A stretch of DNA of 32,418 nt from a virus, in IMG/VR virus record IMGVR_UViG_3300044635_001334, positions 1 to 32,418 of that record; one strand, 5' to 3'. The notes beneath the pieces are model-generated. The model was not told where the DNA came from. It saw nothing but the letters and a program-made list of their open reading frames with translations, and did not search any database. Below are positions 1 through 32,418 of the stretch, piece by piece (the stretch's first letter is position 1; each line of letters opens with the position of its first letter). A program made the position numbers and the translations under genes.

Positions 1-126
1 CCTTAAAAAAGCGACTGTGCCAGGCTCAAACCGGTAGAATCCCATGCACTCCCCTAGGATGGCCAGTTCTCTAAAGGTCACATCAAACGCCCCCCGCGCT
101 AACAAGTTCTCTTGCAATGTTGTCAT
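1..126 (-). CDS. Hypothetical protein, partial (runs off left edge)
   Basis: This is the third gene of the leftward operon, and its C-terminal part lies outside the window. The visible 42 residues begin MTTLQENLLARG and show no recognised domain. The start at 126 is chosen because AAAAGGGGAC sits just upstream on the minus strand, the same AAGGGG-type site used by the two genes before it. The start codon lies 13 bases past the stop codon of its neighbour. Its N-terminus resembles that of the neighbour (M-x-T-x4-LL-x-RG), so the two may be distant paralogs, but the match is short. No function can be assigned. Confidence 0.6.
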   Translation of the reverse strand, partial: MTTLQENLLARGAFDVTFRELAILGECMGFYRFEPGTVAFLR

Positions 127-139
127 TTTGTCCCCTTTT

Positions 140-448
140 CTAATCGTTACTCTTCCCATTTATCGGGACAGCCAACGGCCCCCGCCCCGAAATTCCGTCC
201 CCATGTACAATGTATCGTTGTCCGGTCGCTTGTTCGCCGATTGCCAAGTTACGCCCCGGGCGCAAATCTGCATCAATTAGCGTATCACCGTCTCGTAAAA
301 TCGCTTCTGCCGGGTTGTCTGTCATAACCCCAGCTTGCCACGCCGCCCCCGTCCAGCAACCCGCGCGCCAAATGGTCAAATATTCCGCAAAATTGCGTTC
401 CAGCATGACTAGTTGACCACGCAAAAGCATAGATTCAAACGTTGCCAT
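140..448 (-). CDS. Hypothetical protein, 102 aa
   Basis: Second gene of the leftward operon. The open frame extends upstream to 604, but the ATG at 448 is preferred: it has GGGGGAG seven bases upstream, and an upstream start would overlap the preceding gene. The protein (MATFESMLLRGQLVMLERNF...) has a helical N-terminal half followed by a polar, Asp/Gly-rich half (DGDTLIDADLRPG, VHGDGISGRG) that looks like short strands and turns. There is no signal peptide or membrane segment. I do not recognise the family. In the mRNA, CCCC-AAAA-GGGG could form a small hairpin covering the ribosome binding site, so translation may be controlled. Confidence 0.6.
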   Translation of the reverse strand: MATFESMLLRGQLVMLERNFAEYLTIWRAGCWTGAAWQAGVMTDNPAEAILRDGDTLIDADLRPGRNLAIGEQATGQRYIVHGDGISGRGPLAVPINGKSND

Positions 449-451
449 TTG

Positions 452-466
452 CTCCCCCTTTTGGGG
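452..466 (-). promoter_or_regulatory. Ribosome binding site within a small hairpin
   Basis: On the minus strand CCCC (466-463), AAAA (462-459) and GGGG (458-455) can form a four-pair stem with an AAAA loop. The 3' arm is part of the GGGGGAG ribosome binding site for the gene starting at 448. The hairpin is short and its stability was not computed. Confidence 0.35.
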
Positions 467-501
467 CGGACAATCCCGCCCCCGATCGTGATGATTGATT
501 G

Positions 502-918
502 TTAAGCCTTGCGCCGGGCGGGTCGATTGCCAACTACAAGCGCATGAGCTAAATTGACGGCATTGATAAGAATGAGGACAGACAGCGCAAGCTTTGATTC
601 CCACCCTTTAACAAACACGGTCGATAATTCAAGTAAAAGCGTGAACCCGCCCGCTTTATACCAGGCACCGCCGAATAAGCGCATACCCCAGCCATAAACA
701 GACGAAGCCGAGAATAGCAGCCCCCCCGCGACAATAAGCCAGAGAGCGGGCGAAATAGCCGCGTGATGATGTGCTATGCGATAGACCAGGACGGGCACAA
801 CCGCCCCAATGATAGCCCCCGTCACCGTTGCCAGACGCTGGCCGCGCAAGGCGCGGAGCTGTGAGAGTATTGAGTAGTCTTTTGCCGTTGTCGTCTTGCT
901 TGTTTTCTTGGTTGCCAT
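502..918 (-). CDS. Small membrane protein with about four TM segments, 138 aa
   Basis: First gene of the leftward operon. The ATG at 918 is chosen over the upstream in-frame ATG at 1023 because it has AAGGGG five to six bases upstream and because 1023 lies upstream of the predicted promoter. The N-terminus is Lys/Thr-rich (MATKKTSKTTTAKDY), followed by hydrophobic stretches at about residues 28-48, 53-75, 84-104 and 106-124, and a basic tail (NRPARRKA). This is an inner-membrane protein of unknown role. Holins can be this size, but no endolysin is visible beside it, so a lysis role is only a possibility. An early, host-directed membrane function is equally possible. Confidence 0.65.
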   Translation of the reverse strand: MATKKTSKTTTAKDYSILSQLRALRGQRLATVTGAIIGAVVPVLVYRIAHHHAAISPALWLIVAGGLLFSASSVYGWGMRLFGGAWYKAGGFTLLLELSTVFVKGWESKLALSVLILINAVNLAHALVVGNRPARRKA

Positions 919-947
919 TATTGCCCCTTGTTTGTGTTGATTGCCTT

Positions 948-963
948 GGCGGCCCGCGCCGCC
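948..963 (-). other. GC-only hairpin in the leader of the leftward transcript
   Basis: GGCGGC (948-953) and GCCGCC (958-963) form a six-pair all-GC stem with a four-base loop. It lies between the predicted leftward transcription start (about 972) and the ATG at 918. It has no T-run, so it is not an intrinsic terminator. It may stabilise the 5' end or tune translation. Confidence 0.4.
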
Positions 964-978
964 TTGTTTGATGGTGTG

Positions 979-1007
979 ACTATACATCGGACGTGGCGTT
1001 CTGTCAA
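979..1007 (-). promoter_or_regulatory. Sigma70-type promoter for the leftward operon
   Basis: Read on the minus strand: TTGACA (1007-1002), a spacer of exactly 17 bases, then TATAGT (984-979). This is a perfect -35 and a 5/6 -10 at ideal spacing, and it predicts transcription starting near 972, about 54 bases before the ATG at 918. It is the clearest host-type promoter in the window, suggesting that the leftward genes are transcribed early by host RNA polymerase. Confidence 0.75.
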
Positions 1008-1040
1008 TACACGAAGTACACAATAGGGCAAGGGAAAGGG

Positions 1041-1080
1041 GGATAATTGAAACTTTTTTTACACTCTGGAATAATTATCC
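1041..1080. promoter_or_regulatory. Inverted repeat (candidate operator) around the rightward promoter
   Basis: GGATAATT (1041-1048) and AATTATCC (1073-1080) are perfect 8-bp inverted arms separated by 24 bases, so centre-to-centre spacing is 32 bp, close to three helical turns. The left arm overlaps the -35 and the right arm overlaps the -10 of the rightward promoter. A dimeric repressor bound here would block it. The helix-turn-helix protein encoded next is the obvious candidate ligand (autoregulation, inferred). Confidence 0.55.
1047..1075 (+). promoter_or_regulatory. Candidate rightward promoter, leaderless
   Basis: TTGAAA (1047-1052), 17-base spacer, AATAAT (1070-1075). Both hexamers match the sigma70 consensus at five of six positions. 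Transcription would start at about 1082-1085, essentially at the ATG at 1085, and there is no Shine-Dalgarno sequence before that ATG, so the message would be leaderless or nearly so. Confidence 0.55.
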
Positions 1081-1084
1081 GTAT

Positions 1085-1603
1085 ATGAGTAGACGCAACT
1101 TAAGTAAACGGGCCGCCGCCGTTGCCGCCCTGGAAGCGAAACTAAAGCCCGCTGAACAAGTCGCAAAGGCCGCAAATGTAAGCAAGGCGACGCTTTACAA
1201 TTGGAAGCGGGAAGCCGCCAATAACCCGGAATTAAGCGAAATTGTTCAGCAAAAGCGGGTTGAACTTGCCGCCAAAATGGAAAGCCTAGCCGCCGGTATC
1301 GCGGATAAACTGCTAAGTGACATAGAATCAGTAACCTGGGATAACAAAGCGGGAACGGTACTCGGGATTGTAACCGACAAATGGTTGGCCCTGACTGGAC
1401 AACCTCAACAAATCACGGAAAGCCGGGTAAGCGGTTCGATCAATCTGCTAGTTGAAGCGCGGCAAGCCTTGCAAATGTATGAGCGGGAAGGCTTTGCCCC
1501 CGCCGATGCTATGGAATGTCTACGGGACGACGACCCGGAACTATACCGGGCGCTCCTGACCGCGAGTCATACCGGCGACCAGGGCGGGGAGAGTACGGAA
1601 TAG
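1085..1603 (+). CDS. Helix-turn-helix DNA-binding protein, 172 aa
   Basis: The N-terminal part contains a clear helix-turn-helix at about residues 21-43 (AEQVAKAANVSKATLYNWKR), followed by long amphipathic helices (about 50-110) likely to oligomerise. The C-terminal segment (EARQALQMYEREGFAPADAM) is acidic and helical. The likely role is binding phage DNA, either as regulator of the divergent control region or as a terminase small subunit: HTH plus helical oligomerisation is also the TerS plan, but terL is 3.2 kb away. No ribosome binding site precedes the ATG, and the predicted transcript is leaderless. It stands between the divergent promoters and the repeat-rich block, consistent with a regulator or origin-binding role. 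Confidence 0.7.
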   Translation: MSRRNLSKRAAAVAALEAKLKPAEQVAKAANVSKATLYNWKREAANNPELSEIVQQKRVELAAKMESLAAGIADKLLSDIESVTWDNKAGTVLGIVTDKWLALTGQPQQITESRVSGSINLLVEARQALQMYEREGFAPADAMECLRDDDPELYRALLTASHTGDQGGESTE

Positions 1604-1650
1604 GCCCGCCCCGCGCATACCATAGGACAGGACAGGACAGGCGGGAACCG

Positions 1651-1710
1651 ACCGCCCCGCCCTGGTATCATCCCGCCCCGCCCTGCTCATACCGCCCCGC
1701 CCTGGTATCG
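1651..1710. repeat. Three tandem 20-bp repeats
   Basis: Three units in perfect 20-bp register at 1651-1670, 1671-1690 and 1691-1710 share the core CCGCCCCGCCCTG (the middle unit starts TCCCGCCCC). Units one and three are identical over 19 bases. A shorter tandem (GGACA, 1625-1640) precedes them, and degenerate ACCC-rich sequence follows to about 1750. On the minus strand this is a series of G-runs. Confidence 0.75.
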
Positions 1711-1834
1711 ACCGAACCCACCCCACCCCGACCCGACCCGCCCCACCCGATGCCCCTACAATGGCCCGTAACGCCCCGCCCTTGCTTCGATGCGCGCGGG
1801 GTATGGTAAGGCATAGGCCAGCGCGGGAAAGATG

Positions 1835-1856
1835 AGCCACGGGCCAGCCACGGGCC
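1835..1856. repeat. Two tandem 11-bp repeats
   Basis: AGCCACGGGCC occurs twice back to back (1835-1845, 1846-1856), followed by a degenerate AAGGCGGGCC (1857-1866). It forms part of the repeat-rich non-coding block. Confidence 0.6.
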
Positions 1857-1895
1857 AAGGCGGGCCAGCCGTTACCACCGCCGAGCCGTTACCCC

Positions 1896-1937
1896 GGGGT
1901 GGGGGCGCGACCGGGGGGCGGGGGCGGCAAACGGGGG
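1896..1937 (+). other. Candidate G-quadruplex tract
   Basis: Five plus-strand G-runs of 4, 5, 6, 5 and 5 bases (1896-1899, 1901-1905, 1913-1918, 1920-1924, 1933-1937) with short loops. This is ample for intramolecular G-quadruplexes. The preceding 1650-1745 stretch has its G-runs on the opposite strand, so G-richness switches strand within about 150 bases. Confidence 0.55.
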
Positions 1938-1971
1938 AGTCAGTATTACTTCCATTGTCTAATTTTGAGTT
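1935..1971 (+). repeat. 37-bp repeat, copy A
   Basis: First of three gap-free copies (also 2099-2135 and 2221-2257). It has GGGAGTCAGT at the 5' end, a variable middle with CCAT, then GTCTAATTTT. It matches the copy at 2221 at 28 of 37 positions. The TCTAATTTT part recurs immediately downstream at 1976-1983. Confidence 0.65.
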
Positions 1972-1984
1972 CGGTCTAATTTTC

Positions 1985-1996
1985 CAGACCGGTCTG
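1985..1996. repeat. Perfect 12-bp palindrome
   Basis: CAGACCGGTCTG is a perfect palindrome with no spacer, eight bases before the iterons. This symmetry is typical of a site for a homodimeric DNA-binding protein. Confidence 0.6.
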
Positions 1997-2003
1997 CTAC
2001 CCG

Positions 2004-2042
2004 ATTACGCCATTATTACGCCAGATTACGCCAATTACGCCA
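2004..2042 (+). repeat. Four ATTACGCCA iterons
   Basis: ATTACGCCA occurs exactly four times, starting at 2004, 2015, 2025 and 2034. The 9-11 base spacing places every copy on about the same face of the helix. A degenerate copy (ATTACGTCA) lies at 2181-2189. Direct iterons at helical spacing are the hallmark of initiator-protein binding in iteron origins, and some regulators also use such arrays. Confidence 0.7.
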
Positions 2043-2051
2043 TTTTGAACC

Positions 2052-2069
2052 GTCAAGGATTTCTTGACA
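2052..2069 (+). promoter_or_regulatory. Inverted repeat overlapping a perfect -35 hexamer
   Basis: GTCAAG (2052-2057) and CTTGAC (2063-2068) form perfect 6-bp inverted arms around a 5-base spacer, and the right arm is contained in TTGACA (2064-2069), an ideal -35. No good -10 sits 16-18 bases downstream, so a promoter is only weakly supported. A small operator is plausible. Confidence 0.4.
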
Positions 2070-2098
2070 GTTGAAGGCGGGGTATGGGTTAAGTGTTA

Positions 2099-2135
2099 GG
2101 GAGTCAAACTTTTAGGGATTTTCTAGTTTTAGAAT
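2099..2135 (+). repeat. 37-bp repeat, copy C
   Basis: Aligns without gaps to the copy at 2221 at 28 of 37 positions: GGGAGTCA, CTTTT, TCTA, TTTT and GAAT are kept. It is preceded by TTA, as is the copy at 2221. It is the most diverged copy in the middle part. Confidence 0.65.
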
Positions 2136-2220
2136 GCGTTTGCACGAAGTAAAAATCGCTGTAATGGCGGAGACAACGGAATTACGTCAAATATTATAGG
2201 GGGTAGTAGGTGAGACTTTA

Positions 2221-2257
2221 GGGAGTCAGTCTTTTGGCCATAGTCTAATTTTGGAAT
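2221..2257 (+). repeat. 37-bp repeat, copy B, upstream of the phosphoesterase gene
   Basis: This copy ends two bases before the GGAGG ribosome binding site of the gene at 2270, so it occupies the place of a promoter or 5' leader. All three copies have TAGTTTT or TAATTTT at the same position. That fits no sigma70 hexamer pair, so a phage-encoded activator or polymerase site is a possibility. Confidence 0.65.
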
Positions 2258-2269
2258 TGGAGGTGGGTA

Positions 2270-3568
2270 TTGAAGAAGGGAGCCTTACGGGACGAGGATA
2301 TACGGCGGATAGTAAATGCGTATATCCAGCACGAGGGGAACAAGGTACACACGCACGAAGCGACGGGGTATTCGTATCACTCGGTGGATAAGTACTCGCG
2401 GTTGTGGGAAGAGGGGAAGCTGGGTATAGAGGGCGTACCTGACCCAATAGACTTTAAGCCGCCACGGGAAGTTGGAGAGTCGGGGCGGGTCAGGAAGGTG
2501 ATGGGGGAGAACGTGGCCCTGCGGAAGGAGCGGGATGCGCTGCAAGCCGAGGTGGAGGAACTGAGGCGGGTAGCGTCCTTGGTGGGGCTAGTGGACGGGG
2601 TAAAGCGTGACGTACCGGACTGGGTAGTCAAGAAGCCGAGGAAGGGGCAGCGCGGGGTGATAGCCACGGCCTTCCTGTCGGACGTGCATTTGGATGAGGT
2701 GATTCATCCTGAGCAGGTAAACTGGGTCAATGCATACAACCGGGAGATAGCCGGACAGCGACTAAGACTGTTCTTTGAGAACACGATAGAGCTGGCCAGG
2801 GACTATTTGTCTGGGTTTCGGTACGAGGGGCTGGTAATGCCCCTGGGTGGGGATATCTTTGCGGGGATTATCCACGAAGAGCTGGTCGAGTCGAATGAGG
2901 GGACGATATTTGAGTCGATGCTGTACTGGGCCGACCCGGTGTGTGCGGGGATAAAGCTGGTCAGGGATGCGTTTGGGCGGGTGTTTTTACCGTGTGTAGT
3001 TGGGAATCACGGTCGGAGGCAGAGAAAGCCGCACGCCAAGAACCGAGCGCAGGACAATTTCGAGTATTTGTTCTACCACCTGCTAAAAAAGCTCCTATCG
3101 GGGGAGAGTGGCATAGAATTTGTTATCTCTGAGGCGGCAGACCAGCCATTTCGGGTCTATGACACCAAGTATCTGCTCACTCACGGCGACCAGTTCAAGG
3201 GCGGGAGCGGGATTGCAGGGCTTTGGTCGCCCCTGATGCTGGGAGATGCCCGGAAAAGAGCGCGTGAGAACGCCGTGCAAAGGCCATATGACCATATGAT
3301 TATGGGACATTGGCATCAGCTCAAGTTTTTCGGGAATATCATCGTTAATGGCTCGGTTTCCGGGCTGGACGAGTATGCCTTTTTGAACAATTTTGGGTAC
3401 GAACCACCTCGGCAGGCGTTTTGGGTAACGGATTCGACCCACGGAGTCACTATAACTGCCCCCATCCACGTTGCGGCAAAGGATGAAGTCTATTCGGCTG
3501 CGACTGGTAGTCAGGCGATGGTCGGGATTGGATGGGGTGATGAAGGAAAACGAGGGCCGAGAAGTTGA
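2270..3568 (+). CDS. Calcineurin-like metallophosphoesterase with N-terminal HTH, 432 aa
   Basis: All signature blocks of the metallophosphoesterase fold are present: D138-x-H140 (LSDVHLD), GGD at 193-195, GNH at 245-247, H305 in THGD, and GHWH at 346-349, which together bind two metal ions. The first 50 residues look like a helix-turn-helix (HTHEATGYSYHSVDKYSRLW), joined by a probable coiled coil (78-100). Members act on nucleic acids, nucleotides or phosphoproteins; with an HTH, a DNA nuclease or processing role is the best guess. Translation starts at TTG 2270, which has GGAGGTG seven bases upstream. The end overlaps the next gene by 29 bases. Substrate unknown. Confidence 0.85.
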   Translation: MKKGALRDEDIRRIVNAYIQHEGNKVHTHEATGYSYHSVDKYSRLWEEGKLGIEGVPDPIDFKPPREVGESGRVRKVMGENVALRKERDALQAEVEELRRVASLVGLVDGVKRDVPDWVVKKPRKGQRGVIATAFLSDVHLDEVIHPEQVNWVNAYNREIAGQRLRLFFENTIELARDYLSGFRYEGLVMPLGGDIFAGIIHEELVESNEGTIFESMLYWADPVCAGIKLVRDAFGRVFLPCVVGNHGRRQRKPHAKNRAQDNFEYLFYHLLKKLLSGESGIEFVISEAADQPFRVYDTKYLLTHGDQFKGGSGIAGLWSPLMLGDARKRARENAVQRPYDHMIMGHWHQLKFFGNIIVNGSVSGLDEYAFLNNFGYEPPRQAFWVTDSTHGVTITAPIHVAAKDEVYSAATGSQAMVGIGWGDEGKRGPRS

Positions 3569-3965
3569 AGTTTTTACGTTTAAGGTGTATCCCGAGATGA
3601 AAAGGCTTCATTTTCAGGTCTATGTGTGGAACAATAGACGTGATATGAGGGCATACCTGAAGGGTGGGTATCCCGGTAAGGGGCTGAACAAGGTTTTGGC
3701 CTGCGTAACGTGGCCTGACAGTGGAGAGAAGAGCAAGAATGGCTGCATTGGTGAGATTCACTTCAATCGTCAGGACTTGTCCACGGAAATCGTGGCCCAC
3801 GAGTCTACCCACGCCGCTATCCGATGGGCCAGGTACATTGGCCTAGATATCGTGGAGGACGTGACCTCTCTGGTTGCACCGGATACCGAGGAGCGGTTCT
3901 GCTATGCTCTGGGGGCGATTGTGGAACAAATTGAGGTCACTTTGAGCGACAACGAGTATAAGTAG
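3540..3965 (+). CDS. HEXXH metalloprotease-like protein, 141 aa
   Basis: The protein contains HESTH (87-91) in a helix (STEIVAHESTHAAIRWARYI) and a downstream acidic helix (TEERFCYALG, Glu118/119), the arrangement of a zincin with HEXXH plus a third Glu ligand. The N-terminal half appears beta-rich. The start at 3540 is chosen because of GGATGGGGTG just upstream; an in-frame ATG at 3471 lies deep inside the phosphoesterase gene. No signal peptide is present, so it would act in the cytoplasm or virion. Small HEXXH proteins of unknown target occur in phages. Proteolytic activity is inferred from the motif only. Confidence 0.7.
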   Translation: MKENEGREVEVFTFKVYPEMKRLHFQVYVWNNRRDMRAYLKGGYPGKGLNKVLACVTWPDSGEKSKNGCIGEIHFNRQDLSTEIVAHESTHAAIRWARYIGLDIVEDVTSLVAPDTEERFCYALGAIVEQIEVTLSDNEYK

Positions 3966-3995
3966 TCACCAATGAGCGACAAGGAGCTGCTTTCT

Positions 3996-4808
3996 ATGAC
4001 AGAAACCCGCGACAATACTTGGTTCCTTACCCTAATGGATGAGGACAAAGCAAATACACTCTACCTCCCTGACGGGATTGGGTACGTGGAGCTGGATGCC
4101 TGTACCGATTTTGACAAGGATGTGGCCCGGATAGCCCGGATATCCACGGGGTCAGAGAACAAGGGGCTGAGAGCCGACCGGAGGCTACTTGCCACCCTGA
4201 TTCGGGAAGACCACGGTTCGCCACTGGAAATGGGGCTGATTCGGTTCAAGATGCAAATGCCACTGTTCCTTGTGGCACAGCTCCTTCGCCACCGTATGGC
4301 AAGCTACAGTCAGCAGTCAGGCCGGTACGTGGCATTTGAGGTTCAGTATTTCACTCCTGGGCCAACTGGGTGGAGACGGCAGGGTAAAGGGAACCGTCAG
4401 ATGTCAGGTGACGGGTTTGACGCCCTTACTTCCAGCCTGATTGAAGAGAACTACCAGAAGAGCGTCAAGCTGGCGGTGAAGACGTACCTGGATATGCTAG
4501 AGGTCGGGGTTGCGCGGGAACAGGCTCGGATAGTATTGCCGCAGTCGGTTTATACTAGCATTTTTGCTCAGTTCAATATGCGCAGCCTGATGAACCTGCT
4601 TCGACTCCGCCTTGCTCCAGATGCGCAGCCGGAGTTTCAGGAGTACGCTAAACTGATGTTCAGCTTCGTGGCGCGTGAATGCCCTAATATGCATCGACTA
4701 CTGACCATTGCGTACGAGGTTGAACAGCGGCTTAAGCCTCAATACCGCGAACTGTGGACGGATTTAATGGCCGAGTGGGATGCGGAGGGGAATAGCGAAC
4801 ACGATTAG
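3996..4808 (+). CDS. thyX: Flavin-dependent thymidylate synthase ThyX, 270 aa
   Basis: ThyX methylates dUMP to dTMP using methylenetetrahydrofolate, FAD and NADPH, supplying thymidylate for phage DNA synthesis. The signature RHR-x7-S is present (RHRMASYSQQSGRY; the usual NEQSGRY is SQQSGRY here), with a typical C-terminal block (ARIVLPQSVYTSIFAQFNMR then SLMNLLRLRL) that binds dUMP and forms the tetramer. An in-frame ATG lies at 3972 but has no ribosome binding site; the ATG at 3996 has AAGGAG nine bases upstream and is preferred. It sits between the HEXXH gene and terL. Length is slightly above the common 220-260 residues. Confidence 0.93.
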   Translation: MTETRDNTWFLTLMDEDKANTLYLPDGIGYVELDACTDFDKDVARIARISTGSENKGLRADRRLLATLIREDHGSPLEMGLIRFKMQMPLFLVAQLLRHRMASYSQQSGRYVAFEVQYFTPGPTGWRRQGKGNRQMSGDGFDALTSSLIEENYQKSVKLAVKTYLDMLEVGVAREQARIVLPQSVYTSIFAQFNMRSLMNLLRLRLAPDAQPEFQEYAKLMFSFVARECPNMHRLLTIAYEVEQRLKPQYRELWTDLMAEWDAEGNSEHD

Positions 4809-4823
4809 TCCCTAATCTTAGAT

Positions 4824-6329
4824 ATGAGTAGTGCCAAAGAATTAGCCCGGAAACGGGTAAAAATCAAACTGGAATTGAACCGCAGACGCAGGCGTCGGGC
4901 CAAGAAACTGCCCGTGCCTTTGCCATCGTTGTATCCCAAGCAGGAAGAGATTAAGGCGTCTTCCAAGCGGTACAACGTGCTGGATATTGGACGCCGGGCG
5001 GGTAAGACCTACCTCGGGGTTCATCTCGCCTTGGAAGCAGCTTCTAATGGCGAGCTTGTAGGGTGGTTTAGTCCAACCTACAAATACTTGTTGGACGTAT
5101 GGCGTGACCTTGAGCGACCCTCACGGGGCATTGCCAGCCGTATCAACGCAACAGAACGGCGAATCGAATTCCCTAATGGAGGAATGATAGAAGCATGGAC
5201 ACTGGAAAACTCGGATGCGGGACGTGGACGGCGATACCATCTCGCTATCGTAGACGAAGCAGCGATGGTGGGGAATCTGCTTCAGGCGTGGAACGAGGCA
5301 ATCAGCCCAACCCTGACGGACTTTCAGGGAACTGCGTGGTTTTTGTCAACGCCGAAGGGGCTGAACTTCTTTCACGACTTGTGGCTGCGCGGCCAAGATA
5401 CAGAGAACTACCCAAACTGGATATCCTGGCTCTTGCCGTCCGCAGTAAACCCGTTCCTTCCACCGAAGGAGATTGAAGAGGCTCGCAAGTCCCTGCCGGA
5501 AATGACCTTCCGGCAGGAGTACTTGGCTGAGTTCATATCATCAGATGGTGCGGTATTCAGGAATGTGGATGCCGTTTTGACCGCCCCTGATTCCCTTCCC
5601 GCTGACCATAAAGGACACTTTATTGTGGCGGGAGTGGATTGGGGGCGTACTCACGATTTTACCGCCGCCTGCCTGTTTTGCTGCCACTGTGGTCACGAGG
5701 TGGCCCTTGACCGGTTCAACCAGGTTGGGTGGGAATTTCAGCGGGGAAGGCTGCTTGCACTCTTCGAAAAGTGGGGAGTGAGGGAAGTCTGCGTTGAAAC
5801 CAACTCAATTGGTGGGCCGAACCTTGAAGCGTTGCGAAAAAGAATGCCTGATGGGATGTACGCGGTAGGGTTTGAGACAACTTCTAAAACAAAGGGGCCA
5901 ATGATTCAGGCATTGGCCCTTGCCATTGAGCAGGAGAAGATAAGGCTGCTCCCGCACACGATTGGCCGTCACGAGCTGGTCAGCTACGAAGCCGAAGTGC
6001 TACCGTCTGGGTATACCAGATACGGGGCACCAGAAGGGGGCTGGGACGATACGGTTATTGCCAGAGGCTTGGCGTGGCATAAGGCTAAGTCTAGGACACC
6101 CTACCCAATGACTTCGGACGAGAAACTGGAAGCGGCCCTACCCGCTGGATGGAGAGCCGACCAGGCACCGGCTCAGGTAGGCACGTGGGAGCGTGACGGG
6201 TGGGATATGGCCCGCGAGGCCCGTAAGACTGAGATTGAAGAAGCATTGAAGAAGACTAATTCTGGTATGGATGACCCTTGGAACCCCAAAGGCGGCTTGA
6301 CCAACCTGGGTGGATGGTCAGGATTCTAA
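4824..6329 (+). CDS. terL: Terminase large subunit, 501 aa
   Basis: The ATPase/nuclease motor that packages DNA through the portal and cuts the concatemer. ATPase domain: Walker A GRRAGKT (56-62), Walker B LAIVDEA (140-146), STP coupling motif (175-177). RNase H-like nuclease domain: Asp272 in GVDWGRTHD, Glu325 in VETNSIGG and Asp408/409 in GGWDDT. The basic start (RRRRRRAKK) may contact DNA. A small Cys/His insertion (CLFCCHCGH, 283-291) lies in the nuclease domain. No ribosome binding site precedes the ATG, so coupling to thyX upstream (15 bases) is possible. The gene encodes both halves intact. Confidence 0.95.
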   Translation: MSSAKELARKRVKIKLELNRRRRRRAKKLPVPLPSLYPKQEEIKASSKRYNVLDIGRRAGKTYLGVHLALEAASNGELVGWFSPTYKYLLDVWRDLERPSRGIASRINATERRIEFPNGGMIEAWTLENSDAGRGRRYHLAIVDEAAMVGNLLQAWNEAISPTLTDFQGTAWFLSTPKGLNFFHDLWLRGQDTENYPNWISWLLPSAVNPFLPPKEIEEARKSLPEMTFRQEYLAEFISSDGAVFRNVDAVLTAPDSLPADHKGHFIVAGVDWGRTHDFTAACLFCCHCGHEVALDRFNQVGWEFQRGRLLALFEKWGVREVCVETNSIGGPNLEALRKRMPDGMYAVGFETTSKTKGPMIQALALAIEQEKIRLLPHTIGRHELVSYEAEVLPSGYTRYGAPEGGWDDTVIARGLAWHKAKSRTPYPMTSDEKLEAALPAGWRADQAPAQVGTWERDGWDMAREARKTEIEEALKKTNSGMDDPWNPKGGLTNLGGWSGF

Positions 6330-6348
6330 AAATTTATAGCCGTTCTAT

Positions 6349-6391
6349 GTTAGCAACCTAACGGTTCTGGAACATTAACAGCCTATAGGCT
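6349..6391. promoter_or_regulatory. Stem-loop and 12-bp palindrome after terL
   Basis: GTTAG (6349-6353) and CTAAC (6358-6362) form a small stem with loop CAAC, and AGCCTATAGGCT (6380-6391) is a perfect palindrome directly before the AAGGAG site of the gene at 6408. There is no T-run, so it is not an intrinsic terminator. An operator or RNA-processing site is possible in this 78-base gap, the first clear break in the rightward gene chain. Confidence 0.4.
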
Positions 6392-6407
6392 TTCAAGGAG
6401 AAGAGTT

Positions 6408-6731
6408 ATGCCAGTTAAGCAGGATTTTGAGGTTGGTGCAATCCACGCCCTGAGTGCGACCAACAAGATTGCGATTTTGGGCGGCAGTGACAGCACGATT
6501 AACGGAAAGACTACGACCGCTTCTATTGCGTCCGTGCGAGCATTGCCGGTTATTGCCGGTACTTCGCCCGACCTGATTGAGAAGGTGGCGGTTGGTCTTG
6601 AACACGGCATTCTGGCAGGCGTGCTGCCGTCAGGAAGCCACGGATACACCACTCTGGCTGGTATGGCGGCGGGTATTGCGGCCCAGATTCCGGGCTACGA
6701 CGCTACCTTTGCCGGATTCCTGCCCCAGTAA
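6408..6731 (+). CDS. Hypothetical protein, 107 aa
   Basis: A small protein with a strong ribosome binding site (AAGGAGAAGAG). Its sequence is Ala/Gly/Ile/Thr-rich (e.g. INGKTTTASIASVRALPVIA) and ends in a hydrophobic, glycine-rich segment (YTTLAGMAAGIAAQIPGYD). No signal peptide or known domain is visible. Its position right after terL, ahead of fibre genes and behind its own good ribosome binding site, would suit an abundant small virion protein, but that is inference. Confidence 0.6.
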   Translation: MPVKQDFEVGAIHALSATNKIAILGGSDSTINGKTTTASIASVRALPVIAGTSPDLIEKVAVGLEHGILAGVLPSGSHGYTTLAGMAAGIAAQIPGYDATFAGFLPQ

Positions 6732-6751
6732 ACAACGAGTTACCTCCGACA

Positions 6752-7144
6752 ATGGGAATTTCGCCGACTCTAGCCCTGATTTGTCTCCTTGGAGCCTTAC
6801 TTGGATGGCAAATCAGGGTGCTTTTAGCCCAAATTCACCGTCTGGAACAAGAAATTGAGAAGTCCCGGCTTCGTGAGCAGCAGATGGTAGACAAACTGCT
6901 CTCCAAGTCGGGATATTCCCCTTTGATGGAGCGGGAACAAGTCATCAAGCTGCCTGACCCCGAGGTCAAACAGCCCGATTTCATAGAATTGGCATTCCGC
7001 GAGGATGCGATTATGGAAGAAGTTGAGATGATGAACCCCGGGATGGCCGGAAGAGGGGTTGAGTACGTGAAACAGATGTACCCAAGCCTCTGGGAAGAGG
7101 CTGAAAAGCGGTTCAATACGCTTCATAACCCAATGAGGTCTTAA
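6752..7144 (+). CDS. Membrane-anchored coiled-coil protein, 130 aa
   Basis: The N-terminus has one hydrophobic segment (about residues 5-24, TLALICLLGALLGWQIRVLL) followed by a charged coiled coil (about 28-50, HRLEQEIEKSRLREQQMVDK). The rest is acidic and helical (EDAIMEEVEMMNPGMAGRG). The topology resembles phage spanin or Rz-like proteins and also small virion proteins; there is no overlapping Rz1-type lipoprotein gene and no endolysin nearby, so I leave it unassigned. The ribosome binding site is poor. Its TAA overlaps the ATG of the fibre gene by one base, implying translational coupling. Confidence 0.6.
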   Translation: MGISPTLALICLLGALLGWQIRVLLAQIHRLEQEIEKSRLREQQMVDKLLSKSGYSPLMEREQVIKLPDPEVKQPDFIELAFREDAIMEEVEMMNPGMAGRGVEYVKQMYPSLWEEAEKRFNTLHNPMRS

Positions 7145-10100
7145 TGGCGGTTGGAACGACCAATTATCCGACAAGTCTGGATACCGTAGTAGAACTGGTA
7201 GAGGCCGCAAATAACGCGGCTGATACTTTAAGTGCCGGTATATCCGCGGGTGATGCGTCTCTAACTCTGGCCGATGCTGCTGAATTTGCCGCTTCCGGTA
7301 TCGTCGCGATTGAGAACGAGCTATTGAGCTATACGGGCAAATCAGGGAGTACCCTGACCGGTTTGACCCGTGGGATTGAAGGCACGACTGCTGCGAGCCA
7401 TAGCAGCGGTGCAGATGTGCGGCAAGTCATTACCGCCGCTTCTCATAACGTCCAATCAGCCGCAATTATTGCCCTTGAGCAAAAGCTCGGGACAGGGACT
7501 GACATTGCTTGGTCGCAAATGTCCCCCTTGACGGCCAATCGTCTTGTCGTAACGGACGGAGCCGGTGACGTAACGGCCTCCCCACTGACGCACGACGCCA
7601 CAAATGCGGTCATTGGTAATATTGGCGGCTTGGATTTTGATACCACGCCCACGGCTACGCCCACGACGGCACGGATGGTCTGGGACGATACGCACGGGAC
7701 GGTCAACCTGACCCTCAAAGGCGGTACGGTAGGGGTTGATATCGGTCAGACCACGGTGGCCCGTGTCGTTAACAAGACCGTCACAAACATCAACCTGCTT
7801 CGGTCAAACTATCAGGTCGTCAGGATTGTATCCGCCCAAGGTCAGCGTCTAGCTATCAGCTTGGCCCAGGGAGACGCTGAACCCAATTCTACTGATGTCA
7901 TTGGGCTAGTTGCGGAAGATATCGCCAATAACCAAGAAGGATTTATTGTCGCCCGTGGTCTGATTACGGAAATCGATACTACCGGCAGCTTGCAAGGCGA
8001 GACTTGGGCTGACGGCGACATTCTTTACCTGTCCCCCACGACGGCGGGTGGGCTGACCAAGGTTGAGCCGCAGGCTCCTGACCACCTGATTATTGTCGGG
8101 TATGTGGTGTACGCTCACTCCCAGCACGGCAAGATTTATGTAGCTATCCAGACCTCGTGGGAAACGAAAGAGCTGCACGATGTCAAGATTACCGGCACTC
8201 CGGTAGCTGGTTCCTTGCTGATACGCAATGCCACGACTGGCGTGTGGGAGAACGCGACTCTTACCGCCGGTTCTAATATTACTATTACAAACGCCGATAA
8301 GAGCATCACGATCGCGGGGACTGGTGGTGTAGCGTCGGTAACGGGCACTTCCCCAGTCGTCTCGTCAGGCGGGTCTACCCCTGCTATCAGCCTTGCGGCA
8401 AACTACGGTGATACCCAAAACCCGTATGCGTCCAAGACGGCCAATAACTTCCTTGCCGCCCCGAATGGAACGGCAGGTGCGCCGACATTTCGGGCCATTG
8501 TTGCTGCTGACATTCCGACCCTGAACCAAAATACAACTGGTACGGCCTCAAACGTAACGGGAACGGTAGCGATTGCAAATGGCGGGACAGGGGCTACAAC
8601 AGCTGGGGCTGCTCGAACAAACCTAGGGGCCACGACGGTTGGTAGCAATCTCTTCACCCTTACTAATCCTAGTGCTGTTACCTTCCCCCGTTTTAATGCG
8701 GACAATACCGTATCAGCATTGACCGATACCGCTTTTAGAACAGCGATTGGCGCAGGAACAGTGACAGGTGTAACTGCTTCATCTCCTTTATCTTCGTCAG
8801 GCGGTGCGACGCCTAATTTGAGTTTGGGCACAGTGCCAGTTGCTAACGGCGGTACGGGTGTAACCACGGTATCTAGCGGACAGTTGTTGATTGGTACGTC
8901 TGCCGGAGGATTTGCGGCATCAACGCTAACCGCTGGGTCAAACGTGACGATTACGAACGGAAGCGGGACTATCACCATTGCGGCTTCTAGCGGGGCTACT
9001 CCGGGTGGGTCGGATACTCAAGTACAGTTCAACGACGGTGGGTCGGCTCTCGGGGGCGATGCTGGCTTTACGTACAATAAGACAACGAACACGGCAACAG
9101 TCGAGCAGCTTAACCTTGGGACGGCTGGTTCAGCTCGTGGCATTCTGCGACTGCGCGGAAATACAAGCGGCGAGATTACGGTACAGCCAGCGGCGACGGC
9201 TGGCACGTACACGCTGACCTTACCGCAGGATGACGGCAACGCCAACCAGGTGCTGACCACAGACGGCACTGGCGTGTTGAGCTGGGCGACTCCGAGCAGC
9301 GGTGGCCGCACCACGCTGACGGCCAATCGCACGTATTATGTGGGCTTTGATTTGGATACTTGCACAGTGACTATTGCGTCGCCGTGCGTCGTTACTCGCA
9401 ATAGTCACGGCCTTGCCGATAACGCGCCCATTGTATTCTCGACCACAGGCGCGTTGCCCACGGGCATTATTGCCGGGGCTGTCTACTATGTCAGAGCTAC
9501 CAACAAGACCACCAACACATTTGAGATATCACTGACCTCCGGTGGCGCGGCGGTGAATACCAGTGGCTCGCAGAGCGGCACTCATCGATTGCGTACTGGG
9601 AATGATACCAACGACGGGTTGACCTCCAGCCGCACCGGGGCATTGCTCACAGTCAACAAGGCTATTGAGCTTGTTACGCTGATTGACTTGGCCGGGTATG
9701 AAGTCACTATACAATTGGCGCGAGGGCGATACACGGATATTATTACCTTACAATCTTATATCGGCAAAGGCCCAGTTACCATTTTAGGCGACACGTCGAC
9801 AGTTAGTAATGTACGATTAGAACCGTATAGCATTGGGGCGGTCACAGCGAATAATACAACGGGTACAATTGATAAAACTTCGCACGGGTTACAGAATGGC
9901 ACACCTATTGGATTTATTGCCTACGTGATTCCGCCGACAGGTTTAACAATGGGGCGAGAGTATTACGTGCAAAACGCCTCAGCTAATTCATTTCAATTAT
10001 GGGATGCTCCATCTGGAGGCAATAGGATTACTTGGACGACAAGTGGCACCAGCGTAGTGGGTGGTTCCTATTGTGTGTTTGCCGATTCCGTGCTGGGCAA

Positions 10101-10575
10101 GTATGTCTTAAAGGGGCTGACTATTGGCACTGGAAATGGTGCCTACGGAATGAAAATTAGCAATTCGTCTTTGGATATTTCAACGTGCGACTTTAACGGC
10201 AACTTTAACAATTATGGGCATGTATGGTGTGAGAGTAATTCCAATATTTACTTTAAGGATTCATGGTCGGTAAGCGTAGGCACCAATAATGATAATATGT
10301 TTTTAGCCTCTGATTCAGGCTACATCAGTATGCGCTTATCTACGTGTACTATTACTGCCTCTATTACCGTAGGTACTGGTAATTTTTTATGGGCCTATCG
10401 CAGCGGTGTGCTACTTGCGGATGCTTGCACTTGGGTCAACGCAAGCAATCTGACCGGTAAACGCGGATTAGCTAGTGTAAATGGTATTTTACGAACCAGC
10501 AGCACATTGACGCCAGGCAATGCCGCGCCAACTACTGCCACCGGTGGTCAATATGAAGATTCAGGAAGTATTTAA
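7144..10575 (+). CDS. Tail fibre/spike protein, 1143 aa
   Basis: The N-terminal ~120 residues (including IENELLSYTGKSGSTLTGLT) and the following beta-rich part (AEDIANNQEGFIVARGLITE) are of the kind seen in phage fibres. The middle is made of fibre repeats: GGTGATTAGAARTNLGA, GGTGVTTVSSGQLLIGTSAG, LTAGSNITITN and LTAGSNVTITN. The C-terminal third contains a spike motif (GNDTNDGLTSSRTGALLTVN) and beta-helix-like rungs, probably the receptor- or glycan-binding end. Two copies of an 'HGL...YYV...F.L' module (from about residues 755 and 920) interrupt the spike. DNA after about 9700 is markedly AT-richer, pointing to exchange. The gene starts in TAATG overlap and ends in TAATG overlap with its XkdW-like neighbour. 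Confidence 0.85.
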   Translation: MAVGTTNYPTSLDTVVELVEAANNAADTLSAGISAGDASLTLADAAEFAASGIVAIENELLSYTGKSGSTLTGLTRGIEGTTAASHSSGADVRQVITAASHNVQSAAIIALEQKLGTGTDIAWSQMSPLTANRLVVTDGAGDVTASPLTHDATNAVIGNIGGLDFDTTPTATPTTARMVWDDTHGTVNLTLKGGTVGVDIGQTTVARVVNKTVTNINLLRSNYQVVRIVSAQGQRLAISLAQGDAEPNSTDVIGLVAEDIANNQEGFIVARGLITEIDTTGSLQGETWADGDILYLSPTTAGGLTKVEPQAPDHLIIVGYVVYAHSQHGKIYVAIQTSWETKELHDVKITGTPVAGSLLIRNATTGVWENATLTAGSNITITNADKSITIAGTGGVASVTGTSPVVSSGGSTPAISLAANYGDTQNPYASKTANNFLAAPNGTAGAPTFRAIVAADIPTLNQNTTGTASNVTGTVAIANGGTGATTAGAARTNLGATTVGSNLFTLTNPSAVTFPRFNADNTVSALTDTAFRTAIGAGTVTGVTASSPLSSSGGATPNLSLGTVPVANGGTGVTTVSSGQLLIGTSAGGFAASTLTAGSNVTITNGSGTITIAASSGATPGGSDTQVQFNDGGSALGGDAGFTYNKTTNTATVEQLNLGTAGSARGILRLRGNTSGEITVQPAATAGTYTLTLPQDDGNANQVLTTDGTGVLSWATPSSGGRTTLTANRTYYVGFDLDTCTVTIASPCVVTRNSHGLADNAPIVFSTTGALPTGIIAGAVYYVRATNKTTNTFEISLTSGGAAVNTSGSQSGTHRLRTGNDTNDGLTSSRTGALLTVNKAIELVTLIDLAGYEVTIQLARGRYTDIITLQSYIGKGPVTILGDTSTVSNVRLEPYSIGAVTANNTTGTIDKTSHGLQNGTPIGFIAYVIPPTGLTMGREYYVQNASANSFQLWDAPSGGNRITWTTSGTSVVGGSYCVFADSVLGKYVLKGLTIGTGNGAYGMKISNSSLDISTCDFNGNFNNYGHVWCESNSNIYFKDSWSVSVGTNNDNMFLASDSGYISMRLSTCTITASITVGTGNFLWAYRSGVLLADACTWVNASNLTGKRGLASVNGILRTSSTLTPGNAAPTTATGGQYEDSGSI

Positions 10576-10904
10576 TGAATAACTGGGCCGATTATTGTGC
10601 AGCTTTTCAACGCTTGCCTGTCACGTGGACAATGGTGCGTGATTACCGCAACATCTGTTTTCAATTTGCAGACATTGCCGTCCTACGCTACACCGAGGCC
10701 GGACTCCCCGTCCCGGCTGAGTGGGCGACGTATCGGCAAGCGTTGAGGGATATCACGACCACGGTCCCCGACCCTGAGAGCGTGGTAGTCCCTGACCCGC
10801 CGGAGGTGGTGATTCCGCCCAGCGTGGTGAGCCAGGAAGACAGGCTTGAGGCGGCAGAGCTGATGATTGACTTGCTACTCGACACGCAACAGGAGAGCGC
10901 ATAA
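10575..10904 (+). CDS. Tail fibre/tail assembly chaperone-like (XkdW/APC-like), 109 aa
   Basis: The motif PAEWATYRQALRDIT followed by a proline-rich stretch is typical of small APC/XkdW-type proteins encoded directly after fibre genes. The C-terminus (DRLEAAELMIDLLLDTQQ) is a helix as in other members. The ATG overlaps the fibre's TAA by one base, so it is made together with the fibre. The likely role is helping the fibre fold or attach. The assignment rests on motif and position. Confidence 0.65.
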   Translation: MNNWADYCAAFQRLPVTWTMVRDYRNICFQFADIAVLRYTEAGLPVPAEWATYRQALRDITTTVPDPESVVVPDPPEVVIPPSVVSQEDRLEAAELMIDLLLDTQQESA

Positions 10905-11131
10905 TGGCTGAGATAGCGATTACCCCGCAATACCGGCTGGTATTGAATCGCTGGCAGAATGGCTTGATCACGATCAGGCAGGTTGAGCTATTCGTCAAAA
11001 CAGGATGGCTGACCCGCGATCAAGCTGACCAGATATATACGTATCCACGGAAACAGACCGAGCTGGTATTAAATGACCCGTTTACGCCGGAGCGATTGGA
11101 AGAGATACGGGCAAATATTGAAAGTGACTGA
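10904..11131 (+). CDS. XkdX-like small protein, 75 aa
   Basis: The first 45 residues follow the XkdX family plan: a short helix (YRLVLNRWQNG), an I-T turn, then VELFVKTGWLTRDQADQIY, matching the family's 'G-x-IT-x-x-x-V-x-x-FV-x-x-G-x-IT-x-x-x-x-x-x-I'. XkdX genes lie beside XkdW and fibre genes in PBSX-like phages, as here. The function is unknown even in model phages. The ribosome binding site CAGGAGAG lies inside the upstream gene; the ends overlap neighbours by one base each. Confidence 0.65.
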   Translation: MAEIAITPQYRLVLNRWQNGLITIRQVELFVKTGWLTRDQADQIYTYPRKQTELVLNDPFTPERLEEIRANIESD

Positions 11132-11967
11132 TGCCGACTTTATGGGGTCAACAGTTATGGGGTACGTCGCTATGGTGGGGATTAGGCCCGCCACCACCAG
11201 CTGTACCAGAAGTGTTATCAATTGACAGGGCTACGGTTGACCCTCGGTGGCTAGATGCGGCAATTTTTAATCCGGCGTGGGATGATACTGATACCCTGAA
11301 CACGTGCGCGGTAGATAGCGCAAGGCTTGCACCATCGTGGGTAGACCAAGCAAGCGTGATAGCTAAATGGCAGGACGCTACATTGGTAGTGGCTAATTGG
11401 GGTGACGCAGAAACTCTGAACATATGCCCCGATACCGGCATCGTGCAGGGCAGCTGGGGGGATAGCACAACGCTGAATCCGCAGTGGTTGGACGATATTA
11501 GTGGCGCGCCGGAGTGGCTAGACATTGCAACGCTTGACCCTGAATGGACGGATAGGGCAATTATTGGACTTGCGAGGTTTACGATGACTGCTTTCAATAA
11601 CAGTTTGAAGCCGATAGTGCGGGGCGACACGCGCAAGATTGAGCGTACTTTTACAGGTTTACCGACCGGCGAGACGATTGATAAAGCCTGGCTGACAGTC
11701 AAGACCTCTACGTCCGTCAATGACCCCGGCTTGTTTCAGGTTGAGATTACGACAACGGCTACGGCCTCGGGGCAGATTACGGATGCCTCCACAAGCGACG
11801 GTCAGATTGCGATGAATTTTATTATCAGTGGCACGAACAGCGCGCTGGCAACGGGTGGAGCAGAGTACATCTACGACATTCAAGTCAGGACGACCACGGG
11901 GACAATCCATACGCTGGTAATGGGTACGGTGACATTTTTTGACGGTGTAACGGCGGCGACGAGTTAG
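11131..11967 (+). CDS. Decapeptide W-x-D repeat protein with beta-sandwich C-terminus, 278 aa
   Basis: Residues 30-139 are an array of about eleven to twelve ten-residue units with consensus W-x-D-x-A/T-T-L-x-P-x. Trp falls at 40, 50, 70, 80, 90, 109, 119, 129 and 139; units at 30, 60 and 99 have lost the Trp, and one unit is nine residues long. The N-terminus is Trp/Gly/Pro-rich (WGQQLWGTSLWWGLGPPPP). Residues about 150-278 look like an immunoglobulin-like baseplate/upper-fibre domain (GDTRKIERTFTGLPTGETID), vaguely BppU-N-like. Likely a virion appendage protein made with the fibre. It overlaps the XkdX-like gene by one base. The repeat family is not one I recognise. Confidence 0.7.
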   Translation: MPTLWGQQLWGTSLWWGLGPPPPAVPEVLSIDRATVDPRWLDAAIFNPAWDDTDTLNTCAVDSARLAPSWVDQASVIAKWQDATLVVANWGDAETLNICPDTGIVQGSWGDSTTLNPQWLDDISGAPEWLDIATLDPEWTDRAIIGLARFTMTAFNNSLKPIVRGDTRKIERTFTGLPTGETIDKAWLTVKTSTSVNDPGLFQVEITTTATASGQITDASTSDGQIAMNFIISGTNSALATGGAEYIYDIQVRTTTGTIHTLVMGTVTFFDGVTAATS

Positions 11968-11974
11968 GAGCGAT

Positions 11975-14473
11975 ATGAAACCATTTGTCTTGGAAAGTAA
12001 TGCAACCGGCGAGAATGCGTCTCCAGCGGCCCCCTTGCGCCAAAATATGGCGGATAGAGCGCGTGACAAGTCGGTTCAGGTAAAGCCGGACTGGTTCAAG
12101 GAGATTAAGCAGCAGCTGGAAGATGAGAATGCCGACATCTGGCGTAATCAACGCCTTTTGTGGCAGATGATATTCCTGATGATTGAAGGCAAGCAGCTCC
12201 TGCGCCAATCCAATTACGGGCGAGGCTGGCGAGCAGTGCCCCTTCCCCGGCAGACGGATGAGCCGGTATACGCCTACAACGTCCTCGGGTTCTACTCCGA
12301 TGGCATCAAGGCCAAGTGGGCGCAGTCGCAGACCGACGTGGTATGGCGCGCCTCCAACGATTCCGACCAGTCAATTGGAGCGGCCAAGGTCGCAACAATG
12401 GTTCACGACTACTACAAGCGCAAGCTCTACACTAATACCTTCCTTCAGACCGAAGCAATGATGGCGCAGTGCGGTAAGTACTGCCGCTACTACTATTACT
12501 CGGACGAGGTTGAACGCAAGGGTCGCTTTCCCGTTACTGAGACACAGCAGGTACAGTTTGGTGAGTCCGCCTGGATGTGTCCCGAGTGCGGGGATGGCGG
12601 AGTAGAGTCAGAGCTGGTAATGGCGGAGGACGGTACGCCTGCTTGCCCTGCCTGCGGTTCTCCCTTTGTAGAGATGGAGCCGGTTGAGCCGCTTGAAGTT
12701 GAGGCGGTAACGGGGTATGAAGAGAAGAATATTGGCGATATCGTTGTTGAATCTGTTCCAGCTTTCGAACTGAAACACGACTTGGGTAAATCGCCGCAGG
12801 ATAGTCCCTTTCTGATACGCAAACGGCGTATCAGGTTGAGCCTATTGGAAGCTCAATATCCCGAACTGAAGCTGAGGGCAAGTAAAAGTGACGACTCTGG
12901 TTTGGACGCTGAGGAAGCTCTACGAAATAGCACTTTTGGCGCACCGTCTGCTTACGTAAAGCAGGATACGGGACTGAATGAGCCGGTAGTGGACTATATC
13001 CAGATGTGGCTTGACCCGGATATGTACGCTAACCTGACTCTTTCACAGCCTTTCAAGACGGTGACAGGGATGGATATTCCAGCGGGAACGCCACTTATTG
13101 AGCTGTTTCCAAAAGGAATGTACAGCGCGTGGATTCAGGGGGTTGATGGTTGTGTCGAACTCAGAAACGAGCATCATAAAGACTTCTTCGTGGGTCAGGT
13201 CTACCGGATGCGGGCTATTTCCAGCCTGGGAACGGGCATTGAAGACATGGTTGAGGGACAACGCCAGTACAACCTCATTATGTCGATTATTTACACACAG
13301 CTGCGAACATCCGCTATGCCCGCAACGCTCTTCGATGAACGCTTACTACCGAACGGCGTGTCCAGTTATCTTGGCTCTCTCCAAAACATACCCGTTAACC
13401 TGTCGGCACTAGACGGGGCCACGCTGCAAAATGCGGTGCATCAGCTTCAGCCGCAGCCTCCCACAGGGCAGCACTTCAACTTTGCCCAGCAGCTTGACTA
13501 CTTCATTCAGAAGGCAAGTCGCGTCACGGACTTTTCAGGTGGATTGCCGGGGGTAAACAATGAGACAGCGACGGGGGCTGAAATTGCGCAGGCTACCAGC
13601 CAGAGCCTTTTCGGGCCGCAGTTGGCCCTTAAAGCGGACGTGGATAGACGAGGAGCCGAGATTCTTCTTCGGCTGTTCAAGGAGTACACGTTCCAAGAAA
13701 CGTATGTCCACTTGGCCGGTAAGCGAGGTGAGGTGAAGGGGCAGTGGTTTAGCCAAGCTGACCTTGACGGTGACTTGTTTGCCGAGGTCGTACCGGAATC
13801 CTTCTTGCCTCAGACCAATCTGGAGCGGCGTCAGCGTTGGCGCGCCTTGCTGATGGACGTTGGTGGCCTGCCGGGCCTGAAGATGGCTATCGACCAGATG
13901 CCAAGCCTTGTGGAGCAGTTGTCAGAGCTGTATGACGTTGACCTGGGCAGTGACGACTTCTCAAACGTGGTTGAGATTGCCCAGCTTCGAATTCGTCAGA
14001 TGGAAGAGGCGTTGCCGATGCTGGCTCAGATGGGTCAGATGCTGCCTCCGACGCAAATGACCGCTGACCCGATGACAGGTGAGATGGTGGAGACGCCGGT
14101 TGACCCAATGGCCGAGATGGGGCAGATGCTCTTGCAGGCGATTACCCCGCCGGTAGAGATTGAAGAGCTTGGCCATCAGGCAAGTATCAATTATCTTAGA
14201 GACTGGCTGACAACCGATGCCGGTGTAACGGCTGACCCGATGCTAAGAGCAGGGGTCAAGGCGATGATTGCCGCTCACCTGCAAGGAATGATGATGGAGG
14301 CTCAGATTGGTGGCGCACTTGGTATGGCCGGTGAGCCGCCACTGATGGGGCCGCAGGATGAGCAGAAGCCGGAAAGCGGCAACGCTCGCCCACCGCGAGA
14401 AGACCGTGAGCAAGCTACGAAAGAAGGTACACCGCGTCCTCAGCCAAACGGGGTGGGCAAGCAGGAAGTGTAA
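11975..14473 (+). CDS. Portal protein with zinc-ribbon insertion, 832 aa
   Basis: The dodecameric portal is the DNA channel at one capsid vertex, binding TerL during packaging and the tail afterwards. Length, position before the scaffold, and blocks such as WRNQRLLWQMIFLMIEGKQL, GTGIEDMVEGQRQYNLI and NNETATGAEIAQATSQS are characteristic of large podovirus-type portals. An unusual insertion at about 200-232 carries CPEC and CPACG (Cys 202, 205, 224, 227), a zinc ribbon. The C-terminus is methionine/proline-rich with low complexity (LPMLAQMGQMLPPTQMTADP), possibly the barrel or a tail. The ribosome binding site is TAGGAG, seven bases from the ATG. Confidence 0.88.
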   Translation: MKPFVLESNATGENASPAAPLRQNMADRARDKSVQVKPDWFKEIKQQLEDENADIWRNQRLLWQMIFLMIEGKQLLRQSNYGRGWRAVPLPRQTDEPVYAYNVLGFYSDGIKAKWAQSQTDVVWRASNDSDQSIGAAKVATMVHDYYKRKLYTNTFLQTEAMMAQCGKYCRYYYYSDEVERKGRFPVTETQQVQFGESAWMCPECGDGGVESELVMAEDGTPACPACGSPFVEMEPVEPLEVEAVTGYEEKNIGDIVVESVPAFELKHDLGKSPQDSPFLIRKRRIRLSLLEAQYPELKLRASKSDDSGLDAEEALRNSTFGAPSAYVKQDTGLNEPVVDYIQMWLDPDMYANLTLSQPFKTVTGMDIPAGTPLIELFPKGMYSAWIQGVDGCVELRNEHHKDFFVGQVYRMRAISSLGTGIEDMVEGQRQYNLIMSIIYTQLRTSAMPATLFDERLLPNGVSSYLGSLQNIPVNLSALDGATLQNAVHQLQPQPPTGQHFNFAQQLDYFIQKASRVTDFSGGLPGVNNETATGAEIAQATSQSLFGPQLALKADVDRRGAEILLRLFKEYTFQETYVHLAGKRGEVKGQWFSQADLDGDLFAEVVPESFLPQTNLERRQRWRALLMDVGGLPGLKMAIDQMPSLVEQLSELYDVDLGSDDFSNVVEIAQLRIRQMEEALPMLAQMGQMLPPTQMTADPMTGEMVETPVDPMAEMGQMLLQAITPPVEIEELGHQASINYLRDWLTTDAGVTADPMLRAGVKAMIAAHLQGMMMEAQIGGALGMAGEPPLMGPQDEQKPESGNARPPREDREQATKEGTPRPQPNGVGKQEV

Positions 14474-14514
14474 AAATTATTATTAAGGGTAGCAAAGAAT
14501 GAAGGAGGTTTAAT

Positions 14515-14703
14515 ATGCCGCCAGTATCTAAAGCGCAGGCTCGCTATATGAGAGCCGCAGCCGCCGGGGACGTGAAGTCACCGGGGCTATCAAAGGCGGA
14601 AGCCAACGAATATGTTTCCGGCCATTCTACGAAGAATCTGCCGGAACGTGCTGGCAAGGAGATGCAGCGCAAGCGTCAGATGCGGAAAGGAAAAAGCTGC
14701 TAA
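14515..14703 (+). CDS. DUF3008-like small protein, 62 aa
   Basis: The sequence MPPVSKAQARYMRAAAAG...GLSKAEANEYVSGHSTKNLPER follows the DUF3008 plan (M-P-x-VSK-x-Q-R-x-M, LSK-x-x-A-x-E-x-V-x-G, LPER), a short basic helical family common in phages and some bacteria. It has a strong ribosome binding site (GGAGG). It lies between portal and scaffold genes, and its stop overlaps the start of the next small ORF. The function is unknown. Confidence 0.75.
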   Translation: MPPVSKAQARYMRAAAAGDVKSPGLSKAEANEYVSGHSTKNLPERAGKEMQRKRQMRKGKSC

Positions 14704-14807
14704 TGATTTTTACCAGCAAGGAAGAGTTTATGGTTTGGCGAAGGGCGGTACTGATGATTCTTCGGTACTACGAAAAGCACTTCGCTGAATCGGACGAGCA
14801 GGACTAG
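14703..14807 (+). CDS. Small ORF, 34 aa
   Basis: A 34-residue frame starts at the ATG overlapping the TAA of the DUF3008-like gene and reads MIFTSKEEFMVWRRAVLMIL then RYYEKHFAESDEQD. It forms one amphipathic helix with an acidic tail. Stop-start overlap implies coupling, and GGAAA lies about 10 bases upstream. It is small, but context and composition look coding. Confidence 0.5.
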   Translation: MIFTSKEEFMVWRRAVLMILRYYEKHFAESDEQD

Positions 14808-14827
14808 GTTTACAGCCGCCTGTTAAG

Positions 14828-14853
14828 GGTGTTGGCACTTATCTCCCAACACC
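14828..14853 (+). other. Hairpin upstream of the scaffold gene
   Basis: GGTGTTGG (14828-14835) and CCAACACC (14846-14853) form a perfect eight-pair stem with a ten-base loop. No T-run follows, so it is not a standard terminator. It may be an RNA-processing, attenuation or stability element before the scaffold/capsid genes. Confidence 0.5.
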
Positions 14854-14864
14854 GAACCAATAAC

Positions 14865-14940
14865 AGCCCGCTGTCAGAGACGAGATGCAAGGTTTACGGG
14901 TAAGTGCCCTGCCTTGGGATTTCGTGTTTGACAGCGGGCT
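14865..14940 (+). other. Long-range 12-bp inverted repeat in the scaffold leader
   Basis: AGCCCGCTGTCA (14865-14876) and TGACAGCGGGCT (14929-14940) are perfect 12-bp inverted arms enclosing 52 bases. The 3' arm ends 14 bases before the scaffold ATG at 14955, next to its GGAG. The enclosed loop has GGTTTAC and a further start codon (14885). The structure could gate scaffold translation. With the hairpin just upstream it forms a two-stem leader of about 115 bases. Confidence 0.55.
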
Positions 14941-14954
14941 TTCCATTGGAGCTT

Positions 14955-16277
14955 ATGGAAGACTTTACCTCCGCGAGTATGGATTCGGTTGCAACGGCTG
15001 ATTCGGGCTATGAAAGCCCTGTCACTTCCGCGAGTGACGACGTTGCAGGTACGGACACTTCTGGTCAGACCCCTGAGTCGGTGAATACCGGGTCAGCCAC
15101 CGAGGAGTCGATTGACGCCGGTTGGTCGTGGGACGATGACGATGCTGCACCTACCTCTGATGAGCAGACGGACGAGGATATTGAAGCCTTGACTCAAGAC
15201 CCCGGTCTTGACCAAGCCAAGGTTCCAGGCCTCGTTCAGGCATTGAGAAGCGCAAGGACTGCCGAGCGCGAACGGGCTAAAGCCCTGAAACAGTATGAGA
15301 CTCAGCTTGAAGCGTACGGGGGTGTCGAAGGGGCAGTCCAGTCGCTCGGGTTGGTCAATTCACTGCTTTCAGGTGAGCCCGATGGGACTACACAGTTCCT
15401 TACCGCTCTTTACGACAACGCCCAGCCTGCATACGAGCGATTGGTGACAGACGCAATCCAGTACAACCCGGATTACGCTATTGCCCAGCTTCAGCAGATG
15501 GGACGATTGCCAGCAGACTTTGACTCAATGTCACAAGCGTCTAGTTCTTTGGATGCTGAGACGTTGGCGGGTATACCCGCTCACTTGCACGAAACGGCTA
15601 AAAGCCTGCCCGCTTCCGTGATGGAAGACCTGCTTCTTCAAACCGAGGAAGTACGGAATTATCATCTGGAACGGGAAATGCGGATGCAGCAGCTTGATAA
15701 TGCTCAGAGGCAGCAGGCCGAACAGCAGTATCAGCAGGCGTATCAGCAGGCGCACCAAACCGGCCAGCAGCAGGTGATGAACGTCACCCAGCAGTACGAA
15801 AAGGCGCACTATGACCAGCTTGCCAAGTGGCAACCCTTTGGCCCTGGCGAAGAGAACGCACAGCAAAATCAGATGGTGTACGGAATGGTGATGGAGGGAG
15901 CTATGGCTAAAGTCCTTGGCGACCCGAAGTTTGCCCAAATGTACGCTGATGCAGCCCAGCTTCTCCAGAACGCTCCCCTACGAAACCTGCAAGGCGAACG
16001 CATTGCGGCTAGTCAGGATGAGCGGCGTGGTAGAGCGATGGCGGCTCAGTTTAATGCCCGTCTGGGTCAGGTTCTCCGAGAGCAGGTCAAAGGTCTGAAC
16101 GAAGTGTTTAAGGGCTATCGCGCTTATCAGCAGATGAGCGGTCAGATGCCGAATCGTAGGGAAATACCGGGAAGTACGGTAGGTGCAGGTCAGACTCGTG
16201 GGGCACTCGGGCCGGATGGTAAAGCATCCTCAGAGTTCTTGGAGTCATTGGCCGCGCAAATCAACTTCCCCTCGTAA
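14955..16277 (+). CDS. Scaffolding protein, 440 aa
   Basis: A capsid scaffold is expected between portal and capsid genes and the sequence fits: an acidic, Ser/Thr/Asp-rich N-terminus (about 1-80, WSWDDDDAAPTSDEQTDED), a long helical middle with Gln-rich coiled coil (about 240-290, RQQAEQQYQQAYQQAHQTGQ), and a helical, basic C-terminal part (about 390-420) of the kind that contacts capsid protein. The ATG at 14955 is preferred over a GTG at 14904, which would lie within the leader stem-loop; the GGAG sits only three bases before the ATG, so initiation may be weak and depend on the leader structure. No protease gene is seen. Confidence 0.8.
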   Translation: MEDFTSASMDSVATADSGYESPVTSASDDVAGTDTSGQTPESVNTGSATEESIDAGWSWDDDDAAPTSDEQTDEDIEALTQDPGLDQAKVPGLVQALRSARTAERERAKALKQYETQLEAYGGVEGAVQSLGLVNSLLSGEPDGTTQFLTALYDNAQPAYERLVTDAIQYNPDYAIAQLQQMGRLPADFDSMSQASSSLDAETLAGIPAHLHETAKSLPASVMEDLLLQTEEVRNYHLEREMRMQQLDNAQRQQAEQQYQQAYQQAHQTGQQQVMNVTQQYEKAHYDQLAKWQPFGPGEENAQQNQMVYGMVMEGAMAKVLGDPKFAQMYADAAQLLQNAPLRNLQGERIAASQDERRGRAMAAQFNARLGQVLREQVKGLNEVFKGYRAYQQMSGQMPNRREIPGSTVGAGQTRGALGPDGKASSEFLESLAAQINFPS

Positions 16278-16292
16278 GGAGACTGATACACA

Positions 16293-17558
16293 ATGGGAGT
16301 TGCGGTTAATATTTCCACAATTCTGCCCGCCCTGAATCAGATTTCGGACAATGTTCTTCGTCCGCAGTTTGAGCAGGAGAAGGCCACCTATAACCTTTTT
16401 GACCAGGCGGCTGATTCGCAGTTCGTCAACGGTAAGGGATTCCGTATCCCGTCATACCTTCGCCCACCGACCGGCGTTGGTTCAATCGCCGAGGGCGGTT
16501 CATTCAAGCAGCCGGGAGCTGAGACGAATGACGATATGTACGTCTCCCCGATGAGCCTGACGATGGCCTTCGAGTTCACTGGACGCACGCTGGCCAACGT
16601 CAAGGATGCCTCATCCCTCATTAAGGGCATGAACGGGCTTCTGGAGATGCGCACCACGGCCCTGATGAAGGAGGCCAACTATCAGGCGTTCGACGACGGA
16701 ACGGCGGCTCGTGCTATCGTCCAGGCGGTGAATGGTTCTACCCTGACCCTCTACAACCCGTTGGCCCATACCCCGCTTTCAGGGTACGGCTCAACCAAGG
16801 GCGGCGTTCATCTTCGTGTCGGCGAGACGTATGACATCTACGACTCCACCTTCGCGACCTACCGGGGCACTGTGACCGTGACGGCCCTGACCAACACGAC
16901 TGCTACGGTGAATGCGGTGCCCGCGAATACGGCTAATACCGACGTGATGGTGCTGTCAGGTTCGCTCTACAAGGCTCCTCGTGGGCTTTCGTACCTCATC
17001 AACAACGATACGGGCACGTTCCAGCTCCTGAGCCGTGCGACCTATCCGCAGCTCAAGTCCCCGGTGACTGACCTTGCCGGTGCGTCCATCTCGGTTGCTG
17101 ACTTCATCAAAATCAAGAACCTCTTGATTGCCCGTGCGGGTGTTGGCAAGGCCAAGACGGTCACGGCGATTATGTCGCTGGCGCAGGACGATGCCCTTCG
17201 GCGTCTCGGAATGAACTTTAAGCGTTGGGATGGCGATGCCAAGACGTTTGATGGTTCGTTCGACAAGTTCCAGTCGGGTGACACGGTGACGTTCATTGAC
17301 CCGGATTGCGACGAAGACCGTATCTATCTGGTCTGCAAGGGCGAGATTAAGAAGTACACGGAGCGTCCGTTCGGTATCTACAATATGGACGGCAACTCCA
17401 TCCGCATGCGTTCGGGCGTGTCGGGATACGGCTCGGATGCCTATACCGGCGCAATCGGTGCGCACTACAACTTTGGAACCAGTGACCCGCGCTGCCACGC
17501 TCTCATCAAGCGTGCTTCCGTCACCGGACTGGCGACTCAGGTTGCCGCTAACGCCTAA
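16293..17558 (+). CDS. Major capsid protein, HK97 fold, 421 aa
   Basis: Follows the scaffold gene behind a strong ribosome binding site (AAGGAG). The order of elements fits the HK97 fold as used by P22-like and related podoviruses: N-terminal helix (LNQISDNVLRPQFEQEKATY), E-loop-like strands (GKGFRIPSYLRPPTGVGSIA), long spine helix (about 100-135, KDASSLIKGMNGLLEMRTTA), then P and A domains. Residues about 143-222 form a beta-rich insertion (VGETYDIYDSTFATYRGTVT) between helix and core, similar in position to insertion domains in other coat proteins. No N-terminal delta domain suggests a separate scaffold, as is present here. Confidence 0.88.
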   Translation: MGVAVNISTILPALNQISDNVLRPQFEQEKATYNLFDQAADSQFVNGKGFRIPSYLRPPTGVGSIAEGGSFKQPGAETNDDMYVSPMSLTMAFEFTGRTLANVKDASSLIKGMNGLLEMRTTALMKEANYQAFDDGTAARAIVQAVNGSTLTLYNPLAHTPLSGYGSTKGGVHLRVGETYDIYDSTFATYRGTVTVTALTNTTATVNAVPANTANTDVMVLSGSLYKAPRGLSYLINNDTGTFQLLSRATYPQLKSPVTDLAGASISVADFIKIKNLLIARAGVGKAKTVTAIMSLAQDDALRRLGMNFKRWDGDAKTFDGSFDKFQSGDTVTFIDPDCDEDRIYLVCKGEIKKYTERPFGIYNMDGNSIRMRSGVSGYGSDAYTGAIGAHYNFGTSDPRCHALIKRASVTGLATQVAANA

Positions 17559-17576
17559 TAGGGAGGGTAATAGAGT

Positions 17577-17885
17577 ATGGCTATCACTATTACTAACGTG
17601 ACCGAGAAGATTGCTGTCAACGGAGAGATGCCGATTATGTTCGGCGACTCCGGACTGATTCAGGAAGTTTTTGAGGCCGTTAATGATGGAACTGCGGTAA
17701 CGACCAACACGTCACTGGGCACGTTGACGCCGCGTTATATTCAGGACATCCGCAGCATTAACGCTACGCTTGCGCTGTCAGACAGCCTGAATCTGGCGAC
17801 TACAAACCCCACGGTGACAGTTTTGGTGCAGAATGCTGTTCCGGCTAACACCAAGTACCGCATTACGCTTATTGGTCGTCGATAG
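17577..17885 (+). CDS. Small beta-rich structural (decoration-like) protein, 102 aa
   Basis: Directly downstream of the capsid gene with a good ribosome binding site (GGGAGGG). The sequence is short, Thr/Asn/Val-rich, and strand-forming (AITITNVTEKIAVNGEMPIM, PTVTVLVQNAVPANTKYRIT). The position and composition match capsid decoration or stabilising proteins, but no specific family motif is visible. Confidence 0.6.
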   Translation: MAITITNVTEKIAVNGEMPIMFGDSGLIQEVFEAVNDGTAVTTNTSLGTLTPRYIQDIRSINATLALSDSLNLATTNPTVTVLVQNAVPANTKYRITLIGRR

Positions 17886-17894
17886 GAGGACTTG

Positions 17895-18418
17895 ATGGCT
17901 CTTAAAACTGCTACTCAAGTGACTAGCGGGTACACCCAGCAACCATTTCCGGTTGCTGGGTATCACGCTGAGATTTACCGTCTACCGGCGGGAGCCACTG
18001 CGGCCCCTGTCGCGGCGACAAGCATTTCATCTGCCAATCCGGGCGTTGTCACAAAGGCTACGCACGGCCTAAACAACGGTGACGTGGTTACTCTGTCTAC
18101 GACGGGGGTTCTTCCGGGAACCTTGTCTCAGAATCAGGTTTATTACGTCGTTAACAAGGCGACGAACACGTTTGAGCTGTCTCTTACTTCGGGCGGTACG
18201 TCAATTGATACGTCGTCAGGAGCGGGGTCAGGCACTCACTCGTACTCGACGGCTGATGTAGCCGTCATCACTCCGGCTCGTGGGCGGTTCGTGGCCAGCG
18301 TTCTTGGTGGCCCTGTGGTTCACGAGCTTGCCTCAACGGGTACTGACCAGACGGTCGCACTGCGCTACGCCACTACCACTTACGATGCGGCGGATGTGCT
18401 TGTGCTGATTCAGGAGTA
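17895..18418 (+). CDS. Virion protein with 'HGL/YYV' beta module, 174 aa
   Basis: The ATG at 17895 has TAGGAGG six bases upstream and is chosen over an in-frame TTG just before it. Residues about 50-115 contain the module HGLNNGDVVTLSTTGVLPG...YYVVNKATNTFELSLTSGG...SGTH, which also occurs twice in the fibre at 7144-10575. This module is common in phage structural proteins. The C-terminal part is beta-rich (VALRYATTTYDAADVLVLIQ). It probably belongs to the capsid surface or head-tail region. Confidence 0.65.
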
Positions 18419-18422
18419 GCCC

Positions 18423-18477
18423 TATGGTATACCGTAAGGGTGGCTGACGGCCTAAACCGCGCCCTCGTTGAGGGTGC
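18423..18477 (+). other. Palindrome and stem-loop in a 68-base gap
   Basis: GGTATACC (18426-18433) is a perfect palindrome, and GCGCCCTC (18459-18466) pairs with GAGGGTGC (18470-18477) with one G-U pair and loop GTT. The stem is strong but is followed by TTGAGAGACT rather than a T-run. It may act in mRNA processing between capsid and connector genes. Confidence 0.4.
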
Positions 18478-18487
18478 TTGAGAGACT

Positions 18488-19306
18488 ATGATATTCCAAT
18501 CACATCCAGTCTACGACATTGAGACTGAAATCATCCGGGCGGGGAATACACCCTGCCCCGCTGCCGTGAATTTGAAGTATTGGCAGTCACGGATTGACCA
18601 GGTAGCGGGTAAAACCGTTACCGGTCAGTCCCGATTGCGTATCGTGTGGGGGCAGGACAGGGAATCTACTCGTATGATTGTTTGTGGCGAGTGGCGTTCC
18701 AAGTATCCTTTTTATCGTTTCCAAGATGGGGAACGAATCGTTGATATTGGCATTCCGAGGTTCTACGTGGAGGAACATATCCCCCGCGAAGAGCTGATGA
18801 AGAATGGTCGGTGGGATAATGCGCGTTTCCAGTGGGACAGTGAATCACTGTCTATGATGGACGTGCTTGGCCCGTGTCCGGCTGACGGCTGGTATCAGGC
18901 TGCGTTTATGATTGCTCATCACGACGAGCAGTGTTGTGGTGGAGCCGAGGTCAAGGATGGTGAGCCTTGCCTGGGTGGATATCGGCAACCAACGGAATCC
19001 GATATTGAGCGCATCCAGAAGGCGTTGCAACGCCGTGATAAGGCGGAGAATTCAGAAGTTGCGCCTACTCCTGAGCAGCTGGAAAAGCGGCGTCAGGATA
19101 TCTTGGAGGCGCGTGATGAAAGGCGAGGGCGAGAGCTGAGAGAGCGTCTGGATGACTGGACTAACACTCATGCTCATACTTGGACTACGCATGACCCGAC
19201 CGTGATATCGCACGGTAAATATCACTGGATGTCGGGACATTCCAAGTCAGGTACGCCAAAAACTAAGGAGCAAGATGCAAACAGCACGGGAAACACTGCG
19301 GAATGA
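18488..19306 (+). CDS. Conserved-looking virion-region protein with Cys/His-rich C-terminus, 272 aa
   Basis: The first 135 residues look folded and mixed (e.g. RIVWGQDRESTRMIVCGEWR, GIPRFYVEEHIPREELMKNG). A Cys cluster (CCGG at 149-152, C161), a long charged helix (about 169-222), and a histidine cluster (HAHTWTTHDPTVISHGKYHW, 228-247) follow, so metal binding is possible. I do not recognise the family. It lies between capsid/decoration genes and connector genes, where head-completion proteins are usual. Its 3' end overlaps the next gene by 32 bases. Confidence 0.55.
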   Translation: MIFQSHPVYDIETEIIRAGNTPCPAAVNLKYWQSRIDQVAGKTVTGQSRLRIVWGQDRESTRMIVCGEWRSKYPFYRFQDGERIVDIGIPRFYVEEHIPREELMKNGRWDNARFQWDSESLSMMDVLGPCPADGWYQAAFMIAHHDEQCCGGAEVKDGEPCLGGYRQPTESDIERIQKALQRRDKAENSEVAPTPEQLEKRRQDILEARDERRGRELRERLDDWTNTHAHTWTTHDPTVISHGKYHWMSGHSKSGTPKTKEQDANSTGNTAE

Positions 19307-20189
19307 GCAGACGCCGATTGTTGATGAGTCGCTACGTCTTGATGACCCGCGATTCTTTGTTCAGTTTGGTTGGGCAGTCCTTAACACGGACTCGTCGGCG
19401 GTTCCTAACCGCTATTTTCTGAGGGGCGAGATTACCCCTGTCAGAAGCTATATGGCCCTTGAGAATGTGTACAACATTCGTGAGGGCGAGCTGATTCCGG
19501 GAACGGAACAGAAAGACCCAACGGGCGTGGCTATCGTGTACGGAAAGTACTGGCGACGAGCCAAGCACGAGGCCGAGCGGCTGATTGAAAACGAGAACAG
19601 TGCCACCTACAAGAACGGTCTGGTGGAAATCCGCAGCTTGCGTGAGAATCCGCAGGTGTATGCGCAGATTGACCTGAATCAGCTGTTTTTCCCTGATGGC
19701 ATACAGAACCTGCCCGAGCAGAATCAGACGTTGATTGCGTACCTGAGACAGCGGTGGATGGACTTGGAGACAGAGATGCCGAGCGTCCCCCAGCAGTACA
19801 GGCCGGTAATCCTGGACGTGCTGCGAGAGCTGATTAGCGCGGCGGAGCTTGCTGATTCCATACAGCGCGCGCGGTTGCAGTTTACGCATTCTTGCATGAA
19901 GTTGGCCCCGAACGATGAGGGCTTCAAGCGTGAGTATGACATCGTTGACCGTGAGATGTTGCTGAGAACGGGCGTGCCGGAGATTCACTCTACCGAGGTG
20001 AATATTGCCAACACCCTGAAGGTGGTCAGCGAGAAGGCCGGTGGTGAGGCTGCGGGTCTTGCCGATGCGGTCAAGGCGTTGGTTGAGCAGAATCGGTTGA
20101 TGATGGAAGTGCTGGCGCAGAGACAGGCTCAACCGCCTGCATTTCCTCCGGCCAATACCAGAAAGAAGGCTGTGAATGCCGACGAATGA
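19275..20189 (+). CDS. Hypothetical structural-region protein, 304 aa
   Basis: Begins with AAGGAG six bases upstream of the ATG, inside the preceding gene. The N-terminal ~100 residues are mixed alpha/beta (RFFVQFGWAVLNTDSSAVPN), the rest mostly helical and charged (EMPSVPQQYRPVILDVLREL), and the C-terminus is a coiled coil with a basic proline-rich tail (QAQPPAFPPANTRKKAVNAD). No family recognised. Overlaps at both ends (32 and 14 bases) indicate tight co-translation with neighbours. It may be a head-completion or internal factor. Confidence 0.55.
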   Translation: MQTARETLRNEQTPIVDESLRLDDPRFFVQFGWAVLNTDSSAVPNRYFLRGEITPVRSYMALENVYNIREGELIPGTEQKDPTGVAIVYGKYWRRAKHEAERLIENENSATYKNGLVEIRSLRENPQVYAQIDLNQLFFPDGIQNLPEQNQTLIAYLRQRWMDLETEMPSVPQQYRPVILDVLRELISAAELADSIQRARLQFTHSCMKLAPNDEGFKREYDIVDREMLLRTGVPEIHSTEVNIANTLKVVSEKAGGEAAGLADAVKALVEQNRLMMEVLAQRQAQPPAFPPANTRKKAVNADE

Positions 20190-20955
20190 GCAGAACGTGG
20201 CATTGATTCGGGCGCGACTAGGCAATCCCCTGCCTAGTGCGCCTGATGACCAGATACTACTCAGGCTCCTGACTGACCAGCTGACGCATCACAGTGCGCA
20301 GCTGGTCAATACACGTAACCACTGGTCAGTGGACAAGTGGCAAATCAATATGCAGTCGGGGTTGGAGGACTACCTGATTACGGCTAACAACTTTGGCCGT
20401 CCGGTTGTCTGCTATACCATTGACCCGTCTGACCCGTACCACGTTCGCCGGGAAATCCCGTTCAGCCTGATTCAGGATGCCGATAAGCGATACGCTGGGC
20501 CGCAGATGAACTTTGCGGTCAGCAAGCATAGTGCCGTGCAGATGATATTTTACCGGAAGGAGGGGCAGGGTTGGTTCGTTCGACCCGTACCTATTCCGGG
20601 CGACTCGTCGGCGTATGAAATCTGGTACGAGACAATGTACGAGTACGGCAATCTGGGTGATGTGCCGGGTACGTCCGGTTTCCATCACCTTGTCAGGATT
20701 CAGGCGGCTATCGGAGCCTTGCCCTTCTGCCACTGGCGTGGCATCAGCCCTCAGGAAGACGCCAAGACGTGGCAAATCCAGATGGCGGCTATTCGGGACA
20801 GCCTCCTGCACGACGAGATTAAGTTCCAGAAGGTCTTTGACACCTACAAGTCGCAGATTAGCCGCGAGGGTGTCAATGGCAAGCTGGGCTACGCAAACGA
20901 TTACGAGCAGCGACCGTACCCTGTTGGGGTTATGGTCAACGGGTATGGATTCTAA
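20176..20955 (+). CDS. Probable head-tail connector region protein, 259 aa
   Basis: A mixed protein with a helical start (TNEQNVALIRARLGNPLPSA) typical of adaptor proteins, a beta-rich centre (YEIWYETMYEYGNLGDVPGT) and helical C-terminus (MAAIRDSLLHDEIKFQKVFD). Its position before two further small connector-like genes and the nozzle fits an adaptor that docks under the portal. AGAAGG serves as ribosome binding site. No diagnostic motif is present, so the role is contextual. Confidence 0.5.
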   Translation: MPTNEQNVALIRARLGNPLPSAPDDQILLRLLTDQLTHHSAQLVNTRNHWSVDKWQINMQSGLEDYLITANNFGRPVVCYTIDPSDPYHVRREIPFSLIQDADKRYAGPQMNFAVSKHSAVQMIFYRKEGQGWFVRPVPIPGDSSAYEIWYETMYEYGNLGDVPGTSGFHHLVRIQAAIGALPFCHWRGISPQEDAKTWQIQMAAIRDSLLHDEIKFQKVFDTYKSQISREGVNGKLGYANDYEQRPYPVGVMVNGYGF

Positions 20956-21653
20956 TGGCTGTCAGTTTCAATAGTCTAAAAGCTGATGCACTGTCACTGC
21001 TGAACGCTCTTCCGGCTACGACTCCGGCGGTGGCGCAGCAGAACTATAGCAACGCCACTGCCGGGACAGTTGCTTCTGTTTCGACTGATTGGCCAGAGGG
21101 ACTGATTCAGGAAGCAATTATTGATTCTGAATACCGAATCTGCTACGAGGTGGCCCTAAACGAGTACCACCCCGAGCGAGCAGATTTTGAGGAGTTGTCG
21201 GTGGCGTTGTCTAGCGGGGCAACGCTACCGATTAACAGCGCGAACAGCAAGCCTTTTGTGGGTAAGTACAGCGGCATTATTGACGGGACGACGCTCAAAC
21301 CTCTCATTGAAAGGCCGCTTTCGGTGGTTAGGATGGTGACGGAAAATGAGCAGTCAATGTTCCCAGCTGGCTTGAATATCTACGCAATTATGGGGAGCAA
21401 GCTCTATTTTGCCGCACCCAATCAGGCCAAGATTACCGGCCCTGCGGTAGCGCGGGCCACGTGGACGGGGAATATCCGATGCCGTGACAGCCACGCCCCG
21501 GCGATTATTCACGGGGCAATGGCTTACCTGCTCACCAAGGAAGGCGTCTGGGCGCAGGCGTTCCAGATGCACTCGGAGCTTTTTGCGACTTATGTAGGGG
21601 CTATTCGTAGCGTTGGACGGCAGACTGCCGTGCCGATGCCTGGAGTGCAATGA
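20955..21653 (+). CDS. Probable head-tail connector/adaptor protein, 232 aa
   Basis: Starts in TAATG overlap with the preceding gene. The helical N-terminus (FNSLKADALSLLNALPATTP) is followed by a beta domain with surface loops (EQSMFPAGLNIYAIMGSKLY), and the C-terminal helix (APAIIHGAMAYLLTKEGVWA) is a plan seen in gp6-like and P22 gp4-like adaptor proteins. Assignment is by layout rather than clear motif. It overlaps the next gene by four bases (ATGA). Confidence 0.55.
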   Translation: MAVSFNSLKADALSLLNALPATTPAVAQQNYSNATAGTVASVSTDWPEGLIQEAIIDSEYRICYEVALNEYHPERADFEELSVALSSGATLPINSANSKPFVGKYSGIIDGTTLKPLIERPLSVVRMVTENEQSMFPAGLNIYAIMGSKLYFAAPNQAKITGPAVARATWTGNIRCRDSHAPAIIHGAMAYLLTKEGVWAQAFQMHSELFATYVGAIRSVGRQTAVPMPGVQ

Positions 21654-22225
21654 CAGACCTTGAACTGACACGTAGGGCGATTATGGTGCTGGCGTCGGGT
21701 AATCCGTCGCCTGTTCCTGTTTTAGACCAAGAAGCCGAACTGTCATCCATGATTCCGTCAGTGATGCAGACCCTGGCGGACGAGGTAGCAAAAGACCATA
21801 ACCGTGCGCCTCTGCTGATGCAAGAGTACTCGGTAGATTTGGTGAGCGGAGTGGGCGAGCCGCTGACTGATACGGGGTCTATTACTAGCGCGGCAGACAT
21901 CTTGTACTGGTCAATCCCCTACGGGAGCGTGCGAGACAGTCTGACCAATTTCAAGCTGGTCTACATCCCTAATCGTGAGCAGTTTGAAGGGTATCTGACG
22001 CCCGGTCTGTGGTATTTCACTTTGGCCAATCAGCGCATCTATACCCGGTCGGCCACCTCGGGGGACTACTTCAACAGTGACAAGTATGACGTGCAGGGGC
22101 CGCTGACGGTTACGGCTAATTACGTGCCGACCTCGGCTACCCTCCCGGCTACCCTAGAGAACGATGCGGTAGACTTGCTGGTCAAAATGGCCGTCACCAA
22201 GGTTCAGGCGGATAAAGCGGAGTAA
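21650..22225 (+). CDS. Probable connector/tail-accessory protein, 191 aa
   Basis: GGAG lies five bases before the ATG in the upstream gene. The N-terminal helices (LTRRAIMVLASGNPSPVPVL, SMIPSVMQTLADEVAKDHNR) and the following short strands with aromatic loops (LTPGLWYFTLANQRIYTRSA) resemble connector proteins that sit between portal and nozzle. It ends two bases before the nozzle-like gene. The function is inferred from position. Confidence 0.5.
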   Translation: MTDLELTRRAIMVLASGNPSPVPVLDQEAELSSMIPSVMQTLADEVAKDHNRAPLLMQEYSVDLVSGVGEPLTDTGSITSAADILYWSIPYGSVRDSLTNFKLVYIPNREQFEGYLTPGLWYFTLANQRIYTRSATSGDYFNSDKYDVQGPLTVTANYVPTSATLPATLENDAVDLLVKMAVTKVQADKAE

Positions 22226-22227
22226 GG

Positions 22228-24162
22228 ATGTATCAACCTCTGGTAGTGTACAGCGTGACGGGTGGGTATCGCCCTTCTCAGAGCTACGGTGGCCCTGATA
22301 CGGCCCCTAATGTCTTGTTCCGGGGTCTGAACTACTGGCTCCGGCCTTTTGGGCGTCTGGTATCCGTCAAGGGTGTCAGCCAGCGGTCAGCTACTAACCT
22401 GGGGCCAAGAATCTTTCCCCTCAACGACCGGCGCGGAGTGATTGCCGGGTCAACTGTAAACGCCAAGTCATCGCTTGTTCGGTACAATCGGGCGTTGTTC
22501 TATTTGAGCGAAGAAACGAGCAAGCAGGTCTACATCAATGAGTCCACCTCTACCCCTTTTACCCTGACCGGGGTGACGACCTCATCAACGGCAGGCAAGC
22601 TGCGAGTTGCGCTTCTTAACGGTACGGTCTACACGGCTCACGATGCAGGGCTGGAGCCGCCTCCGTCTATCGGTACGGTATCTACCGAGACTGGCGGCAC
22701 GAAGAGTATGGACGGCATCGTGTCCATCGTGGCGGCGGCAAAACGGATTGCTACGGAAACCGTCTCCAACCCAACCGCCGTGAACGTCCAAACCCTATCG
22801 GCGGCTGGTAATAACCGTATTCGGGTAGCCCTACCAGCGGCAGCGGCGGGCCAGGATGCGTGGCTGTACGGTGGAACGTATTGGGGGCAGGGTAATTTCG
22901 GCCCGTGGAGACTGATACGAGAAGTCCGGGTCACGATTGAAGGCACGATTGGTATTGCCACTCAGGTAGTCACGGGCGTGGGGACTCGATTCCTGCGCGA
23001 CCTGCGGGTCGGGGATGTGATTACCGTCAACGCAACGGATTACACGATAGCCACGATTACCTCTGACACGTCAGCGACAGTCGCGAGCGGGGCCAACCAG
23101 TCGGCTGGTCAGACGGCTACGGTCAAAGAGATTGTTTTGGAGTGGCGTAACGGTGAGCTGACCGACCTGATTGAGTTTGATAACGACGAACCGCCAATTC
23201 TTGATGGATTGATGCTCTTCAATAACGTCCCGTTTGGCTGGAAGGATAATGTATTGTATCCTTCCAAAATCGGAAACCCCGAGAGCTTTCCACGCATTTT
23301 GGCACGTTCAACACAGAGCGGTGCCAATATTGTCCACGCGCTGGCGGGAGATGCGCGGATATTCCTTTTGACGACTAACGGTCTTGAGGTAGTCACCTTT
23401 ACGCAGAATCCGACCGACCCGTTCCTGATTCGTCAGGTCTGGTCGTTTGGCTTCTCTGGGCCTGCTCAAGCCGTGGTCGCCGAGGGGACATTATTTGCCG
23501 CAGTGGGTACAGCCAACGGCGTCAAGATTGTCCGCACGCGCGTTGACGACTCCCCTGACCTTGAGTTCTCTGCCCCAGTTGAATCTGATATGGCCTCGTG
23601 GGATATCTCACGGGTTGTGATGGGCCTTGACCCGTCTAACGGTGCCGTGCTGGTGATGCATTATGACGGCAGCACGTATACGACCGTGATTCCCTATATG
23701 CTTCAGCAGGGGGTGTGGGGACTACCAATTCAGGTGACGGGCCAAGTCGTTAGCGCGGCTACAGTCAGCAATACCTGCGAGATGATTATCAAGAACGGAG
23801 CTAACTTTCAGGTGTATCAGTGGGAAGGTGGCACGGGGACGGGGACGGTTTCGTTTGTTGCGTTTCCGTTTATGGACAAGGATGGCCTCCGTCAGACCAT
23901 TAAAACCCTGAAGTTTACCGGAGCTGCCGACAATCTCTATATCTTCAAGGCAGAACCTGGGATAGCTATTCCTGACGTGACGGATATCACTAAGGCGGCG
24001 GTAAGCCTCCCCTTGGCCGGTTGCAGTATTCAGCATCAAAACATTCTCTATACAAACATCCCAAACGCTCAATCCTTCAGCGTCCGTGTTGATTCGACGG
24101 GCAGCACAGCCGTAGTCACGGAAATTGTGGTCAGCGGAATTATCAACGGAATCCAACGATGA
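22228..24162 (+). CDS. Tail nozzle/hub-like beta-propeller protein, 644 aa
   Basis: The blocks DNVLYPSKIGNPESFPRILA and DARIFLLTTNGLEVVTFTQN are those expected in packaged-DNA-stabilisation/nozzle proteins (P22 gp10, T7 gp12 type), which close the tail tube under the adaptor. The sequence is rich in strands and short turns throughout, fitting a propeller. An internal module (about 235-300, VVTGVGTRFLRDLRVGDVIT) is a common phage virion insertion. It starts downstream of GGAG/AAGG and ends in an ATGA overlap with the next gene. This supports a short-tailed virion. Confidence 0.65.
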   Translation: MYQPLVVYSVTGGYRPSQSYGGPDTAPNVLFRGLNYWLRPFGRLVSVKGVSQRSATNLGPRIFPLNDRRGVIAGSTVNAKSSLVRYNRALFYLSEETSKQVYINESTSTPFTLTGVTTSSTAGKLRVALLNGTVYTAHDAGLEPPPSIGTVSTETGGTKSMDGIVSIVAAAKRIATETVSNPTAVNVQTLSAAGNNRIRVALPAAAAGQDAWLYGGTYWGQGNFGPWRLIREVRVTIEGTIGIATQVVTGVGTRFLRDLRVGDVITVNATDYTIATITSDTSATVASGANQSAGQTATVKEIVLEWRNGELTDLIEFDNDEPPILDGLMLFNNVPFGWKDNVLYPSKIGNPESFPRILARSTQSGANIVHALAGDARIFLLTTNGLEVVTFTQNPTDPFLIRQVWSFGFSGPAQAVVAEGTLFAAVGTANGVKIVRTRVDDSPDLEFSAPVESDMASWDISRVVMGLDPSNGAVLVMHYDGSTYTTVIPYMLQQGVWGLPIQVTGQVVSAATVSNTCEMIIKNGANFQVYQWEGGTGTGTVSFVAFPFMDKDGLRQTIKTLKFTGAADNLYIFKAEPGIAIPDVTDITKAAVSLPLAGCSIQHQNILYTNIPNAQSFSVRVDSTGSTAVVTEIVVSGIINGIQR

Positions 24163-24761
24163 GCTATTACGGTATTGATATCTACGACTACGACTACCTG
24201 CAAGGCGGGGCGCAGGCGGCTGACCAGACCGCGCAGCAGGCCGTAGCCAACGCTGGCGCGGTAGGAGCAAGCGGTACAACGTCGCAGATTATTGGCTTTG
24301 ATGCAGGTGGAAATCCTTCGCCCAAGAACGTGGCGGGGGACGCAAATGGCGCAGGGTTGGCTTTCAGTGGTGACACGCTGACGGCTACCCTGCCACAGAA
24401 CCTTCAGTCTTCGGGTACGCCAACGTTTAGCGGCTTGAATATTACTAATCAAGGCACGTTTGGCGACCTGAAGATTGGGGGTGGGCCAATCATCAAAAAT
24501 ACCGCCACCGGAACTTTTAATATCAATCCCGGTAATATTGGCGGTCAGACCCGAGGGTCAGTGAACGTGACACTGACGGGGGCTGCGATTGGTGATATCG
24601 TAATCTTACAGCCACCAGACGCTTTGAATGTCGGTTTAGTGTTTGGAGGTTGCGTTGTATCGGCTACGGACACGGTAAAGGTGTTCCTCGCCAATGTAAC
24701 CGGCACGGCTATAGATGATGGAGCAAACGATTGGACGTACTTCTGGATGGATATCACGTAA
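24159..24761 (+). CDS. Fibre-like structural protein, 200 aa
   Basis: The Tyr/Asp-rich N-terminus (MSYYGIDIYDYDYLQGG) is followed by an Ala/Gln helix, then fibre-type repeats (ATLPQNLQSSGTPTFSGLNI) and a globular beta C-terminus (ALNVGLVFGGCVVSATDTVK). This C-terminal part resembles the small tip domain of collar/fibre proteins. It overlaps the nozzle by four bases and the GNAT gene by 31 bases. A secondary fibre or collar protein is likely. Confidence 0.65.
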   Translation: MSYYGIDIYDYDYLQGGAQAADQTAQQAVANAGAVGASGTTSQIIGFDAGGNPSPKNVAGDANGAGLAFSGDTLTATLPQNLQSSGTPTFSGLNITNQGTFGDLKIGGGPIIKNTATGTFNINPGNIGGQTRGSVNVTLTGAAIGDIVILQPPDALNVGLVFGGCVVSATDTVKVFLANVTGTAIDDGANDWTYFWMDIT

Positions 24762-25123
24762 AAGACATTGCAGTGCGTCAGGCCACGCCCGATGAAGCGG
24801 CCCGCCTGACCGAATTGTGGTGTGACGTAAACTGGGGCGTGTATTACGGTGACGAGCTGCTTGCGCTGTTCCAGGCTGAGGATGATGGTGATGGATGGTT
24901 GAATGTACACGCTAACGTGGCCCGTCACCGCCTTCACCCTAAGTTGACCTACTTTTACGCGAAGACGTTTTCCGACCGCCTGCTGGAACTGGGAGCGGTT
25001 GGATTGAAGGCGGAGATAAAAGTGAACCATCGAGCGGCTATCAGGATTGCCAAGGCTGCTGGATATACCGAACAGACCCGGAACGATGAATGGGTCGTAC
25101 TGACGAGGTTGCCAAATGGGTAA
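24731..25123 (+). CDS. GNAT-family N-acetyltransferase-like protein, 130 aa
   Basis: GNATs transfer acetyl from acetyl-CoA to amines. The C-terminal block (LKAEIKVNHRAAIRIAKAAG, then YTEQTRNDEWVVLTR) is the usual final strand-helix-strand 'N-x-x-A-x-x-x-x-x-K-x-G-F' of GNATs; the N-terminal 'IAVRQATPDEAARLTELW' is the typical first strand and helix. The acetyl-CoA loop is less clear (RHRLHPKLTYFYAKTFSDRL). The TTG start at 24731 is supported by GGAG seven bases upstream. Such genes beside phage structural genes may modify virion or host proteins; the target is unknown. Confidence 0.72.
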   Translation: MDVLLDGYHVKDIAVRQATPDEAARLTELWCDVNWGVYYGDELLALFQAEDDGDGWLNVHANVARHRLHPKLTYFYAKTFSDRLLELGAVGLKAEIKVNHRAAIRIAKAAGYTEQTRNDEWVVLTRLPNG

Positions 25124-25580
25124 AGCTAAACCAATGCAGTTGCCGTCTGAGCGGAACTATCAGTATGAAGAATGGAGGCCAAGCGATACCCCTGATATTC
25201 AGGCAATGCGCGAAATGCCAACTGCTCCGCAGACGCTGGCTCCAGCCATAGGGGCGCAGTATGACCGCGCTCAGGAGCTGTCACGGCAGCGATGGAATAA
25301 TGCGTATGGGGGTGGAGTTCCCGAACAGGCTCGTCAGGCGTTGCAGCAGCGCGAGCAGCGCGGCTTGCAGCAGGACTACGGTGCCCTAACTTCTCAGAAT
25401 GCATACGATGCAAATATGGCCAACTTTGCTCGTCGTATGCAGCTTGCCGAGATGACTTTGGGGCGTCCGCTAAATTCACGAATGACAGGGTACGATTCAG
25501 CTCCGACGCAAAGCATTTGGGGCGATATCATCAAAACGGGTGCGCAGGTGGCCGGGGCGGCTGCGGCAGCGGGGGTGTAA
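25116..25580 (+). CDS. Small internal-virion-like protein, copy 1, 154 aa
   Basis: Begins MGKAKPMQLP and is paralogous to the protein at 26057-26593: shared start MGKAKPM-x-LP, shared middle (x-R-R-x-x-LA-x-MT-x-GRPL), shared APT-x-SIW near the C-terminus, which then becomes hydrophobic (IIKTGAQVAGAAAAAGV). Gln/Arg-rich helices form the middle. The hydrophobic Ala/Gly tail suggests membrane interaction, as in ejection proteins. The first 21 bases of both genes are identical. It overlaps GNAT by eight bases and the methyltransferase by one. Confidence 0.65.
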   Translation: MGKAKPMQLPSERNYQYEEWRPSDTPDIQAMREMPTAPQTLAPAIGAQYDRAQELSRQRWNNAYGGGVPEQARQALQQREQRGLQQDYGALTSQNAYDANMANFARRMQLAEMTLGRPLNSRMTGYDSAPTQSIWGDIIKTGAQVAGAAAAAGV

Positions 25581-26044
25581 TGGTAGTACTTTTGACCATT
25601 GTTTTATGGCTGGCAGCGTTTGGGGCAAATATCTTCCTTGCCCCTCAACATACCCTGATAGCGTATCGCGAAGATACGGGACGAGCCAAGCACGTGTTGT
25701 GGGGCTTGATAGCTGCTACGTGCATTGCGGCGTGGTGGGCTGAACCGTTGACGGCCTGGCGACTCATTGGCGGCGTAAGCCTTTTTGCTCTTGGCACGAC
25801 GATAGCCATCAAAGCCTTGCACGATAATCCGTTTTTTCGCGGCGACTTGGTTGCACCGCCTTTTCGGATTACCACGGGCTTGTACAAGTACTTTGACCAT
25901 CCGGGATACCTTGGCTTTTCTATTCGTTTTTTGGGAATCGTGCTGATTGGGGACAATATTGGTAGCGCGATGCTATTTGGCGTGTACCTTAATTTCTTGG
26001 CGTTCAGGGCGGAAATAGAAAACGATTTGCTTGCAGATTTGTAG
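25580..26044 (+). CDS. Isoprenylcysteine methyltransferase-like membrane protein, 154 aa
   Basis: An integral membrane protein with about four hydrophobic segments (1-22, 36-53, 60-78, 112-142). It carries the ICMT/PEMT signature: GLYKYFDHPGYLGF (100-113), where His and Tyr of HP-x-Y bind S-adenosylmethionine, and a later AEIENDLL (144-151), the 'R-x-x-x-E-x-x-L' region. Members methylate small thiols, lipids or prenylcysteine. The ATG at 25580 overlaps the TAA of the upstream gene by one base and is preferred over an upstream in-frame start within it. Finding this enzyme inside a phage virion operon, between two paralogs, is unusual. Substrate unknown. Confidence 0.75.
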   Translation: MVVLLTIVLWLAAFGANIFLAPQHTLIAYREDTGRAKHVLWGLIAATCIAAWWAEPLTAWRLIGGVSLFALGTTIAIKALHDNPFFRGDLVAPPFRITTGLYKYFDHPGYLGFSIRFLGIVLIGDNIGSAMLFGVYLNFLAFRAEIENDLLADL

Positions 26045-26056
26045 GAGAAGACCGAT

Positions 26057-26593
26057 ATGGGTAAAGCTAAACCAATGAAGTTACCGACAGAGCAGACCAC
26101 CCGGTATCAGGAGTGGAAGCCAAGCGAGACGCAAGATACGCAGGCAGCGCGTGGTATATCGGCTATTCCTGAATTTATAGCACCGGCAATGCAGGCCGCT
26201 ATTGACCGTCAGCAGCAGATGGGGAATATGCAAGCGAGTACTGCTTACTCTCAGAATGTACCTAACGCATCCCGACGGATTATGCAAGGGATGGGACAGT
26301 TGATGGGCACGCAGCAATACGGCTCTCAGATGTCCGAAGCAGCCAACGATGCCATGCAAAACAACTTTATGCGCCGGTTGGCCTTGGCGCAAATGACCAT
26401 TGGACGCCCACTGACCAGTCAAACCTCGGGCTATACCAGCGCGCCAACTGAAAGCATTTGGAAGAGCGTTCTGCAAGGCGTGGGAGCTGCGAGCGGCGGC
26501 TTGATGCAGGGAATGAGCGGTAAGATGGGTGGCGGAGCTAGAGGCGCAAGTGGCGGTTCTAGCGGCGGTGGCGGTTCATACTATTACGGCTAA
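26057..26593 (+). CDS. Small internal-virion-like protein, copy 2, 178 aa
   Basis: Paralog of the protein at 25116-25580, with the same MGKAKPM start, RR-x-ALAQMTIGRPLTS middle and SAPTESIW segment. It adds a glycine/serine-rich tail (MGGGARGASGGSSGGGGSYY) ending in Tyr-Gly. Methionine/Gln-rich helices fill the middle. AGGAGA is nine bases upstream of the ATG. The duplication with a membrane enzyme between the copies suggests related virion components, possibly ejected into the host envelope (inference). Confidence 0.65.
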   Translation: MGKAKPMKLPTEQTTRYQEWKPSETQDTQAARGISAIPEFIAPAMQAAIDRQQQMGNMQASTAYSQNVPNASRRIMQGMGQLMGTQQYGSQMSEAANDAMQNNFMRRLALAQMTIGRPLTSQTSGYTSAPTESIWKSVLQGVGAASGGLMQGMSGKMGGGARGASGGSSGGGGSYYYG

Positions 26594-26598
26594 AAGAT

Positions 26599-29500
26599 AT
26601 GATGACAAAAGCAATTAAAGCATTGATGTGCGTGGCCTTGCTGGCAATTTCAGCACGGGCCACCGATGTGACTATTGGTGCGACCACGCAGCCCAACTTC
26701 AATCCTACTGGGTTGCAGGCGGCGACTACTCTGACTGGGGTGACGGTCACTAACGGGACGAATGCCCTTCTGACCTGCGCAGCCTGTTTTAGGCCTCAGT
26801 GGGTTGGAATGGGCGGCTTCTACATCACTGTAGGAGTGCAGAATTACTACGTCAAGAACGTGGACAGCACGTCACAGGTAACGCTGGCCTCGTCCTGCCC
26901 TGAGAGTTCTCCGGCTACCGTGACGTGGCATCCCTACGTGGAGTTTCGGGTATACGCTGACCGTGCCTTTCAGCCATTGGGCAAGAACTACATTGTGCAG
27001 CCGGGAACGCCGGGGACAGGGGCTTGGTATAAGCGGTACGGGGCGTCGGTTATTACCACTAACGGTGTACGCACATTGTACATCCCTGAGCTGGTGATTG
27101 ATGCCACGACGGACGCCGTAGGGCCAACTAATCAGGCTCGATACACTGCGGCGTTCTATCGGCCCGATGGTAGTCTGATTCAGGTATACTCGTGCGCCGA
27201 CCAGTTCAGAGTACCGCCTGTAACGCCGACCAGCTGGGTAGCGTTGTGTCAGTTTAATAGCCCTCCGGCTATCGTTCCACCGGCAAATGAGGCGTACACG
27301 AAAATTCAGATTGATTCTCGGCTTATCTCCTGCTCGGTTGGGCAGATGATTTACTATGCGGCGACGGGTAATCAGCCAACGTGTCTGACCGTGGGCACCG
27401 GCCTGACTATTAGCAACGGGTCAATTTTGACGATTGGCGGCACTCAGCAGGTTATCAATATCGTCACCGACTACAACTGTAGCCCGGTAGACGATGGCGG
27501 CACTGCTGACCAGACGTGTTTCCAGTCGGCCATCAATGCGGCAGCGGCCTCGGGGGGCAAGACCGTCTATGTCCCGACAGGGGTGTACAACGTCTCGGGC
27601 CTGTCCATTCCAGGCGGTGTGACGGTCATTGGTGATGGCCGAAACCGCAGTATTATCAAGTCAGCTACAAATGCGGCTATCGTGTCATTGGTTGAGGGGG
27701 CGGGGTCATATCAGTTTACCGGCCCTGCTATCCGGCAGCTTGGTATCACCGGCCTCGTGACGGCGGGTACATCGCAGGCGGGTATCTACGCTACGGACGA
27801 CAACTATATGTACAACGTTCGAGTGGATAGCGTGGACGTGCTGGATACGGGCGGAGACGGGCTGTTCGTTGGCAAGGTGTACAGCTCGTGGTTCAGCGAC
27901 CTCTACATCTCCAATAATAAGGGCTTTCCGGTGCATTACGATGCAGCGAATATGCCGCAGAACGTCTTTGACAAGATTTACATTGGCCTGCTTCGAACGG
28001 CGCAGACCGGGGCATCCCCTTCCACGGCTCCACAGTGGGAGACGACGGCTTTCCGTATCAAGGCGGGTGAGTTCACCTGCCGTGGCTGTAACGGTGTCAG
28101 TAACGTGATTGGCGGGTCAGCCTGGGCCGTTGTTGGCAAGAAGGCGGCGGTGGACGGGTCAAACGGTGCAGCCAAGTTCACCTGTACTGATTGCAATCTG
28201 GAGAGCTGGGTGGGATATGGCGTCGTGTCCTACTACGGCTCTACGGTCAACCTGCGGGGTCAGACCAAGGTGCAGATGGACAATGCCGGTATTGGTACGG
28301 GTAAGGCTGTTCAGTTTGACCTGGCTAATAACGGGGTGGACTATTTTTCTGAGCTGATTATGCGGGGGTACATTGAAGACACCGTACAGTTCACGAAACA
28401 GGCTTCATCCTACGCCAACAGTCAGGCTATCCACGCTAACGGCATTCCGCCCCTTCAGACGGTTGGCAGTGGCCCAGAGATTGTGACAGCGGGTAGTCCT
28501 GACCGGATTACTACGTTCTACAATTCCACGGCTTCAGCGGTTGGATACCTGGCTCGCGCTGACAGCCTTGCCGAGAAGATTACCGTGACTGCCACTACGA
28601 CCCTGACAGGGCCGGGAGTCCGGTACGTGGAAACGAACTGCGGTTCGGCTTGTACTATCACCATTCCCTGGGCCGGATACTATCAGGTGTCTGATGTCAT
28701 CACGATCAAGGACGTGGGCAGTGCGGCGACCAATAACGTCACTATCAATACGGCGGGTGGCGGGACAATCAACGGCGCGTCCTCGTATGTCTTGAGCCGC
28801 AACAAGGAAGCCTTGGTGCTTCGCGCTGACTCAACCGGTGATTGGCGTATCGTGTCGCTATACCAGCCGAACAGTTATGGCGTGCGTCAGGCGGTGAATG
28901 CGGCGGACTACGGATGCGACTTGGCGGACAACGGGACGAACGACACAGCCTGCCTCGTTGCCGCTATCGCGGCTGCTCAGGCAACGACCGAGAAGGCGTT
29001 GTATTTGCCAGCCGGGACGTACAATACGGACACCATTACCTCCAATATGAATAACCTAAAGGTAATGGGGGACGGGATGATGAAATCTATCATCAAGGCC
29101 CGAGCCACTAATCAGAACGTGTTCAGCCTGACTGGGGCGAGTTTTGCATATCGACTCGTGATGGAGGATATCGGCATCAAGGGAGCCGGTAAGGCAGCGG
29201 GCAGTACCGGCCATTGCGTCTACATCAATGACAATGCTGGTGGCCAGCTTTCCGAGTTCACGTTTCGTCGTTTGCGCGTCACAGATTGCCGCGAGGATGG
29301 TTTCAACGTCTACTACTTGTTTAATGGCATCTTTGAGGGCAATCAGACGGATAGCATTGGCGGTCATCATTACAACCTGGGCGCGGCAAATACCGTCACT
29401 CTGACTGGCAACTACGTGCATACCGTAGAGGCCAACAAGGTTGGGTTTAAGCTGATTGGCGGTCAGTATACGCTTATCGGCAACAACGGTATTGCCCCGA

Positions 29501-30363
29501 ACAGTCCGGCTACGGCCAAGTGGGGTGAGTTCGGTGATAACGCTATTCCGTCGTACTTCCGAGGCACTCTGATTGGCAACAACATAGAAGACATTGGCGA
29601 TATCGGCATCCTGTTCAGGCAGGCAAGCTACGGCGTTTTTCACGGAAACGTGTTTACCACCCGGGCGACCGGTAGCTCTGTTGCCCTGAAGTTTGAATAC
29701 ATTGATAACGAGATGGGTCTATTTGATACGGCAACTAACCGCCTTATTCTTAATAGCCCAGCGACGTGGTCAAATTCGTATCCGATTCACTCTTACCGTC
29801 CGCCGTTTATGGTGTTTGGGGCTACCACGGGCGGCAATGCTTTTCGGTATTACGATACAGCCCTTGCGGCTGTCCGTAACCTTCCGGCTTGGTATGCGGC
29901 CAACGATACAACCGAGGGCGATGTCTTTGCCAAGATGCCTAACCTTGGGGCGGATACGATGCGCCTTGGGGATGGCGGTTCGACGGACGGCAAGCTGGCC
30001 CTACTGAATGCTACGAATAGCAATCGATTGTACTTGAAGGCTGGTACGACCTCTACGACGACCACCTTTACCCTGCCCACGGCGGCTCCGGCGGGTAACG
30101 ATTACCTGCTGAAGAGTTCAACGGCAGGAGTGATGGGTTGGACGACCGTGACGGGGACGGGAAATGCGGTGCTGGCAACTTCTCCAACAATTACATCACC
30201 AATTCTGAATAATACGACGTTTGGTAGCCTGTCTGGCAGTGCGGCGGACGGTACGGTCATTATTTGTACCGATTGCAAGCCAAACGCGACAACTGGCGTG
30301 TGTGAAGGGTCAGGGAACGGTTCGCTCGCTATGCGAATTAGCGGAGCCTGGAAGTGTAACTAG
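26599..30363 (+). CDS. Exported tailspike-like protein with two pectate-lyase-type domains, 1254 aa
   Basis: Residues 1-21 form a Sec signal peptide: basic start (MMTKAIKA), hydrophobic core (LMCVALLAIS), and ARA before TDVTIG. Residues about 22-270 are a beta-rich, cysteine-containing domain. Two beta-helix domains follow, from about 285 (DDGGTADQTCFQSAINAAAA, VYVPTGVYNVSGL) and from about 763 (NGTNDTACLVAAIAAAQATT, LYLPAGTYNTDTI), each with the typical 'A-x-x-A...LPAGTY...GDG...S-I-I' plan of pectate-lyase-like spikes. The fibre repeat GTGNAVLATSPTITSPILNN precedes a C-terminal Cys motif (1223, 1226, 1235, 1253) shared with the gene at 30731. Phage spikes rarely have signal peptides. The ribosome binding site is weak. 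Confidence 0.82.
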   Translation: MMTKAIKALMCVALLAISARATDVTIGATTQPNFNPTGLQAATTLTGVTVTNGTNALLTCAACFRPQWVGMGGFYITVGVQNYYVKNVDSTSQVTLASSCPESSPATVTWHPYVEFRVYADRAFQPLGKNYIVQPGTPGTGAWYKRYGASVITTNGVRTLYIPELVIDATTDAVGPTNQARYTAAFYRPDGSLIQVYSCADQFRVPPVTPTSWVALCQFNSPPAIVPPANEAYTKIQIDSRLISCSVGQMIYYAATGNQPTCLTVGTGLTISNGSILTIGGTQQVINIVTDYNCSPVDDGGTADQTCFQSAINAAAASGGKTVYVPTGVYNVSGLSIPGGVTVIGDGRNRSIIKSATNAAIVSLVEGAGSYQFTGPAIRQLGITGLVTAGTSQAGIYATDDNYMYNVRVDSVDVLDTGGDGLFVGKVYSSWFSDLYISNNKGFPVHYDAANMPQNVFDKIYIGLLRTAQTGASPSTAPQWETTAFRIKAGEFTCRGCNGVSNVIGGSAWAVVGKKAAVDGSNGAAKFTCTDCNLESWVGYGVVSYYGSTVNLRGQTKVQMDNAGIGTGKAVQFDLANNGVDYFSELIMRGYIEDTVQFTKQASSYANSQAIHANGIPPLQTVGSGPEIVTAGSPDRITTFYNSTASAVGYLARADSLAEKITVTATTTLTGPGVRYVETNCGSACTITIPWAGYYQVSDVITIKDVGSAATNNVTINTAGGGTINGASSYVLSRNKEALVLRADSTGDWRIVSLYQPNSYGVRQAVNAADYGCDLADNGTNDTACLVAAIAAAQATTEKALYLPAGTYNTDTITSNMNNLKVMGDGMMKSIIKARATNQNVFSLTGASFAYRLVMEDIGIKGAGKAAGSTGHCVYINDNAGGQLSEFTFRRLRVTDCREDGFNVYYLFNGIFEGNQTDSIGGHHYNLGAANTVTLTGNYVHTVEANKVGFKLIGGQYTLIGNNGIAPNSPATAKWGEFGDNAIPSYFRGTLIGNNIEDIGDIGILFRQASYGVFHGNVFTTRATGSSVALKFEYIDNEMGLFDTATNRLILNSPATWSNSYPIHSYRPPFMVFGATTGGNAFRYYDTALAAVRNLPAWYAANDTTEGDVFAKMPNLGADTMRLGDGGSTDGKLALLNATNSNRLYLKAGTTSTTTTFTLPTAAPAGNDYLLKSSTAGVMGWTTVTGTGNAVLATSPTITSPILNNTTFGSLSGSAADGTVIICTDCKPNATTGVCEGSGNGSLAMRISGAWKCN

Positions 30364-30372
30364 GAGGTTCAT

Positions 30373-30723
30373 ATGGCTGGAACGGTAGGATATAAATTTA
30401 AGCCGGCTGACCCTGAAGGGGCCAGCCTGAACGCAGCGACGACGGGTACTGGGCGAGCAATTCCAATGCAGGAATGCCGTCAGATTGTATGGACGGTAGA
30501 GGGTACTGGAACCATTTCTGGGGGTACGGTAGTCGTGGAGACAGCTGATTCCATTGACTATTCTGGAACGTGGTACGAGCTGGACTCTATTAGCCCCACC
30601 AGCAATGCGGCTACCGCAGGTACTTACCCGGCTGCTTCGTCGGGGTTCGTTCGCGCTCGTGTCACCTCTAACATTACGGGTGGCGGTTCGGTGACGGTTC
30701 GGATTAACGGTCTGATTTCGTAG
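30373..30723 (+). CDS. Small beta-rich protein, 116 aa
   Basis: A short protein rich in Thr, Gly and Val with strand pattern (IVWTVEGTGTISGGTVVVET, FVRARVTSNITGGGSVTVRI) that would fold as a beta-sandwich. No signal peptide is present, unlike its neighbours. GGAGG lies six bases before the ATG, overlapping the spike's stop region. It may be a small structural partner of the spike or a fibre tip. No family recognised. Confidence 0.6.
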   Translation: MAGTVGYKFKPADPEGASLNAATTGTGRAIPMQECRQIVWTVEGTGTISGGTVVVETADSIDYSGTWYELDSISPTSNAATAGTYPAASSGFVRARVTSNITGGGSVTVRINGLIS

Positions 30724-30730
30724 GAGAGAT

Positions 30731-31402
30731 ATGAAAGCTGTTTTCTTTTGCTTGTATTTGATGGCGGGGTCAGTGGTCGGTTTTGCCCAGGGCACTCCGC
30801 CCCTTACCGTGCGTGAGGTGGACAATAGCCCCCGGAAGTCGGGCATTAACACCTTGGTGTTTCCCAACGGGTCAGTGACAGTTACCGGCTCCACGGCGAC
30901 TATTACCGCCGGAGTGTCAGGGCTGACCAGCACGGAGTCTTTGATTACCTCGTCTGTCAACTTTCGAGTGCCCGGTTCAGGCGGGTCAGCAGGTACGGCC
31001 AACTTGCAGCTTGGGGCAGCGGGAAATGGCTTGTACATTACTGGGGCGTTGCTTGCTGTTACGTCTTCTGGTGCTGCGTCTATGGCTTGGAGCGGTGCTA
31101 CTGGGGATACCGTTGTAAACGGGTCTTATCAGTTCGTATTTGGTAGTTCCGGCTTTAGTTCGCCCGATGTGGGTTTTACTCGCTCTAGCGCGAACGTCCT
31201 ACGACTGTCCAACGCCTCATCAGGTTTTGGGACGTTGTACTCGGGTGGGGTGCGGCTGGAAGGGGTTACGTTTGCTAACCTCGGCACTCCGTCTAACGGC
31301 ACGCTAGTGTTCTGCTCTGATTGTAAGGCGTCGCAGCCGTGTAGTACGGGGACAACTGGAGCGTTAGCTTTTAGGCGAAACAGCGAATGGATATGCTACT
31401 AA
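30731..31402 (+). CDS. Exported protein sharing the spike's C-terminal Cys motif, 223 aa
   Basis: Begins with a signal peptide (MKAVFFCLYLMAGSVVGFAQ; likely cleavage after GFA). The mature part is a fibre-like beta protein (ESLITSSVNFRVPGSGGSAG, NLQLGAAGNGLYITGALLAV) and ends with C195-x2-C198-x5-C204-x17-C222 within 'NGTLVFCSDCK...GALAFRRNSEWIC', the same block as the end of the 1254-residue spike. The ribosome binding site is AGGAGA. Likely secreted through Sec with disulfide formation in the periplasm. It overlaps the next gene by 16 bases. Function unknown; it may assemble with the spike. Confidence 0.72.
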   Translation: MKAVFFCLYLMAGSVVGFAQGTPPLTVREVDNSPRKSGINTLVFPNGSVTVTGSTATITAGVSGLTSTESLITSSVNFRVPGSGGSAGTANLQLGAAGNGLYITGALLAVTSSGAASMAWSGATGDTVVNGSYQFVFGSSGFSSPDVGFTRSSANVLRLSNASSGFGTLYSGGVRLEGVTFANLGTPSNGTLVFCSDCKASQPCSTGTTGALAFRRNSEWICY

Positions 31403-31998
31403 GACTTGTAATAATTACCTTACTCCTGACGGGTACAGCTTTCAGTCAGGACGTGTTCAGTATTTATTCCCGCCTTGCCCCGCCGTCACCTACTAGTGGC
31501 AACGGGGCGCAGGTGGGAATAGGCATTGATACGGTCATTCACACGGGACAGTATGTAATGCTGGACGTGGACGCGAGCTTGGTGCGCGAGCCGAAGTCCT
31601 ACGTTGGCAACGGGTGGACGGTAAGAGGGCAAGCCGAGGGGTTGGTTAGGCTCGGTGACTGGCATGTTGGTGGCGGTATGACGAGCGGTCGTCATATGAA
31701 CTCGGCGTACAGTAAAAACCAGTTCCAGCCGCTCATTTCTTTGCACTATCGGCCTCACTTGCTTCTGGATATGTACGGCGTGTACCTGCCTCGGGCATTC
31801 GGCAATGACAACGGGGTGCAGGGCTGGCGAGCAGGATACCGAGGTGTCCTTCGTGCTGCCCCGTCTAGCCCGTATGGAATGTTTGTTCAGGTCGAATTTA
31901 CGCAGTACAGATTTCAAACAGCCTTTGGTGATAAGCGTTCAGCCACGGGCATCGTGACAGGCATTGGTCTTAGTCGCATTGTTGAAAAAATACGGTAA
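31387..31998 (+). CDS. Exported outer-membrane beta-barrel-like protein, 203 aa
   Basis: A signal peptide (MDMLLRLVIITLLLTGTAFS) precedes a sequence of alternating hydrophobic/polar residues typical of outer-membrane strands (YVMLDVDASLVREP, WTVRGQAEGLVRLGDWHVGG, QPLISLHYRPHLLLDMYGVY, WRAGYRGVLRAA, MFVQVEFTQYRF, SATGIVTGIGLSRI). This fits an eight-strand or similar small barrel. There is no canonical C-terminal Phe (it ends SRIVEKIR). The start overlaps the upstream gene by 16 bases; AGGCG is its only ribosome binding site-like sequence. Possible roles: superinfection exclusion or host envelope change. Confidence 0.62.
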   Translation: MDMLLRLVIITLLLTGTAFSQDVFSIYSRLAPPSPTSGNGAQVGIGIDTVIHTGQYVMLDVDASLVREPKSYVGNGWTVRGQAEGLVRLGDWHVGGGMTSGRHMNSAYSKNQFQPLISLHYRPHLLLDMYGVYLPRAFGNDNGVQGWRAGYRGVLRAAPSSPYGMFVQVEFTQYRFQTAFGDKRSATGIVTGIGLSRIVEKIR

Positions 31999-32037
31999 TG
32001 TCACGAGTACATTACAAAAAATTACTGAGAGGTGCTT

Positions 32038-32418
32038 ATGTACGGCTTTGGCGGAAATGCAAGAAAACCTAAACGGCCTCAAGATATGCTGGACAGGACT
32101 CAAACCGTGGATGGCTTTCAGCAGCCGTCCGCTCCGGCACCTCCGGTGGTCACGCCGATGGCGGAACTGAACCCACGCACATCACTAAACAGACCACAGA
32201 TGGAGCGATTGCCGGAGATGCTGACAATGCCAGACACTCCGGTCAATGTCCCCAACACGCCTGCGCGCCCGGTATCTCGTGACCCTATTCAAAGGGCGCG
32301 AGAAGAGGCGGTGTACGGCGGGCAGATGCAGGCCGACCTTGACATCAAGCCGAAGCGTGGCTTTTGGGACATTATGAAGACAGCTGGCGTTGGTGCTTTA
32401 CAAGGAATGGCTAGTGGC
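32038..32418 (+). CDS. Proline-rich internal-virion-like protein, partial (runs off right edge)
   Basis: Frame open to the edge of the window; 127 residues are visible. GAGAGGTG precedes the ATG by five bases. The start is MYGFGGNARKPKRPQDMLDR, followed by a Pro-rich, disordered-looking section (PSAPAPPVVTPMAEL, MPDTPVNVPNTPARPV) and then FWDIMKTAGVGALQGMASG, resembling the hydrophobic C-terminal ends of the paralogs at 25116 and 26057. It may be a larger ejection protein. Anything beyond position 32418 is not visible. Confidence 0.6.
   Translation, partial: MYGFGGNARKPKRPQDMLDRTQTVDGFQQPSAPAPPVVTPMAELNPRTSLNRPQMERLPEMLTMPDTPVNVPNTPARPVSRDPIQRAREEAVYGGQMQADLDIKPKRGFWDIMKTAGVGALQGMASG

Follow-up and report, generated by a model that had tools for sequence, protein, structure and literature searches.

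Predicted Sec signal peptides and a conserved four-cysteine domain on spike and fibre proteins of tailed phages

Described phage adhesins and exported phage proteins

The adhesins of tailed phages are assumed to fold in the cytoplasm, and the well-known tail spikes, to our knowledge, carry no signal peptide. The closest described family to the spike considered here is that of the pectate-lyase/beta-helix tail spikes (PF12708; PHROG 2234, 7458 and 12123), which it resembles in fold family, in its neighbourhood of structural genes and in its pattern of a conserved N-terminal and a divergent C-terminal part. It differs from them by the addition of an N-terminal Sec signal and a C-terminal domain with four cysteines. 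Exported phage proteins as such are already on record. Lom of phage lambda, one of the Ail/Lom outer-membrane proteins, is exported and encoded beside tail adhesin genes (PMC12309495), and the Nixviridae phages of P. gingivalis encode Q-rule proteins that are exported, have Sec signals with Gln at +1 and are of unknown function (PMC10367356). The latter have not been reported as spikes, whereas the proteins treated here are spike or fibre proteins with one domain in common; in lambda, unlike here, the spike itself is not the exported component. A further counterpart is the deposited genome of an uncultured phage, MW202444.1 (isolate ctLpZ231), considered below. No report of Sec-exported tail spikes was found in the literature searched, a weak negative, as subscription journals mostly lay outside its coverage. 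The suggestion in a preliminary description of this locus that it reflects an undescribed phage strategy thus holds, within that literature, for exported spikes and fails for phage protein export in general.

Predicted exported genes of the window

The window, a 32,418-base IMG/VR virus record analysed over its whole length, belongs to a tailed phage and contains terminase, portal and major head protein genes. Sec signal peptides were called with a rule-based caller calibrated on E. coli proteins; it recognised 15 of the 16 known E. coli signal peptides tried and, in a set of 42 E. coli genes, called another 6 (two signal-like N-termini, three inner-membrane proteins and one clearly cytoplasmic protein). 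Among the approximately 31 genes of the window, exactly three were called, ORF1, ORF3 and ORF4, and the other 28 or so gave no call. ORF1 and ORF3 have the n-, h- and c-regions and cleavage site expected of Sec/signal peptidase I substrates, and so does ORF4 when read from its second Met, with a cut site placed by eye. The preliminary description had listed four consecutive rightward genes, three of them with Sec signals, and all four genes and all three signals were recovered at the positions given. Its label of a four-gene exported cluster is nevertheless wrong for the group as one unit: only three of the four genes qualify, because ORF2 has no signal, and ORF3 and ORF4 are missing from the nearest relative.

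ORF1 (26599..30363, + strand) encodes a predicted exported tail spike of 1254 aa, and its identification as a spike was borne out by profile matches to the PF12708 pectate-lyase fold (1.4e-18), Beta_helix (2.2e-8) and the PHROG tail spike phrog_7458 (8e-8). A solved relative by sequence is the beta-helix of a poly(beta-D-mannuronate) C5 epimerase (2pyg, 3e-5). A predicted signal peptide at residues 1-21 (26599..26661, + strand; ..AISARA^TDVTIG) is followed by an N-domain at about 22-245, beta-helix regions at about 289-442 and 776-1021 and, at the C-terminus, the four-Cys domain (30265..30360, + strand), with CTDC at 1223-1226, C1235 and C1253. A single-protein scan with the whole spike gave no confirmed relatives on viral contigs; queries with the portal and major head proteins retrieved two. 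One of these, G001 (record 3300045125_000070), has a portal 92% identical to that of the window phage and a spike with its own signal (MRFIKIAFIALCLTVSAKA^TDVTIG). The two signals agree at 7/20 positions (35%) and retain the same features, whereas the next 128 mature residues agree at 117/128 (91%); farther on, the C-terminal part of the spike diverges. Such free drift with the hydrophobic pattern kept is expected of a signal that is discarded, not of a part of the virion. Many genes of the G001 record (L002/L004) have apparent frameshifts, as in uncorrected long reads, and these were left unmended.

ORF2 (30373..30723, + strand; 116 aa) resembles a small beta protein by eye and is kept in G001 together with the signal-bearing spike. 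ORF3 (30731..31402, + strand; 223 aa) is a short fibre-like protein with a predicted cut at ..VVGFA^QGTPP; an EVDGSP-type fibre module opens its mature part, and its only mature cysteines are the four of its C-terminal domain. ORF4 (31387..31998, + strand; 203 aa, or 201 from the second Met at 31393) starts within the end of ORF3, has a predicted cut at ..TGTAFS^QDVF and contains no mature cysteine. Since G001 lacks both genes, the four-gene order does not extend even to the nearest relative, and ORF3 and ORF4 are an optional overlapping cassette. Single-protein scans with either protein gave no confirmed relatives on viral contigs.

ORF4 resembles Lom in its predicted export and its place by adhesin genes. 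The earlier proposal of an OMP-like barrel found no support: searches of Pfam (nothing at E<=1, hence no Ail/Lom match either) and PHROG detected no family, an AlphaFold2 model made without homologues had a pLDDT of 30, the C-terminus (..VEKIR) is not aromatic, and strand alternation gave p=0.09 in a low-powered test that the OmpX control failed too. ORF4 may be an exported partner co-translated with ORF3, an arrangement that recalls fibre-plus-partner pairs such as Stf/Tfa.

Elsewhere in the window, a phospholipid/isoprenylcysteine-type methyltransferase gene (25517-26044; PEMT, 2.6e-9) is flanked by genes for two paralogous MGKAKPM proteins (25116-25580 and 26057-26593), and a ThyX-type thymidylate synthase is encoded at 3972-4808 (Thy1, 7.1e-47).

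A four-cysteine domain shared among phages

The C-terminal Cys motif that had been noticed in two of the exported proteins is real, reading ICTDC..VC..GNGSLAMR..WKC in ORF1 and FCSDC..PC..TTGALAFR..WIC in ORF3. The likeness is far above chance, because a domain with four invariant cysteines ends dozens of other phage proteins. These were collected from a three-row alignment through one scan each of IMG/VR and GTDB, and then by a DNA pattern scan, which found the motif in 40 IMG/VR stretches with a pattern that permitted Gly at the second Cys and omitted the fourth. Over 41 aligned rows, the four Cys, Gly39, Asp46 and Gly59 are invariant. In most members the domain is the end of the protein; it also occurs internally and in signal-less proteins, and one protein (L053:9114-10949) has it twice, with one copy close to the N-terminus and another at the C-terminus. 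An AlphaFold2 model built with 38 rows predicts a compact beta domain, with mean pLDDT mostly 83-93 over the last 55 or so residues of ORF3. Foldseek gave the C-terminal domain model weak matches to podoviral tail fibres and spikes in BFVD, while fold and sequence searches of the PDB with the domain returned nothing significant, and no Pfam or PDB family was found for it. Zinc binding by the four cysteines is the less likely reading: weak treble-clef matches in 2 of the 41 rows would fit it, but the bias towards even Cys counts described below favours disulphides.

Signal-bearing, Cys-tipped spikes and fibres recur in many unrelated tailed phages and are not peculiar to the window phage. Proteins from L042, L027 and L048 match PHROG tail spikes, those from L042, L047 and L027 match PF12708 (L048 more weakly), and motif genes have as neighbours genes for the major head protein (L043, L051), portal (L032, L046) or tape measure (L042). 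A tblastn search of 50,697 deposited phages found one record with the motif, MW202444.1, in which a 1254-aa signal-bearing protein, annotated as hypothetical, has the same C-terminal domain and a related N-domain (30.6% identity to that of ORF1 over 134 aa, E 7e-9). The 1234 residues of its mature form contain no Cys other than the domain's four, and no other long fibre-like protein was seen within the stretch read; its genome differs in layout from the window and encodes a tape-measure-like protein. There, as in L046, L032 and L052, the motif gene is overlapped or abutted by a signal-bearing next ORF. A signal-bearing downstream candidate follows 13 of 41 motif genes, and an enrichment of signals in ORFs adjoining motif genes (9/42 against 20/198 elsewhere; p=0.06) is suggestive. 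Tandem paralogous signal-bearing fibre proteins are encoded by L050:7066-8073 and the next gene, and L013 has two related signal-bearing fibres within its tail module; compared with cultured phages, these fibres had no full homologue free of a signal.

Among motif ORFs whose 5' end is intact, 28/32 are signal-bearing (27/32 without the weak L029 call), as against 69/374 control ORFs of the same loci (Fisher 4e-14, computed with 27/32), both sets having been put through the same generous start search. With 4-5 of the 32 motif proteins signal-less, the domain does not require export. Nor is the pairing of signal and domain one inherited gene, since mature N-terminal regions mostly go unmatched: among the matches listed, mutual BLAST matches beyond the Cys domain occur only in a few related sets. 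Of 13 loci scanned for the EVDGSP module, 12 encode phage proteins that have it without a signal, and at one (L071) it comes directly after a signal, which suggests that fibre blocks can acquire a signal that they lack in other phages.

Cut sites predicted without use of Gln place this residue at +1 in 19 of 33 cases, a preference described for signal peptidase I sites in Bacteroidetes (PMC5837995). A Bacteroidetes host is not inferred, because in GTDB the motif is confined to two contigs, from a Myxococcales and a Deltaproteobacteria MAG, and the main text of that paper mentions neither Acidobacteria nor Proteobacteria. In 284 genomes of the Myxococcales MAG's phylum, the motif pattern occurred in that MAG alone. 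The +1 residue is Gln in ORF3, Gln in ORF4 if the cut follows AFS, and Thr in ORF1, the Q-rule being a Bacteroidetes rule that may not be the host's. A second line of evidence comes from cysteine counts, which are expected to be even where disulphides form. Even-to-odd ratios are 22:8 in exported motif proteins and 17:6 in other signal-bearing ORFs, against 74:72 in signal-less ORFs; the even bias is thus confined to exported ORFs (pooled Fisher p=0.006). Judged from sequence, these proteins are very probably exported and cleaved, and oxidative folding of the exported motif proteins is a well supported prediction; for the four-Cys domain of ORF1 and ORF3 in particular, disulphide pairing is only weakly indicated.

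Possible roles: extracytoplasmic spikes or an altered host surface

The best reading of ORF1 and ORF3, at roughly even odds, is that of Sec-exported, disulphide-stapled receptor-binding spikes. Such spike or fibre proteins would start with a cleavable Sec signal, which signal peptidase I removes once they have been translocated, and would fold only after leaving the cytoplasm, with disulphides forming among the four C-terminal cysteines and probably among others in ORF1. A bacterial export signal on spike and fibre proteins makes it probable that these attachment proteins fold extracytoplasmically. The spike could then be held in the periplasm or ghost and added to particles at lysis, a step that has about an even chance of being right. 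We know of no way for a tailed phage to acquire spikes from the periplasm, and an outer-membrane translocation signal was looked for and not recognised. The likeliest rival, somewhat short of even odds, is that the exported spike, the short fibre and ORF4 either remain attached to the infected cell or are released from it and remodel its envelope, by exclusion of other phages, digestion of capsule or EPS, or changed adhesion. The virion would then use the conventional tail fibre encoded between the terminase and portal genes (7144..10575, + strand; 1143 aa, signal-less), whose N-terminal half is conserved and C-terminal half divergent in G001. Given this fibre, ORF1 need not be the virion adhesin; the cleavable signals, the optional overlapping ORF3/ORF4 pair, the presence, at roughly a third of the loci, of a signal-bearing gene downstream of the motif gene and the precedents of Lom (PMC12309495) and the P. 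gingivalis phages (PMC10367356) also fit remodelling. Against it, the spikes sit in structural modules at the position of fibre genes, their conserved N-domain and divergent C-terminal part are those of virion-anchored spikes, and MW202444.1 offers no alternative long fibre in the stretch read. Both readings of the preliminary description, envelope remodelling and a spike assembled outside the cytoplasm, therefore survive, with gene position, spike homology and recurrence in unrelated phages slightly favouring virion use, and the signal-less fibre and ORF4 weighing on the other side.

Much less probable is that the hydrophobic N-terminus is an uncleaved virion anchor or membrane-penetrating segment that merely resembles a signal peptide. 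Tailed-phage spikes are normally cytoplasmic, and the segment does lie at the extreme N-terminus; the Gln preference at predicted cuts, the cysteine parity, the drift of the segment in G001 and the fact that small, unrelated neighbours bear a segment of this kind too all speak for cleavage instead. Less probable still is that the domain serves in C-terminal sorting or anchoring, in the manner of T9SS or CTERM tags, and is no tip domain. Although most signal-bearing members have the domain at the very C-terminus, this idea was rejected in view of the internal copies, the double copy in L053, the signal-less carriers, the absence of a hydrophobic-plus-basic tail, the compact modelled beta domain and the lack of any NCBIfam or Pfam sorting-model match to the motif.

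What emerges is a recurrent class of adhesins in uncultured phages that combines predicted cleavable export signals with a conserved cysteine tip, and the four-Cys motif is a handle for finding further cases. Either part of virion assembly takes place outside the cytoplasm in these phages, or spare spikes are exported to alter the host surface. Tentatively, tailed phages of uncultured hosts may add Sec-exported, disulphide-bonded spikes to their virions outside the cytoplasm at lysis, with the four-Cys tip as a marker; if so, lysis-time spike addition would be an assembly route undescribed for Caudoviricetes.
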